Below, piece by piece: positions 1-58,264 of a DNA stretch of 58,264 bases (the first letter of the stretch is position 1; every line of letters begins with the position of its first letter). The position numbers were made by a program, and so were the translations under genes. Source of the stretch: Armatimonadota bacterium (GTDB lineage Bacteria; Armatimonadota; Fimbriimonadia; Fimbriimonadales; Fimbriimonadaceae); the NCBI GenBank assembly GCA_020438215.1, contig JAGQUX010000017.1, forward strand, positions 1 to 58,264, written 5' to 3'. The notes beneath the pieces are model-generated. The model ran no database searches. It was not told the origin of the DNA and saw only the letters and a program-made list of their open reading frames with translations.

Positions 1-375
1 GCTGGTATTTGCCAAGAACGTGAACGAGCCATTGGCGGTGAAAGTATAGTTATCTACGGAGCCAGAGATATATCCACCTGGATCTACCATCGTATGAAGC
101 ACTGAACCGGGGTTTCCTCCGACGACATCGTGAATCCTCACGATTGGTGTTACACCATTAGCAATATCATCAAAGTCAAACCCCAAGCTGAAAGTGGCCG
201 AGTTCAATTTCCAATCTTGACCAGGAGTCGTGAATCCAATCCCTTTCAATCGGGATGAGCCCAAGTCCGCCGAATGGGTTAATGAGTTGACTGCTGGCAA
301 ATTGCCAATGAGCACAGCTGCTTGAGATACGCTACCAAGAGCAGCGACTGCAGTACAAATAATAAGTTTATTCAT
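1..375 (-). CDS. Secreted choice-of-anchor/PEP-CTERM-type protein, N-terminal part
   Basis: The reading frame starts at an ATG (375-373) and stays open to the window edge, so only the first 125 residues are present and the C-terminus is missing. A short Sec signal peptide (MNKLIICTAVAALGSVSQAA) comes first, and a GGAGAG ribosome binding site lies about 3 bases before the ATG. The mature part is Gly/Ser/Asn-rich and beta-predicted, with the pattern 'IGFTTPGQDW...SATFSLGFD...NPGSVLHTM'. This resembles the exported choice-of-anchor domains found in PEP-CTERM-type surface proteins. The sorting signal itself would lie outside the window, so the anchoring mode is unknown. It could equally be a generic exported beta-sandwich protein. 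Confidence 0.7.
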   Translation of the reverse strand, partial: MNKLIICTAVAALGSVSQAAVLIGNLPAVNSLTHSADLGSSRLKGIGFTTPGQDWKLNSATFSLGFDFDDIANGVTPIVRIHDVVGGNPGSVLHTMVDPGGYISGSVDNYTFTANGSFTFLANTS

Positions 376-479
376 TTTCTCTCCAATTACACAAAACCGT
401 GTGATGAAGCTGAATTATGCTCCAGATGAGATGTGAATAAATAATTTGAAAAAATGTTCAGGTATTTCTAACAGGTCAA

Positions 480-2072
480 TCACTCCGCCGCCTGCCGAGT
501 AAACCGAACCTCACCAATCGTCCAGCCATCGCGCTCGACCATCGTAAACGCCCCGCCAAGTCCCTTACTCAGCGACCGGATGATCTGCAACCCAAGCTGA
601 CCCGTCGTCTTCGGATCAAAGTCCGCGGGAAGCTGATCTCCGTCATTACTCACCCAAACCACGATGTCGTCATCGTTGTTCTCGACAGATATCTTGATCG
701 TCCCAATCGAGCTCTCTTTGAATCCGTGCTCCACCGCGTTTTGAATCAACTCATTCAAAACCAAAGCAATCTGCGTCGCCTGAGTTGTATTCAAATACAC
801 CTCATCCCCCTGAACAGAAAAGCCGATCTTCTTACCCGGTAACAAAAATGACTGCTGTTGGTGGTTCACCAGAGTTTCCGCAATATGCTTCACACTCACG
901 TGATCTAAGTCATCACGACTCAGAAGCTCGTGCACAGATGCAATCGCCAGAATCCGCCCCAAGCTATCTTCTAGTGCATCATTGAGCGTCTTGTAGTGGC
1001 TTTGCCGCATCTGCAACCGAAGCAGGGAAGCCACCTGCTGAAGATTGTTCTTCACCCGGTGATGCATCTCCTGCATGAGCGTGTTCCGTACCTGGAGCTT
1101 CGCGTGCTCAATACTCACCGCCGCTTGCTTCGCAATCGTCTCCAAAGCCGCGACTTCATCATCCGTAAACGCTCGCGTCTCCCCGGAATAACAGCTCATC
1201 ACTCCTACCGGTCGGCCTTGAATCGTCAGCGGTACACAAATCATCGAGTGAAGCCCTTGTTGCTCCGCCAAGTCATGCCCAATGTAATCCGGGTCGGATT
1301 GAACGTCCTTCACATAAATCGGCTGGTTCTTTTCAATCGCCTGTCCCGCAATGGATTCCCCCAGCTTGATCGCTCGCTTCCGCTGATAAGCCCGGTTCGT
1401 TGCCTGCGTCGCCCGCAAAATCAACTCCTGCTGGGTTTCATCCAGGAGCCGAACCGTCACAACCCGGTAGTTAAAGCGGCGCGCCGTGAGGTTCACCAGC
1501 AACTGCAGAATCTCTTCCAAGTACGGAGAGTCCGTCAGTGTCCGCGTCACCTCAGAAAGCACTTCGAGACGATCCGTCTGCGACCCTGCCTCATACCCCG
1601 CATTGAACCCAGCAAACACCGTCCCTAACTGCTGAATCTCCTGTTCAAGCTCAGCATAAACTTCCATATCCAGCGGCCACTCCGATTTCTTCCGCATCCG
1701 AATCACCCCCAAGCACTCATCCCCACAAAGCAAAGGAGTCACCACCGCACTGTCGTACTCCGTCTCGTCACCCGGCATCTTTTGATGCCGCTCATCTTCA
1801 TTCAGCCCAGACGTAATCGTAATGGGCTTCTGCGATTCAAAAACCACCCCGACCAAACCCACTCCCGGCCCGATCCGAAATCGTGTGCTCAGCTCCGGGT
1901 TATCGTGACTGGCTCGCAATGTCAGCCCTCCATTCGGCGTCGGTACAAAAATCTCAACCGCATCCGCCCCCGTCAAACCGTGCAGATACTCTGTCGCCAA
2001 AAGCAAAAATTCGTCCACCGACCTCGCCCGGCAAACAATCTCGTGAAGCGATTCCACCGATTCCGGGCTCAT
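480..2072 (-). CDS. GAF-GAF sensor histidine kinase (HisKA_2 type)
   Basis: A 530-residue cytoplasmic sensor kinase with no membrane segment. Two GAF domains (about residues 15-155 and 180-325) are followed by a HisKA_2 dimerisation/phosphoacceptor helix with EMHHRVKNNLQ near residues 335-345. A C-terminal HATPase domain carries the N-box NELIQNAVEHG. HisKA_2 kinases usually signal to a response regulator through the His of the HHR motif; GAF domains bind small ligands or cofactors. No response regulator is adjacent, so the partner must be encoded elsewhere. The ATG overlaps the ribokinase stop as ATGA, so the two genes are probably co-transcribed. The ligand cannot be deduced. Confidence 0.92.
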   Translation of the reverse strand: MSPESVESLHEIVCRARSVDEFLLLATEYLHGLTGADAVEIFVPTPNGGLTLRASHDNPELSTRFRIGPGVGLVGVVFESQKPITITSGLNEDERHQKMPGDETEYDSAVVTPLLCGDECLGVIRMRKKSEWPLDMEVYAELEQEIQQLGTVFAGFNAGYEAGSQTDRLEVLSEVTRTLTDSPYLEEILQLLVNLTARRFNYRVVTVRLLDETQQELILRATQATNRAYQRKRAIKLGESIAGQAIEKNQPIYVKDVQSDPDYIGHDLAEQQGLHSMICVPLTIQGRPVGVMSCYSGETRAFTDDEVAALETIAKQAAVSIEHAKLQVRNTLMQEMHHRVKNNLQQVASLLRLQMRQSHYKTLNDALEDSLGRILAIASVHELLSRDDLDHVSVKHIAETLVNHQQQSFLLPGKKIGFSVQGDEVYLNTTQATQIALVLNELIQNAVEHGFKESSIGTIKISVENNDDDIVVWVSNDGDQLPADFDPKTTGQLGLQIIRSLSKGLGGAFTMVERDGWTIGEVRFTRQAAE

Positions 2073-2932
2073 CCGTCGTACTCCTCGGAGTTCGGCATAC
2101 TCGGCACCGCCCCAGGACGAGTCACCGAGATGCTCGCCGCCCTGATCGCCCGTCTCACACTAGCTTCCAGTTCCATCCCCTTTGCCAAAGAAGCCGCCAA
2201 AACTCCATTGAAGCAATCTCCAGCACCCGTCGGATCAACCGCCTCAATCTTCGGCGCAGGAATCTTGATCTGCTCGTGCTTGTGGTGGAGCGTCACCCCA
2301 CCTGACCCCTGCGTGTGAATGTACGCAGTGAACTTGCCCGGATCAACCTTCTGCGACTCTTGATAAAATTTCGACTCCGTATCGTTCGGAGTGAACACAT
2401 CCGTCAGCGCAAAGATCATCGGCTCAAGTTCACAAGCCGGAGCCGGATTCAAAACCGTCATCGCCCCTCGCGACTTCGCCAAATCAAACGCGGTCAGGAT
2501 GCACTCCTGCGGGATTTCCAAACTCGCCACAACAACATCCCCTTCATCAATCTCCAGATGCGAAAGAGCCGATGCCCCCATCATCATGTTCGCCCCCGGA
2601 TATATCGCGATCATGTTCTCGGCATCCTCGTTCACCAAAATCGTCGCCTGACCCGTGCCCGCATCCAAAACCGTTTGCACTTCGCTGGAATCAATCCCCT
2701 CTTCTGCCAGCAAAACCCGAAAATCGCTGGCCGCATCATCCAAACCCAGCGCTCCAACAAACGAAACATCCGCCCCCGATCGAGCCGCCGCCACTGCTTG
2801 ATTCACGCCCTTTCCACCCAGAAAACGCTCGACTGATTTGGCAATCCGAGATTCTCCCGGTGCAGGGAATCGATCAATCGTCGAAACAAAATCAACCACC
2901 GCACTTCCCAAAACCCAAACTCGATTTGCCAT
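2069..2932 (-). CDS. rbsK: Ribokinase (PfkB family)
   Basis: A 287-residue PfkB-family sugar kinase. It would phosphorylate ribose to ribose-5-phosphate with ATP in the cytoplasm. Visible motifs are the N-terminal GGKGVNQAVAAARSG substrate loop, NPAPA and TPNDTES in the middle, and the C-terminal DPTGAGDCFNGVL signature with the catalytic Asp of the GAGD anion hole. Length matches bacterial RbsK. The ATG at 2932 has no clear Shine-Dalgarno sequence, but a TAAATT hexamer lies 9 bases upstream. The gene runs into the downstream kinase with a 4-base ATGA overlap. No ribose transporter is adjacent, so another PfkB substrate such as a nucleoside or adenosine is possible. Confidence 0.88.
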   Translation of the reverse strand: MANRVWVLGSAVVDFVSTIDRFPAPGESRIAKSVERFLGGKGVNQAVAAARSGADVSFVGALGLDDAASDFRVLLAEEGIDSSEVQTVLDAGTGQATILVNEDAENMIAIYPGANMMMGASALSHLEIDEGDVVVASLEIPQECILTAFDLAKSRGAMTVLNPAPACELEPMIFALTDVFTPNDTESKFYQESQKVDPGKFTAYIHTQGSGGVTLHHKHEQIKIPAPKIEAVDPTGAGDCFNGVLAASLAKGMELEASVRRAIRAASISVTRPGAVPSMPNSEEYDG

Positions 2933-2999
2933 AGTTCTTTGAATTTATCACGCGGAAACATTCGCGTGCTTGGCCCACCTTAGGACATACTGCCAAGTT

Positions 3000-4322
3000 A
3001 TGAGTTCCGGTAGCGGCAAGAAGCCTCTCCATTTCTGGATTTTGATGAGCCTCGTGGTCGGCGCAATCGTTGGTGTCATTGCCAACGTCATCGCCGCCAG
3101 TAACCCTGCGTTCAAGGAGACACTAGGCACAATCAACGATAAGATTATGGGGCCGGTCGGCTCCATCTTCCTCGCAATGATCTTCATGATCGTAGTCCCC
3201 CTCCTCCTTTCCGCCATCGTCCTCGGTGTTGGCGAAATCGGGGAAGTCCGCAAATTCGGTCGCATTGGTGGGCGCACACTCATCATGACAGTTGTCTTCA
3301 GCGGAATCGCTGTTGCCCTTGCCATGATCGCCGTGAACCTCGTGAACCCCGGTCGCGGAATCAGCCAAGAAAAGCGCGACACCCTCGTCGCACAGTACAA
3401 GGACGATGCGGACAAAAAGTACGCCGCCGCCGAAGCTCCGGAACCACCAGATCCACCTGTCCTCGGCATCGTCCCAAAGAATCCGATCCTCGAAGCCAGC
3501 CGCGCACTCAGCGGCGGCATTCTCCCGTTCATGTTCTTCGCGATCATCTTCGGCCTCGCCATGACAAAAGTCGATTCGGAGGTGGTTGCGCCTTTGCGCC
3601 AATTCTTTGAAGCCGTATTCGAAGTCAGCCAAAAAGTCATTGATATGGCAATGACTCTCGCTCCCATCGGTGTCTTTGCCCTCATCTTCAAGACTGGAAG
3701 CAGCTTAGGATTCGATATCTTTATCCTCTTGCTCAAATATGCGGTTCTGGTTCTGGTTGTCCTCGCCATTCACATGTTCGGCGTGTACAGCTTGCTCATC
3801 AAGTTCATCGCCAAGCGCAACCCGATGGACTTCTTCCGGCAGTGCCGCAACGTGATGATCACGGCATTTGCAACAAGCTCTTCCAACGCAACTCTGCCCG
3901 TCGCCCTCCGCGACGCAGAAAAGGAAGTGGGCTTGCCGAAAGACATCTCCTCCTTCATCCTGACGGTTGGCGCAACCGCCAACCAAAATGGAACCGCCCT
4001 CTTCGAAGGGATCACGATCATCTTCCTCTGCCAACTCTTCGGCGTGGAACTCGGGATGGCTGATCAGCTCAAAGTTCTTGGTCTGGCCATCGTTGCCGGA
4101 ATCGGAACGGCCGGTGTCCCCGGAGGAGCTTGGCCCGTCATCGGTGCCATCGTTAAAGGATTCAAAGTCCCCGGCGAGGCCATCGGTGTTGTCCTCGGTG
4201 TAGACCGTCTTCTCGATATGAGCCGCACCGTATTGAACGTTGTGGGTGACATGGCAATCGCATGTTGCGTATCAGAGTGGGAAGGCCGCGGTGTCGCCAT
4301 TCCCGAAGAGGTTCAAGGCTAA
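3000..4322 (+). CDS. Dicarboxylate/amino acid:cation symporter (DAACS/SDF family)
   Basis: A roughly 440-residue inner-membrane secondary transporter of the GltP/DctA group. It is highly hydrophobic and carries the two re-entrant-loop signatures: serine-rich ATSSSNATLP, and TVGATANQNGTALFEG (the family NMDGT-type motif, here NQNGT). A Pro-rich periplasmic insertion lies near residues 145-160. These carriers import glutamate, aspartate or C4-dicarboxylates with Na+ or H+. I chose ATG 3000 over an in-frame TTG at 2970 because the family N-terminus aligns with KKPLHFWILMSLVVG. There is no Shine-Dalgarno sequence; CATACT ends 8 bases before the ATG. The gene stands alone, divergent from rbsK. Confidence 0.9.
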   Translation: MSSGSGKKPLHFWILMSLVVGAIVGVIANVIAASNPAFKETLGTINDKIMGPVGSIFLAMIFMIVVPLLLSAIVLGVGEIGEVRKFGRIGGRTLIMTVVFSGIAVALAMIAVNLVNPGRGISQEKRDTLVAQYKDDADKKYAAAEAPEPPDPPVLGIVPKNPILEASRALSGGILPFMFFAIIFGLAMTKVDSEVVAPLRQFFEAVFEVSQKVIDMAMTLAPIGVFALIFKTGSSLGFDIFILLLKYAVLVLVVLAIHMFGVYSLLIKFIAKRNPMDFFRQCRNVMITAFATSSSNATLPVALRDAEKEVGLPKDISSFILTVGATANQNGTALFEGITIIFLCQLFGVELGMADQLKVLGLAIVAGIGTAGVPGGAWPVIGAIVKGFKVPGEAIGVVLGVDRLLDMSRTVLNVVGDMAIACCVSEWEGRGVAIPEEVQG

Positions 4323-4356
4323 GTCTAGGACTCATCTGGGTAGGTTGAAATGAGGC

Positions 4357-4384
4357 GTAACTCCGTGATGGGTTGTCCGTCTGA
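4357..4384 (+). promoter_or_regulatory. Candidate ECF-type promoter of the first sigma operon
   Basis: GTAACTC (4357-4363) and GTCTGA (4379-4384) are separated by 15 bases. This resembles the RpoE-class consensus GGAACTT - 15/16 bases - GTCTAA. It sits upstream of the ECF sigma gene, so autoregulation is plausible. The call rests on pattern similarity alone. Confidence 0.3.
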
Positions 4385-4473
4385 AATGATGTACCATGAC
4401 AATGAGGGACACCTTGAGGCTGGATCTTGTGCCGGTGAAGATAAAAAACTCCACCAACAGCATCGGTTTGCCG

Positions 4474-5049
4474 ATGGATAGCGATCAAGCGCTGGTCGAG
4501 CGAGCTCGTGGCGGAGACTTCTCCGCGTTCGAGACTCTCTTCGAACGCCATCGCGAGCTTGTCTATCGGTTCGCCTACCAGATGGCCCCTCGTCGCGATG
4601 ATGCCGAAGACATCGTGCAAGAAGTTTTCCTGCGCGCTTTCAAAAATCTGCATAGGTACCGCGATGAAGCGAAATTCACCACATGGCTCCTGCGGATCGC
4701 CACCAACTACGGCACCGATCGCGCACGGATGCACACCCGCCGCAACACGCTCGAACAGCAAGAAGCAGACGGTGCCCTCCGGTGGATGACCGAAGGTTCG
4801 CAGATGGATGATCCCCTCACGAACCTGGAACAAGAAAGAAGGAAGCAGATCGTTCGGAACGCAATCAACGCGCTCCCCGATCAACATAAAAACGCTATTG
4901 TCATGCGAGACTTAGAGGAAATGGATTACGAGGACATCGCAGAATTCTTCGAATGCACCGTCGGCGCGGCAAAACTCCGCGTCCTGCGCGCTCGAAGAGC
5001 ATTGCGAGATGAAATTGTGCGGACTCACGGCGTGGATGGAGGATTTTGA
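4474..5049 (+). CDS. ECF-type RNA polymerase sigma factor
   Basis: A 191-residue sigma-70 family ECF factor from ATG 4474; an in-frame ATG at 4396 would add 26 atypical residues. Region 2 is clear (YRFAYQM..DDAEDIVQEVFLRAF and the -10 recognition helix TTWLLRIATNY). Region 4 has the helix-turn-helix MDYEDIAEFFECTVGAAKLRV. ECF factors redirect RNA polymerase to stress or envelope promoters and are held inactive by a membrane anti-sigma factor. The next gene, which starts just after this stop, fits that role. I chose 4474 because family members begin just before the ALVERARGGDFSAFE-like helix. Neither start has a convincing Shine-Dalgarno sequence. Confidence 0.9.
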   Translation: MDSDQALVERARGGDFSAFETLFERHRELVYRFAYQMAPRRDDAEDIVQEVFLRAFKNLHRYRDEAKFTTWLLRIATNYGTDRARMHTRRNTLEQQEADGALRWMTEGSQMDDPLTNLEQERRKQIVRNAINALPDQHKNAIVMRDLEEMDYEDIAEFFECTVGAAKLRVLRARRALRDEIVRTHGVDGGF

Positions 5050-5057
5050 ACACAGAA

Positions 5058-5921
5058 ATGACACACCGCGAAGAAGAAATCCTGATCTTGCTGGCCTTTG
5101 GCGAAGCGGATGAAAACGAAAAGCGAGAAGCGGAAGCTCTGGTTGCAAACAGCCCAGAAGCAGCAACCTTCCTTGCTGAAATGCGTTCGCTGAACGGCAC
5201 CATGCCTTCGCTCCGCGAAATCTCCGAATGCCAACTCACCACCGAGCGAATGCGCGATGCAATCCTCTCTGATGCCACCGTTTCTGCCGGCAAATCCCGC
5301 AAGCAGAAAGTCGCTTGGCTCAACTGGGGACTTGCCGCCGCATGTCTCGCCGCAGTCTCGTTTGCCATCTCCATGAACGGCAACCGATCCGCTGCCCCTG
5401 TCGTCGCCGAAAATGAGCCTGCTGTGACCAGCGATGTCTCCCTCGATGAAGCGATGGCAACCAACGACACTCCAACATCCAGCAGTGCCGTTCGGAAATA
5501 CGCCGCAAAGCTCAAAGACACTAAGCCGCTCATTGTCGACACAACTTCCACTGTTGCTCCCGAGCAAACTCGCGAAGCACTCACCCAAGTCGTGAATCGT
5601 CCAGTACGCCGCAGCAACAAATCGTTGGCTTCTCGCAAGCCTGCCGCTCAAAAGCCCAGCACCGAGCAAGTCGCATCCATGATCTCACTCGGAACCGCTG
5701 GTGCCGTCTCCAACACTGTTGCCAGCAACACCGGCAATCGTGGACATGAAGAAGGCGCAGGCGGTGGCGCGGCAATGAGTATGCAAGCGACACCTAACGC
5801 CGATGTCAGTGCAAAAGCAAAAGAAGCAGATGCCGTCGTCGTAGTCGAAACCTCTCGCGGTGCCGATGGTGCCAACCGCGCCAAAGAAGTGAATCAAAGT
5901 GAATTACGTCTTAGCGGTTAG
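5058..5921 (+). CDS. Putative membrane anti-sigma factor
   Basis: About 287 residues. A charged, helical cytoplasmic domain of about 85 residues (REEEILILLAFGEADENEKREAE...) is followed by one transmembrane helix (WLNWGLAAACLAAVSFAISM). A long Ala/Ser/Thr-rich extracytoplasmic tail of about 170 residues ends the protein. This topology and its place directly after an ECF sigma gene indicate an anti-sigma factor. The classical HxxxCxxC zinc motif of ZAS anti-sigmas is absent. ATG 5058 has GGAGGA at 5038-5043; a TTG at 5046 overlapping the sigma stop is an alternative start. The 3' end overlaps the next gene by 23 bases. The function is inferred from context. Confidence 0.7.
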   Translation: MTHREEEILILLAFGEADENEKREAEALVANSPEAATFLAEMRSLNGTMPSLREISECQLTTERMRDAILSDATVSAGKSRKQKVAWLNWGLAAACLAAVSFAISMNGNRSAAPVVAENEPAVTSDVSLDEAMATNDTPTSSSAVRKYAAKLKDTKPLIVDTTSTVAPEQTREALTQVVNRPVRRSNKSLASRKPAAQKPSTEQVASMISLGTAGAVSNTVASNTGNRGHEEGAGGGAAMSMQATPNADVSAKAKEADAVVVVETSRGADGANRAKEVNQSELRLSG

Positions 5922-6981
5922 CCTTGCCATAGCATCGTACGGATTTGGCGCAACCGATCAAGTTGCGCCGAAAACCGAACCTGCGCAGGAGTATCTCAAC
6001 AGCTCTTGGCAACGCGCTCAGCCCTGGACCGCCATCCTCCCCGATGTCAGCGGAAACCCATTCGGGCTCGCCGTCCTGATCGATGAACGCGGCTACTTCG
6101 TCGCCCACACTTCATCCATCGTCTCCGAACCTATCACTGCCATCCTCTCCGATGGCACAAAAGTTCGCCTCGGACGCATCGGCTTCGATTCCGCGACCGA
6201 ACTCGTCCTCTTCGGTGCCCAAAACTGGACTGCCGAGGGCCGCGCCCTCGCCACCATCGGATCATCCTCCGATATGGAAAACGCGGTCACCCTTGCAACC
6301 GTCACCGGCCCCAAAGCTGGCGTCATTTCCAGCCGCGACCGTGCTGGCGTCATGCAAAACAGCCAACGCTACATGCGCTTCCAAGAAATCCAAATGGAGC
6401 GCGAGAATTTTCCTGTTGGTGGCGCACTCGTCCTCTCCAAATCCGGCGACCTTATCGGCATCCTCGGCGCAACGCTTTCCCCACTCAAATCCGGCATCGC
6501 CGTCGATCAAAACCGCGCCAACATGAACCTAGAAAGGCAGTTCGGCCCCCAAGGATTACTCGTTGGCTACGCGCTCGGCCCCAAGACCCTCCAGCGCGTC
6601 TTTGACGGCTTCCGCAGCGACTCCCATAAAGTCGGGCACCCAACCATCGGTGTTCAATTCCGCTCGAACCCAACTGGAGAAGGCGTCCTCATCGACGATG
6701 TTGCCAAGCAATCCCCTGCCGACAAGGCCGGGATCCTGTTCGGTGACGTCATCATCAAAGCCGACAACAGGGAAGTCAAAACCCCCGTCGATTTTGCCAC
6801 CATTCTCTTCGATATGAACCCCGGCGAAGACCTCCTCCTTGAGTACAAACGGGGCCCTCTCACCCTCAAAACTTCGGTGCTCGTCGGTTCAAGCAATCTC
6901 ACCGAAGCCGACCTGGATATCAACCCAATCGAAACGATTTCAGCACCAACTTCGGTGAAGAAACTCCGTTCCATTCGTTGA
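5899..6981 (+). CDS. Exported HtrA/DegP-like PDZ protein with a lost catalytic triad
   Basis: 360 residues from a GTG start: signal peptide (about 1-18), trypsin-like fold (about 45-195) and a PDZ domain (about 245-330, with GVLIDDVAKQSPADKAGI). The layout is that of DegP/MucD. All three catalytic positions differ from active HtrA: the His of the GYILTNNHV block aligns with Ser72 (GYFVAHTSS), the Asp of TDLAVL is Glu101 (TELVLF), and the Ser of GNSGGPL is Val173 (FPVGGAL). It is therefore probably a pseudoprotease that binds peptides through PDZ. It is the third gene of a sigma/anti-sigma operon, echoing algU-mucA-mucD. Its 3' end overlaps convergent recJ by 62 bases. Confidence 0.8.
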   Translation: MNYVLAVSLAIASYGFGATDQVAPKTEPAQEYLNSSWQRAQPWTAILPDVSGNPFGLAVLIDERGYFVAHTSSIVSEPITAILSDGTKVRLGRIGFDSATELVLFGAQNWTAEGRALATIGSSSDMENAVTLATVTGPKAGVISSRDRAGVMQNSQRYMRFQEIQMERENFPVGGALVLSKSGDLIGILGATLSPLKSGIAVDQNRANMNLERQFGPQGLLVGYALGPKTLQRVFDGFRSDSHKVGHPTIGVQFRSNPTGEGVLIDDVAKQSPADKAGILFGDVIIKADNREVKTPVDFATILFDMNPGEDLLLEYKRGPLTLKTSVLVGSSNLTEADLDINPIETISAPTSVKKLRSIR

Positions 6982-8632
6982 GCTCCAGCTCTGCGGCAAG
7001 ATCAAGTTCGCACCCCTGCTTATCAGCAAGGCTATCAGCCATCCCAAAGGCAATTCCTTTGACCATATACGGCCCATCTGCCGCGGTGAACTGCACATGT
7101 TCGCCCGATGCCGTCAGCTTCGTCTCCTGAATCCCCACCCCGTGCAAAGCAAAGAGCGGCTTGGGGTTCGCCATCCCATACGGCTCAAGCTGATGGAGAA
7201 GTGCCGCCGTTCGGACATCCGCATCTTCCAAATCAAGTACTCCATTACAAGTGATCTGCGGGATCAAATCCTCTTGCTTCAGGCTTTCCGCCATCTCGCT
7301 GAACAGAGTCTTGAATTCCTCAATCCGGTCAACATGGATCGACATTCCTGCCGCTTCCGCGTGACCACCCCCCATGATCGCCACGCCCGTATCCCGCGCT
7401 TTAGAAATCACATTCCCAATATGGAAAGCAGGAATCGACCGCGCCGAAGCCCGAGCCTCATCCCCATCAATCGCAATCACAATCGCCGGGCGATAATACT
7501 TCTCCGCGATCTTTCCGGCAACAATCCCCACAATCCCGGGGTGCCAGCCTTCCTTTGCCACCGTGATGCACTTAGCATTACTCTGACCTGACTCCTCGAC
7601 AATCGCGACCGCCTCATCAATCATCTGCGCCTGCTGATCACGCCGCTCCTGATTCACCCGATCCATCGTCTCAGCGAGCTGCATCGCTTCATTCCGATCA
7701 TCCGACAAAAACAAATCAAGCGCAATCGCCGCATCATCAATCCGTCCGACGGCGTTGATTCGCGGGCCAATCTTGAACCCAATGTCCGTTGCCGTCATCG
7801 GGCGATTGCCGTTGATTCCAGAAACCCGCTTCAGCTCCTGCAGGCCAATTTTCTGTGTCGTCCGCAGTTGCTCAAGCCCAAATTTCGAGATCACCCGGTT
7901 ATCGCCCGTCAGCGGCATCACATCCGAGATCGTGCCCAAAACCGCCAAATCCAAAAACGCCCGGTGGAACCTCCCAATAGGCACTCCAAGCGCCTCCGAT
8001 ATCCCCGCGCACAACTGAAAAACAACCCCCGCTCCCGCCAAATCTGGGTACGGATACTTCGAATCGTCTCTATGCGGATTCACAACCGCCACCGCATTCG
8101 GAAGCCGATCCCCCATCGAGTGGTGGTCAGTAATCACCGCCCGCATCCCGAGTTCATTGATGGCATCAACCTGCTCAAAAGCCAGCACCCCGCAGTCACA
8201 AGTTAAAAACAGGTCGGTGCCATGCTCCTTCGCCCACTTCACCGCGTCCATGTGGATGCCATACCCCTCTTCCATCCGGTGAGGGACGTGCGGGATGATA
8301 TTCATCCCAATCCGGCGCAGAAACCGCGTGAAAATCGCCGTACTAGAAACCCCGTCCACGTCGTAATCCCCGTGAACATAAACCACCTCATTCCGCTCTT
8401 TCGCCCCGAGAATCGCCGCCACCGCCGGCTCAAAATCCGGTAGCAATCGAGGCGAATTCAAATGATCCAGCTTCGGATTCAAAAACCGATCTGCTACCTC
8501 CGCCGATGTAAACCCGCGCTGAACCAACAGCCGCGCAATCAGCGGCGGAACGCTCAGTTCACGAACAAAAAGCTCTTCTATCTCCGGATTGCCGGGAAGT
8601 ACCTGCCAGATCGCCTCAGGAGCGTCTGTCAT
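6920..8632 (-). CDS. recJ: Single-stranded-DNA-specific exonuclease RecJ
   Basis: 570 residues. RecJ is a 5'-3' ssDNA exonuclease of recombination and mismatch or base-excision repair. The DHH phosphoesterase core is intact: DYDVDGVSS, TCDCGVLAFEQ, VITDHHSMGDRLP and the NPHRDDSKYP block. The DHHA1 domain shows ARSIPAFHIG and GGGHAEAAGMSI, and a C-terminal OB domain follows. Length is typical. It starts at ATG 8632, overlapping the upstream gene's stop as ATGA, so the two are co-transcribed. Its last 62 bases are antisense to the end of the pseudoprotease gene, an unusually long tail-to-tail overlap. Confidence 0.96.
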   Translation of the reverse strand: MTDAPEAIWQVLPGNPEIEELFVRELSVPPLIARLLVQRGFTSAEVADRFLNPKLDHLNSPRLLPDFEPAVAAILGAKERNEVVYVHGDYDVDGVSSTAIFTRFLRRIGMNIIPHVPHRMEEGYGIHMDAVKWAKEHGTDLFLTCDCGVLAFEQVDAINELGMRAVITDHHSMGDRLPNAVAVVNPHRDDSKYPYPDLAGAGVVFQLCAGISEALGVPIGRFHRAFLDLAVLGTISDVMPLTGDNRVISKFGLEQLRTTQKIGLQELKRVSGINGNRPMTATDIGFKIGPRINAVGRIDDAAIALDLFLSDDRNEAMQLAETMDRVNQERRDQQAQMIDEAVAIVEESGQSNAKCITVAKEGWHPGIVGIVAGKIAEKYYRPAIVIAIDGDEARASARSIPAFHIGNVISKARDTGVAIMGGGHAEAAGMSIHVDRIEEFKTLFSEMAESLKQEDLIPQITCNGVLDLEDADVRTAALLHQLEPYGMANPKPLFALHGVGIQETKLTASGEHVQFTAADGPYMVKGIAFGMADSLADKQGCELDLAAELELNEWNGVSSPKLVLKSFRLG

Positions 8633-9231
8633 TCGTCGTCTGGTTGTTCTCCGGTCAAGCGGTAGTTCTCCAGAGCATCAAGCCGAGGTCCGTTCGCATC
8701 CGCCGCTGCAACCAAAAGCTGCAATCGGTCAAACCGCATCGCCCCCACTTCACTCACCTGCGACATCTTAATCGCCCGCCCTGCATTCGACCGGCTCCGA
8801 TCATCCAGCGACTTCATCCGCCCGATCTCAATCGTCGGGTTGAACGCCTGCAAGTTCGGCAGGTTCAAAAATTGCCCCAAATCAGCCCGGAGTCGCTCGG
8901 CGATCTTAGCCATATTCCCACTCGCATCTCGGATATGAACAACCACCGTCTTCGGTGAGTGCAGTGACGGCTGACCATCAATCCCACCGATCATCACCGG
9001 AAAAGCAGGGAACTGAGTAGCGATTCGCTCCAGCTGTCCAATCACCCGCACTAAGATATCGGAACGCAGTTCGCCCAGCGGCAAAAGACAAACAAAAAGT
9101 TCGCCATCTGAAGTCCACCGCAAACCGTCCGATCCCCCTCGACGGCGCACATCCATCTGGATATTCTGGATATTCGGAAGCAAATTATCCGGAAGTTTCA
9201 ATCCCACATAACATCGATTGAGTTCTTGCAT
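8629..9231 (-). CDS. 2'-5' RNA ligase/cyclic phosphodiesterase-like protein, degenerate
   Basis: 200 residues with the ThpR (LigT) 2H-phosphoesterase outline: N-terminal CYVGLKLPDNL, a mid-region strand, and the C-terminal DRLQLLVAAADANGPRLDAL block. The family acts through two HxTx motifs. At the first site (usually LHLTLKFLGE) this protein has LFVCLLPLGE, so His and Thr are Phe46 and Cys48. At the second (usually PHITLAR) it has PTIEIGR, so they are Thr133 and Glu135. Catalysis is therefore doubtful, though the fold is probably kept. The gene is coupled to recJ by a 4-base overlap. The family assignment is by pattern; the loss of both motifs is seen directly. Confidence 0.75.
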   Translation of the reverse strand: MQELNRCYVGLKLPDNLLPNIQNIQMDVRRRGGSDGLRWTSDGELFVCLLPLGELRSDILVRVIGQLERIATQFPAFPVMIGGIDGQPSLHSPKTVVVHIRDASGNMAKIAERLRADLGQFLNLPNLQAFNPTIEIGRMKSLDDRSRSNAGRAIKMSQVSEVGAMRFDRLQLLVAAADANGPRLDALENYRLTGEQPDDE

Positions 9232-9290
9232 ACACTTGTATTCATTTTGCCCAAGTCGATGGCTCGCCTGCCCCTATTAATACGGGTTTC

Positions 9291-9956
9291 CTAGCTTTTT
9301 TCCCGGAGAACCGCTCGCAGCCCTTCAGCCCGAGCAACAGGAACAATCGCCACAACCAGATCCCCAACCTGGAATTCAGTGTCCCCATCCACGCGCATCC
9401 CAACACCATTCCGGAGGATATAAACGATATATGTCCCTTGCGGTAGCTTCACATCCCGAACCGCAACCCCGATCAGCGGCGATTCGTCGCTCAGCTCACT
9501 CTCAACAACCTCAACCGCGCCCTTATGCAGATTCCCAACCGGGATCAATTCGTCACTCGAAATCTGCTGGTCAATCATGCCAAACAGAATCCGTGTCGCA
9601 CTGACTGTATCGTCAATTCCGAGCTTACGGAAGACCTCTTCATGCGCCGGGTCATTCACCCGCGCGATCAATCGCTTGACCTTCCAAACCTCTTTGGCGA
9701 GTTGGCAACAGATCAAGTTGTCCTCATCCTCGCCTGTGACTGCCACAACAACATCCGCCCGCGCAAAACCAGAGGTCTTCTGCGTCAGCAAATCACACGC
9801 ATCGCCCATCATCACATGCTGGTCACCGAGCAAGTTCGCAAGCCGCGTCGCCTGAGAAGCTTCCTTCTCAATCATCAAAACCTCGTGATCCCGCGCAATC
9901 AATCGCTTCGCTAGCTGAATCCCCACATCGCCGCCGCCGACAACAATCACGTACAT
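9291..9956 (-). CDS. TrkA/KtrA-type K+ uptake regulatory protein (N and C domains)
   Basis: 221 residues. A Rossmann TrkA_N (RCK) domain begins with the dinucleotide motif GGGDVGIQLAK and has an acidic end of beta-2 (IEKEAS). It continues with DDTVSATRILFGMI and a TrkA_C domain (about 135-215, with VRDVKLPQGTYIVYI and FQVGDLVVAIV). Such proteins form gating rings on K+ channels and respond to NAD(H) or ATP. The gene follows a second TrkA_N protein with a TAATG overlap, so the two may work as a pair. No TrkH/KtrB channel gene lies in the window. Confidence 0.88.
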   Translation of the reverse strand: MYVIVVGGGDVGIQLAKRLIARDHEVLMIEKEASQATRLANLLGDQHVMMGDACDLLTQKTSGFARADVVVAVTGEDEDNLICCQLAKEVWKVKRLIARVNDPAHEEVFRKLGIDDTVSATRILFGMIDQQISSDELIPVGNLHKGAVEVVESELSDESPLIGVAVRDVKLPQGTYIVYILRNGVGMRVDGDTEFQVGDLVVAIVPVARAEGLRAVLREKS

Positions 9957-10408
9957 TAGAGTTCCATCTCCTCAGCCAGCTTGTTGTACTCATCAATCGG
10001 CTGGTAATTCTCTTGTTGGAACCAGGTCAGACACATCCCGGCAATCAGTGCCGCCGCGTTGATGCAGAACAGCCCCAACTTCCGATACGCCTCGGCCCGT
10101 ACTGGATCGCTTACCTTCACCGCAACGCGCTCAACGCCGTAGTTGTGTTGAACAATCTGCGCCGCCATCAAATTCGTGTTATCCCCCCGCGTCATCGCAA
10201 AAAACGCATTACAGGAATCAACGCCCGCTTTCTCCAGCGTGTCCAAATCCAGCCCGTTCCCCAGCACAATTCGAACGGGATAATCCTTGCCAAGTCGCTC
10301 CAATGACTCAGGATTCTTCTCAATAACGGTGACTTTATGTCCGCGAGAAGCGAGTTGGAGAGCCAACATCGAGCCACTGCGTCCGCACCCAAAAATGACA
10401 ACCTTCAT
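9956..10408 (-). CDS. TrkA_N-domain protein (NAD-binding K+ uptake component)
   Basis: 150 residues from ATG 10408, where the family motif MKVVIFGCGRSGS begins; a longer ORF to 10450 has no support. It is a single TrkA_N Rossmann domain with GCGRSGSMLALQLASRG, an acidic IEKNPESLERL, and NLMAAQIVQHNYG. There is no TrkA_C domain. It probably partners the downstream N+C protein, together giving the modules of a split TrkA. TACACT lies 14 bases before the ATG and there is no clear Shine-Dalgarno sequence. It could also be an independent RCK subunit. Confidence 0.85.
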   Translation of the reverse strand: MKVVIFGCGRSGSMLALQLASRGHKVTVIEKNPESLERLGKDYPVRIVLGNGLDLDTLEKAGVDSCNAFFAMTRGDNTNLMAAQIVQHNYGVERVAVKVSDPVRAEAYRKLGLFCINAAALIAGMCLTWFQQENYQPIDEYNKLAEEMEL

Positions 10409-10458
10409 AGGGGATCGGCCCGAGTGTACCGCTGGGAAAATGAGACCCAAAGACGTCC

Positions 10459-12816
10459 TTAATCAAACAGCACAGCTAATGCCTTCGCATCAACCGGTTC
10501 GTTGTCCTCGCGGCGTACATAGAACGCCGCAGATGCTGACCCTGCCCACTGACCAAGCCGCACCGTCTGGATGTCGTAGCCATTCTCACTCAGCATCCGC
10601 GCAACCCGGAAAGCGAGCCCCTTGCCGCGCGGAGCTTGCACTTCCAAAATCGCGGGTTGCTGATCCACCACGTTCACGCGAATCGAATCCTGCCGACGAT
10701 CCGGGTCTTTGCCGCTCTCCCGCATGAAGTCCTCAATCGCCTTCTCACCGGAGACAACTTGGTTCAAAGCCCGCTCAATCCGAACCGCCTGCCGTTCACT
10801 CACAATCCCCCCGCGATAAGCCACCGTAAACGTATCCAACGCCACCGAGGGGTTCGATGGAATCGTCGAAGCCCGTACCCCCAGCATCGAAAAGTTAAGG
10901 GCATACAGAACGCCCAGAATCCGGTTCAAAAGCCCAGGAGTGTCATGGCAACAAACCGTAATGTCCGTGATTCCCAAATCCTTGAAATCAGTAAAAAGAA
11001 CCGCCACCTCTCCCTGATTCGCCTTCTGCACCAGCGAGAAATGCCCTTTCGCCGTATCCGGGTCGGTCGTCAGCAAATAATGAACCGGCAGGGAAGCCAG
11101 AAACTCTTGCATCTGCTCTGCTGGTACCTCTTCCTTACTCAGCCGCCGCCGAATCCGATCCCGCAAACTTGCGGCATCCGGCTCATCGCCATACCGAGAC
11201 TGGATAATCGCCCGTGTCCGTGCGTAAAGTTCAAGCAGCAGTGTCTCCTGCACTGGCGTCCACAATTCCGGCGACACTGCCTTCACATCACATGCCGTCA
11301 AAATCGTAAGAAGCTGAAGTTTCTCTTCCGTCTCAACAATCTTCGCAAACTCCGCCGCCGTATCCGCATGGAAAACATCGCGCATCCGCAGGAACTTCGC
11401 CATTGTCAAGTGCTCTTGCACCAGCCAAGTCACAATCCGCGACCGGCGAGCATCAATCTTCCACCGCCGACAAACCTGAATCGCTAATTCCGCGCCCGTT
11501 TCCGAGTGAGGGCGCGAGTCATCCACCTTCCCCACATCATGGAGCAGAATCGCCAGCCGCAAAGCCTCCAATTCTGTCGCCGCTTCCTTGATCTCACCGA
11601 GCGGGGAATTCAACTCTAAATCCTCCAGGTGCTCAAGCGCAACAATCGTGTGCTCGTAAACCGTATATCGATGCGCGGTATCTCGCGGCATCAGAGTCCG
11701 GCAGGCAGTCAGTTCCGGCAGAATCGTCTCGAGAACCCCGCATTCCTCCATGTTGCGAATCGTCGTGATTCCTCCCGAAATCGCAACCAGACACTCCGGA
11801 CCGCACTCGTTCCCATTCACCGCCGTCTGCCGATCCACTTCCAAGCCCAGCCGTGTCGCTAGATTCACCGCGACCGCCGCCTCATGACCTGGGCAATCGG
11901 CATCCAGCCTCAGTTCACCAACAACTGACCAAGATTTCTTTGTCAATTGGAACCGGCTCTCCCGCAATGAGTGCTTCTTATGCCGAAACTCCTCATGAAT
12001 TCGCTCCATCGCATCCGCAAGTTGAGCCCCGTACTCATACGCCTCAATTCCGAGCGTCTCCGCGATCTGCTCTCTCCGTTGCCGATTCAGTAAATCATGA
12101 AACCGATCCGTATAGTGATGAAGCAGGTTCCGGGCAAGTAACAAAGCATCCACATCCCGCCCCGGAGCTCCGATGCGTTCTCCCATTGCCGCCCCAATCC
12201 AATTCGCTGCGTGGAAATCGCGCAATCCCCCCGCCCCGAGCTTCAAATTCGGTTCCACCACCAGAGGAGTTGTATGAGACGCTTCCATCTCCTTCTCCCG
12301 TTCATCAATTTTCGCAAGAATAAACTCCGCCGCGGGGAAGTCATTCCAAATCGCCGCGTCCAACTCCCGATAGGGTTGCGCCGACCCCACGATCACTCGT
12401 CCATCCATCAGATTGCTGATGTTCACCGCGTCCAGCCCCGGTACATCGGCAACTAAGCGATAGACATAGTTCAATTTGCAATTCAATTCTTTCCCAAAAA
12501 CCTCGTGTGCCTGCATGAACAGCCACCGAATTGCCGGGTCAAGCGCCGGGTCTTCCTGACCGGGAATCAAAGCAACATCAAGATCCGAGTAAGGAGCAAC
12601 CTCTTGGCGACCATAGCCCCCTGTCGCCACCAAACTGATCGGTGGCAGCATGGGAAACCTGCTCGACATCTCATCGAAAAGCGCACGCCAAATCTCATCA
12701 AGGATCAGAGTGTGCCGCCGGCACCATTCCAAGCCGCTTGGACTCTTCTCAAGTTCCAATCGCAGATCGTCCCGCTGTGATTTCGCGCGGGCAACGGCTT
12801 GGTCAAGCACGCTCAT
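10459..12816 (-). CDS. glnD: [Protein-PII] uridylyltransferase/uridylyl-removing enzyme
   Basis: 785 residues. GlnD uridylylates PII signal proteins under nitrogen limitation and removes UMP when glutamine is high. The nucleotidyltransferase motif GGYGRQEVAPYSDLDVAL lies near residue 66. An HD domain carries YTVYEHTIVAL and LLHDVGKVDDSRPHSETGAE. Two C-terminal ACT domains (VCCHDTPGLLNRILGVLYAL and the last 70 residues) bind glutamine. I chose ATG 12816, not the ORF start at 12849, because it overlaps the upstream stop as ATGA. It is the last gene of an ECF sigma operon, an unusual setting. The window contains no PII gene. Confidence 0.93.
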   Translation of the reverse strand: MSVLDQAVARAKSQRDDLRLELEKSPSGLEWCRRHTLILDEIWRALFDEMSSRFPMLPPISLVATGGYGRQEVAPYSDLDVALIPGQEDPALDPAIRWLFMQAHEVFGKELNCKLNYVYRLVADVPGLDAVNISNLMDGRVIVGSAQPYRELDAAIWNDFPAAEFILAKIDEREKEMEASHTTPLVVEPNLKLGAGGLRDFHAANWIGAAMGERIGAPGRDVDALLLARNLLHHYTDRFHDLLNRQRREQIAETLGIEAYEYGAQLADAMERIHEEFRHKKHSLRESRFQLTKKSWSVVGELRLDADCPGHEAAVAVNLATRLGLEVDRQTAVNGNECGPECLVAISGGITTIRNMEECGVLETILPELTACRTLMPRDTAHRYTVYEHTIVALEHLEDLELNSPLGEIKEAATELEALRLAILLHDVGKVDDSRPHSETGAELAIQVCRRWKIDARRSRIVTWLVQEHLTMAKFLRMRDVFHADTAAEFAKIVETEEKLQLLTILTACDVKAVSPELWTPVQETLLLELYARTRAIIQSRYGDEPDAASLRDRIRRRLSKEEVPAEQMQEFLASLPVHYLLTTDPDTAKGHFSLVQKANQGEVAVLFTDFKDLGITDITVCCHDTPGLLNRILGVLYALNFSMLGVRASTIPSNPSVALDTFTVAYRGGIVSERQAVRIERALNQVVSGEKAIEDFMRESGKDPDRRQDSIRVNVVDQQPAILEVQAPRGKGLAFRVARMLSENGYDIQTVRLGQWAGSASAAFYVRREDNEPVDAKALAVLFD

Positions 12817-14336
12817 TTCGTCAGATAGTATGCCGGTTCGTTTTGCCAAATCTTGCTAAAAGTATCGGAAAGACCTTGATCAAAGTGCAAACAAACCGGA
12901 ATCGAAATGATTGTCAGCAATAGCCCGGACACCGCCACGACAAAGCAAATCATCCGTAATCGCTTCAGCGAATGCAGCAGGGGATTCCAATGCTGCAAAA
13001 ACGCATGTGACTGACTAATCGCGACCGAAAGCGTCACAAACCCAATCGCAAACGGAACGCCAATCCCATTCGTGATCGAGAAATCAGTCAGCCGAAAACC
13101 AAGTGCCCGAACCGGCGTCGCCAGTTCAAAGAATGCCACCCCAATCGAAAGAAACATCGCCGCTCCAATCAAAACATCAAGCAGTCTCTGCCCCGAAGTC
13201 AGTTTCGCTCTTTCCCCTTTCAAATCGCTCTTCCGCGCAAACAGGAACCCCGCACCAACAATCCCCGTCCATACCGCAAGCAAGACAATCCGTGTCTCCC
13301 AATAAACCGCACTCGCCACCAAAAGGGAAGCCGCGACGATCAACACCGCCTGAGGTTCTTGCTTCTTCATTCGCGAATGCACCGCTAGTCCAAGCTGACT
13401 CAGCAAGGCCAGCAACCCTACCACCAACGAAGCCAACAACAATGCCCCCGGTACCGAGCCAACCAAAGCCGCCCACTTTCGATCTCGCTCCAGATCAGCA
13501 TCCTTCGTTGGCGACATCACAAACGCCCGAAAGCCTTCATTCCCAGAAAGTGCTTTCTCTACAAACTGCGCCTCGGCAACCTTCTCTTCCGCGTACAACT
13601 GCTGAACAAAGTCAAACCGTTTGAACGTCGCCTGCCTCGGGTTCTCGGTGATCACCAGCCCATAAATCGCCGCATTCTCAATCATCCGATAACCAATCTC
13701 ACCCGTGTCTCGCTTCTTCGCATTCTCACGAATCAGAACCCCATTCCGAATATTTGGCAACCGCGTCGTAGGATAACTCCGCAAAAGCGAGCTACTCAGC
13801 TGCACACATTGATGGGCAATCTCCGAATGTCGCTCCGAATGCAAAAATGCGTTCTGCCAACCCAGAATCGGGGCCCCACCCGACATCTGCCCCCCAAGCT
13901 CCCGCAACCGCTGAGTCTCGTAATCATTCCAAACCGAACACTTCGCCGCCTTCTGCCATGCCTCAAGCGCAACATCCCGATTCCCCAAATGAAATTGAAA
14001 AATCGCCTCCGCCTGCGGCCAGAAAGCGTTCTCCTGATCTTTCTCCCCCGCAAGTTGAGCAATCTCCACCAGAGTCAGAAGTTCATCGTTGGTTAGGGTC
14101 TTCTTGGAGTTAATAACTCTCGCCCCTTGCTCCATCCACCGCGCCGCAATCTCCAGCGATGTCGGATCAGGCAGTGCCGAAGCGTTCTTAGAAAGATAGG
14201 CACTCTTCGCAATCGAAACAGGAATCGGCGCTTGAGAAACGCCTGCTTTCAGCAAACCCCGCGAAGTTGGGTGAAAAGCAAAAACCAAAACAGCGCCAAC
14301 GGCGACGCCGAGTGCTGTCCGGGCAAAGAAGTTCAT
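12813..14336 (-). CDS. Large integral membrane protein of unknown function
   Basis: 507 residues, not recognised. An N-terminal membrane helix (about 5-22) leads to a soluble region of about 260 residues that is helical and TPR-like (ALEAWQKAAKCSVWNDYE...). The C-terminal half has about six further hydrophobic helices, including GALLLASLVVGLLALL and LLDVLIGAAMFLSIGVAFFE. It begins directly after the anti-sigma candidate's stop with no gap and overlaps the glnD start by ATGA. It therefore belongs to the sigma/anti-sigma/glnD unit and may be part of an envelope sensing or secretion function. No catalytic motif is visible. Confidence 0.75.
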   Translation of the reverse strand: MNFFARTALGVAVGAVLVFAFHPTSRGLLKAGVSQAPIPVSIAKSAYLSKNASALPDPTSLEIAARWMEQGARVINSKKTLTNDELLTLVEIAQLAGEKDQENAFWPQAEAIFQFHLGNRDVALEAWQKAAKCSVWNDYETQRLRELGGQMSGGAPILGWQNAFLHSERHSEIAHQCVQLSSSLLRSYPTTRLPNIRNGVLIRENAKKRDTGEIGYRMIENAAIYGLVITENPRQATFKRFDFVQQLYAEEKVAEAQFVEKALSGNEGFRAFVMSPTKDADLERDRKWAALVGSVPGALLLASLVVGLLALLSQLGLAVHSRMKKQEPQAVLIVAASLLVASAVYWETRIVLLAVWTGIVGAGFLFARKSDLKGERAKLTSGQRLLDVLIGAAMFLSIGVAFFELATPVRALGFRLTDFSITNGIGVPFAIGFVTLSVAISQSHAFLQHWNPLLHSLKRLRMICFVVAVSGLLLTIISIPVCLHFDQGLSDTFSKIWQNEPAYYLTK

Positions 14337-14636
14337 CTAAGAAGCGTCGTCGACCAAGCTCGGAAGGTTTTGAGTAGGCAACTCAAGCTCAGCGGTCTGA
14401 GATTCCAGCTCCGCCGGAGACTGAATCGGTTGCGCCGTCATGATCTGAAGCATAGCCAGGAAACCAACCCCAGCAACAATGGCACCTGCCATCGTCGGAG
14501 CCCAATACATCATCTTCTTACGATGCTGCTCAAGCTTCCAGCGACGAATCACGCGGTCATTGAATTCGCTCGATTCCTCAACCTCAACGCTCGCATCGCG
14601 CAAAAGATCGCTCAAAAAGTCGCGCTCTTCGTTCAC
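14337..14636 (-). CDS. Small membrane protein, putative anti-sigma factor
   Basis: 99 residues. A charged cytoplasmic segment of about 43 residues (ERDFLSDLLRDASVEVEESSEF) precedes one transmembrane helix (YWAPTMAGAIVAGVGFLAML) and a short Pro/Glu-rich outer tail. Size, topology and position after an ECF sigma gene, with a 4-base ATGA overlap, support an anti-sigma role. There is no recognisable zinc motif, so the mechanism is unknown. Confidence 0.65.
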   Translation of the reverse strand: MNEERDFLSDLLRDASVEVEESSEFNDRVIRRWKLEQHRKKMMYWAPTMAGAIVAGVGFLAMLQIMTAQPIQSPAELESQTAELELPTQNLPSLVDDAS

Positions 14637-15199
14637 AGATGCGCCTCCCCGGTGGAATCAATCCACAGTTCACGGAACCGATTCCGAGCTGCATGAAGCC
14701 GAGAACGAACGGTTCCCACTGGAACCTGCATCAGCTCAGCCACCTCGTCGTAGCTCAGTTCTTCCATTTCTCGAAGAACCAGAGTCATCCGCAAATCAGG
14801 AGTGAGCTCTTGCAGAAGTCGCTCAACTAAAACCTTGGTTTCCACTTTAGAACCGGACGTGCCGTCGCCGTGCTCAATCATCTCCGACGTCGGCTTTCGA
14901 GACCGCAACCGATCCATACACAGCCGCACGCAAATGCGATAAATGTAACCAGAAAATGCCCGATCATCACGAAGCTTTCGGATTTCGCGGAACGCTTTGA
15001 GGAACGATTCTTGTGCGACATCCTCAGCTTCGTGTCGATCACGCAGGACATTCGAGGCAACCCGAATCAATCGCTGGCGGTGCATAGAAACGAGGGCGTC
15101 CATCGCCGCTTCGTCGCCACGGCGAACCCGAAGAACCCAATTAACCTGGTTCTCGCGAATCTCCGCTCTTTCTGCCGCAGTTTGACCGTTTTGCACCAT
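14633..15199 (-). CDS. ECF-type RNA polymerase sigma factor
   Basis: 188 residues. Region 2 shows EAEDVAQESFLKAFREI and GYIYRICVRLCMDRLRSRK. Region 4 shows MTLVLREMEELSYDEVAELMQVPVGTVRSRLHAAR, the promoter-recognition helix-turn-helix. It heads a four-gene unit (sigma, small anti-sigma, 507-residue membrane protein, glnD) in which each junction overlaps or abuts. Upstream lies a possible RpoE-like promoter, consistent with autoregulation. The start is ATG 15199; no strong Shine-Dalgarno sequence is seen. Confidence 0.92.
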   Translation of the reverse strand: MVQNGQTAAERAEIRENQVNWVLRVRRGDEAAMDALVSMHRQRLIRVASNVLRDRHEAEDVAQESFLKAFREIRKLRDDRAFSGYIYRICVRLCMDRLRSRKPTSEMIEHGDGTSGSKVETKVLVERLLQELTPDLRMTLVLREMEELSYDEVAELMQVPVGTVRSRLHAARNRFRELWIDSTGEAHL

Positions 15200-15231
15200 T
15201 TTTCAATCCCGCGTAAATCGAATTGTACTCG

Positions 15232-15260
15232 TTAGACGGTCTCTTAGGGTGAAACTGTTC
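15232..15260 (-). promoter_or_regulatory. Candidate ECF promoter for the second sigma operon
   Basis: On the minus strand GAAC (15260-15257) is followed after 19 bases by GTCTAA (15237-15232). This matches the core GAAC and GTCTAA elements of RpoE-class promoters with near-standard spacing. Transcription would start about 25 bases before the sigma gene. Pattern evidence only. Confidence 0.4.
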
Positions 15261-15306
15261 GTCCTTCGATTCGTTTTTTTGACAGCGGTACACTCGCTTT
15301 GCCCTC

Positions 15307-16974
15307 ATGCTCCCTCCGATCTACACCACGCCACCACCAATTGAGGCACCCGTTCTGTCTTCAGAAATGCCCGTGGCGCAAGGTGAACCGCAAATCGAGG
15401 AAGCAATCAGCCCCGCAAAACAAGAAGAGAGCAATTCACAGGCCAAACCCACTCAACAAGAGATCACCGTCGATGACGCGCTCCACATCCGCGCCAACAC
15501 AATCTCCGATGATCTTGTCGATGGCAAGCTGATCTGCGAAGGGGAAGTCGAACTCAATTACGGTCTCACCAAGCTCAAAGCAAACCGCATTGTCCTCGAC
15601 CGCACCGAGCAAAAAGGCACCGCCGAAGGCTTAGTTCAAATCATCGACCCAGAAGGAATCATTCAATGCTCCGACCTTGAATTCTTTTGGAAAGACGCCG
15701 GCTCCGATGCCGACACCTCCGAGGATCGCCTCGTTGCTACCGGCAGGAACGCCTTCATCAAAATCGACCGCGTTCTCATCCAAGCCGCCACCCTGGAAAT
15801 CATCGAGCGGATGCCCGACCGCACCCCCGAGTGGATTCTTGGCGAAGTCAAGTTCTCCTTCTCCGATATGGAACCGCGCGGGACTCGGTTCCGAGCCCGC
15901 CGAATCCGGCTTTACCCCGGCAAATACGGACTTGCTGAAAAACCTGGCATTGACCTGTTTGGTTGGCGCCTCGGCCCCATTCCAGAATATACGTTCAACC
16001 TCGATAAGCGCGTCAGCGGATTCAAACTCCCCAGCTTGGCCGATCGTCGCGGGGCTGGATTTGGCATCACATGGGATTCTTCGTTTCTTCTCAATGACAA
16101 AACTGGTGTAGGTGCCGCAGTTAATATTTTTCCTGGGCTTGGTCCGAGCGGTGAACTCTTCATTTCTCACAGCCCGCTCGATCCCGAAGTCAATCCGTTT
16201 TCTCTGAAGCCTCGCTCTGACCTCGACGAGCGATACCGCCGATCCTGGTTCGAAAACGTCATCGTCGATGACCCCGAAGCCTATTTCGCCTTCATGAACC
16301 AGCGAAAGCTGAACTACGGCCTCGGCACCACCTGGAACTTCGAAACCGAAGGCCGCCCCACAGATTCAACCGATGTCAGTAAGCTTGTTGAGCTCAGCCT
16401 CGATCACGGCACAAGTTTCAACGGATTCGGCCTCCAATCCACTCTACGAGCCCAGCGCATCCGTCCAGATGGAAACACCGCTTGGTCAGACCGCCTTAGC
16501 CTCAATTCCCAACTCCTCGCCCCAGTGCAAAACCTCGGCGGGAACTGGAACGCCTTCGGGATGGTCGATGGCATCGGTCTCATCGGCAGCAAAAACCAAT
16601 ACGGCTATGTGCGGGGAACACTCGGCATCTTCGGCCGACCAGTCGATGGCTTCATCATTGGTGGTTCATACAGTGCCATCACCCAATTTGGCACCCCCGA
16701 ATTCGCCTTCGACGGAGTCCCCGTCACCCACTCGATGAACCTTCGCGCCGACTACCGCAAAGGCCCGTACACCTTCAGCTACCTCGCCAAATACGATCTG
16801 CGAAACAGCAATTGGTACGACAAAGAATGGGAGATTGCCCTCGCCGCCGGAACCTTCGAGCCATTCATCGTCAGCCGCGAGTTTCCCAGCGACTTCCGCA
16901 TGGGAATCCGATTCCGCATCAACAGTTTTGTCGATCGCCTGCAACAGCGCAACCCAAAAAGAGAAGGCTCTTAA
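15307..16974 (+). CDS. OstA/LptD-like outer-membrane protein
   Basis: 555 residues. A Pro/Glu/Gln-rich linker (about 1-55) is followed by an OstA-like beta-taco segment (about 60-135), where IRANTISDDLVDG..CEGEVELNYGLTKLKANRI matches the family pattern, and then a long region of amphipathic strands typical of an outer-membrane barrel. LptD-type proteins insert lipopolysaccharide at the cell surface, but this is shorter than classical LptD and may be a relative. Oddly, no signal peptide precedes the protein: an in-frame stop lies at 15280-15282. A signal-peptide-like sequence (MKLFVLRFVFLTAVHS) is encoded upstream from GTG 15249 in a different frame. Confidence 0.7.
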   Translation: MLPPIYTTPPPIEAPVLSSEMPVAQGEPQIEEAISPAKQEESNSQAKPTQQEITVDDALHIRANTISDDLVDGKLICEGEVELNYGLTKLKANRIVLDRTEQKGTAEGLVQIIDPEGIIQCSDLEFFWKDAGSDADTSEDRLVATGRNAFIKIDRVLIQAATLEIIERMPDRTPEWILGEVKFSFSDMEPRGTRFRARRIRLYPGKYGLAEKPGIDLFGWRLGPIPEYTFNLDKRVSGFKLPSLADRRGAGFGITWDSSFLLNDKTGVGAAVNIFPGLGPSGELFISHSPLDPEVNPFSLKPRSDLDERYRRSWFENVIVDDPEAYFAFMNQRKLNYGLGTTWNFETEGRPTDSTDVSKLVELSLDHGTSFNGFGLQSTLRAQRIRPDGNTAWSDRLSLNSQLLAPVQNLGGNWNAFGMVDGIGLIGSKNQYGYVRGTLGIFGRPVDGFIIGGSYSAITQFGTPEFAFDGVPVTHSMNLRADYRKGPYTFSYLAKYDLRNSNWYDKEWEIALAAGTFEPFIVSREFPSDFRMGIRFRINSFVDRLQQRNPKREGS

Positions 16975-16980
16975 AGTCGT

Positions 16981-17012
16981 GCGGGCTCCCTCACCTCGTG
17001 AGGAAAGCCCGC
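16981..17012. other. Intergenic hairpin between convergent genes
   Basis: GCGGGCT and AGCCCGC pair outside an inner CCTCAC/GTGAGG stem. There is no T-run on either side, so it is not a canonical intrinsic terminator, but its place between two convergent genes suggests transcript-end processing or protection. Confidence 0.45.
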
Positions 17013-17051
17013 GAAAGGTCAACAGTACTGTGACAAGTCGGCTTTTTCAGA

Positions 17052-17261
17052 TCACGCAGCGATTTGTTGCGATGCGTGCTCGAACCCAACAATACGATCC
17101 AAACGTAATTCACCTTGATCGGTGATCATGCATGGGCCGTATAGAGGAACGAAACCAACCTCGAAGATCTCCACCAACTTGGTGAACTCTTTTCCGGTTC
17201 GATCCGTGTACGTCAAATTAACGCACTGGCCAACGAGGGTTTTTGCTTCAGAAATCAACAT
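17052..17261 (-). CDS. Small conserved-looking protein of unknown function
   Basis: 69 residues from ATG 17261, with AAGGG about 10 bases upstream; the ORF could extend to 17375, but that part lacks a proper start signal. The protein is compact and beta-rich (KTLVGQCVNLTYTDRTGKEF, then VEIFEVGFVPLYG). It resembles a small SH3-like or barrel domain but matches no family I recognise. It lies alone between the OstA-like gene and the divergent debranching enzyme. Confidence 0.55.
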   Translation of the reverse strand: MLISEAKTLVGQCVNLTYTDRTGKEFTKLVEIFEVGFVPLYGPCMITDQGELRLDRIVGFEHASQQIAA

Positions 17262-17420
17262 AACAATTAAGCCCTTTTCAGGATTGAGAGCAGAACTCCC
17301 AGGTTTTGTTTTCCAGTTAAATGGGGGAAATATCCTGGCAATCGTGACGGTTCCTGGCTCCCAGACCAGAATCAAGAATTCCTACTAGCCAGGGCAACTA
17401 CCAGGTACCTTCGTAACGCA

Positions 17421-19301
17421 ATGCCCCGAGTCATTTCCGCTTCGAAGTGCCAAAACTTCGCGGTCTCCTCCCGACTCGAATGGATTCTCACAAACGGAAT
17501 CGGTGGCTATGCCATGGGCACTGTCGCTGGCGTCAACAGCCGCATGGGGCACGGGCACCTTGTCGTTCCCACTGAGAAGCACAACTCCAAAATCGTTCTT
17601 CTCGCCGCCGTAGAAGCCTTTATCCAGATCGGCGCAGAAACCTACGGCATGAGCACCAGCCAATACGTCGGTGCTGTCCACCCCCAAGGCTATCGCCGCC
17701 TCGAAGAATTTCAAATCGGCAACGCCGCCACTTGGACGTTCAAAGTCGAAGATTGCCGCGTCAAGAAAACTCTCATCATCCACCCACTAGAAAACGCCAT
17801 CACCGTCCGCTACGAAAACCTCGGTCAAGAGAGCATCATCCTCTCGCTTCGCCCCCTCGTCTGCCACAAAGAGTTCCGAAGCAAATTCCAGGGCCGCGAT
17901 TCCTACCCAGAATCCCTCATTTTCAAGTCTGGCCTCACCCACCTCACCGAAAACGATCTCACCCTCTATCTCCACCACGAAGGAGCCGAGCGCACCCCCA
18001 GCACCGGCTGGTACTACCGATTTGAGCAATCCCGCGAAATCGAGCTCGGCATCGATCCTGCCGTCGACCTCTTCTGCCCCTGCGAACTCAAATACGAGCT
18101 TGCCCCCGGCGAAGAAGCGATCTTGGTTGCCTCCGATTTTGAAGGTGCCACCGCCCAACCCACCCCCGAAGAAGTCTCCGTAGACACGCTGGAAGAATCC
18201 CTCATCCGTGCGAGCGAGCGATTCTTTTATCACACCTCCGACCGCACGTTTATCGAAAGCGGGCACCCCTGGAACCCAGAAACCGGCCTCGAAACCATGA
18301 TCTGTATTCCTGGTCTCTGCCTCGCCGCCGAGAAAGTAGAAACCGCCAAAGCCATCCTCCGTGATTACGCTGGCTATATGCACCAAGGCTTGATCCCCAA
18401 CCGCATCCTGGATGGCGGTAAAAAACTTGATTACGCCTCTGCGGATACTACGCTCTGGTTCGCCAACGCCATCTACGAAACCCTCCTCGCCGAATGGGAT
18501 CAAGACTTCGCCAAAGAATCCTTCAAATGGCTCTCCAAAATTGTGGAATGGCATATCAAAGGCACTCTTCACGGCATCCATGTCGATCCCCGCGATGGCC
18601 TCCTCAGTCAAGGGGAAAACGGCGTCCAACTCACTTGGATGAACATGAAAGTCGGCGGATTTCCCGCTACTCCTCGCCACGGCAAACCCGTCGATATCAA
18701 CGGCCTCTGGATCAACCTCCTCGGTATCACGGAATGGATCGGCACTCAGATCAAAAAGCCCGTCGCCGATTTCGTTGATGCCTGGACGCTGGCAATGGAT
18801 AGCTTCGAGACAAAGTTCTGGAATCCCAAGCTCGGCTACTACCTCGACACCGTCGATCCCGATGACGCCTCCTTCCGCCCGAATCAGCTCATCGCCATGT
18901 CCCTCCCCTTTGGACCAGGCGGAATTGGCCATGCCGCAAAAGTGCTCGACAAGATCGAAAGCGAACTGCTCACTCCGTTCGGTCTCCGAACATTAGCCGA
19001 AAGCGATCCGCACTACATCCCCCGCTACGAAGGCACTGTCGCGGATTGTGATCGTGCCCTCCACCAAGGCTCGGTCATCCCCTGGCTTCTTGGCCCCTAC
19101 GTCGCCACCATCATGCGCTTCACCATAGATCGCAAGCGAGCGGAGCGAGCCTTGGAAACCGTTGTTCAGAAGCTGGAATCCTATGGCTTGGATGGCATCG
19201 CCGAAGTGTACGACGGCTCTGCTCCCCACCGCGCCGCCGGGTGCCCCTGGCAAGCCACCAGCCTCGCCGAAATCCTCCGCGCCTGGCGTGTCGTGCAATA
19301 G
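17421..19301 (+). CDS. Glycogen debranching enzyme (amylo-alpha-1,6-glucosidase, archaeal type)
   Basis: 626 residues with the two-domain layout of archaeal-type debranching enzymes (GH133-like). The N-terminal beta-sandwich domain begins at LEWILTNGIGGYAMGTVAGVNSRMGHG. The C-terminal (alpha/alpha)6 barrel has GHPWNPETGLETMICIPGL, MHQGLIPNRI, YASADTTLWFANA, DPRDGLLSQGENG and HQGSVIPWLLGPY. These are the substrate-binding and acidic catalytic regions of the family. It would remove alpha-1,6 branches from glycogen in the cytoplasm. There is no glg neighbour. TACCTT lies 9 bases before the ATG and there is no Shine-Dalgarno sequence. Confidence 0.9.
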   Translation: MPRVISASKCQNFAVSSRLEWILTNGIGGYAMGTVAGVNSRMGHGHLVVPTEKHNSKIVLLAAVEAFIQIGAETYGMSTSQYVGAVHPQGYRRLEEFQIGNAATWTFKVEDCRVKKTLIIHPLENAITVRYENLGQESIILSLRPLVCHKEFRSKFQGRDSYPESLIFKSGLTHLTENDLTLYLHHEGAERTPSTGWYYRFEQSREIELGIDPAVDLFCPCELKYELAPGEEAILVASDFEGATAQPTPEEVSVDTLEESLIRASERFFYHTSDRTFIESGHPWNPETGLETMICIPGLCLAAEKVETAKAILRDYAGYMHQGLIPNRILDGGKKLDYASADTTLWFANAIYETLLAEWDQDFAKESFKWLSKIVEWHIKGTLHGIHVDPRDGLLSQGENGVQLTWMNMKVGGFPATPRHGKPVDINGLWINLLGITEWIGTQIKKPVADFVDAWTLAMDSFETKFWNPKLGYYLDTVDPDDASFRPNQLIAMSLPFGPGGIGHAAKVLDKIESELLTPFGLRTLAESDPHYIPRYEGTVADCDRALHQGSVIPWLLGPYVATIMRFTIDRKRAERALETVVQKLESYGLDGIAEVYDGSAPHRAAGCPWQATSLAEILRAWRVVQ

Positions 19302-19361
19302 CGTATCGCTCCGGGAACCATAAACTCGGCAGTATTTGTTATCATAAATCAGAGGGAGATC

Positions 19362-20100
19362 ATGAAGAAGTCTTCAATTCTGTTTTTATCGCTGAGCGTT
19401 GTCGGTTTATTTCTCGCATCCTGCGACCCTGCTCCAAAGAACTCTGAACCGGAAAGAAAAGAATCCGCGAGCAACGCATCCCAAAATCAACTCGCTCAAC
19501 AAACGAACTTGAGCCAAGAAAATCTCGACGAAACCCAAGCCAAGCTCATGGCGGGAATGGATGAGGTCGAGGAGATTTTAGGAAAGCTTCCGGTAGACCA
19601 TAGACTTGGTGGGAGAAGGCTGATGAGCGAACACGGTTTTCTGACTGGTTCCAATGAATACTATTCCAATTATATGGAGGCTTTTGAAAAAAATTTGGCT
19701 CAAAGATAATCGCCTTTGGGTCGCCACTTTCGGCTTCCAAAACAATCAAGAAATAGATGAATCCGCTCCTGATTTGAAGCGGATTTTGATTACTGGGGAT
19801 ATTCTGTCGGGAGTCCGTAGACGAGAAATTGAGGGCTTCAACAACACCGCCGAAAACAAGGAAACTCCCATCATCAATGAGTTCAAAGATCTCGCCAACG
19901 CGATGTATTTCTCCAACGCTCGCCAAAAAACCTTGGATGGCGCAAAGGAGATGCCTTACCGCGCCGTATTTCGCTCCATCTATGCCTCTAGCAAAGAGTG
20001 TTATTCCTGTCATCCCCATGTCGAGAAAGGGGAACCGATCGGCATTGTCGCTCTCGCCACTATCCCCCGCGAAGAACAGTACGACTATCTCGTCCCATAG
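19362..20100 (+). pseudogene. c-type cytochrome lipoprotein split by a frameshift at an A7 run
   Basis: Two reading frames make one protein. The first (19362-19709) has a strong Shine-Dalgarno sequence (GAGGGAG), a lipoprotein signal with lipobox LASC and a linker, and stops soon after a run of seven A (19687-19693). The second frame continues to 20100 with WVATFGFQNNQ and then a haem-binding CYSCH motif (SSKECYSCHPHVEKGEPIG). The block RAVFRSIYASS..CYSCH..G.PIGIVAL resembles DUF3365/Tll0287-type haem domains. A single-base change in the A run would restore one lipoprotein of about 245 residues. It may be a sequencing error, a real pseudogene, or slippage expression. Confidence 0.75.
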
Positions 20101-20219
20101 CAACCTAACTCAAGAACAACCTGTGGAAAGCCCACACAAATACCGGACGCACCAGACCCGCCCCCTCCGTCTGGAACCAAGCCGAGCAGTAAACTGACCG
20201 GTACTTCCTTTTCGTTTCC

Positions 20220-23200
20220 ATGTGCGACCGTCCGTTTGTCCATCTGCATAACCACACCGAGTACTCCCTGCTCGATGGGGCAACGCGCATCCCGGACATG
20301 GTCTCTCGCGCCAAAGAACTCGGAATGCCCGCCCTCGCCATCAGCGATCACGGCGTCATGTTCGGGTGCATGGAGTTCTACTTCGAGTGTAAGAAGCAGG
20401 GCATCAAGCCCATCATCGGAATGGAAGCATACGTCGCTCCGAATGGCCTCACAAAAAAGGACGGCCGCGAAGAAAACGAAACTTATCACCTCCTTCTCCT
20501 CGCCAAAAACGAAGAGGGCTATCGCAACCTCTGCCGCCTCCACACCGTCGCCGCTCTGGACGGTTTCTACTACAAACCCCGCATCGACCACGACCTCCTC
20601 AAAAAGCACTCAAAAGGTCTGATCGGCTCAACCACTTGCATTGGCAGCGAAGTCAATCAACATCTCTTGCGCGGCGAATACGACAAAGCCCAGTACCTCG
20701 CCGGGATGTATAAAGAAATCTTCGACCAAGATAGTTTCTTTGTCGAACTCCAAGATCACGGTATCCCCGAACAGAAGATCATGAACGAGGGGCTCCTTCG
20801 CATTGCCAAGGAACTCAATCTCCCTCTTGTCGCCACAAACGACGCCCACTACCTCTGCCAAACCGACGCCGATCCCCACGATGTTCTCCTCTGCATTGGC
20901 ACCGGTACCCAGCGCGATGATCCCAATCGCCTGAAGTTCAACGGCCCCAATTTCTACATCAAAGACACCAATGAAATGGCGGTGCTGTTCCCCGATCAAC
21001 CAGAGGCGATCGAGAACAGCGTCATGTTCGCCGAAATGTGCGATATCGAGCTCGGCGATCAGCGCGCCATGATGCCGCAACCCGACCTCGAACCCGGCTA
21101 CGACTCAATGGGTTACCTTCGCTACATCGCGGAAAAAGGCCTCAAAGATCGTGTCCCCAATTTCGATGGCAATTACGAAGAACGCCTGAACTACGAGCTC
21201 AGCATTATCGAAACCACCGGCTACTCCGAATACTTCCTCCTCGTCAAAGAGTTCGCCCAGTTCACCCGCGGGCAGGGAATCATGTTTGGGGTGCGGGGCT
21301 CAGCCGCTGGTTCGCTCGTTTCCTACACCATCGGCATCACCGATGTCGACCCCGTGGACTACGACCTCACGTTTGAGCGCTTCCTCAACCCCGAGCGCGT
21401 CTCCATGCCCGATGTCGATATGGACTTCGAGGATGCACGCCGGGATGAAGTCATCCGCTACGTCTCCGAGAAGTACGGTCAAGACCGCGTTGCCCAGATC
21501 ATCACGTTCGGAACCCTCGGCCCCAAGGCCGCCATCCGCGATGCCGCGCGGGTCATGGGTTACCAACCCATCGAAGCCGACAAAGTCGCCAAAACCATTC
21601 CCCTCGGCCCCGGTTGGTCCATTACCAAAGCCGAAAAGGAAGTCGCTGAATTTCGTGGCGTCGTCAACAGCGACCCCCGCTACAAGGAGCTAGTAGAAAC
21701 CGCAAAACGCATCGAGGGTCTAGCCCGCCACGCCGGAGTGCACGCCGCCGGCGTCGTCATCTCCCGCGACCCCCTCACCGAATCGGTCCCCCTCTACCGC
21801 TCAAACGAAGGCGGAGCCGTCACCGCCTACGAAATGGGCATCCTTGAGAAAATCGGCCTTCTCAAGATGGACTTCCTCGGCCTATCCAACCTCACCGTCC
21901 TTGCCCGGACAATCGAGAACATCAAGGCTAGTTACGGGCACCTCGCCCACGAAAAGCTGATCTCCGATCACCCCGTCCTCATCCACGGACACACTGGCAT
22001 CCCGTTCGATGATCAAAAAACGTACGACATGCTCGGTCGCGGCGAAACCATCGGCGTCTTCCAGCTAGAAAGTGGCGGGATGCGCCGCAACATCATCGAA
22101 CTCAAACCCCAAAGCGAAAGGGAACTAGCGGCTATGGTCGCGCTCTATCGGCCTGGCCCGATGGAACACATCCCCGAATACATCTCAAACAAATTCGGTC
22201 GCACCGAGATCACCTACCTCGACCCCAAAATGGAGCCGATCTTGAGCGAAACATACGGGGTGATCGTCTACCAAGACCAGGTTCTCAAGCTCGTCCAAGC
22301 TCTCGCCGGATTCAGCCTAGGCAAAGCCGACATCCTCCGCCGCGCAATGGGGAAGAAAGACGCCAAAGTCATGGACGCCATGATGGGCGAGTTCGTCCAA
22401 GGGTGCCAAGAAAACGGCGTCAGCATCGATGTCGCCAACCAAGTCTGGGAAAAACTCAAGCCGTTCGCCGGATACGCCTTCAACAAAGCTCACGCCGTCT
22501 GCTACGCCATCCTCGCCTACCAAACCGCCTATCTCAAAGCCAACTACGCGGTCGAATATGTCGCCGCAATGCTCGCTGTCTTCCGCAGTAAGGAAGATCG
22601 CGTTACCACCTACATCGAAGAAGCCCGCCGCCAAAAAATCTCCGTCCTCCCCCCCGATGTCAATCTCTCCCAACTTGATTTCTCTATCGAAGAAGTCAAG
22701 AAGAAAAAGGCAATCCGCTTCGGCCTTGCTGCGATCAAAAACGTTGGCGAAGGGCTCGTCCGCGGCATCATCGAAGATCGCGAAAACGGCCCGTTCGAGC
22801 ACCTCTACGAATTTTGTGACCGCGTCCGCCCCCACGGCCTCAACAAGAGCGCCCTCGAAGGTCTGATCCGCGCTGGTGCCCTTGATTCCATCAACAAGAA
22901 CCGCAACACTCTCATGAATGCGATGGAAGGAGCCCTCGTCTTTGCCGATAACGCAAACCGCGCCCGCATCCAAGGCCAAGACTCCCTCTTCGGCGATTCC
23001 CCCGAGATGGAACTCCAACTTCCGCCCCTCCCCGAGCAACCCGCCCCGGACCGCCGCGAAATCCTGCAAATGGAAAAGGAAACGATGGGCATTTACGTTT
23101 CCGACCACCCGCTCCGCGGTTACGAACTCTCACTCCGGCAGTACGCCACCCACAACATCGCCACGATTCTCGAAACCGAAGAGCCGATCAAAGTCACCGT

Positions 23201-23768
23201 CGCCGGAGTCCTCAGCCAAGTCAGCAAGACCGTCAGCCAGCGCACCGGAACTCGGGTTTGCCGCATCACCCTGGAAGACTTCAGCAGCGCAATCGGTGGA
23301 TTTTGCTTCGGCGAAACCGCAATGAAATTCGACGACGAACTCTCCAAAGACTCCGTCGTGATGATCCAGGGCCGCGTCAAGTTCGATGAACGCTCCAACG
23401 CCACCGAGCGCACCCCCGAACTCCAAATATTCAGCGTCGAAACCCTCCCCGCCCCCATAGAGCGAGAGCTCGATGACAGCGTCGCCGGATCAGTCTTTGT
23501 TCAGGTCAAAGCGGCAACCAAAACCCAGCTCGCCAAAGTCAAAGCACTCGTCGAAGCCAACCCCGGCGATTACGAGGTCATCTTCCAATTCGGTAATAAC
23601 CCGAACCATCAGCCGGTCATCCTTCTTCAGCGTGTCAAAGCCACCGAAGAACTCCTGCGATCCATCCGCCGAATCCTCGAACACGCCGATGTCGAACTCC
23701 TCTCCCGCCAAGACGCGACTGGGGCCAATGCTGAACCTAAGGATCAACCAGCCGTCTCCCTACGTTAA
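20220..23768 (+). CDS. dnaE: DNA polymerase III subunit alpha
   Basis: 1182 residues, the usual length for DnaE, the replicative polymerase catalytic subunit. The N-terminal PHP domain starts HLHNHTEYSLLDG. The palm carries GVRGSAAGSLVSY and the catalytic PDVDMDFED. The fingers and thumb region includes QLESGGMRRN, YRPGPMEHIPEYI and YGVIVYQDQV. A helix-hairpin-helix region (FGLAAIKNVGEG) and an OB fold (VTVAGVLSQVSKTVS) follow. No intein or insertion is seen. ATG 20220 lacks a Shine-Dalgarno sequence; TACTTC lies 12 bases upstream. It is transcribed alone, with the frameshifted cytochrome upstream. Confidence 0.97.
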   Translation: MCDRPFVHLHNHTEYSLLDGATRIPDMVSRAKELGMPALAISDHGVMFGCMEFYFECKKQGIKPIIGMEAYVAPNGLTKKDGREENETYHLLLLAKNEEGYRNLCRLHTVAALDGFYYKPRIDHDLLKKHSKGLIGSTTCIGSEVNQHLLRGEYDKAQYLAGMYKEIFDQDSFFVELQDHGIPEQKIMNEGLLRIAKELNLPLVATNDAHYLCQTDADPHDVLLCIGTGTQRDDPNRLKFNGPNFYIKDTNEMAVLFPDQPEAIENSVMFAEMCDIELGDQRAMMPQPDLEPGYDSMGYLRYIAEKGLKDRVPNFDGNYEERLNYELSIIETTGYSEYFLLVKEFAQFTRGQGIMFGVRGSAAGSLVSYTIGITDVDPVDYDLTFERFLNPERVSMPDVDMDFEDARRDEVIRYVSEKYGQDRVAQIITFGTLGPKAAIRDAARVMGYQPIEADKVAKTIPLGPGWSITKAEKEVAEFRGVVNSDPRYKELVETAKRIEGLARHAGVHAAGVVISRDPLTESVPLYRSNEGGAVTAYEMGILEKIGLLKMDFLGLSNLTVLARTIENIKASYGHLAHEKLISDHPVLIHGHTGIPFDDQKTYDMLGRGETIGVFQLESGGMRRNIIELKPQSERELAAMVALYRPGPMEHIPEYISNKFGRTEITYLDPKMEPILSETYGVIVYQDQVLKLVQALAGFSLGKADILRRAMGKKDAKVMDAMMGEFVQGCQENGVSIDVANQVWEKLKPFAGYAFNKAHAVCYAILAYQTAYLKANYAVEYVAAMLAVFRSKEDRVTTYIEEARRQKISVLPPDVNLSQLDFSIEEVKKKKAIRFGLAAIKNVGEGLVRGIIEDRENGPFEHLYEFCDRVRPHGLNKSALEGLIRAGALDSINKNRNTLMNAMEGALVFADNANRARIQGQDSLFGDSPEMELQLPPLPEQPAPDRREILQMEKETMGIYVSDHPLRGYELSLRQYATHNIATILETEEPIKVTVAGVLSQVSKTVSQRTGTRVCRITLEDFSSAIGGFCFGETAMKFDDELSKDSVVMIQGRVKFDERSNATERTPELQIFSVETLPAPIERELDDSVAGSVFVQVKAATKTQLAKVKALVEANPGDYEVIFQFGNNPNHQPVILLQRVKATEELLRSIRRILEHADVELLSRQDATGANAEPKDQPAVSLR

Positions 23769-23801
23769 GATTACTGGCACCAAACGTCCGAAGAGAGAGT
23801 T

Positions 23802-24518
23802 ATGAAGATTTCAAAAGTCATTGCAACGACCATCAGCCTGCTCGCCATCGCGAGCCAAGGCTTAGCCGCGGATGCTTTCGATAAATCCGTAGCAAACATT
23901 GCTCTGTTGCAAATCAAAGAAGTGCAAACCGATGTCGGCATCACCGCTGCGCAACGCACCCAATTGAACAAGCACGCCGATTGGTTCAACGCCGAAAGCA
24001 AAAAGATCAACGACCAAGCTGCAACCTATGTTCAGAAGAATCAGCAACCGCCAAAGAGCCTCACCGATAAATTCGTCAAGCTCAACAACGATATGGCGAA
24101 CAAGGTCGTGGGCGTTCTCACCGCTGGTCAACTCAAGCGACTCCGCGAGATCACCCTCCAAAACGCTGGCCCCGTCGCAATGATGGATCCCACCGTCGCT
24201 AAGAAAATCGGCCTCTCCGATTCTCAACTCAAAAGCATCCGCTCCCGCTTCGATTCCGACGCAAAGAAGGCGGATGGAATCCAAGAAAAGGCTTTCAAAC
24301 CCATCATCGACAAGTACAAAGCGAAAAAGCCAAAGGATGATGCCGAAGCCAAAAAGCTCAGCGAAGCCTACGCAAAAGAAATGGACGCCGCAGGCAAGAA
24401 AATCGCTCCGCAACTCAACAAAATCCAGAGCGATTTCTCCGCATTTCTAAAGAAGACTCTCAGTACCAAGCAAGATTCCGCTTGGAAAGCCCTCCTGGGC
24501 AAACCGTTCAAAGGCTAA
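23802..24518 (+). CDS. Secreted helical protein of unknown function
   Basis: 238 residues: a clear signal peptide (MKISKVIATTISLLAIASQGLA), then a Lys/Ala-rich, mostly helical mature protein. It contains repeated segments of the type GITAAQRTQL, GVLTAGQLKRL and GLSDSQLKSI. These resemble the LTxxQ helices of Spy/CpxP-like periplasmic proteins, as seen in many planctomycete and armatimonad exported proteins, but the assignment is weak. A GAGAGAG ribosome binding site lies just before the ATG. A strong terminator-like hairpin follows the stop. Confidence 0.7.
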   Translation: MKISKVIATTISLLAIASQGLAADAFDKSVANIALLQIKEVQTDVGITAAQRTQLNKHADWFNAESKKINDQAATYVQKNQQPPKSLTDKFVKLNNDMANKVVGVLTAGQLKRLREITLQNAGPVAMMDPTVAKKIGLSDSQLKSIRSRFDSDAKKADGIQEKAFKPIIDKYKAKKPKDDAEAKKLSEAYAKEMDAAGKKIAPQLNKIQSDFSAFLKKTLSTKQDSAWKALLGKPFKG

Positions 24519-24539
24519 TTTTTGACATCTTCGGGCCAC

Positions 24540-24592
24540 AACGCTCGTCAGAAAGGTGATGATCTCCACCCTTTTGACGAGCGTTCTTTTTG
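24540..24592 (+). terminator. Intrinsic-terminator-like hairpin containing the next gene's start
   Basis: AACGCTCGTCA (24540-24550) pairs perfectly with TGACGAGCGTT (24575-24585). A weaker inner stem (GG/CC and AA/TT) follows, and the sequence after the hairpin is CTTTTTG. It terminates the upstream secreted-protein gene. The loop contains the GTG (24556) and ATG (24559) starts of the next gene, so it could also act as an attenuator. Confidence 0.7.
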
Positions 24593-25236
24593 TTAACCAG
24601 AACTTCGACCGCATTGACCCCGCCGAAACCTACGGCAAATCCGCCCACGAGATCGTCAAAATGGGCCACGAAAAGTGGTTCGATTTCTACACCAACGCCG
24701 AGGAAGGCGGGCAATCCACAATGGGGATGTCCTACGCCAACATGTACTTTGGCACCGCCATGCGCCAAGTCAATAACGAACGCATGGCCGGAAACGAAAA
24801 GCTCGAGGAAAAGTCCGCTTACCTCCGCAAAAACCTCGACCAATTCCACTTCAATATGATTGATGTCGGTCGCGCCTTCACTGGCGGAGGCACCCTCTGG
24901 AACCTTGTTTCCAGCAGCGTCCGCGCAAATACCGAAGAGGTCATCCTCAGCTTCATCGAGCAATCCTCTCCCAAACCGCCCCGCACCCAAGCCGAAGTCT
25001 GGAAGATGATCGGTGAAACAGAAAAGAACCTCACCGAAATGAAGAGCGAAATCGACGAAACAAAGGGCATGACCGGACTCACTTACGATGAAGTCCGACT
25101 CTCCCTCGCCAACGGCAAGATCATGTTCGCAGGCGCAATGAAACAAATCGCTTCCTGGCCCTCCAACGAGCGCAAAGCGGTCATCACCGGCTTCTATGAT
25201 GCCGTCAATGATGTCAATTTCATGTCCGGTGAGTAG
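24559..25236 (+). CDS. Hypothetical protein, possibly exported
   Basis: About 225 residues with no recognised family. The first residues (MISTLLTSVLFVNQ) could be a short signal or anchor; the rest is soluble and helical with conserved-looking HEKWFDFYTNAEEG and a long charged helix (EKNLTEMKSEIDETKG). The start is ATG 24559 or GTG 24556, with GAAAGG just upstream. Both lie inside the loop of a terminator-like hairpin, so initiation may depend on RNA folding. No later ATG occurs before residue 35. The function is unknown. Confidence 0.6.
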   Translation: MISTLLTSVLFVNQNFDRIDPAETYGKSAHEIVKMGHEKWFDFYTNAEEGGQSTMGMSYANMYFGTAMRQVNNERMAGNEKLEEKSAYLRKNLDQFHFNMIDVGRAFTGGGTLWNLVSSSVRANTEEVILSFIEQSSPKPPRTQAEVWKMIGETEKNLTEMKSEIDETKGMTGLTYDEVRLSLANGKIMFAGAMKQIASWPSNERKAVITGFYDAVNDVNFMSGE

Positions 25237-25272
25237 TCCCCGAATTCTCGCGCGGGTAACTTCAATCCATTC

Positions 25273-26061
25273 ATGACCATTTCTGATCAGTTTGCTCAGC
25301 TCAAAGCGCGTGGCGAAAAGGCACTTGTCCTCTTCATCACCGCGGGCGATCCCGACTTAGAATCCCTCCCCGCAATCATGGAGGCTTTACAAGAAGCCGG
25401 TGCTGACATCCTCGAAATCGGTCTTCCGTTCAGCGACCCGATCGCCGATGGCCCGACAATCCAAGCCAGCTCCCAACGCGCTCTCGATCGCGGCGTCAAC
25501 CTGAATGGAGTCTTCCATGCCGTCACCAATGCCAACACCACCATCCCCCTTGTGATGATGGGCTACTACAATTCGGTTCTGCGAATTGGTTTGGATCAGT
25601 TCGTCTCCCGAGCTGCAGAAGCTGGATTCAGTGGCACAATCATGTGCGATCTCATTGGCGAGGAAGCGAGCGACTGGATCACCGCCAGCCGCCAGGGAAG
25701 TTTGGACACGATCTTCCTCGCTGCCCCCACTAGCACCGATGACCGCCTCAAATCAGTCTGCGAAGCGTCAAGCGGGTTCGTCTACGCCGTCTCCCGAACC
25801 GGAGTGACCGGAGCAGGTGGCTCAATGAGCGCAGATGCGGGCGGCATCGTCTCTCGCCTCCGCACCCACACAGACCTCCCAATTTGCGTCGGTTTCGGAA
25901 TCAGCCAACCCGAACAGGTCAGGGAAGTCTGTCAAAGCGCCGATGGTGCCGTTGTCGGTAGTTGGCTGGTCAATGCTCTCGCAGATGGTTGGCATGACCC
26001 CACCAAGCGTAACGAGATTCTCAATCACGTCCGCGCCCTCAAAGCTGCCACACACATATAA
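25273..26061 (+). CDS. trpA: Tryptophan synthase alpha chain
   Basis: 262 residues, the normal TrpA length. It splits indole-3-glycerol phosphate into indole and glyceraldehyde-3-phosphate for the beta subunit. The active-site block GADILEIGLPFSDPIADGP holds the catalytic Glu and Asp. YAVSRTGVTGAGG, CVGFGISQPEQV and DGAVVGSWLV form the phosphate-binding end of the TIM barrel. No trpB or other trp gene is adjacent. TAACTT lies 10 bases before the ATG and there is no Shine-Dalgarno sequence. The downstream aminotransferase starts 9 bases after the stop, so the pair may be an operon. Confidence 0.95.
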   Translation: MTISDQFAQLKARGEKALVLFITAGDPDLESLPAIMEALQEAGADILEIGLPFSDPIADGPTIQASSQRALDRGVNLNGVFHAVTNANTTIPLVMMGYYNSVLRIGLDQFVSRAAEAGFSGTIMCDLIGEEASDWITASRQGSLDTIFLAAPTSTDDRLKSVCEASSGFVYAVSRTGVTGAGGSMSADAGGIVSRLRTHTDLPICVGFGISQPEQVREVCQSADGAVVGSWLVNALADGWHDPTKRNEILNHVRALKAATHI

Positions 26062-26070
26062 AATAAGACC

Positions 26071-27183
26071 ATGTCTTCAGATCAGCCGAAATTTGCCGTT
26101 CATGGCGGAGCCTTCTTCGATGCCATCGGCGTCCGCATGGATGCGCTCGATGCAAAAGAGGAAGTCATCAGCGCGGATGTCCTCGATTCTTGGTACGATC
26201 CCTCCCCCAGCGTCATCGAATCTGTACGCGAGCATCTCCCTTGGCTGATCAAAACCTCTCCTCCCACTCGGAGCGAAGGTCTCCGAGAGGTCATCGCCGA
26301 GAAACGCGGCATCTCCCCAGATCAAATCCTGCTCGGGAGCGGAACAAGTTCTCTCATGTTCCTTGTCCTCCCCGAACTCCTCAACCCGGATGATAAAGTC
26401 GTTGTGCTCGATCCGATGTACGGGGAATACGCCCATCTGACTGGTGAGATCATCGGCGCAAACGTTGCCCGCCACGAACTCCCCCTCGACAACTTTGAAG
26501 CCGATCCCGAATGGCTTGGTCAGCAATGCCTCGGCGCAAAGATGCTCATTCTCGTCAATCCAAACAGCCCCACTGGGCGTGCCATGAGCCGAACTCAAGT
26601 CCAAATGCTGATGCAGGGCGTCCCGCCCAACTGCCTCGTCTGGATTGATGAAACCTACATTGATTTCTATACCAACGCCTCCGGCAAAAGCCAATCTTGC
26701 GAAGAGCTTGTTGCCCAGTTTCCGAACCTGATCATCTGCAAATCAATGTCGAAGTTCTACGGTTTGAGCGGCCTTCGTATTGGCTATCTGGTGATGAACC
26801 CCAAGCTCGTCAGGCAGTTTGAAGAACGTATTCCGCCCTGGAATGTCGGCCTCATTGCCCAACTCGCCGGAATCGAAGCTCTCAAAGCCGATCCCTACTA
26901 CGCCAAGATGGCATCCAAAACCGCCGAGTACCGAGAACTTTTAACCCAAAATCTCAATGCAATCTCAGAGGTTCAAGTCATCCCCAGCGTGACCAACTTC
27001 GTGCTGGCAAGGCTTGCCACCCCACAAGCTCAAGAGCTTTGTGATGCCCTCCAAGCCAAGAACATCTTCATCCGCAACTGCGACTCGCTCAGCCCACGCT
27101 TCAAAAATGAAATGATCCGCATCGCCGTAAAAGGAGATGCGGATCAAAAGGTTGTCTCAGCAATCGCCGAGTTCTTTGCTTAG
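26071..27183 (+). CDS. HisC-like PLP-dependent aminotransferase
   Basis: 370 residues of the class I/II aminotransferase fold, close to histidinol-phosphate aminotransferases. Visible elements are LGSGTSSLMFLVL (cofactor phosphate loop), LVNPNSPTGRAMS (NPxxPTG), WIDETYIDF (PLP-ring Asp) and the Schiff-base lysine in CKSMSKFYGLSGLRIGY. Substrate could be histidinol phosphate or an aromatic amino acid; its position behind trpA leaves an aromatic role open. TAAAAT lies 6 bases before the ATG, suggesting a leaderless transcript of its own. Its stop overlaps the convergent TlpA-like gene's stop by 4 bases. Confidence 0.85.
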   Translation: MSSDQPKFAVHGGAFFDAIGVRMDALDAKEEVISADVLDSWYDPSPSVIESVREHLPWLIKTSPPTRSEGLREVIAEKRGISPDQILLGSGTSSLMFLVLPELLNPDDKVVVLDPMYGEYAHLTGEIIGANVARHELPLDNFEADPEWLGQQCLGAKMLILVNPNSPTGRAMSRTQVQMLMQGVPPNCLVWIDETYIDFYTNASGKSQSCEELVAQFPNLIICKSMSKFYGLSGLRIGYLVMNPKLVRQFEERIPPWNVGLIAQLAGIEALKADPYYAKMASKTAEYRELLTQNLNAISEVQVIPSVTNFVLARLATPQAQELCDALQAKNIFIRNCDSLSPRFKNEMIRIAVKGDADQKVVSAIAEFFA

Positions 27184-28364
27184 AGGTGTGTCTTCAGTTC
27201 TTCCACGAACTTAGCAAACGAATCTTTTGAGTAGCCCACATGGCTGCTCAGAACGTTGCCATCGCGACCAATCACAACCATCGTCGGAATCCCGCGAATG
27301 CCGTAGTTGGTAAAAGCATCATTTTCAGTGAAAACGATCGGCCAATCCAGGCCAAACTCTTTCTTGAAATCAGCCATCTTTGCGTATTCAGCTTCTTTCG
27401 TGATGTTTCGCTCTTGACCGTAATAGCCGTAATAGCGAGTCACCGAAATCACCTGAACACCTTTCGATTTCAGTTCATTGTGCATCGCAATGATGTCCGG
27501 GAACGCTGCTTTGCAGGGTCCGCACCAGTGAGCCATAAAGTCGATCACCACGATCTTGCCTTTCAAATCAGCAAGGCTGGTGTAGCCGCCATAGTTCTCG
27601 GTCATCGGGATCGCTGGGGCAGGGTTGCCATTCAGCATCAAACGAGTTGCATCCATATTCATGCCGCGCTTGTTTGCTTCCGGAATTCGAGCGTCCGCAT
27701 TACCTGCGTCGAGGGTTGCCTTCGCCGCATCCTTTTTGCCAGCAGAGAAGAGCATTTCTGCCTTTGTACTGTAGTAGTTAGCAAGGGCACTCGCAATGCT
27801 CGCTTTTTCGCGATCTTCCTTTGGTTCACCAACTTTGCCCGCCAGATCATCCAAGAACTTAACCGCTGCGTCCAATCCTTTCGATTCTTGAACTGCATCC
27901 ACAAAGTAGTAGCAGCCGTAAGTCAAAACGGTGCTTGCATTCATCGCCGAAGGTGCCTCGATCATCTGTGCAACCATCGCGCCTTTATCGAGCTCACCAG
28001 TTTGACGGAAAGTGTTCATGCACATCAGCTCCGCACTGAACTTAGAAGCCGCGCTCGGGCTCGAAGTCATGTACTTCTTGCAAAGTTCTTCAATGGAAGG
28101 ATATTCCTCCGCCATGTAGAAAAGTTGCATCCAGGCATAGCCGTCTTTGGCTTCAATTTCGCCTGGTTTGACGCCATCAATCGCGTCCTTCGCCATCTCC
28201 TTGACTTTGGCGTTCAAGGCAACAGTGTCAATGGTCGTCTTGTTCTCGCGCGCCTTTGTGATTTCAGCGGAGCGATACTTGTTGATATTGTTAAGGGCTT
28301 CTTGAGGATTGTCGGTGCCAAACCCGAGTACCAAAGATGCCGCGATAAGACTGATTACCGGCAT
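27180..28364 (-). CDS. Secreted TlpA-family thiol-disulfide oxidoreductase
   Basis: 394 residues from ATG 28364. A signal peptide (MPVISLIAASLVLGFG) leads to a helical region of about 230 residues, then a thioredoxin fold near the C-terminus with WCGPC (Cys281, Cys284) and the cis-Pro of GIRGIPTMVVIG. TlpA-like proteins reduce periplasmic disulfides, for example in cytochrome c maturation. The long helical front half is not standard TlpA and resembles the leading domains in Bacteroidetes and Planctomycetes redoxins. A TTG at 28379 would add five residues. An rpsD terminator lies just upstream, so it has its own promoter. Confidence 0.85.
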   Translation of the reverse strand: MPVISLIAASLVLGFGTDNPQEALNNINKYRSAEITKARENKTTIDTVALNAKVKEMAKDAIDGVKPGEIEAKDGYAWMQLFYMAEEYPSIEELCKKYMTSSPSAASKFSAELMCMNTFRQTGELDKGAMVAQMIEAPSAMNASTVLTYGCYYFVDAVQESKGLDAAVKFLDDLAGKVGEPKEDREKASIASALANYYSTKAEMLFSAGKKDAAKATLDAGNADARIPEANKRGMNMDATRLMLNGNPAPAIPMTENYGGYTSLADLKGKIVVIDFMAHWCGPCKAAFPDIIAMHNELKSKGVQVISVTRYYGYYGQERNITKEAEYAKMADFKKEFGLDWPIVFTENDAFTNYGIRGIPTMVVIGRDGNVLSSHVGYSKDSFAKFVEELKTHL

Positions 28365-28380
28365 TTCCCTAAGATACAAG

Positions 28381-28420
28381 AAAAACGCCCGAAAGCGATA
28401 CTTCCGGGCGCATATTTTTT
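28381..28420 (-). terminator. Rho-independent terminator after rpsD
   Basis: On the minus strand CGCCCGGAAG pairs with CTTTCGGGCG (six GC-rich pairs, one mismatch, three more) around a TATCG loop, followed by TTTTT (28385-28381). A T-run also follows on the plus strand, so it could work in both directions. Confidence 0.85.
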
Positions 28421-28435
28421 GAATTTGAGCTCGAA

Positions 28436-29044
28436 TTAGCGAGCGTAATATTCGATGACTTGCTGTTCTTGGAAGAAATCAGGGAAGTCTTCTCGCTCGG
28501 GAAGAGCAACAATCTTGCCTTCCATTGCACCAACGTTGGCATCCAGATAAACCGGAACCGGAGCCCCTTCGTACTGGTTGCGGCGAGCAATGCCTTGGCT
28601 CACTTCGTGGTTGCGAACACCAATCACATCACCTACTCGGCATTGATAGCTAGAAATGTCAACTTTCTTGCCGTTCACCATAATGTGACCGTGGGAAACG
28701 AGTTGGCGTGCTTGCCAGATCGTTTTTGCATAGCCCAGTCGATAAACTTGAGTTTGCAAGCGCATTTCCAAAAGACGCAAGAAGTTAAGGCTGGTGTTGC
28801 CGTGCATTCGTGCCGCTTTTTCAAACGTGCGTTGGAATTGCTTTTCCAGCATCCCGTAATAGGTGCGGATGACTTGCTTAGCCATCAGCTGTTCACCGTA
28901 TTCCGAAGTGCGGTTATCGCGCTTGTTCGGGCCGTGTTGGCCAGGTACGTAAGGTCGTTTGGAACTCGGGCATTTTGCCTGTCCCCAGATGTTGAAGCCG
29001 ACTTTGCGGCAGATTGCTTTCTTTCTTCCTCGGTATGTCGCCAT
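28436..29044 (-). CDS. rpsD: 30S ribosomal protein S4
   Basis: 202 residues. S4 binds the 5' domain of 16S rRNA and starts 30S assembly. The N-terminal ribosomal S4 domain begins MATYRGRKKAICRKVG and includes RPYVPGQHGPNKR. The S4 RNA-binding domain is RLQTQVYRLGYAKTIWQARQLVSHGHIMVNGK. Only part of the zinc-binding Cys set is present. ATG 29044 is the family start, with AAGGA upstream; the ORF could extend 12 codons further without support. It is a stand-alone gene with its own terminator, not part of an rpsM-rpsK-rpoA operon. Confidence 0.97.
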   Translation of the reverse strand: MATYRGRKKAICRKVGFNIWGQAKCPSSKRPYVPGQHGPNKRDNRTSEYGEQLMAKQVIRTYYGMLEKQFQRTFEKAARMHGNTSLNFLRLLEMRLQTQVYRLGYAKTIWQARQLVSHGHIMVNGKKVDISSYQCRVGDVIGVRNHEVSQGIARRNQYEGAPVPVYLDANVGAMEGKIVALPEREDFPDFFQEQQVIEYYAR

Positions 29045-29322
29045 GCTTAAGGTTTCCTTAGCCGTTCCATTTGGTTGCACGAGACGTAGAAAATTCCACG
29101 TTCCGTGGGCGTGAGAAGCTATTATGGCACACCAATTTCACCCGCTAGGACGTCAAACATTTCCCCTCACTCATCACTCGTTCAGTATGAAATTTGAAAT
29201 AATATGAATAATTTGCAATCAAAACTTGCGCACAACTGCGCATTTTTTTGATTCTCATTAATGCAAGTTTTCTTCCGATAATTGTTTTCAAGATAGTTTT
29301 CTATCCGGTCTGTGGGGGGCAT

Positions 29323-29916
29323 GTGCTCAATAAATTTGTAGGGAAAAAGATTACGGTGGAACGAACAAGCGATGGCAAGAAATTTGCCGGCATGGTTACG
29401 CTTGTTCAAAGCCCGTTGGTCCGAGTGCGACTCGATGAAGTCTCGAACATTCAAGTAGATGACAAAATCGATTGTAGTATTGGCGATGGAGTCAGCTTTG
29501 CAACATTAAATGCAACTGTCATGTCGTTAGAAGACAACATAGCCGAATTCTGGGTCACCATCCAATCTCTTGAAGAGGGTATTGACCGCGCACCTCGCGC
29601 TCTCGCTCCCGGTTACACTGCCCAAGTCACTCTGGAATCCGGCGAAGAAGTTTCTGCCTCACTTTGCGATGCCTCCGAATCTGGAATGCGACTCAGCTCT
29701 CTGAAAAATGTCACCGCAGGACAGCATATCACCGTCCGTGTCGATTATCCTGGCGGCTGCATTCATAGCAAAGGCAAGATCGTATGGGCCAAACAAATGG
29801 TCGACAGTGCCTATGTCGAAATGGGGATGCAAATCCTCGAAATGGATCGCCTTAACCAAGCACGCTGGAACCACATGGTCTCCACCCTCATGCGCGATTT
29901 TGGTATGGCCGCCTAA
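29323..29916 (+). CDS. PilZ-domain protein (c-di-GMP effector candidate)
   Basis: 197 residues from GTG 29323, which has a GGGGGG Shine-Dalgarno-like run at 29313-29318; a longer TTG-started form (29248) would add an unlikely hydrophobic leader. The N-terminal half resembles a YcgR-like N domain (GKKITVERTSDGKKFAGMV). The C-terminal PilZ domain has RAPRA, then DASESGMRL, the DxSxxG part of the c-di-GMP motif; the RxxxR part is a shortened variant. PilZ proteins usually control motility or exopolysaccharide in response to c-di-GMP. A flagellin gene occurs 20 kb away in this window. Confidence 0.75.
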   Translation: MLNKFVGKKITVERTSDGKKFAGMVTLVQSPLVRVRLDEVSNIQVDDKIDCSIGDGVSFATLNATVMSLEDNIAEFWVTIQSLEEGIDRAPRALAPGYTAQVTLESGEEVSASLCDASESGMRLSSLKNVTAGQHITVRVDYPGGCIHSKGKIVWAKQMVDSAYVEMGMQILEMDRLNQARWNHMVSTLMRDFGMAA

Positions 29917-29932
29917 TTCTTTTTTCTTCAGA

Positions 29933-29952
29933 CAAGCCTCTCCGTAGGCTTG
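29933..29952 (+). other. Short perfect hairpin after the PilZ gene
   Basis: CAAGCCT and AGGCTTG flank a 6-base loop, 17 bases after the PilZ stop. No T-run follows, so terminator function is uncertain. Confidence 0.35.
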
Positions 29953-29982
29953 CCGCCACATACACTCTCGCACACTCATGGG

Positions 29983-30621
29983 TCACACTTCGGTGTGGCC
30001 CACCTCTTTGACTAGCCGCTCAATCCGACCAGCCAACATCGTGCCGGATTCCGAGAGGGAATAAGTCGGCCGAGGCGGTCGCACATTGGCCGTAATGGAT
30101 CGCCAAACCAGACCATCCGACTCTAACGCCTTCAATCTCTGCGACAACGCCCGATCCGTGATCCCTGGCAGCGAATCTCGAATCTCTGTATATCGTCCGT
30201 TGTATTCCGTCAATGACTGCAACAAAGCAAAATCCCAGACATTCTTGCCAACTTCACCCTTCCACTGTTTCGGAGAGAAGAGATCCACCAAGTTACTTTC
30301 GATCACCAAAAGCCGTTCATTTAAGATGATCTCCGGGCGAAGGGGATGCCCGTATCCCGGGTTCCTGTCGACAAAACCTTGGGCAATCAAAAAATCAAGG
30401 CTCAGTTGCACACCACGGTGGGTCGCTCCGCAATCATGGACAAGGGTCACGAACTTCGCGCCCTTTCTCCGTGCCAGCGAAACCAAAATTCGCCAGCCCC
30501 ATTTTCTTTCTCCAATTTTCTGGAGGTGTGTATCTTGTATAGCTACTATACAGAGTATAATACCGCAATCGAGGCAAAATCTCGGTGTGGAGATACAAAA
30601 AGTGAGTAATAAACTAGGCAT
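29983..30621 (-). CDS. Tandem HxlR-type winged-helix regulator
   Basis: Up to 212 residues containing two HxlR-like winged-helix units in one chain: GERKWGWRILVSLARRKGA with FLIAQGFVDRNP, and KNVWDFALLQSLTEYNGRY with RLKALESDGLVWR. Normal HxlR proteins have one unit and dimerise, so this may be a covalent pseudo-dimer. The start is unclear: ATG 30621 would overlap the divergent VOC gene and read through the operator, while TTG 30486 would remove the first helix. It lies head-to-head with the VOC gene, with a palindrome between, so it probably represses that gene and itself. Confidence 0.75.
   Translation of the reverse strand: MPSLLLTFCISTPRFCLDCGIILCIVAIQDTHLQKIGERKWGWRILVSLARRKGAKFVTLVHDCGATHRGVQLSLDFLIAQGFVDRNPGYGHPLRPEIILNERLLVIESNLVDLFSPKQWKGEVGKNVWDFALLQSLTEYNGRYTEIRDSLPGITDRALSQRLKALESDGLVWRSITANVRPPRPTYSLSESGTMLAGRIERLVKEVGHTEV
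30535..30561 (+). promoter_or_regulatory. VOC-gene promoter with embedded palindromic operator
   Basis: A perfect TATAAT (30556-30561) has TTGTAT (30535-30540) 15 bases upstream as a possible -35. Between and over them lies GTATAG-CTA-CTATAC (30537-30551), a perfect inverted repeat with a 3-base spacer. This is a classical position for a repressor site, presumably for the divergent HxlR-type regulator. Confidence 0.65.
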
Positions 30622-30976
30622 GATCCCGGGCTTGACCGTTGTCTATCCCGTCTCGGATCGCAAGAAAACAACCGCGTGGTATCAAGAGCATTTCGGCTTC
30701 GAACTCATGTGGGATTCCGATGAAATCGGGTTCTGTGAACTCAAATCGGTGATTGACACCGTTTTCATCGGCCTAAGCGATCGCCAGAACCCCGAGGTCA
30801 AAGGCGGCGCAACCCTCACCTGGGGAACCGAAGATATCGAAGCAGTTCGCTCCCGCATGGAATCAGCAGGAATCAAGTTCGATGGCCCAACCCGCGAACA
30901 CCCCGGAATCGTTAAGCTAGCTACCCTCTACGATCCCGATGGGAACCACATCATGCTGTATCAAAGCCTCAGCTAG
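30602..30976 (+). CDS. VOC-superfamily (glyoxalase/bleomycin-resistance-like) protein
   Basis: 124 residues from GTG 30602, with GGAG 9 bases upstream. A single VOC unit: LTVVYPVSDRKKTTAWYQEHFGFEL, then the second beta-alpha-beta-beta-beta ending LYDPDGNHIMLYQS. VOC proteins include glyoxalases, dioxygenases and drug-binding resistance proteins. The metal ligands are not fully identifiable, so the reaction is unknown. Its promoter overlaps a palindrome beside an HxlR-type regulator gene, which suggests induction by an electrophile or toxic small molecule. Its stop overlaps the next convergent stop by 4 bases. Confidence 0.8.
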   Translation: MSNKLGMIPGLTVVYPVSDRKKTTAWYQEHFGFELMWDSDEIGFCELKSVIDTVFIGLSDRQNPEVKGGATLTWGTEDIEAVRSRMESAGIKFDGPTREHPGIVKLATLYDPDGNHIMLYQSLS

Positions 30977-31269
30977 GGCATAGAAAGGATTCGGGTGATC
31001 AAGATCGCAATCACGGCAAGGAACCCTAGCCGGATCATCCGAATCTTATTGAAAACCATCTGACGATCCGCCCCTTTCGCACTAAAAAAGATCAGCGAAG
31101 CCCCTGGAACATAGATGAAACTCCCCACAAAAACCGGCCAGGGAAGCGAATACTCCGGCACAATCGCCGGCACAAACGAAAGCAGAGCCACAAACAAGCC
31201 CGCAATGCAAAATCCCATCCCGATCTTGTGCAATTTGTCTCGTCGTGCTTGTCCCGGATCTTCCGTCAC
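30973..31269 (-). CDS. Small membrane protein of unknown function
   Basis: 98 residues with three hydrophobic segments (CIAGLFVALLSFVPAIV, WPVFVGSFIYVPGASLIFF, LGFLAVIAILITRIL) and basic ends. I do not recognise a family. The stop overlaps that of the VOC gene, and its start faces rsmG. It is probably a real gene, as the frame is fully open with consistent membrane-helix composition. Confidence 0.6.
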   Translation of the reverse strand: MTEDPGQARRDKLHKIGMGFCIAGLFVALLSFVPAIVPEYSLPWPVFVGSFIYVPGASLIFFSAKGADRQMVFNKIRMIRLGFLAVIAILITRILSMP

Positions 31270-31308
31270 AAGTCCAGTCTAAACCAAACGGGTACCGTGG
31301 AAGGGAAC

Positions 31309-32001
31309 ATGGCCCTCCCCCTCCTCGAATCTCTCGCCGCGCGACAAGGATTCGCCCTCTCCAAATCCCAAATCGCCGCCTGCGAGGCTTACCGGGCCGA
31401 CCTGTACGAAGTCAACGAGATCACGAACCTCACCCGTATCCCCTTCGAGGAAGCCGAGGCAAAGCACTTCGCTGATTCGCTCTTAGTTTCTGAACTCATT
31501 GCAAAGGGTGCAAATGTCCTCGATATCGGGCCGGGGCCAGGGTTTCCTGCTTGGGTGCTAGCTTGTTGCCGCCCAGACTTGACCATCACGGCCTTGGACA
31601 GTGCTAACAAAGCTATCAGATTCATCGAGCGCCACCCCCTCGCAAACCTGAAGACCAAGCTCGCCCGCGCTGAAGATAATGTCCACCGCGAGCATTACGA
31701 TGTCGTGGTCGGTCGTGCCGTGGCCCCCTTCGCCGTTCAGGCGGAAATCAGCGCCGCCTGGATAAAAATTGGCGGTCAGTTCATCCCATTCCGAACCCCT
31801 GCAGAAAGGGAAGAGATTGAGCAGTTTCCCGCCGCTCAACTCGGGCTACAACTCAACGAAATCAAGGAGATTGACCTTCCGGGAACCGACATCGTTCGGC
31901 TCTTCCCAATCTTTGTGAAAGTCAAAGCCACGAACCCCGAATTCCCACGTCAATGGGGAAGGATCAAGGCGAAGCCGCTTCAGAACCCTGCGAAGTCTTG
32001 A
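31309..32001 (+). CDS. rsmG: 16S rRNA (guanine-527-N7)-methyltransferase RsmG
   Basis: 230 residues from ATG 31309, preceded by GGAAGGG. The SAM-binding fold shows NEITNLTRI, VLDIGPGPGFPAWVLA (motif I), DSANKAIRFIE and GRAVAPFAV, all typical of RsmG/GidB. It methylates G527 of 16S rRNA; loss gives low-level streptomycin resistance in other bacteria. In many genomes rsmG sits beside mnmG and parAB near oriC; here parAB is about 17 kb downstream. The 3' end overlaps the TPR lipoprotein gene by 38 bases. Confidence 0.93.
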   Translation: MALPLLESLAARQGFALSKSQIAACEAYRADLYEVNEITNLTRIPFEEAEAKHFADSLLVSELIAKGANVLDIGPGPGFPAWVLACCRPDLTITALDSANKAIRFIERHPLANLKTKLARAEDNVHREHYDVVVGRAVAPFAVQAEISAAWIKIGGQFIPFRTPAEREEIEQFPAAQLGLQLNEIKEIDLPGTDIVRLFPIFVKVKATNPEFPRQWGRIKAKPLQNPAKS

Positions 32002-32611
32002 GGAACTTCTTCAAAAGCTCAGCTTCGGAATCACCAGGATTCAATTCCAAAACGCGATCCAAAACTTTCAGTGCTTCAGATTGCTCACCCGTCTGAATCA
32101 GAATCCGAGCTTTGTAGACTAAGCAGTTCAGGTTATCTGGTCCGAGTTCAAGAGCTTTATCAACCCGCTCCAATGCCTCGTCATAATCTCCCCGCGCAAA
32201 GGAGATATTCGCCAGATCGTAATACATCGTGTTACGAATCTCGTTCTCCGCGCTCAGCAATACCGCCGACCACTGATTCACCCCTTCCAGAAGAGCTTTT
32301 TCCGCTTCATCTTCCCGATCAAGAGCCAGCAGTGTCCGTCCCTTCAAAGCGAGGATTTGCGAGCTTGTCGGTCGGAATCGATAAAGCTCCTCAATAATGG
32401 GAAGTGCCTTCTCTAAATCAGCTTTCTGCTCTGCCGTCCGCTCAACACCCTGCGCATAAGCCAGAATCCCAGATTCTGTCAAAGGCTGTACTTTCTTGAT
32501 CCCTTCGTCGTACTGACCAAAGTTCGTGATAACGTTCGGGTCGGTGCCCATACATCCGCCAATGCCGAGCATCAAAGCTCCCATCAGAACAAGGTTAGTT
32601 CGCGACCACAT
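31964..32611 (-). CDS. TPR-repeat lipoprotein
   Basis: 215 residues from ATG 32611. A lipoprotein signal peptide ends in GIGGC (lipobox), so the protein is envelope-anchored. It holds at least three TPR units, for example YYDLANISFARGDYDEALERVDKALEL followed by VYKARILIQTGEQSEALKVLDRVLEL. TPR lipoproteins act as assembly scaffolds. It starts 17 bases inside the end of leuS, so it is probably co-transcribed with it. The specific role is unknown. Confidence 0.82.
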   Translation of the reverse strand: MWSRTNLVLMGALMLGIGGCMGTDPNVITNFGQYDEGIKKVQPLTESGILAYAQGVERTAEQKADLEKALPIIEELYRFRPTSSQILALKGRTLLALDREDEAEKALLEGVNQWSAVLLSAENEIRNTMYYDLANISFARGDYDEALERVDKALELGPDNLNCLVYKARILIQTGEQSEALKVLDRVLELNPGDSEAELLKKFLKTSQGSEAASP

Positions 32612-35339
32612 TGACCAGTTTCCCCGGCACAACGATGACCTTTCGCACCGTCAAGCCGTCTGTAAACGATTTTACTTTCTCGCTGGCCAGAGCCGCCTGT
32701 TCGAGTTCATCGTTCGCGGTACCCGCCGCGACTTCCAACGTATCTCGCAACTTGCCGTTCACCTGCACGGCAATCGTGACCTTGTCTTCCTTCGCCAGTT
32801 CCGCGTTCGCCTTCGGCCAATCTAGCTGGTAGGTAAACCCTTTGCCACCCAGTGCCGACCAAATCTCATCGGCAGAGTGAGGGGCCGCTGGAGCCAAGCA
32901 AACCACTAGCGATTCCATCGCTTCACTCAGAGCGAGCTTTTCACCTTCAGTAGGTGATTTCATCCCCTTCATCAAGTCATTGAGCGTATTGACCGTCGTC
33001 ATCGCCGCGGCAATGTAGGTATTGAACGCAAACTTTTCAATATCATCCGTCGCTTTTGCGATGAACTTGTGAGTGGCACGCCGGATATCGGTGGACTTCC
33101 CATCTGGAATTGTCGAACCGATCTTGGACTTCCAATCTGCATCAAAATTCGGGGCGATTTCGGAGGCCAAGCGGAAAACCCGGCTGAGGAACCGAACCGC
33201 GCCTTGCATACCCTCATTTGACCATTGCACGTTTTGCTCAAACGGGGCCACGAACAGTTCGTAGATACGGAGCGCATCCGCGCCGTACTGCTCGACCGCC
33301 TCTTCGGGAGTGACCACGTTGCCCTTAGATTTCGACATCCGCACCCAACGCCAGTCCAGGTCGTTCTCAGGCATGTCCTTGGCGTCTTCAAAGCTGACGA
33401 GGATGCCATCCTCACCCACCCCCAGCGTCTCACCTTCGTGCGGTTGTCGGTAGGGAGTCAAAGCCAAAACCTGGCCCTGGTTCATGAGCCGCTGGAACGG
33501 CTCTTTCACATCCACCAAACCAAGATCGAACAGCACCTTCGTCCAGAAACGGGCGTACAACAGGTGCATGACGGCGTGTTCGGCTCCACCCACATAGCAG
33601 TCCACCGGCATCCAATACTTCACCTTCTCAGGATCCCAAGCTTGTCCGGTGTTATGCGGGTCGCAGAACCGCAAGAAGTACCAACTTGAGCAAGCAAACC
33701 CGCCCATCGTATCGGTTTCGCGCCGCCCCAAACCACCATCGTTGGTGGTGGCATTCACGAACTCTTCGATATGCGAAAGAGGGCTCGAACCGTCGTCACC
33801 CGGAGCATAGTTCTCAACATCGGGAAGCATGACGGGCAGAGCGTCATCCGGCACAACATCCGGGTGACCGTCCTTGTCATAAACCACCGGGATCGGGCAA
33901 CCCCAATACCGCTGTCGAGAAATCAACCAATCCCGGAGCTTGTAGTTGATCTTCCGCTCACCAATCTCAGCCGTTTCGATAAAATCAGCAAGTGCTTGGG
34001 AGCCTTGCTCGCTGGTCATGCCATTGAATTCGTTCGCATTCACCATCACCCCGGATTTCGCATCAAAAACGGGATCGAATGTCTTTGCATCCTCCAAGTA
34101 GCGAGCCTTGGTGGTCTCCAGATTCTCTCCTTCTTCCGCGAACGGTTTTAGGTAATCAGTGTCCGGCTCAAAAGTCGGGATGACATCCAGCCCGAACTTC
34201 ACCGCAAACTCAAAGTCGCGCTGGTCATGAGCCGGAACCGCCATGATCGCACCCGTTCCGTAACCCATCAATACGTAATCGGCAATAAAGAGGGGAACTC
34301 GATTATCGTTCGCCGGATTGATGGCATAAGCCCCGGTGAAGACGCCGGTCTTCTCTCGGTTGGCAGCCTGCCGATCCATGTCGCTCAGAGCCTTCGCCGA
34401 TGCCTGATACGCTTCAATCTCACTCACGCGCTCCGCGTCAACACTCTGCTTGATCGTGCGAACCAAAGGATGCTCCGGTGCCAGTACGCAGAACGTCATC
34501 CCGAAGATCGTATCAATCCGAGTGGTAAAGACCCGGAAACTCGATGCCTTCTTGTTGGATTTGACTTCAAACCCATCCAATCCAGAATCTTCGGCGGGGG
34601 CAACAGCAGGATCACCATCTTTTGAGAAAGTGATCTCCATTTCAAACTCAACCCCTTCCGAACGACCAATCCAGTTGCGCTGCAAAGCCTTGATTCCTTC
34701 CGGCCAGTCCACGGTATCCAGATCATCAATCAGTTGCTGAGCGTATTCCGTGATCTTGAAAAACCACTGCGGAATCGCTCGCTTTTCAACCGGAGTGCCG
34801 CATCGCTCGCAGAGACCTCCAACAACCTCTTCGTTGGCCAGTGCGGTCTTATCTTTTGGACACCAGTTGATTTCGGCATCCTTCCGATAAGCCAAGCCCT
34901 TCTCATACAGCTTCTTAAAAATCCACTGCGTCCATTTGTAGTAGCTGGGGTCAGAGGATTTGAAGCTCCGCGACCAGTCATAGCCAATCCCAATCAGCTC
35001 CATCTGATCCTGATAGCGCTTGGCGTACTGGTCAATCATCGGGGCAGGGTGCGACTGCCGCTTGATCGCCTCATTCTCTGCCGGGAGCCCAAACGCATCA
35101 AACCCCATCGGGTGAAGCACGTTGTAGCCCTGCATAAACTTCATGCGGCAGAGGACATCGGTGGGGATGTAGTTGCGGCAGTGCCCGACGCTCAGGCCAG
35201 CACCGCTCGGATAAGGAAAAAAGTCGAGACCATAGAACTTCTCGCGATTTAGATCTTCGCGCGTGCGGAAGAGGTCAGCCGTCTTCCACCGTTCGCGCCA
35301 TTCCGATTCAAAATTCGAGGGTTCGTAACGATCGTTCAT
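32595..35339 (-). CDS. leuS: Leucyl-tRNA synthetase
   Basis: 914 residues, a bacterial-type class I synthetase that charges tRNA-Leu. The HIGH-like motif is in YPSGAGLSVGHCRNYIPTD, followed by HPMGFDAFGLPAENEA. The zinc region is WCPKDKTALANEEV..LCERCGTPVEKR. The CP1 editing domain includes FTTRIDTIFGMTF and GYGTGAIMAVPAHDQRDFEFA. KMSKS appears as RMSKSKGNVVTPEE. The N-terminus NDRYEPSNFESEWRERW fixes the ATG at 35339. That ATG lies inside a perfect 12-bp inverted repeat, so translation may be structure-controlled. Confidence 0.97.
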   Translation of the reverse strand: MNDRYEPSNFESEWRERWKTADLFRTREDLNREKFYGLDFFPYPSGAGLSVGHCRNYIPTDVLCRMKFMQGYNVLHPMGFDAFGLPAENEAIKRQSHPAPMIDQYAKRYQDQMELIGIGYDWSRSFKSSDPSYYKWTQWIFKKLYEKGLAYRKDAEINWCPKDKTALANEEVVGGLCERCGTPVEKRAIPQWFFKITEYAQQLIDDLDTVDWPEGIKALQRNWIGRSEGVEFEMEITFSKDGDPAVAPAEDSGLDGFEVKSNKKASSFRVFTTRIDTIFGMTFCVLAPEHPLVRTIKQSVDAERVSEIEAYQASAKALSDMDRQAANREKTGVFTGAYAINPANDNRVPLFIADYVLMGYGTGAIMAVPAHDQRDFEFAVKFGLDVIPTFEPDTDYLKPFAEEGENLETTKARYLEDAKTFDPVFDAKSGVMVNANEFNGMTSEQGSQALADFIETAEIGERKINYKLRDWLISRQRYWGCPIPVVYDKDGHPDVVPDDALPVMLPDVENYAPGDDGSSPLSHIEEFVNATTNDGGLGRRETDTMGGFACSSWYFLRFCDPHNTGQAWDPEKVKYWMPVDCYVGGAEHAVMHLLYARFWTKVLFDLGLVDVKEPFQRLMNQGQVLALTPYRQPHEGETLGVGEDGILVSFEDAKDMPENDLDWRWVRMSKSKGNVVTPEEAVEQYGADALRIYELFVAPFEQNVQWSNEGMQGAVRFLSRVFRLASEIAPNFDADWKSKIGSTIPDGKSTDIRRATHKFIAKATDDIEKFAFNTYIAAAMTTVNTLNDLMKGMKSPTEGEKLALSEAMESLVVCLAPAAPHSADEIWSALGGKGFTYQLDWPKANAELAKEDKVTIAVQVNGKLRDTLEVAAGTANDELEQAALASEKVKSFTDGLTVRKVIVVPGKLVNVVAN

Positions 35340-35369
35340 CCCGAAAAGGTTTTACCCTTCGGGATGAAC
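35334..35369 (-). promoter_or_regulatory. Hairpin sequestering the leuS start codon
   Basis: GTTCATCCCGAA (35334-35345) and TTCGGGATGAAC (35358-35369) are perfect 12-base complements around a 12-base loop. In the leuS mRNA the AUG (35339-35337) lies in the 3' arm, paired with CAU in the 5' arm. No T-run follows, so this is not a simple terminator; a translational control role is inferred. Confidence 0.6.
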
Positions 35370-35391
35370 TGAGGCTAGGATTCGGGGGAAT

Positions 35392-37653
35392 CTACTGCGC
35401 CGGAGGTGGGGTTCCGCCTCCGCGCCCTCCGCGCCGGATTGTTTGTTCTCGACCACTATTTCTCAAATAAGCGTTTTCATAGTCCGCGTAATAACGGTCG
35501 ATCTGCGCCCGTGTGGAACCTTTGAGTGCGTCGTAGCTACCAAAACCGCCTTGTGCTTCCACGCCGTCAGCCCCTTCAGAAAGTCGAACTTGATCGTAGG
35601 GCAACAGGGTCGCACTGATTGAGATGTTGCTCGTATTCAAGAACTGCTTAAAGAATGACGGGTCGTTCACCCCCGCTCCGCGAGGATTGTAGGCTGCATT
35701 TGCCTTGTTTCTAGCGTAAGACCGAGCATCAAAGATTTGTGATTCGCCATTTTGCGAATTCAATGCTACAAAACCATCTCGACTGCTCATTGAGAACCGA
35801 AGCGATGTCGCGCTACTCAAGCCCGTGGGAAGGAGTTCGGTCCTTTCCATATTGCCAGCAATTGTTATCTGAGCACCATTGATAACCGGAACTCGACTTC
35901 CGGCTTGCTGTAGCCCTTGAACTTCAATGAAACCCCGATCAACAAGCGTAATGTTGTTCAAGGATGTGGTTCCTCCCGGCGAGGCGGCTTGCACTACGTA
36001 GCTCGGGTCGCGGCGACCGTTGTAATACCAATCCGTGAGAAGTTGATAAATTCCGCTGATCTGATTCCATGGCAAGCCACTACTGGTGGCCGCTTGTTTT
36101 CGCTGATCTGCACTCAATGCACCATAAATCATCAGAGGGAAGTAATCGTTGCCATGCACATCCCGGATTTCTTGCCCCGCCGAAGTGCCAAAGAGCCAAG
36201 ACATCGCCCCCGTATCCCAATTGTCCGTTCCAATCCCGCGCCCAGCGGCTCTTGCATAAGACGCCTTATCGGAAAGGCTAACGAGCCCGTACTGGCGAGA
36301 AACTTTCTGCTCGAGCGCATACAGCGTCCCACGCGGAACCCGCGTACTCCAAGCTGAAATCGGATCAGCCAGCCCCATCACCGACCAATCCCCTTCTTTC
36401 TTGAAAGTCACTTCATCCCAAGTCTTTGCCGTGGAGTTCAAATTATCTCGCGATGCATCCCAGGCTAGCTCACTCGCCATGTGGTCTGGAAAAGCAATGA
36501 CGTAGTTATCCGTCGTCATCTGATCGACGAACGCGTAGTCCACCAACGTCGCTACGGGATCAAGCTTGGTCTGTCCCAAGAGGATGCTCCGAGCACCAGG
36601 ATCAATCCCACCAACAAACGGAAGCATTGCGGGGTCGTTGGTGCGAGCTTTGTCGGCCGTATCTTTACCCCAAGTGTTCCGCTGACCTGCAAATCGGCCT
36701 TGAACAAAGGCCGCCGCAACCTGCTTTGCTGCCGTTCCATATTCATCAAATTTGAAAAACGGCTGATTAAAAGCGTGATTCGAAGAACCGGTGCCACCTA
36801 ATTGCAGTGTCCGCGATGCCGAACTCATTGTTTGCATATTGGCCCCCAGCAAATACATATCAATGCGAACGGAATCGATGTCTCGGACAACCGTCACCAA
36901 AATTTCTGGATTACCCGCGTTGATCGCAGCCGTGAGCACTGCATCATTCCGAAAGGCGCGGAACTGCCCTGGACGTGAATTAGCCGGAATCTTTTGAAGT
37001 TCAAAGAGCGTTCGGCGATAGTCGCTCACCAACTGGTTTGCCACTCGCTTCATCGCGTTCGACATGAACTTCTGCCGTGAATTAGGCGAAAGCGAATAAA
37101 CCCATCGTTCGTTCAGAGGCACGCTAGCCCAAGTTGCTGGATCTTCATCTCGAAGTAGAATCGGCAAGGCTTGATCCGCGAATGTAGCCGAACTTTGACG
37201 CGCACGCGGATCAGCCAAAAACGTTTGTAAAACCGCAACCGAATCAATCTTCTCGCCTGCATTCTTTACATAGGAGTCCGCATCAAGTGTTGTCTTGATT
37301 TTGCCGCCAATAACACTTTTGTGGCGCTCCGTCAAAGCAGGCGTATTGCCTTCAGATCGAACGACCAAATAGCCATCGCCGCTCCCAAGAAAACCGAGCC
37401 CTGTCGCATCAGCAATCTTAGCGATCACCTCCGACATGGGGCGATCCTTCACTCGCAACGAGATAATTTCATCCGCGCAGATCGGTGAAACATCAATCGG
37501 GACACCATGACTCGCCTTCAAATCAGCAAAAAACTGTTTGAGCGTCTGTCCCTTACTAGAAATCGTGACTGGCTGATTCCAGTCATAAGCCTGCAGCGAG
37601 GCGGCAACCACCGCCAAGCAAGCCACTACGGAGAGTTTTCTCAGTCCGTACAT
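35392..37653 (-). CDS. Large secreted protein with an STN-like N-terminal domain
   Basis: 753 residues from ATG 37653, with GAGGAT 9 bases upstream; a TTG at 37668 is less likely. A signal peptide (MYGLRKLSVVACLAVVAASLQA) is followed by a secretin/TonB N-terminus-like unit (about 25-95): VTISSKGQTLKQFFADLKASHGVPI and LRVKDRPMSEVIAKIADATGLGF. The remaining 650 residues match nothing I recognise and end in a Gly/Arg/Pro tail. STN domains occur in secretins and TonB-linked sensors, but no secretin or barrel domain follows. It may be an armatimonad-specific exported family. Confidence 0.75.
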   Translation of the reverse strand: MYGLRKLSVVACLAVVAASLQAYDWNQPVTISSKGQTLKQFFADLKASHGVPIDVSPICADEIISLRVKDRPMSEVIAKIADATGLGFLGSGDGYLVVRSEGNTPALTERHKSVIGGKIKTTLDADSYVKNAGEKIDSVAVLQTFLADPRARQSSATFADQALPILLRDEDPATWASVPLNERWVYSLSPNSRQKFMSNAMKRVANQLVSDYRRTLFELQKIPANSRPGQFRAFRNDAVLTAAINAGNPEILVTVVRDIDSVRIDMYLLGANMQTMSSASRTLQLGGTGSSNHAFNQPFFKFDEYGTAAKQVAAAFVQGRFAGQRNTWGKDTADKARTNDPAMLPFVGGIDPGARSILLGQTKLDPVATLVDYAFVDQMTTDNYVIAFPDHMASELAWDASRDNLNSTAKTWDEVTFKKEGDWSVMGLADPISAWSTRVPRGTLYALEQKVSRQYGLVSLSDKASYARAAGRGIGTDNWDTGAMSWLFGTSAGQEIRDVHGNDYFPLMIYGALSADQRKQAATSSGLPWNQISGIYQLLTDWYYNGRRDPSYVVQAASPGGTTSLNNITLVDRGFIEVQGLQQAGSRVPVINGAQITIAGNMERTELLPTGLSSATSLRFSMSSRDGFVALNSQNGESQIFDARSYARNKANAAYNPRGAGVNDPSFFKQFLNTSNISISATLLPYDQVRLSEGADGVEAQGGFGSYDALKGSTRAQIDRYYADYENAYLRNSGREQTIRRGGRGGGTPPPAQ

Positions 37654-37729
37654 ATTGAAGATCCTCAATTAACTGGGACGACCGGTACTAGCCTAAGTAT
37701 CAGTGAATCTTTTCTTTGTTCCGTGTTGG

Positions 37730-37735
37730 TATACT
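37730..37735 (+). promoter_or_regulatory. Extended -10 element of the rluD-like gene
   Basis: TGGTATACT places an extended -10 hexamer TATACT 7 bases before ATG 37743. No Shine-Dalgarno sequence occurs in between, so the transcript is probably leaderless. Confidence 0.5.
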
Positions 37736-37742
37736 TTTGTCT

Positions 37743-38651
37743 ATGCAATTCCGGGCAGATCAAAAGGAAAGATTAGATAAGTTCCTTGCTCGGATGGTGC
37801 CGGATGTCAGCCGAACTAAGCTCGCCACTCACATCGAAAAGGGGGGAGTGACAGTTGATGGGGAAGCGATCACCAAACCCCGTTTCGAGGTCATCCCAGA
37901 TCAGACAATTGTCGTAGCTGAGCTAGAAGAATCCCCCGCCCACGATCTCACTCCCGTCCCGATGGATTTGGACATCCGCTACGAAGACGATTCATTGCTC
38001 GTTGTCAATAAACCGCGCGGAATGGCGGTTCACCCAGCACCGAGTTCACGCGGCGCAACGCTCATCCACGGCTTACTCGCCAGATCACACGATCTCAGCA
38101 CCGTCGGTGGTGATTTCCGCCCTGGCATCGTTCATCGCTTGGACAAAGACACCACTGGCTTGATGATCGTGGCGAAGAATGATAAGGTTCACGCCCATCT
38201 CGCCGATCAACTCAAAACACGCACTCTTGGCAGAAAGTATCTCGCGGTCATCTACCGTGTTCCCGAGGAGAAACAGTTTGTCATAGAAGGGCCAATAGGT
38301 CGCCACCCCAAAAATCCCACTCAAATGGCGGTGGTCAGCACCGGAAAGCCCGCGGTCACTCACGTCAAAGTTCTGGCCCACTCTGGCTCCAATGCTTTGG
38401 TTGGATGCCGACTCGAAACTGGACGCACTCATCAGATTCGCGTGCACCTTTCCAGCATCGGATGCCCGGTTATTGGCGACAAAGCCTACGCTCCCAAAAC
38501 CCATCAGGCCGGGGAGATGGCTCTCCATGCCGCCGTCCTTCGATTCGTGCATCCCGTGACAGGTAAGGAAATCGAGGTGTCTGTTGAACCGCCTTTTGAC
38601 TTCCAGTGGAGTGGCGAAATCCCTATGGAGGAACTCATCGCATGGAAGTAG
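37743..38651 (+). CDS. rluD: RluA/RluD-family 23S rRNA pseudouridine synthase
   Basis: 302 residues. An N-terminal S4 RNA-binding domain (RLDKFLARMVPDVSRTKLATHIEKG) precedes the catalytic domain with VVNKPRGMAVHP, the HRLDKDTTGLM motif containing the catalytic Asp, and GRTHQIRVHLSSIGCPVIGD. RluD makes pseudouridines in helix 69 of 23S rRNA; the exact site here is by family only. I chose ATG 37743 because it opens the S4 domain and is preceded by a -10 element. Its stop overlaps the radC start by 10 bases. Confidence 0.9.
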   Translation: MQFRADQKERLDKFLARMVPDVSRTKLATHIEKGGVTVDGEAITKPRFEVIPDQTIVVAELEESPAHDLTPVPMDLDIRYEDDSLLVVNKPRGMAVHPAPSSRGATLIHGLLARSHDLSTVGGDFRPGIVHRLDKDTTGLMIVAKNDKVHAHLADQLKTRTLGRKYLAVIYRVPEEKQFVIEGPIGRHPKNPTQMAVVSTGKPAVTHVKVLAHSGSNALVGCRLETGRTHQIRVHLSSIGCPVIGDKAYAPKTHQAGEMALHAAVLRFVHPVTGKEIEVSVEPPFDFQWSGEIPMEELIAWK

Positions 38652-39301
38652 TCCGCGAGCACGCCTACAGCCGCGCCCAGAATGTCGGCCTTCAAGCTCT
38701 CAGCAATGTCGATCTGCTCGCCATCGTTCTCAGCCGAACAGAGCGCGACCTTGCCGAAAACGAATCCGAAGCCACAAAGCTACTCACCAGATACCCAGGT
38801 GCTCGGCTCGCCGACCTTGGCCTTCTGGATTTGGAAGACGCCGCTGGCCTTGAATCCTTCGAGGCAACTCGTGTTCTCGCCTCCATGGAGCTCGGGCGCC
38901 GCATCGCCGGGTCAGGGAAGCAAGCCGTCCAGGAAGTCAACAACGATCAAGACGCATACCGCCTTTTCCGCTACCTGGAAAAAGAGTCGAGAGAGCACTT
39001 CTGTGTCGCTTCGCTGAACTCAAAGAATGGAGTCATCGCCGTCAAAACCATTCACATCGGCACGCTTAATATGTCCATTGTCGGTCCGCGAGAAGTGTTT
39101 CGGGAAGCTGTCCGATCCAATGCCGCTTCCATCATCCTCGCCCACAACCATCCCAGCGGTGATCCCACTCCCAGCCCCGAAGACATAGAAATCACTCGTA
39201 AGTTAATCGAAGTCGGTGCAACTCTGGATATCCGCGTCCACGACCACGTCATCATTGGTGATGGGCGGTTCACCAGCCTCTACCAAGAGCGGCTGCTCTA
39301 A
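38642..39301 (+). CDS. radC: RadC-family JAB1/MPN+ protein
   Basis: 219 residues from ATG 38642, within the end of the rluD-like gene. A short helix-hairpin-helix-like N-terminal part (LQALSNVDLLAIVLSR...LGLLDLEDAAGLESF) leads to the JAB1/MPN+ domain with the metal motif HNHPSGDPTPSPEDIEIT and upstream FCVASLNSKNGVI. RadC is linked to DNA repair and competence, but its biochemical role is unsettled. The coding strand is extremely C-rich. The stop overlaps the convergent FGE-like gene by 4 bases. Confidence 0.92.
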   Translation: MEVVREHAYSRAQNVGLQALSNVDLLAIVLSRTERDLAENESEATKLLTRYPGARLADLGLLDLEDAAGLESFEATRVLASMELGRRIAGSGKQAVQEVNNDQDAYRLFRYLEKESREHFCVASLNSKNGVIAVKTIHIGTLNMSIVGPREVFREAVRSNAASIILAHNHPSGDPTPSPEDIEITRKLIEVGATLDIRVHDHVIIGDGRFTSLYQERLL

Positions 39302-40263
39302 TCCTTAACGCAGCGGAATCCTGTGTGGCTCAATCCCGTATCCGGTGAAGTTTTCATACGTGCGCTCGGACGATATCCCCGGCAGTAGTTATCGGAACAA
39401 AGGTAGCTGCCCCCACGGATCACGCGCTTGGCAACGGTCGGATCATCGGGATCATGGCTCGCTTCTGGCCCTTTCAGTCGGTCGATCCCTTTCATGTCGT
39501 AAGCCTTGGCGTGATACCAATCGGAACACCACTCCCAGACGTTGCCCGCCATGTCATAGAGGCCGTACCCATTCGGATCGAACGACTTGACTGGGGCCGT
39601 CGCAATAAATCCATCCGAACCTTCGTTTTTGACGGGGAACTCGCCTTGCCAAACATTGGTTTTGACTGCCCCCACGTTCGGCGGCTCTTGCCCCCAAACA
39701 AACGGTTCACCGAGCAGTCCACCCCGCGCGGCGATCTCCCATTCATGCTCACTCGGGAGGCGTTTACCCGCCCACTCGCAATAGGCCAGCGCATCATCGT
39801 AAGCAACATGAACAACTGGGTGATTGGGTTCCGGCTTAGAATCTGGCCCGAAAGGATGTTTCCAACTCGCACCTTCGACGAATTGCCATTCACCGCCGCC
39901 AGAATCGTTCATCACAAATACTAATGAGCCCGGAGGGAACTTGGTGCCATCGGGAAGCTCACCCGCCTTTTCCGCGACGGTTTCGTAGCCCGTTGCATCC
40001 ACAAAATTCTGGAATTGCTCGACGGTCACTTCGGTCTCGTCCATCCAAAAGCCAGGTGTTTCGACATCGTGAGTCGGCTTTTCATCGGCCAGCCCTTCTT
40101 CACTTCCAACAAGGTAGATCCCGGCGGGAATCCAAACCATCCCATCTTGCGGCTCTTTCGTTACTGGAGCCGGAGGCTCCGACTGAACCACCGGTTTGGG
40201 TGCAGGTTGAGAAGAACAACCTGCCAGCACTGCCAAAACCAAAATCGCACTCCAAATCTTCAT
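39298..40263 (-). CDS. Formylglycine-generating-enzyme-family lipoprotein
   Basis: 321 residues. A lipoprotein signal with lipobox LAGC is followed by a Pro-rich linker and the FGE/SUMF1 domain: GMVWIPAGIYLVGS, MDETEVTVEQFQNFV, GKRLPSEHEWEIAARGG and YGLYDMAGNVWEWCSDW. Both active-site cysteines of true FGE are present in RGGSYLCSDNYCRGYRPSAR (Cys289, Cys294). It may convert a sulfatase Cys to formylglycine, here outside the cytoplasm. Many relatives lack these cysteines and only bind ligands. No sulfatase gene is nearby. It is coupled to the MFS gene by a 4-base overlap. Confidence 0.85.
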   Translation of the reverse strand: MKIWSAILVLAVLAGCSSQPAPKPVVQSEPPAPVTKEPQDGMVWIPAGIYLVGSEEGLADEKPTHDVETPGFWMDETEVTVEQFQNFVDATGYETVAEKAGELPDGTKFPPGSLVFVMNDSGGGEWQFVEGASWKHPFGPDSKPEPNHPVVHVAYDDALAYCEWAGKRLPSEHEWEIAARGGLLGEPFVWGQEPPNVGAVKTNVWQGEFPVKNEGSDGFIATAPVKSFDPNGYGLYDMAGNVWEWCSDWYHAKAYDMKGIDRLKGPEASHDPDDPTVAKRVIRGGSYLCSDNYCRGYRPSARMKTSPDTGLSHTGFRCVKD

Positions 40264-41525
40264 TCCGTCACCTCGACAGAGTCTACTGTCTGATCCGGTA
40301 CTTTCTTTAACCGCATGGCCAGCGGAACAATTCCAATCCCGAGAATCCCGGCTGCACTCAGCACCGCCATGCGATTCCCGAATCGGCCAGCAATTCCGCC
40401 CAAACTCGGCCCGGCAAGAATTTCCCCCGCGCTCTCGGTTTGCCCCGCTAGGCTGAGAACCGTTGCTCGCACTTTCGGCGAGGCATTCGCGTTCAACCAG
40501 GAAGTAATCAGCGGATCAAATGCACGACGCACCGTCCGCACGAGCAGGAATGCCGCCATTGCAATCCAGAGGTTGTGCGTAATGCCAAAAACAATCATTC
40601 CGATCAGCACCAGCACATTGAATATCCCGAGCGTCTTCACCGAGGTTTTGATATTGCCAAACGCGGGATTTCGGCGCAGATATGTCAGCAAGCCAACGGT
40701 CAATAACATCGCCGTGGAATTCAAGAACGTCCACCAGAACTCTTGTGATCCGAGCACCGCTGGAAGCTCAAAATGCTGTTCCAGCACGTCTTGCCAGAGC
40801 CGGTCAAACGGCTCGGAGCTCAGCCCGATCATGAATACCACCATGATCGCAACGATTAGTCCGCCCTTGCCGCGAATCACCGAGATTCCCGTTCGGAAAG
40901 TCTCCCGCATATGTTCAAAGGAGTTGGTTTTGGTGTCGGCTTTATGGAAGCCTTTTTCGGGAAAGAGGAAGTACACCAAGAACCCGTGGAGCATCATCCC
41001 CGCCGAGCCCACAATGATCGGCAGATTCATCGCAACCAGCACCAGCGGAAACGCCAACCAAGTGCCAATAAACCGCCCCCAAAGCTCCCATTGCTTGCCC
41101 TGAACAAAAACTTCGTCGATGGAAACAGCTTCCTCGTCTCCGTGTTTGAGTTCATCGGCAACCCACGCTTCTCGCGCGCCACTCAGGAATGTTTCGCCAA
41201 TCCCCCAGATGACTGCACCGATGGCAAAGGAAGCAAAGTTCGGCACCAAAGCAATCAGCAGGTGCGATATCCCCCCAAACAAATAGCCAAGTGCAACAGA
41301 GAGTTTACGGGAGTACAGGTCCGCAACAATCCCGGTCGGAATTTCGCAGAGAGTGATGGCTACTTCAAAGATTGTGCCGAGGATGACCAGTTGAAACGGA
41401 TCAAGTCCGCCCACTTTGATGTACCAGATCGCCACCATCGTGACGCGCAGGCCGGAGAGCATCCCCTGCGTCCCGCAAAGCTGGCGGTAAAGCAGGGAGG
41501 GGCGTCTCAGCCAATTCTCAAGCAC
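40260..41525 (-). CDS. MFS transporter
   Basis: 421 residues from GTG 41525, with about twelve hydrophobic segments, for example VTMVAIWYIKVGGLDPFQLVILG, LSVALGYLFGGISHLLIALV and LIVAIMVVFMIGL. The first cytoplasmic loop has the MFS-like IVADLYSRKLSVALG and ends with a central charged loop. Drug or metabolite efflux is possible; the substrate is unknown. It overlaps the FGE-like lipoprotein gene by ATGA, so the two are expressed together. Confidence 0.82.
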   Translation of the reverse strand: MLENWLRRPSLLYRQLCGTQGMLSGLRVTMVAIWYIKVGGLDPFQLVILGTIFEVAITLCEIPTGIVADLYSRKLSVALGYLFGGISHLLIALVPNFASFAIGAVIWGIGETFLSGAREAWVADELKHGDEEAVSIDEVFVQGKQWELWGRFIGTWLAFPLVLVAMNLPIIVGSAGMMLHGFLVYFLFPEKGFHKADTKTNSFEHMRETFRTGISVIRGKGGLIVAIMVVFMIGLSSEPFDRLWQDVLEQHFELPAVLGSQEFWWTFLNSTAMLLTVGLLTYLRRNPAFGNIKTSVKTLGIFNVLVLIGMIVFGITHNLWIAMAAFLLVRTVRRAFDPLITSWLNANASPKVRATVLSLAGQTESAGEILAGPSLGGIAGRFGNRMAVLSAAGILGIGIVPLAMRLKKVPDQTVDSVEVTE

Positions 41526-41556
41526 TGCGTGGGTATACCCTCCGCGAAGTCAGTTA

Positions 41557-41931
41557 CTACGGTTCAAAGAGGAGAAACATGGTTTCGCCTGAGTCGATTT
41601 TCACTTCGCGGCAGACCATGCTGGAGTAGGGAAGCCGCTCCCATCGGCTGAAAAGGAACGTGTGTCTTTCGTTCTCCGGAGATTCGTCAATCTCCAAAGT
41701 TTCGGCTTGAGATCCCAACTGCACTAAGTTCCGCTGGCATCGAGAGATGATGATTGCCTTTCTTCCGAAATAAAAAGCAAAGTAGCCTCCCCAAGGGACA
41801 AAGATCAAATAGAAGAATTGCGGCATTTTCAGCAATGGCACAGCAGTGAAAAAGAGAAGCGAAGTGCAAATCGCATTTGCCAACTGTAAAATGGAGATGA
41901 CCTTCAGCTTTTTCAACGACACCAGTTTCAT
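41557..41931 (-). CDS. Small membrane protein A of a tandem pair
   Basis: 124 residues: two hydrophobic helices (VISILQLANAICTSLLFF, FYLIFVPWGGYFAFYFG), then a soluble tail with WERLPYSSMVCREVKIDSGETMFLLFEP. The tail resembles that of the next upstream gene (R..LPF..REVK..SG....LL), suggesting a diverged duplicate. Family unknown. It lies 9 bases after its neighbour and probably shares its transcript. Confidence 0.6.
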   Translation of the reverse strand: MKLVSLKKLKVISILQLANAICTSLLFFTAVPLLKMPQFFYLIFVPWGGYFAFYFGRKAIIISRCQRNLVQLGSQAETLEIDESPENERHTFLFSRWERLPYSSMVCREVKIDSGETMFLLFEP

Positions 41932-41940
41932 TGCGACATA

Positions 41941-42417
41941 TCACCAGAATTTTGGGAGGCGGTTGAACGGTTTAATCTCTGCTGTGTCGAGAAGTACTTG
42001 ATATACGTCACCGGATATTGTCTTGACTTCACGAAGCTCGAAATCAAAAATGGGAAATGGTAGATGCCCTCTCATCACCACCCAGTTCATGAACTTAATG
42101 CGCTGTGACGCCTCAATCAGCGATATGGGGGAATCTGAGTCTTTTGCAAGCTCGATATTCTTGCGCGCGTCCGAAATGACCTTAGCCGCAACGGCATGTT
42201 TTATGGCGATGATCGCTATCACCACCGTAAAGACTACGAGAAAGGGAAAAGAGAAACGAATTGCTCGGAAAACGATATAAAAGAAGAAAGGCGCCCAAAG
42301 CGCAGTGAACAGATTGAGATAGAAATTCACCATCACTTTCGTCCGGTCAGTCAACATCTTCCGGACATCATCGCGAATTGGGGGCGGAGCTTCCACTGCA
42401 CCATCATTCTGCCTCAT
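41941..42417 (-). CDS. Small membrane protein B of a tandem pair
   Basis: 158 residues from ATG 42417; ATG 42438 would add seven residues and touch the divergent translin gene. Two hydrophobic helices (LFTALWAPFFFYIVF, FPFLVVFTVVIAIIAI) precede a soluble tail with RGHLPFPIFDFELREVKTISGDVYQVLL. It is similar in plan to the downstream gene. It is head-to-head with the translin gene, sharing the CATATG start region. Function unknown. Confidence 0.6.
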   Translation of the reverse strand: MRQNDGAVEAPPPIRDDVRKMLTDRTKVMVNFYLNLFTALWAPFFFYIVFRAIRFSFPFLVVFTVVIAIIAIKHAVAAKVISDARKNIELAKDSDSPISLIEASQRIKFMNWVVMRGHLPFPIFDFELREVKTISGDVYQVLLDTAEIKPFNRLPKFW

Positions 42418-42438
42418 TCCGGCTAAACTGAGCCACAT

Positions 42439-43053
42439 ATGAGTTGGGATTCTGTGATTCAAAGCATCAAGCCGGAGATGGAGAGCCGCCACGCGGCAAG
42501 GGAAGCCGCCCTGAAAGCCAATCGGGAGATCATTCAGATCTGCTCGCGTTCCATCAAGAACGTCCACCGACGCGATTACGATGCCGCGAAGAGTCTGCTC
42601 GACCAGGCGCGAGAACTTGCCTCCAACGCCCGAAAAGCCACTGACGATCATCCTGAGATCAAATATGCCGGATATCTGCAAGATGCAGAAAAAGAACTTG
42701 TTGAGGCGGCAGGATGTATTGCTCTGGCACTGGGAGAACAGCCCCCAACTGCGGATGACTTAGGCGTCGGCCCAACGAGCTATCTGAACGGTATGGGCGA
42801 ATGCGCCTCCGAGATGCGGCGCACTGTCCTTGACCTGATGCGTGAAGGGAACTTCGCCGATGCCGAGCGTATCCACAAGCTGATGGAGGCGATCTACGAC
42901 GATCTCACCGAGTTTGATTTTCCTGATGGCCTGACTGGTGGCCTTCGCAGAACGTGTGATGCGCTTCGCGCCGTCATCGAGCGCACCCGAAGTGATCTCA
43001 CTTTGACCAAAATTCAACGAGATTTGATGGATACGCTGAATTCGCAGGGCTAG
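42439..43053 (+). CDS. Translin-family protein
   Basis: 204 residues, almost all helical. The C-terminal block FDFPDGLTGGLRRTCDALRAVIERTRSDLT is the translin/Trax signature (DFP..LTGGLRRK.D..R...E.TR.DL). Mid-protein acidic residues in GMGECASEMRR (Glu121, Glu125) sit where Trax-type RNases bind metal. Eukaryotic translin-Trax (C3PO) and archaeal Trax-like proteins are RNA-binding or RNA-cleaving assemblies; bacterial members are rare. TAAACT ends 9 bases before the ATG and there is no Shine-Dalgarno sequence. It is divergent from two small membrane proteins. Confidence 0.82.
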   Translation: MSWDSVIQSIKPEMESRHAAREAALKANREIIQICSRSIKNVHRRDYDAAKSLLDQARELASNARKATDDHPEIKYAGYLQDAEKELVEAAGCIALALGEQPPTADDLGVGPTSYLNGMGECASEMRRTVLDLMREGNFADAERIHKLMEAIYDDLTEFDFPDGLTGGLRRTCDALRAVIERTRSDLTLTKIQRDLMDTLNSQG

Positions 43054-43066
43054 AGTCCGAATAATC

Positions 43067-43086
43067 TATACAAAAAAGTGTATATT
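43067..43086 (+). promoter_or_regulatory. Palindromic operator overlapping a -10 element
   Basis: TATACA (43067-43072) and TGTATA (43079-43084) form a perfect inverted repeat with a 6-base spacer. The right arm overlaps TATATT (43081-43086), 7 bases before ATG 43094. A repressor site is likely; the half-sites resemble the GTATAG operator upstream of the VOC gene. Confidence 0.55.
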
Positions 43087-43093
43087 GATTCGC

Positions 43094-43471
43094 ATGTCGG
43101 ATTGCCCGCTGTCGCAACGTCCCGCACACCTCGGCCCAGTAGAAGAAGCTGGCTTTGTCGCTATCAACACGATTCACTGCGAAAACCACTACCGCGAACG
43201 GTTTGAATGTCTTTTCTGTTCGCGGGCAAAGATGATTGATAGCATGCCCGGGTTCATTGGCATGTCGGTGCTGAAAGATGAAGACCCAAAGGGTGCTTAT
43301 CTGGTTATCAGCTATTGGAAGGACAAAGAGTGCTTTGAGGCATGGGTGGGGTCACCCGAGTTCTATGAAGGGCACAAACGAGCTTTTGCTGATTTGAAAG
43401 CGGCCAAGCAACGCGGTGAAGAGCCGCCGATGAAGAGCGACTTCCGCACCTACGACATCATGACTCGCTAA
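43094..43471 (+). CDS. ABM-domain (IsdG/HmoB-like) haem-degrading monooxygenase candidate
   Basis: 125 residues. The N-terminal Cys/Pro-rich segment is followed by an antibiotic-biosynthesis-monooxygenase fold: FVAINTIHCENHYRERFECLF, MPGFIGMSVLKDEDPKGAYLVISYWKDKECFEAWVGSPEFYEGHKRAF. The Asn, Trp and His of IsdG-type haem monooxygenases have counterparts (N of INTI, W of SYW, H of GHKRAF). Haem cleavage with iron release is the likely reaction, though other ABM activities are possible. A palindrome overlaps its promoter, so it is probably repressed under some condition. A strong terminator follows. Confidence 0.8.
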   Translation: MSDCPLSQRPAHLGPVEEAGFVAINTIHCENHYRERFECLFCSRAKMIDSMPGFIGMSVLKDEDPKGAYLVISYWKDKECFEAWVGSPEFYEGHKRAFADLKAAKQRGEEPPMKSDFRTYDIMTR

Positions 43472-43473
43472 AT

Positions 43474-43511
43474 AAAAATCCCCGAAGATACAGAGCCTTC
43501 GGGGATTTTTT
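43474..43511. terminator. Bidirectional intrinsic terminator
   Basis: AAAAATCCCCGAAG and CTTCGGGGATTTTT are 14-base perfect complements around a 9-base loop, with A- and T-runs at the outer ends. It separates the convergent ABM and cytochrome genes and should stop transcription from both sides. Confidence 0.92.
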
Positions 43512-43516
43512 GTGCC

Positions 43517-44821
43517 TCACTTTACGACGCTGTAGGCCGCAACCAGGAGCATCATTTCGTCGGTGGTTTCCTCACCCCATCGCACATCAACGGGAGGATT
43601 ATGCGGCTGGAAAGGATTGTCTTTGGAGTTATCAAAGCTGGCTTCGACTATCAGCTCTGTTCCGCGCGGAAGAACCATTGGCTTCTTGAGTGTGTAGACC
43701 AGTTGCCAGTTGAAGTCCCAATCTTGAACATCAACCAACTTGATCTTTTTGCCGTCCGGGAGCACCGCCCATGCCGTCATGGAACGGCCTAGCAAGTGCA
43801 TATGCGGCATCACGTTATAGATCTCAATGGCCGCAGGAAGCTTGAACCGCTGAGTGAACTTTGCATTAGAATCTCCCGCTTTGATATTGATAAGAGGGTT
43901 GGCAATCCAGGCAATATCCACTTTCTTTTCGGCTTTCTCGGATTTGTTGTAATAGAAAGCGATCTGCGTGCGATCTTTTTCGACCTTGCCTGATTTGTTG
44001 TAGTGAATTTGCAGGACGATATCCGTGCCCGGCTCCAGCAAGAAGCCGGCATCATCAGGGAGCTTAGAGGCGGCAACACCTGGCGCCCAACCTCCCATTG
44101 ATCCATCCGGCATGAAACCGACACCGCCACCTGTGGTGAGATAGCCCGCTCTCTTGTCACCACGATTTCCGTTGATGAGCTTCTCGGTGCGGCCCTTTTT
44201 GTCGGTGAAGGCAATCACGTGGTGAACAACGGTCTTGTTGCCCGGCTTAACATCCATCGCTTGAACCCAAACCGGTTCTTTGATGTCGGGCTTGATGACA
44301 AAATTCCAATACTCGTCTTGACCTTCCGGCCCGAGTTCGAATTCGTACGGCATCTGAACAAGCAAATCCGGCTTGCCGAGCGCCCAGTCTTTTCCAAATG
44401 TTGGGGGAGCAGGTTCCTTGGATTTATCACCGCGAGGAGCCCCTGCCTCGTCCCATGCCTTGAGCATCTTGCGCTGTTCATCGCTCAAGCCAAAGTTATC
44501 CTTGTATTCAACATCTGCGGGCTCGGCTTTCCAAGGCGGCATCTGTCCTGATTCGGTGACCTGCGCCATCATTGCTGACCATTTCTTTGCATTTTCGTAG
44601 CCGATCAAGCTGAACGGAGCGACCTCGCCCGGGCGATGGCACTGCACACAGTGATTATTGAGGAGTGGCGCAATATCCTCGGCGTAGGTGAACTTCTTTT
44701 GGAGTGTTGGCTTCAGCTCTGGACTGGGTGCGGGCTTGGGGTTCAGCGCAGATGCCCCCCAGACAAATGCGATGGCCAGAGGTGGAAAGGCTAAGACGGC
44801 TTTGTTTTGCAGATGTTTCAT
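43517..44821 (-). CDS. Cytochrome c fused to a PHM-type copper monooxygenase domain
   Basis: 434 residues: signal/anchor (about 1-26), a cytochrome c-like unit with CVQCH (58-62), then a type II copper ascorbate-dependent monooxygenase fold. All the PHM copper ligands have counterparts: His200-His201 (TVVHHVIAF), His273 (LQIHYN), His340/His342 (MPHMHLLG) and Met423 (TDEMML). The domain therefore looks active and may hydroxylate an organic substrate, with the haem feeding electrons. It faces the periplasm. The gene is divergent from an SDR gene and ends at a strong terminator. The substrate is unknown. Confidence 0.85.
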   Translation of the reverse strand: MKHLQNKAVLAFPPLAIAFVWGASALNPKPAPSPELKPTLQKKFTYAEDIAPLLNNHCVQCHRPGEVAPFSLIGYENAKKWSAMMAQVTESGQMPPWKAEPADVEYKDNFGLSDEQRKMLKAWDEAGAPRGDKSKEPAPPTFGKDWALGKPDLLVQMPYEFELGPEGQDEYWNFVIKPDIKEPVWVQAMDVKPGNKTVVHHVIAFTDKKGRTEKLINGNRGDKRAGYLTTGGGVGFMPDGSMGGWAPGVAASKLPDDAGFLLEPGTDIVLQIHYNKSGKVEKDRTQIAFYYNKSEKAEKKVDIAWIANPLINIKAGDSNAKFTQRFKLPAAIEIYNVMPHMHLLGRSMTAWAVLPDGKKIKLVDVQDWDFNWQLVYTLKKPMVLPRGTELIVEASFDNSKDNPFQPHNPPVDVRWGEETTDEMMLLVAAYSVVK

Positions 44822-44887
44822 GAATCAGCTCAGGTTGTATAAGGATATCCCTGTAGAGACGTACGTGTATGTGTCACAGTTGGGTTC

Positions 44888-45631
44888 ATGAATGCGAAAA
44901 GAGTCCTTGTGACGGGGGCATCGCGAGGAATTGGGCGTGCTACCGCCCTCCGATTAGCCAAAGCGGGATGGCAAGTTGCCGTGCACTATGTCCGCGACGA
45001 GGAATCGGCGAAGTCACTGATGGATGCGCTCGGCGAAGCAGGTGCCGGATGTTATCAGTGCGATATGAGCGATCCCGGACAGATGAAATCCCTTTTTGCA
45101 CAGGTCACAAAGGACGCCCCTCTTCACGCTCTTGTGAACAACGCCGGGATCTATCGCCAACTTGATTTTGCCGGAAGTTCTGACGCCGAATTCGATGCCA
45201 CCATGAATCAGATCATGGCGGTGAATTTTGAGAGCCCCGCACGTTTGATTCGACTTGCTTCTCAGCATTTTCTCGCCAATGACGGAGGCAAAGTCGTGAA
45301 CGTTTGTAGCCGCGTTGCTCATCGCGGGGAAGCGAATGCCGCATTCTATTCCGCGAGCAAGTCCGCGCTTTTGAACTTAACGCGCGCCCTCTCCGTTGAA
45401 CATGCAAAGGCGGGCATCCAGCATTACGCCATCGCTCCGGGATGGGTGGATACGGCAATGGCGCGTGATGGAATGGATGATCGTTTGCCAGAGATTTTAG
45501 AGGGCATTCCGCTTGGGCGGATGGCATCTCCGGAAGACTGTGCGGGAGCGATCCAGTATCTCCTGAGCGATGAAGCCGTCTATCTGAGTGGGATTGTGAT
45601 TGATATCAATGGAGCGAGCTATTTGAGATGA
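44888..45631 (+). CDS. SDR-family oxidoreductase (FabG-like)
   Basis: 247 residues with the classical SDR layout: VLVTGASRGIGRATALRLA (NAD(P) motif), LVNNAGIYR (NNAG), the catalytic Ser in VNVCSRVAHRG and the YSASKSALLN Tyr-x3-Lys. The ending GAIQYLLSDEAVYLSGIVIDINGA fits the family. The substrate could be a 3-oxoacyl group or another ketone; the call cannot go further. It overlaps the M16 peptidase gene by 4 bases, so the three downstream genes probably form one unit. Confidence 0.88.
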   Translation: MNAKRVLVTGASRGIGRATALRLAKAGWQVAVHYVRDEESAKSLMDALGEAGAGCYQCDMSDPGQMKSLFAQVTKDAPLHALVNNAGIYRQLDFAGSSDAEFDATMNQIMAVNFESPARLIRLASQHFLANDGGKVVNVCSRVAHRGEANAAFYSASKSALLNLTRALSVEHAKAGIQHYAIAPGWVDTAMARDGMDDRLPEILEGIPLGRMASPEDCAGAIQYLLSDEAVYLSGIVIDINGASYLR

Positions 45632-46791
45632 TTTTGACTTCTGCGATCCTAGCCTGCCAGATTTTGACTCTGCACCAAGATGCCGAGTTTCCTCAGCAAA
45701 GGCAGGTTCTGCCGAACGGGGCCGTCACATTTGTCGAGGCGGGCGAACCCAACGGCATTTTCTCCGCCGCGATCCACTTTGGGAGTGCCAACGTGAGCGC
45801 AGAAGATCGCGCGGCAGGCGCCCCCCACCTTTGGGAGCACATCGCCGCAAAGGGGCCAGACAAAACCCTCGACATGCAACTCGAATCGGCGGGGTTTGTC
45901 CTCCGAGCAACCACAGATCGCGATGGCACAACCATGAGCATAGTAGGCCCGAAAAGGACTTGGCAACTTGGGGTTTCCGCAATGCTGACGCTCTTGAATC
46001 CAGTCTCCACAAGCCAAGCGGAAATTGATACGGAAGCCAAGATTTTGAAGCAAGAATCTCTGCTTCTCTCCAAATCGTGGGGGATGGAATCCGCCGCATG
46101 GGGAGCCCTGTTTGGCCCGCAAGATGCCGACCCATTTGGTCAGCTAGAGGCAATGGCGAAGTTCACGCCTGAGCAAATGGAGTTGGTTCATCAACAGATG
46201 ACAAACCCCGAAGCGATCTCTGTTTCCGTAGTCGGCGATATCCCCGTGAATGTCGTCAATGCCATGCTGGGTGACACGCTCGGCAAGCTCGGAAAATCCC
46301 CTGCGGTAACGCCTTCACGTAAGCCAGTACAACCCCCTGGAACAGTACGAGGAAAAGGGCGCGGTCTGATGTGGGCGATCCCGGTCAGTAGCCTGGCCTC
46401 CACCAAGACTTTTGCTTCCATCGGGCTGGGAGTTGCTTTCGCTTCGGAGTACCCGGTGAGTGTCAATTATCAGCCGAGCGCATTGCCCGGTTTTGTTCTG
46501 ATCAGTTCGGAAGAATCAGGCGTCATGGACAAGCTCTTTCAGCTTGATCCCGAAAAGTTCGCGCCGTTTGTGGGGCGAGCCCAGCTCGCAGCTCGTGCAT
46601 ATGTTCGCGGACTCAGATCCAATCTGAGAACTTACACAGAGCTCAACGCCCGCATGATGCGGATGAATCGCGCTTGGGAATACGATCAACTCGTCGCGAT
46701 CGCGAACCAAGTCTCGGCAAGCGATGTTTTGGAAGCGTATCAAGCCATGAATGGCGAAGAAATGATGATTGTGGAAGGAGGATTGAACTAA
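45628..46791 (+). CDS. M16-family zinc peptidase, active-type member
   Basis: 387 residues. A short leader (MILTSAILACQIL) is followed by an M16 fold with the inverted zinc motif HLWEH (67-71) in GAPHLWEHIAAKG, and a downstream Glu (KQE, Glu143) in the expected third-ligand position. M16 peptidases degrade or process peptides, and small bacterial ones often work as pairs. The next gene begins with a TAATG overlap and lacks the zinc motif, so the two probably make a heterodimer. Confidence 0.8.
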   Translation: MILTSAILACQILTLHQDAEFPQQRQVLPNGAVTFVEAGEPNGIFSAAIHFGSANVSAEDRAAGAPHLWEHIAAKGPDKTLDMQLESAGFVLRATTDRDGTTMSIVGPKRTWQLGVSAMLTLLNPVSTSQAEIDTEAKILKQESLLLSKSWGMESAAWGALFGPQDADPFGQLEAMAKFTPEQMELVHQQMTNPEAISVSVVGDIPVNVVNAMLGDTLGKLGKSPAVTPSRKPVQPPGTVRGKGRGLMWAIPVSSLASTKTFASIGLGVAFASEYPVSVNYQPSALPGFVLISSEESGVMDKLFQLDPEKFAPFVGRAQLAARAYVRGLRSNLRTYTELNARMMRMNRAWEYDQLVAIANQVSASDVLEAYQAMNGEEMMIVEGGLN

Positions 46792-47999
46792 TGGTTGGCG
46801 CACTTGCCGCAATGGTCGCGATTCAAGGTCAAAGCCAGACTCCATTTCCGGTGTTTGAACTCCCTGATCCGATGGCGACAAATATTGTTTTCCAAGTCAT
46901 CATGAAAACCCCACCCCTGATGCGAAATGAGCACGCAGATTGGGTGGTTATGGCGAACTCAGTTCTTGATGGCGTGGAGGACTTCAGCGACACTCGCATC
47001 CGAGAGCTCACCCGGAACTCTGGCCTCGCACCTCGCGTGATCGTGATGAACGACCACGTTCGGATTGTGTATGCAGTGACAGCGGATCAACTCGCCCAGG
47101 GAAGCAAGCTCGCCACCATGATCCTCAGCAATCCTAAACTCCGCCAGGATTCGGTGACGAACGCAGTTTCTAAGCTTATGGAGCCAGTCAGCGATCCATT
47201 CATTGCTGCAGTGCTTCCTCAGATTTATGATTTAAGCAAAGTGAACGAACAATCAGTTCAGCGGACGTTTGCAACTCGGTTTGACCCCAAGAACTCCATT
47301 GTTGTTGTTGGTGGAGCAGTCACGCCTGGCCTCGCCGCACAGGAAATGGCCCGCTGGACAAGGGTTTGGGAGCCGAAGAAGGTCATCCCACCCGTCGCAG
47401 CACGTATCGAGCCACCAGCCCCGCTTCTTCGATCCCGTATCGGAGTATCTAGCTTTGAATTCCGTGGGAAGGCATTCACTCCCGCAACTCCGTTTAGCGG
47501 TTCAATGTTCCTCGCTACCATCGCTCTTGGGATGGGCAAGGGCTCGACGCTCTGGCGCGTGGTTCGTCAGGATATGGGCCTCAGCTATGTTCAAGAAGGC
47601 TTACTTTGGCCAACGGTGGATGGTTGGGTGCCGCGCTTCATCGTCCTGCGCGGAACGGAAGAGAGTGAAGTGGAACTCTTCGCCAAAATGCGCGAAAAGA
47701 TTATCGCCGATATCGATTCTTGGGATGAATCTCATCTGATTCGTGCTCAGGCGCTCGCCAAAGCCAGCCTGGAACGGGGAAGTGACCTCTCGCCATTCTG
47801 GATAGCCCCTGATGAGCCGATTCAACCATCGTTGGAAGATCGATGCGCGTGGGTTGGCCTCTTAGAGCTGACAAAAACCGGTTCCGTCGGCATGAAGACG
47901 CTCTCCTCTGCGCTCGAAAACGTTGATTTGGAGACAGTAAAAGATCAAGCCAAGAAGATGATTGAATCCGCCGAAGGCGTCTACATCAACGGTCGATAA
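46791..47999 (+). CDS. M16-like partner subunit without zinc motif
   Basis: 402 residues from ATG 46791, the TAATG coupling with the preceding stop; a longer ORF from 46674 is an overlap artefact. A leader (MVGALAAMVAIQGQSQ) precedes an M16-type beta-alpha fold: TPFSGSMFLATIALGMGKGSTLWRVVRQDMGLSY matches the C-terminal M16 pattern GxGxSSRLxxxLRExxGLAY. There is no HxxEH motif, so it is the non-catalytic partner of the preceding gene. Confidence 0.75.
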   Translation: MVGALAAMVAIQGQSQTPFPVFELPDPMATNIVFQVIMKTPPLMRNEHADWVVMANSVLDGVEDFSDTRIRELTRNSGLAPRVIVMNDHVRIVYAVTADQLAQGSKLATMILSNPKLRQDSVTNAVSKLMEPVSDPFIAAVLPQIYDLSKVNEQSVQRTFATRFDPKNSIVVVGGAVTPGLAAQEMARWTRVWEPKKVIPPVAARIEPPAPLLRSRIGVSSFEFRGKAFTPATPFSGSMFLATIALGMGKGSTLWRVVRQDMGLSYVQEGLLWPTVDGWVPRFIVLRGTEESEVELFAKMREKIIADIDSWDESHLIRAQALAKASLERGSDLSPFWIAPDEPIQPSLEDRCAWVGLLELTKTGSVGMKTLSSALENVDLETVKDQAKKMIESAEGVYINGR

Positions 48000-48006
48000 A
48001 AACCGC

Positions 48007-48894
48007 TCAGAGGTGAATTCCGAGGATGTCCAGAATCCGCTGGAGATCTTCATCGGAGTAGAACTCGAGCGTGAGTTTGCCACCGACTTCGGCTGGCTCC
48101 AGTTGAACTGGTGAGCCGAAGTACTCGCTCATTCCTGCAGCGAGAGCTTGCCAATTCGGATCAATCTCGCGCCCGGACGTTGTTCGCTTGGATTTTCCGC
48201 TGGTCGTTCCGGGGGTTCTGACATTATCCGAGCCACGGGCGTATTTTTCTGCTTCGCGGACACTCAGTCCATCCCGGACGATTTTCTCGAACAGTTCCGC
48301 CATTCGAACCGGGCTTTCCACCATCAAGAGCGCGCGGGCGTGACCCTCGCTAATGACTCCTTCCAAAACGGCGCCTTGAATAGACTTCGGCAATTTGAGC
48401 AGTCGAATCGTGTTGGCAATCGCCGCGCGAGATTTCCCAACCCGACGCGCGATTTGATCGTGGGTCATGTCAAATTCGTCGGCAAGCCGTTGGTATGCCA
48501 GTGCGCATTCAATCGCGGAGATGTCTTCGCGCTGGACGTTTTCGATCAGTGCGATTTCCAGCGAAACCTGTGCCGAAGCGGCGCGAATGACAACCGGAAC
48601 TTCCTTCAATCCAGCAAGTTTGGATGCCCGCAGACGACGTTCCCCAGCAATCAGTTCGTACTTTTTGTCGCCCGTAGGGCGCACGATGAGCGGCTGGAGG
48701 ACACCAAACTCCTTGATTGAGGCAGAAAGCTCTTCAAGCGCATCCTCATCGAACTGAACGCGAGGCTGACGCGTGTTGGCAATAATCGCATCCACCGGAA
48801 TCGTTGATTTCGGTGTTTCGGTCGTTTCTACAACAGCAACTTCGGCTTCTTCTCCGAGGAGTTGCGAGAGTCCTTTTCCTAACGCGCGGCGCAT
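48007..48894 (-). CDS. parB: Chromosome partitioning protein ParB
   Basis: 295 residues. The ParB/Spo0J N-terminal CTPase domain has QPRVQFDEDALEELSASIKEFGVLQPLIVRP and GERRLRASKLAG, with ENVQREDISAIECALAYQRL. A KorB-type helix-turn-helix follows (HDQIARRVGKSRAAIANTIRLLKLP), then a linker and a C-terminal dimerisation segment. It loads on parS sites and slides as a clamp. parB overlaps the end of parA by 16 bases. I saw no parS-like 16-mer by eye. Confidence 0.95.
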   Translation of the reverse strand: MRRALGKGLSQLLGEEAEVAVVETTETPKSTIPVDAIIANTRQPRVQFDEDALEELSASIKEFGVLQPLIVRPTGDKKYELIAGERRLRASKLAGLKEVPVVIRAASAQVSLEIALIENVQREDISAIECALAYQRLADEFDMTHDQIARRVGKSRAAIANTIRLLKLPKSIQGAVLEGVISEGHARALLMVESPVRMAELFEKIVRDGLSVREAEKYARGSDNVRTPGTTSGKSKRTTSGREIDPNWQALAAGMSEYFGSPVQLEPAEVGGKLTLEFYSDEDLQRILDILGIHL

Positions 48895-49670
48895 AGTTCC
48901 TTCAGTTCGTCCACAAATTCAAGATAAGCCTGTGCTCCCTTGGAATCAGGATACAGGGTAACGGCAGGTTCGCCAAATCCAGGGGCTTCACCCAATCGCA
49001 CATTACGAGGGATGTAGGCGGTTGCGACTTGCTCACCAAAATACTCCCGCACATCCGTTTCCACCTGGTGACTCAGCCGGTTACGATGATCCACCATGGT
49101 GAGTAGCACCTTTCGGATTTTCAGCTTCGGATTGATCCGGCGGCGAACGATCTCAATCGTCTTCATCAAGTGGCTGAGCCCTTCCAGTGCGTAAAACTCA
49201 CTCTGAAGCGGCACGATGATCTCATCACAAGCGGCGAGGATGTTGATCGTCAATAAGCCGAGGCTCGGTGGGGCATCAATGATGATCCAGTCGTATTTGC
49301 CTTTGATCGGCTCAAGGGCATCCTTGAGGATCATTTCCTTTCCAACTGCGTTGAGAAGCACTGGCTCGGCACCGGCGAGATCAAGCGTTGCTGGCACCAG
49401 ATCAAGGCCATCCACCTTGGTTCGCTTAATGACGCTCAATAGGGCGTCGGCACTGGGCTCGGCACTATCAACAAGATCGCTGAAGACATCGTAGAGCGTG
49501 CCATCCACCTTGGCTTTGTCCTGACCGATGCCAGTAGTAGCGTTGCCCTGCGGGTCGGCATCAATCAGCAGTACACGGTCACCGCGTAAGGCAAGTCCAG
49601 CCGCAACATTGACGGCGGTGGTGGTCTTGCCCACTCCTCCTTTTTGATTCACAACACCCAGAACGGTCAC
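48879..49670 (-). CDS. parA: Chromosome partitioning ATPase ParA
   Basis: 263 residues. The deviant Walker A is VNQKGGVGKTTTAVNVAAGLA; Walker A' DADPQGNATTG and the Walker B region WIIIDAPPSLGLLTIN follow. It is a Soj-type ATPase that binds nucleoid DNA as an ATP dimer and moves ParB-origin complexes. It forms an operon with parB, which overlaps it by 16 bases. The parA-parB order and size are those of chromosomal systems, not plasmid ones. Confidence 0.96.
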   Translation of the reverse strand: MTVLGVVNQKGGVGKTTTAVNVAAGLALRGDRVLLIDADPQGNATTGIGQDKAKVDGTLYDVFSDLVDSAEPSADALLSVIKRTKVDGLDLVPATLDLAGAEPVLLNAVGKEMILKDALEPIKGKYDWIIIDAPPSLGLLTINILAACDEIIVPLQSEFYALEGLSHLMKTIEIVRRRINPKLKIRKVLLTMVDHRNRLSHQVETDVREYFGEQVATAYIPRNVRLGEAPGFGEPAVTLYPDSKGAQAYLEFVDELKELCAAR

Positions 49671-49726
49671 AGGTTCATTATGCCTGTGATTGAGCCTATG
49701 CTAAGGGTCGATTTTGCAAAGAATAA

Positions 49727-49757
49727 CCGTGAGAACTTGCTGATCAAGCTCTCACGG
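49727..49757 (-). terminator. Intrinsic terminator after flagellin
   Basis: On the minus strand CCGTGAGAGCTTG pairs with CAAGTTCTCACGG (one mismatch) around a five-base loop, and is followed by a T-rich stretch (TTATTCTTT). It lies 28 bases after the flagellin stop. Confidence 0.75.
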
Positions 49758-49784
49758 TGGAAAGTGTGTGAAAAAGGCGAGCGA

Positions 49785-51236
49785 TTAGCCGCCACGAAGC
49801 AATTGGAGGATGCTTTGCGGTGCCTGAGACGCCTGCGCCAGAACCGACATTCCGCTTTGACGGAGAATGTTGATTTTGGTGTATTCAGTCATTTCGCGAG
49901 CCATATCCACGTCTCGAATCGAAGATTCGGAGGCAGTGAGGTTTTCTTCCGCAACGCCAAGAGATCGCATATTGGATTCAAGGAAGTTCTGCTGGAATGC
50001 ACCCAGTCGGCCACGAATCACACCGAGCTGCTGAACCGCATCGTCAACGATCTTCATCGCTTCGGTCGCGCCTTGTTCACTGGTGACATCGATAGTCGCG
50101 ATGGACTTGCTCGGTAGGGCACCCGTTCCCAAATCGCGAGCGTAAACGCTCGGAAGCGAGAAGGATGCGAACTGGTTGGCGTTCGCCCCAATCTGGAATC
50201 GCACAGAACCCACATTGACCGAACCGATGGTGGTGGTCGCTGATGTGTTGTTTCCGCTCGGAGTAATAACCAGTCGGTTACCAGATGGCGAACTCATCGT
50301 CAAACCATCCACGCCAGGGCCCTGTCCACCCGTGAAGGTTTCAGATGCTGTGTTTGGTGTTGGCTCAACTGGGTAAGTTACGGTATAGACTGCATCCGCA
50401 CCCACCGCAGGAGTGACTGGGGTACCACCGTTGAAAATGTTGGTTGTCTCCGTGTACTGAATCGGGAATTTGGATCCGAATTTCGTACTGGTCAACGTCA
50501 TACCCGCGCCAGGAGTGTGCGAAGCAACAACGTTCGTCAAGTTGGCTTTGGAGTTGATTTTTGCGAGAACCGAGTTCAGGGTTTCGCCCGGTTCAACCGT
50601 AAAGCTCACGCCGTTGATAGCAAATGTGCCCGCCGCAACAACAGTGCCTCCGTTGGCAATAGCTGTCGTCAAGTTCGCGGTGGTTTGTGATGCTGGGGTC
50701 ACCCGCGTCATCGTGATGTTGCCACTACGAACGGTCTGGCCATTCACCTGACCGCCGATGTACGCGCTATTCACGAGGTTAGTCTGGGTGATGTTGGCAA
50801 CCGCACCGCTGGCACCATTAAGAAGTCGTTTTGCGCCCCAACCTGTGTGGTCAGCAATTCGGTTGAGTGATTCCACGATTGCTTGAACCTGAGTTTGGTT
50901 GGCTTGGAGCTGATTGGAGTCCACAACCGCCGTGTTCGCGCTGCTAACGGCAATGGATCGCAAGCTCAGAAGAAGCCGTGCAACTTCATCAAGCGCACCT
51001 TCGGCCGTCTTGGTCATGTTCACCGCGTCTTGCGAGTTGCGAACCGCTTGCTGGATTCCCGCGATTTGCGAGCGCAAACCTTCACTGATAATCAGACCCG
51101 CCGGATCATCGCTACCAGTATTGATGCGAAGACCGGTACTCAGCCTGGTAATCGAGGTCTGCATATTGCCTTCGTTGATCGAAAGCTGACGCATAGCGAT
51201 CATCGCCGGTATGTTTGTATTGATCTTTAGACTCAC
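49785..51236 (-). CDS. fliC: Flagellin
   Basis: 483 residues from GTG 51236, with a strong GGAGGA 7 bases upstream. The D0/D1 N-terminus is canonical (LKINTNIPAMIAMRQL, ITRLSTGLRINTGSDDPAGLI), as is the C-terminus (GRLGAFQQNFLESNMRSLGV, ESSIRDVDMAREMTEYTK, ILQLLRGG). The middle (about 170-380) is a Thr/Asn/Gly-rich variable domain exposed on the filament. It is exported by the flagellar type III apparatus without a signal peptide. No other flagellar gene is in the window, so it is a monocistronic filament gene. A terminator follows. Confidence 0.96.
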   Translation of the reverse strand: MSLKINTNIPAMIAMRQLSINEGNMQTSITRLSTGLRINTGSDDPAGLIISEGLRSQIAGIQQAVRNSQDAVNMTKTAEGALDEVARLLLSLRSIAVSSANTAVVDSNQLQANQTQVQAIVESLNRIADHTGWGAKRLLNGASGAVANITQTNLVNSAYIGGQVNGQTVRSGNITMTRVTPASQTTANLTTAIANGGTVVAAGTFAINGVSFTVEPGETLNSVLAKINSKANLTNVVASHTPGAGMTLTSTKFGSKFPIQYTETTNIFNGGTPVTPAVGADAVYTVTYPVEPTPNTASETFTGGQGPGVDGLTMSSPSGNRLVITPSGNNTSATTTIGSVNVGSVRFQIGANANQFASFSLPSVYARDLGTGALPSKSIATIDVTSEQGATEAMKIVDDAVQQLGVIRGRLGAFQQNFLESNMRSLGVAEENLTASESSIRDVDMAREMTEYTKINILRQSGMSVLAQASQAPQSILQLLRGG

Positions 51237-51366
51237 TCAATGTCCTCCGAACTTTGCGATCTACTTCAGGTTTTGAAGCAGAAAACATCAAACTCGTGAA
51301 TTTTCTAGTGAAATCTTCGGTGGAATATGGAAAGAACTCTAGCCCTGCTTTGAAATTTGGGTGAGA

Positions 51367-51405
51367 GCAAAGAAAAGAGCCCCAGACATTTCTGTCCAGG
51401 GCTCT
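51367..51405 (-). terminator. Intrinsic terminator after the Gly/Ser-rich protein gene
   Basis: On the minus strand AGAGCCCTGGACA pairs with TGTCTGGGGCTCT (two mismatches), followed by TTTTCTTT. It ends the upstream secreted-protein transcript before the flagellin promoter region. Confidence 0.75.
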
Positions 51406-51432
51406 TGCGACGAATCCTCGTTTTTGTTTAGT

Positions 51433-52578
51433 TTAGTTGTCGATACGGAAGCTCACGATGGAGTAGCCGCGTCGCTCTTCGCGCAGGCCATAGTAATGGC
51501 GAGTGCGCTGGGTTCGACCCCACGGATCGCGGTATTCGTGATCTGCCACGACAGTTGCTTGACCTCGGCTGTATCGCACATCTCGGATCACATAGTTCCG
51601 AGTGTCCGTACCTTCAATCAGGTCGCGCATCATATCGTAGAAGTCGTCCGAATCAATCGAATACTGAGCGTATCGGTCAAGCTCAATACCTACTCGGCTC
51701 CGAGTGGGAATGAGGTTGCTCATTGACCGCACAGATCGGTTGCGGAACGCATCGTAGATGTCGTCAATCGCATAGTCCAGGTCGCGGTTGTAGCGATCAT
51801 CTCGACGATCATCACCCCAGCCCCAACCACTGTTACCGCGGTTGCGGTCGTATCGCCAGTCATACCGATCTCCTGTTGACCAAGAGAAGCTAAAGTCGCC
51901 GATGCGGACTCGCACGACATTGATGTATCCCGGCAGGTTCGGATAGTAATAGAACGGGCTCGGCACGCAGTTGTTCGTGTAATTGAACGTATAGTGCGGA
52001 TACCAGAAATTGTTATCCACCCATTGGTTGCTGTACTGATAGTAACCGTTGCGATAAGTATTCGTTCGGCTAATATTCTGTCCTTCGCGGTACGCCTGGT
52101 TACTGACACGGCTGCTACTTCGCACCGTCGGAGGCGCGTTGAACGTTACCGATCGTGAGGAGTTGTTCGAAGTCTGGTTATTGCGTGAGTTGTAGCTCAC
52201 GTTTCCACTTCGGCTAGAGCCACTCTGTCGGCTCAGAACACCGTTGTAACCACGATTTTCTTTGCTATTGCTATTCGTTCGGCTTTGCGAAGAACCGGAG
52301 TTCGAACTTCCACCACGCGAGGGGAAGCTGAGCCCACCAGAGTTTCCGCCACCTGTATTGCGGGATGGAGGAGGCGTTGATTTGCCACCACCAGAGCCAC
52401 CACCAGTGTTTCGTGTTGGCGGAGGAGGGGTACTTTTACCACCACCACCGCTACTGCCGCCGCTGCTACCACCGGACTTTCCGCCGCCTTTGCCACCTCG
52501 ACCGAGAAGGTCATCAGCGGTTGCGATGGAACCGAGGGCGAGCATTGCTGCCATCATCAAGGGAATCAGTCGCTTCAT
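51433..52578 (-). CDS. Secreted Gly/Ser/Asn-rich protein with a folded C-terminal domain
   Basis: 381 residues. A signal peptide (MKRLIPLMMAAMLALGSIATA) is followed by a low-complexity Gly/Ser/Thr/Pro stretch to about residue 100, an Asn/Ser/Arg linker, then an aromatic part (YPHYTFNYTNN, PFYYYPNLPGY) and a highly charged DDRRDDRYNRDLDYAIDD. The last 100 residues look folded (RDPWGRTQRTRHYYGLREERRGYSIVSF) and resemble an NTF2-like domain. An AGAGGTG ribosome binding site precedes the ATG. Function unknown; a surface or matrix protein is possible. Confidence 0.7.
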   Translation of the reverse strand: MKRLIPLMMAAMLALGSIATADDLLGRGGKGGGKSGGSSGGSSGGGGKSTPPPPTRNTGGGSGGGKSTPPPSRNTGGGNSGGLSFPSRGGSSNSGSSQSRTNSNSKENRGYNGVLSRQSGSSRSGNVSYNSRNNQTSNNSSRSVTFNAPPTVRSSSRVSNQAYREGQNISRTNTYRNGYYQYSNQWVDNNFWYPHYTFNYTNNCVPSPFYYYPNLPGYINVVRVRIGDFSFSWSTGDRYDWRYDRNRGNSGWGWGDDRRDDRYNRDLDYAIDDIYDAFRNRSVRSMSNLIPTRSRVGIELDRYAQYSIDSDDFYDMMRDLIEGTDTRNYVIRDVRYSRGQATVVADHEYRDPWGRTQRTRHYYGLREERRGYSIVSFRIDN

Positions 52579-52697
52579 TTCAATTCACCTCTTGGTGTTT
52601 CAAGAGTATATGTCAAACGGTTGATGAGACGCAAAGTTTCATTTTCAACCAGAGTTGATACAACCTCTGCTTTCGGAATACCGTATGCTCACAAAGA

Positions 52698-53660
52698 GTG
52701 CCAGATTCTGATCAAACCGGGGAAGTAATCGAACTCTTCCCAGATATGACCTCCTCAACCCCGCTGAACGTTCTCCTATTTGGGGGAACTGGGATGCTTG
52801 GATACGATGTCGATGTAGAGCTGTCGCATCGCGGGCACCACGTTGTTGCGCCAATGCGCTCGCAATTCGATGTAACGGTGCCTCAGCACTACGTCCATTT
52901 TGAAAAGAAACGGGATCGCCACTTTGATTGGATTATCAACTGTGCGGCATACACAGCGGTTGATCAGGCCGAAACCGAGACAATGGCGGCGATGAAGAAG
53001 AATGCCGTTGCTCCCGGAGCGCTCGCCGCTCTCGCTAAGAACATCGGGGCTCGCTTCTTACATGTCTCCACTGATTTCGTATTTGATGGAATGGCAGAAA
53101 CGCCCTACACAGAAGATCGCACAACCAATCCTCTTTCTACTTATGGGAAGTCAAAGCTCCTCGGTGAGCAGAACGTTCAGAAGGAAAATCCCGATTCCGT
53201 CATCATGCGGACTTCTTGGCTGTACGGGAAAAATGGGAAGTCGTTCCCCCGCACGATGATTGAGGCTTATCAAGCGGGGAAGAACCTCCGCGTTGTTGCC
53301 GATCAAACCGGATGCCCCACCAGCACCGTTGACCTCGCTCGCGTGATCGTCGATGCCATTGAAAAGCCAGTTCAAGCCGGAATCTATCATGCTTGCGGGC
53401 CAGAAGCGATGAACTGGCACCAGTTTGCAACCCTGGCGATTCAAACCTATCTGGACAGCAAACAGGATGACGATCAATTTGAAATCCAGCCGATCACGAC
53501 AAGCGATTGGCCCGTGCCGGCAAGGCGTCCACAGATGAGCGTTTTGGATTGTACAAAGCTGCTCGCCACCGGCATCGCCCCGATGCGAACAGTTCAGGAA
53601 TCTCTCGTGGAATATGTTGCCCGCGCTTTTCTGGAACAAGAACCCCTAGAAACGCTGTAA
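52698..53660 (+). CDS. rmlD: dTDP-4-dehydrorhamnose reductase
   Basis: 320 residues from GTG 52698; ATG 52746 is an alternative that starts just before the Rossmann fold. RmlD makes dTDP-L-rhamnose for surface polysaccharides. Motifs are LLFGGTGMLGYDV (NADPH), NCAAYTAVDQAE, HVSTDFVFDG, STYGKSKLLGE (Tyr-x3-Lys) and RTSWLYGKNGKSF. The C-terminus with RRPQMSVLDCTKL fits the family. No rmlA, B or C gene is adjacent. It is divergent from the Gly/Ser-rich secreted protein. Confidence 0.85.
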   Translation: MPDSDQTGEVIELFPDMTSSTPLNVLLFGGTGMLGYDVDVELSHRGHHVVAPMRSQFDVTVPQHYVHFEKKRDRHFDWIINCAAYTAVDQAETETMAAMKKNAVAPGALAALAKNIGARFLHVSTDFVFDGMAETPYTEDRTTNPLSTYGKSKLLGEQNVQKENPDSVIMRTSWLYGKNGKSFPRTMIEAYQAGKNLRVVADQTGCPTSTVDLARVIVDAIEKPVQAGIYHACGPEAMNWHQFATLAIQTYLDSKQDDDQFEIQPITTSDWPVPARRPQMSVLDCTKLLATGIAPMRTVQESLVEYVARAFLEQEPLETL

Positions 53661-53671
53661 GAATCTGTCAT

Positions 53672-54526
53672 ATGACGATTTCCGCACTTGCTTTAATACT
53701 GGCTCCACCGCAGGTCACTGTGGTGAAGCGCCCGAACGAAAACGCATACGGTATCGGGAAAATCAAGGAGTTTGAGCTGACTTCCGAGAAGTGGGGCAAG
53801 AGCAGAAAAGTCCACGTCTACCTCCCACCTGACTATCTGAAAAACACGGGCAAAAACTATCCGGTTCTCTATATGCACGATGGTCAGAATGCGTTTTACT
53901 TGGGGCCCTCATCTCCTTATCAAGTGACATGGGAAGCCAATCGTACGGCAGAAAAGATGATCACGGAAGGGGAAGTTAAGCCGTTCATTATCGTTGCGAT
54001 TGATACAAGCAAAGACCGCACCAACGAACTCACACACTCTGAAGGCACGCTCCAGGGCACTAAGCAGGGTGGGAAATCGAAAGCCTACTGCGAATTCCTT
54101 GTCTCGGAAGTCATGCCGTATGTGGAGCAGAACTACCGTGTTCTCAAAGGACGAGAGAACACCGGAGTTGCCGGAGCATCGTTTGGGGGTCTGGTTTCGC
54201 TCTTCATCGCCTCCGAGTACCCGAACACGTTCGGATTCATCGGTGCGTGTAGCCCTTCTCTTTGGTGGAACAGCCGCGATATGTTCACGATTTACAAGGA
54301 GAAACTCCCGAACCCTAAGCCGAAGATCTGGCTGGATATGGGCGGCAAAGAGGGCCGGATGATGAATCGCGATGTGAGTCAGTTCAAAGACTTACTCAAC
54401 GAATCTGGCTGGAAAGATGGCGTGAACTTGAAGTTTGCATATGATGCTGAAGCCGTTCACCGGGAGGATGCCTGGGCCAAGCGATTCCCGGATATGATTC
54501 GCTTTTGGTTTGAAAAACCGAAATAA
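53672..54526 (+). CDS. Alpha/beta-hydrolase, esterase-D/Fes family
   Basis: 284 residues from ATG 53672. A hydrophobic leader (MTISALALILAPPQVTVV) is followed by an esterase domain: VYLPPDYLKNTGKNYPVLYMHDGQNAFY, the nucleophile elbow GVAGASFGGLVSLFIA, GACSPSLWW and the His in DAEAVHREDAW. Members hydrolyse carboxylic esters, siderophore lactones or feruloyl bonds; the substrate is not deducible. It starts 11 bases after rmlD and may share its transcript. Its stop is 2 bases from the end of the convergent nuclease gene. Confidence 0.82.
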   Translation: MTISALALILAPPQVTVVKRPNENAYGIGKIKEFELTSEKWGKSRKVHVYLPPDYLKNTGKNYPVLYMHDGQNAFYLGPSSPYQVTWEANRTAEKMITEGEVKPFIIVAIDTSKDRTNELTHSEGTLQGTKQGGKSKAYCEFLVSEVMPYVEQNYRVLKGRENTGVAGASFGGLVSLFIASEYPNTFGFIGACSPSLWWNSRDMFTIYKEKLPNPKPKIWLDMGGKEGRMMNRDVSQFKDLLNESGWKDGVNLKFAYDAEAVHREDAWAKRFPDMIRFWFEKPK

Positions 54527-54528
54527 AT

Positions 54529-55305
54529 CTATTCGGAATCCAAATGAAATTCCGGGTGCTTATTGCAGAGCGGTAAGAAATCACACTTGGAGCAGAGCGA
54601 CTTGGCAACCGGAACATGATTCTCCCAATCTCGATCCAGAATTTCAATCGCTAGAGCCATCATATCTTGCTTGAATTGCTCAAGTTCCTCGGTTGAAAAG
54701 CTTACACTTGCCCGGGAGTCAGCGCGTAGAGCAATGATCGTCGCCCATATTTTCCGCCCGGGAAAGTGCTCCTGAAGAATGAGCTGATAAGCAGACATCG
54801 CTAAATCGTTGCGGAGATCATCTTCATTGACACCAGACCGCCCCGATTTGTAGTCAACGATGTCAATGTCACCTCCTTCTCGTTCGTCAATTCTGTCCAC
54901 GCGACCAATGAGAACAAAGCTCCCCAGATCGCGACGGAACATCTTTTCAACGAAGAGCGTTTTTGCCGTTACAGGTGCGGCAAGAGACTCTTCAACGTAC
55001 TTCTCAACAATCTCCTTGCCTTCACCAAGAGCCTGCATCATCTGCTCTTGCGATTCGTAGCCTGCTTGAACCCAGCTTTCTTCTAATGCCGCGACCGCCT
55101 CAGCGGTCGTCGTGACGCCTTTGTCGCCGGAATCGTGGAACCGCTGGAGCACGGAGTGTAGGGAAGTGCCAAAGCTGTAGTAGCTCTTGCTCCGCAAATA
55201 CCACTTACCACGGCTATCAATATATGTCCACATGTATTTGGTTGGGCATGCCAAGTAGGTGGTCATCTTGCTCGGGCTGATCGTTGGCTTTCGCGGCACA
55301 CGCAT
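54529..55305 (-). CDS. PD-(D/E)XK nuclease with Fe-S-type cysteines (AddB/Cas4-like)
   Basis: 258 residues. The RecB-type core has His50 (GTSLHSVL), Asp137 (IGRVDRID), Asp151 and Lys153 (IVDYKSG), and a Gln motif in AYQLILQ. Four cysteines, Cys20 (YLACPTKY) plus Cys238, Cys241 and Cys247 (CSKCDFLPLC), match the 4Fe-4S clamp of AddB and Cas4 nucleases. It probably cuts single-stranded DNA ends. No helicase or CRISPR genes are nearby, so the partner is unknown. It is convergent with the esterase. Confidence 0.82.
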   Translation of the reverse strand: MRVPRKPTISPSKMTTYLACPTKYMWTYIDSRGKWYLRSKSYYSFGTSLHSVLQRFHDSGDKGVTTTAEAVAALEESWVQAGYESQEQMMQALGEGKEIVEKYVEESLAAPVTAKTLFVEKMFRRDLGSFVLIGRVDRIDEREGGDIDIVDYKSGRSGVNEDDLRNDLAMSAYQLILQEHFPGRKIWATIIALRADSRASVSFSTEELEQFKQDMMALAIEILDRDWENHVPVAKSLCSKCDFLPLCNKHPEFHLDSE

Positions 55306-55366
55306 ATTCTATCCTGGAGTCCTAATTCGCAAACTTGTCCGGGCCTTGCGTCGTCTCAGATGTATC

Positions 55367-56425
55367 ATGCCGGTTATGCGATTCCGCGTTTTGAGTGCCC
55401 TACTTGCCGCCTCCGTTTTGGGTGGACATGCCCTTGCACAGTCGATGCCCGTCCCGCCCAAGACTCCAGACAAAACTCGGGTGATGACCTACAACATCCA
55501 GTGGTTCCACCGCGGCGATTCGTTGGAGCGCGTGAACAATATCAAGTCGGTGATCAAAAACATCAACCCGGATGTGATTGGCTTCCAAGAGATTGAAGGG
55601 AAGGCGGCGATTATGCAGGTGCTTGATGAGTCTGAGTGGACAATCGGGTTCAAAGATTTGCCGGAAGAGTTCCAGGAAGTAGGAATTGCGGTCAAGAAGC
55701 CGTACCGGCTGGAATCGTACGAATTTGTTTTTGACACTCAGCACTTGGATTACCCGTTCCCAGGCAAGCGCGATGTGCTCAAGTGTGTGCTTCGCAACCC
55801 CAAAGGTGTGCAGTTCATCGTTTATGTGCACCACATGAAGAGCCGCAGCGGTGGTCGGATGCAAACCGATGCACAGCGATGCATGGCGGCGGGAATGCTC
55901 GCCAGCTATATCGCCAACCAGAACGACAAAAACGTTGTGGTGATGGGCGATTTCAATGATGCACCCAATGACCGAAGCGCAAACATTTTAGAAAGCGGTG
56001 ATGTCTTGGCGAAGGCCGGTATTCGTGGCGAGTACAAGCTTCTTGCAAACCTGACCGAAGACATTTTTGAAAAGGACTACGTGACGATCGGTCTGCACAG
56101 CATGTACAACGGTCAGCCAGGCGTTAACGCAAAGGTCGTTGGTGCAAAGGCAGAGAATGACCGCCTGCGAGATCGCGACTACCGCTTCCCGCAAGATGTC
56201 AAGATCACGCAGACTTTCTTCGACCAAATCTTTGCTTCTCCGAGCATCTTCGCACGAGGCACCGATTGCCGAGTCTATGATGGCGAAGACGCATTCCGCG
56301 GTCTTCCTGGCCGAGTGCGCGTGATGGAAAACCAGCAAACTGGCGCTCGATCGGTGGAGTACACCGAAAACGGCACTTTGGCAAGCGATCACTTGCCGGT
56401 ATACGCCGACATCACTGTCCAGTAA
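55367..56425 (+). CDS. Secreted endonuclease/exonuclease/phosphatase-family protein
   Basis: 352 residues from ATG 55367 (ATG 55376 also possible). A signal peptide (about 1-25, ending HALAQS) precedes the EEP fold: MTYNIQWFHRG, VIGFQEIEG (catalytic Glu), YVHHMKSRSGGR, VVMGDFNDAPND and TLASDHLPVYADI. These are the metal and catalytic residues of nucleases and phosphatases of this superfamily. It is exported, so extracellular DNA or phosphate scavenging is plausible but not shown. It is divergent from the PD-(D/E)XK gene and ends in a strong terminator. Confidence 0.85.
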   Translation: MPVMRFRVLSALLAASVLGGHALAQSMPVPPKTPDKTRVMTYNIQWFHRGDSLERVNNIKSVIKNINPDVIGFQEIEGKAAIMQVLDESEWTIGFKDLPEEFQEVGIAVKKPYRLESYEFVFDTQHLDYPFPGKRDVLKCVLRNPKGVQFIVYVHHMKSRSGGRMQTDAQRCMAAGMLASYIANQNDKNVVVMGDFNDAPNDRSANILESGDVLAKAGIRGEYKLLANLTEDIFEKDYVTIGLHSMYNGQPGVNAKVVGAKAENDRLRDRDYRFPQDVKITQTFFDQIFASPSIFARGTDCRVYDGEDAFRGLPGRVRVMENQQTGARSVEYTENGTLASDHLPVYADITVQ

Positions 56426-56443
56426 TCTGGAATCTGAATAACG

Positions 56444-56476
56444 AAAAGCGGCTCACTCAGTGAGCCGCCTTTTTTT
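56444..56476 (+). terminator. Intrinsic terminator after the EEP gene
   Basis: GCGGCTCAC and GTGAGCCGC pair perfectly around a TCA loop, followed by C and seven T (56470-56476). AAAA precedes the stem, so it may also serve the convergent membrane-protein gene. Confidence 0.92.
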
Positions 56477-57806
56477 AGTACGTGGGTACCCCGGTGAAGG
56501 GGAGTATCCGGTCGGTTCTTAGCGCAAATGCTTGCATCAGAATCACGATGGTGTAGACGTTGAGGACGGCGTAAAGCCCCGCCCATATCCACACGGCCTT
56601 GCTCCCCCAAAGCCTGACAAGTCCAGCCGCCATCAGTGTCGCGATAAACCCGAGCCCTGGGAAGAGATAGCGTGCTTGGGGCTGATCGTATGTCATGTTG
56701 AACCGGTAGAAACTTGCCGCCACCAAGAGGAGAAAGAGTCCGGTGATCATCATCCCCCATTTCTTGCCGGAATACCAAAGCGAGAGTGCCCCGATCACCA
56801 GAATGATTGCCGCTAGATGAACTGCGGTCAATGGAATCCAAGTGGGATAGTGGATATCAAAATAGCCAAACACCCCGGTCGAAGATTCTGCTGTCGCTTC
56901 TGTAGTGGTCAGGAGCCAACGCGTCATTGCAAGGGACGAGCGCGTGGGCGGGAGCCGCTGCGGCGCCCACGCTTTGCTAAACGCATTGAGCAGAAGCGGT
57001 TCGCCATAAACCTGCATGTTCTTTTGCCACCATGGAGCAGGAATCAGAACAGCAAGAACAACGATAAATCCAGTGAACTTACGATTCTTGATTGCCGCCC
57101 AAACTGCCGCAACCAGAAGAGGAACCATGATCAGGATTCCCGTGGATTTGGTGAGCATCGCTAGTCCGGCAAAAACGGTACTGAGAAGCAAATAGGTGAT
57201 GTTCCAATCCCTATCCTTCGCCCAAAACAAACTGCCAAGACAGGCGCTACAAAGGGTGATGAGCAACGGGTCATTGCTGATCGCCGCACTCAGCGCAACA
57301 TTCATGGGGTTAAGAGCTACGATGGCCGCTGCTCCGATAGCAATCCATTTCTCCCGACTTATCTTCCATGCAATGAGCGCAACAGCAATCACTCCAAATG
57401 CACCGATCAAGCCGTTGAAGTTACGTGCCGCAAAACCGGCTTCTCTGTCTTCAACTGATTCAAACCCGCGTGCCTTCAAGTACTTTGCGGTCAGAACATA
57501 AAAGAGCGGCGGTTGATGTGCCTGGAATCGCTCTAAAAAATCAGGCTCTCCAGGCTTGAGGTTAACATCATCTTCTGGTGTGCCGAGGATGGGGAAAGGC
57601 TTGCTTTCCAGCGCGTATTGCACCATGTTTGCATGGGCACGCTCATCTGGCGCTCCAATATCCCGGAGGTATGTACTCCGTGAAATGCCGGATTCCCGGT
57701 AGGGAATGACGTGTGAGTAGGCAATGGCGAGAAAAAGATGAAGGAGGGCAAAAAAGAGAACGCCCCAGACGAACTTGCGGTTTGCCTTGGGCGTCAATTC
57801 CTCCAT
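56475..57806 (-). CDS. Polytopic GT-C-type glycosyltransferase-like membrane protein
   Basis: 443 residues with about ten membrane helices. The first outside loop has the acidic GAPDERAHANMVQYALE and FQAHQPPLFYVLTAKYL, the pattern of GT39/DUF2142-like GT-C transferases, where the Asp-Glu binds metal and lipid-sugar. Later loops show NPMNVALSAAISNDPLLI and PWWQKNMQVYGEPL. It may transfer a sugar from a polyprenyl carrier on the outer face of the membrane. The acceptor is unknown. It follows the truncated gene after 18 bases and shares its direction. Confidence 0.8.
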   Translation of the reverse strand: MEELTPKANRKFVWGVLFFALLHLFLAIAYSHVIPYRESGISRSTYLRDIGAPDERAHANMVQYALESKPFPILGTPEDDVNLKPGEPDFLERFQAHQPPLFYVLTAKYLKARGFESVEDREAGFAARNFNGLIGAFGVIAVALIAWKISREKWIAIGAAAIVALNPMNVALSAAISNDPLLITLCSACLGSLFWAKDRDWNITYLLLSTVFAGLAMLTKSTGILIMVPLLVAAVWAAIKNRKFTGFIVVLAVLIPAPWWQKNMQVYGEPLLLNAFSKAWAPQRLPPTRSSLAMTRWLLTTTEATAESSTGVFGYFDIHYPTWIPLTAVHLAAIILVIGALSLWYSGKKWGMMITGLFLLLVAASFYRFNMTYDQPQARYLFPGLGFIATLMAAGLVRLWGSKAVWIWAGLYAVLNVYTIVILMQAFALRTDRILPFTGVPTY

Positions 57807-57824
57807 AAAATTGATTATGGAGCG

Positions 57825-58264
57825 TTAGGGAATGAGGAATCTGATTCCCGATTGACCAACCACCGCCGGAACAGTGTTTTGCATATCTTTCCCATCACGA
57901 AAATGGAGGAGTAGGCTCCGGCCATCTGGCGTCAGCTGATAGCCGTTTTGGGCCAGATCCTCTTTCGATGGATTGCCGCCTTCCATTTTAGAGAGTTTGT
58001 ATTCGGAGAGAAGCTTGATTCCTTGGATCCCCTGGTTGACGCGATCTACGTTACGTCCAATCAGTTCATATGTCGCGCCTAAGGTGCGTACCATGAAGTA
58101 ACTTTCTCCTTCGTAGCCAGAACTCGAATTTTGAATCTCCGAAAGATGAAGGTCGATTTTTCCGCCCGCATCTTCTTTCCAGTCGTTTTCGCTTTCCAGC
58201 CGAATTGTATCCAGAAGGAATTCAAATAATCGCGCCTTGTTTGCTTTGATGAAGACAGGTGTGA
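57825..58264 (-). CDS. Partial hypothetical protein (N-terminus beyond window)
   Basis: The frame is open from the stop at 57825 to the window edge, giving 146 C-terminal residues. An internal ATG at 58094 is not the start, because coding sequence continues past it (KANKARLFEFLLDTIRLES). The visible part is soluble, mixed helix and strand, with RSLLLHFRDGKDM near the end. No family recognised. It precedes the GT-C gene by 18 bases and is probably in the same operon. Confidence 0.7.
   Translation of the reverse strand, partial: TPVFIKANKARLFEFLLDTIRLESENDWKEDAGGKIDLHLSEIQNSSSGYEGESYFMVRTLGATYELIGRNVDRVNQGIQGIKLLSEYKLSKMEGGNPSKEDLAQNGYQLTPDGRSLLLHFRDGKDMQNTVPAVVGQSGIRFLIP

Follow-up and report, generated by a model that had tools for sequence, protein, structure and literature searches.

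In bacteriophage T4, a structure that forms in the long early RNA of gene e blocks translation about 100-fold, whereas the late RNA, which is made without the 5' part, is translated (PMC3014915). A similar start-hiding hairpin has been described for I-TevI (PMC2988022). These T4 hairpins hide the Shine-Dalgarno site and serve phage timing. In the fold-back protection of IS10/Tn10, the start codon is hidden in read-through RNA but not in the element's own transcript, and what is guarded is the transposase of a mobile element. Genes translated without a leader carry a mark of their own: a TANNNT motif about 12 bp before the start, which acts as promoter and as a sign of leaderless genes according to reports on Deinococcus-Thermus (PMC12340547) and on a wider range of bacteria (PMC3160421).

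How does the start of leuS in an Armatimonadota genome compare with these systems? The DNA analyzed here is a single stretch of 58,264 nt (the window) from an assembly of 2.64 Mb; it carries a gene for leucyl-tRNA synthetase, editing domain included, whose start codon lies in a hairpin (Table 1). By sequence geometry alone, the junction has the T4-type arrangement of gene e and I-TevI, in which the start would be paired in transcripts arriving from upstream, while a promoter adjacent to the start would give RNA without the 5' half of the structure. Unlike those genes, leuS is a chromosomal housekeeping gene with no Shine-Dalgarno site, it is probably leaderless, and the loop of its hairpin is the −10 box itself; unlike IS10/Tn10, the junction involves no mobile element. 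The box is the same promoter and leaderless sign as in the −10-motif genes, but the available text of the two papers on them (PMC12340547, PMC3160421) describes no hairpin around the motif. A place upstream of an aminoacyl-tRNA synthetase gene recalls the T-box, but there is no room for a leader and no match in Rfam. A long stem that closely follows a stop codon and lies where two units meet recalls the intrinsic terminator, but the leuS hairpin has no U-tract and extends into the codons of the next gene.

The nearest named relatives of the leuS product are from Armatimonadota, one of them a Fimbriimonadaceae record. Relatives agree with the leuS start from residue 1, in keeping with the statement of a first-pass annotation of this DNA that no better start is available. 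The upstream gene on the same strand is separated from leuS by a 52-nt junction. Across the genus, for which eight genomes were compared, this neighbor keeps its place beside leuS while its sequence has strongly diverged, and its matches there are mostly partial, at 23–27% identity.

Table 1. Features at the leuS junction, in coordinates of the window
Feature	Position	Strand	Remarks
leuS, leucyl-tRNA synthetase	32595..35339	-	914 aa; probably leaderless
leuS start codon ATG	35337..35339	-	within 3' arm of hairpin
Hairpin	35334..35369	-	5' arm 35355-35369, loop 35349-35354, 3' arm 35334-35348 (minus-strand sense)
TAAAAC, probable leuS −10 promoter box	35349..35354	-	exactly the loop; 9 nt before AUG
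Spacer	35370..35391	-	22 nt; from upstream-gene stop codon to hairpin
Upstream same-strand gene	35392..37668	-	758 aa; no Pfam match; stop TAG at 35392-35394

The core of the hairpin consists of GTTCATCCCGAA (35334-35345) and TTCGGGATGAAC (35358-35369), exact complements with a 12-nt gap between them, just as the first-pass annotation had described its perfect 12-base inverted repeat. To these 12 perfect Watson-Crick pairs the minus-strand RNA fold adds three inner ones (two G-U and one G-C), giving a stem of 15 pairs and a loop of 6 nt, with about −24 kcal/mol for the hairpin alone and a folding z of −2.67 for its 101-nt context. The ATG (35339-35337) is paired in this computed fold, in agreement with the earlier description of an AUG buried in the 3' arm. 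The whole window contains just two perfect stems that reach 12 bp with a loop of at most 20 nt, against a mean of 0.25 per Markov-shuffled window; the second is at 43474-43510. That site and 56439-56477 are strong hairpins with an A-tract and a T-tract between convergent genes, apparently two-way terminators.

As expected of an intrinsic terminator, the G+C-rich stem of 15 pairs comes soon (22 nt) after the upstream stop. A U-tract directly 3' of the stem is found in none of the seven species that have the hairpin; in the window the 3' arm is followed, in leuS sense, by GATCGTTACG, which contains no T-run, as had been noted before. A search of the hairpin region with Rfam covariance models returned no known leader, riboswitch or T-box, which agrees with the earlier impression that this was neither a T-box nor a familiar leader. 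The sole match was a chance-level snoRNA (E 4.3; 13 bits, where the gathering score is 40).

Where might transcription of leuS begin? The box in the loop ends in C in the window and so is not a strict TANNNT; in the six other genus members with the hairpin, the loop holds TAAAAT, 6–7 nt ahead of the ATG. Across related loci, TANNN[TC] stands at a gap of 5–11 before the leuS start in 30 of 36 cases, compared with a background of 10% at shifted positions. We looked for a −35 box at the leuS promoter and saw none. In 1.6 Mb of the related genome G002, as in a first 400-kb sample of it, TANNNT peaks 6–9 nt before mechanically called starts, with 27 occurrences at gap 6 in the 400-kb sample against a background of about 6, and a Shine-Dalgarno-like stretch is present at only 19% of starts. 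leuS likewise has the TANNNT-like box some 6–10 nt before the start codon that characterizes leaderless genes, and it is probably one of them; its main transcript should then start no more than a few bases from the AUG and be without the 5' arm. A search of the available literature turned up no account of leaderless genes in Armatimonadota. Because the loop is the −10 box, the gene's own mRNA should not include the 5' arm, and the only RNA that the hairpin could affect would be RNA arriving from upstream.

We propose that the hairpin is a boundary element, keeping the leuS start concealed in RNA that reads through from the neighboring gene, and that it is not a sensor switch, a reading we regard as probable, with considerable room for doubt. 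Within the 52-nt junction, two same-strand units would share the hairpin as their boundary: it would serve the upstream gene as its 3'-end hairpin and, on the leuS side, overlap both the leaderless promoter and the start codon. RNA reading through from upstream would contain both arms, fold and conceal the AUG; it might also be terminated at the hairpin, or be shielded there from 3' decay. RNA from the leuS promoter, we infer, would start downstream of the 5' arm, at or near the AUG, leaving the start free, and leuS output would then be set by that promoter alone. Since no species has a U-tract after the leuS hairpin, start occlusion is more plausible than termination as the conserved role; for the same reason termination at this site is doubtful, though the genus does use U-tract terminators (137 of 1,467 gene ends at a score of at least 20, and 0 in shuffled controls).

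How well is the hairpin conserved? As a measure we used an ungapped stem score, which replaced a count of enclosing pairs in minimum-energy folds on which random positions did as well. The stem over the leuS start scores 27–35 in seven of the eight genus genomes. The remaining member, G001, scores 10, and no other genus sampled exceeds 20, the leuS-type hairpin being absent from all of them. Among random positions, 0.7% score at least 26 and 0.4% at least 28. The arm sequence changes from species to species (GTTCATCCCGAAGGG in the window, CTCGCATCGGTTTA in G007, TACCGATCACGCCTTGG in G005, CGCGCACCGGTTTG in G003 and CTTTTGTGGGGGCTA in G002), and the two arms change together. When 5' arms are swapped between species, most swaps outside close pairs score 6–18, compared with 27–35 for native arms; the one clear exception is the G007 arm, which pairs in G003 equally well as G003's own. 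When the arms are aligned in the register proper to each species, pairs form in 88 of 98 cells, and most columns show two to four pair types. Codon 2 of leuS takes the forms AAC, CGA, CGT, CGC and AGA and is matched by the 5' arm every time. The seven species represent five distinct sequence forms, so that the effective sample behind this covariation is about five. Judged by these scores and swaps, the leuS hairpin is not a product of chance. The search for covarying arms in relatives that the first-pass annotation had suggested thus turned up compensating changes, and its own potential objection, that the arms might not be conserved, does not apply.

We then asked where such hairpins stand. 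The survey took in 1.6 Mb of G002 (~58%) and 0.8 Mb of G006 (~27%); each leaderless-candidate gene there was scanned from the upstream stop to the start plus 26 nt. Strong hairpins were present at 38 of 200 same-strand junctions whose upstream gene ends 25–120 nt away but at only 1 of 183 divergent junctions (p about 1e-10), in junction classes that contain errors because gene starts were called mechanically. For hairpins that cover the start with a score of at least 24, the corresponding figures were 9 of 199 and 0 of 218 (Fisher p 0.001). Taken over all candidate starts, start-covering hairpins show no excess relative to random places; the excess is found at same-strand junctions only, and among short junctions they are a minority. 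The boundary claim rests on this contrast between same-strand and divergent junctions, together with conservation. The surveyed hairpins begin mostly 10–30 nt past the upstream stop regardless of junction length, and in short junctions these end hairpins spill over the promoter and start of the next gene. In the species measured, the leuS hairpins begin 8–32 nt past the upstream stop; these distances were measured separately and used in place of the automatic upstream-gene scan, which is unreliable at cut leuS loci.

Start-covering hairpins also trade places with an ordinary terminator or another hairpin clear of the start. In G001, which has no hairpin at the leuS start, the junction measures 134 nt and contains a U-tract terminator, GCCAGCCG...CGGCTGGC followed by ATTTTTCTTTTT. 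A second case is the gene for a protein of ~790 aa starting with VVS (L173-L178, match at 1501), where a hairpin of 15–16 pairs surrounds the −10 box and the GTG lies in the 3' arm. This hairpin occurs in G002, G004, G003, G007, G005 and G006, its sequence changed between species, while G001 and G000 have a separate upstream hairpin clear of the start (in G000, as read by eye, AACCAGTT-TTTG-AACTGGTT). A lipoprotein gene whose product starts MAR (L222-L225, match at 1501) has a start hairpin in G002, G004, G005 and G006. In several of these start hairpins the 3' arm enters T-rich downstream codons, such as ATGGCGCGGTTTTTTGTTTTG in G006, and such cases appear to be terminators within the frame of the following gene. 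For leuS this is not an option, because the codons at that place must encode Asp-Arg-Tyr. The rnhC gene (L236, L237, L243) has a start hairpin in three of eight genus members, with one form shared by G005 and G006 and another in G000, a patchiness from which it follows that start-covering hairpins come and go. A small G002 gene (129 aa, MHHDLITLNK) with a similar hairpin has no relatives in the genus.

Elsewhere in the window, at 24540-24585, a 19-pair hairpin (AACGCTCGTCAGAAAGGTG-ATGATCTC-CACCCTTTTGACGAGCGTT, then CTTTTTGTT) lies 21 nt past the stop codon of 23802-24518, where it overlaps the predicted start of the next gene, 24556-25236. It reads as a terminator inside the next frame and is not conserved in relatives.

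Is the leuS hairpin, then, simply the terminator of the upstream gene, reaching into leuS and hiding the AUG as a functionless side effect? We consider this unlikely, though it deserves serious weight. The position past the upstream stop fits gene-end hairpins, a U-tract terminator stands in for the hairpin in G001, and two further hairpins that cover a start continue into T-rich downstream codons. A missing U-rich tail is moreover no rarity: at closely spaced convergent ends, strong hairpins have a T-rich tail in 62 of 98 cases and none in 20. Against it, none of the seven species has a U-tract after the leuS hairpin, and the arms follow the leuS codons closely, though a terminator could stay upstream of the coding region. 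The first-pass annotation had set aside a terminator of the upstream gene; the absence of a U-tract bears this out, but by its place and context the hairpin acts like an upstream end hairpin, and to that extent the dismissal went too far.

The same annotation had favored a sensing translational switch on leuS mRNA, that is, a leadered transcript whose hairpin would open in response to a charging signal, to temperature or to a protein. The fully paired AUG and a stem kept with covariation in the genus would suit such a device. It overlooked, however, that the loop itself is a −10 box, from which an mRNA lacking the 5' arm is expected, and this weakens the switch; a transcription start inside the hairpin that removes this arm, which the annotation had itself named as fatal to its idea, is probable. 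The arms contain no conserved sequence of the kind expected for a ligand or protein site, neither the T-box nor any other Rfam family matches, similar hairpins cover unrelated genes, and the leuS hairpin is missing from the other genera sampled. We therefore rate a regulated switch as highly improbable. Still less probable is an element acting as DNA, in which promoter opening is tuned by the dyad surrounding the −10 box, through extrusion or the binding of a regulator: its symmetry is centered on the −10 box, but the arm sequences differ wholly between species, unlike a fixed operator, and such hairpins are absent from all 218 divergent leaderless promoters surveyed, where a promoter-intrinsic element would be expected. 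A functionless palindrome arising by chance or mutation (template switching) has the slimmest prospects of all, for although long hairpins over candidate starts are no commoner genome-wide than at random positions, this one has been kept with matching arms in seven species and five sequence forms.

A boundary element, concealing the leuS start in RNA that reads through, thus remains our preferred reading, and it corrects the sensor-switch reading to which such a repeat tempts. More tentatively, and as a possibility to which we lend rather less than even credence, a ~35-nt element of this kind may serve at several junctions of this genus, combining the end hairpin of one gene with the leaderless promoter (loop) and start codon (3' arm) of its downstream neighbor. 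Translation would then be open only to transcripts initiated within the hairpin, and the 5' arm would co-evolve with the first codons. A leaderless gene offers neither a leader for regulation nor a Shine-Dalgarno site that could be masked, and the shielding of such genes from read-through RNA appears to be little discussed in the available portions of papers on them. If the proposal is true, placing the promoter in the loop and the start in an arm of one hairpin would provide insulation in about 35 nt, and codon 2 of leuS would evolve jointly with the non-coding sequence upstream of it.
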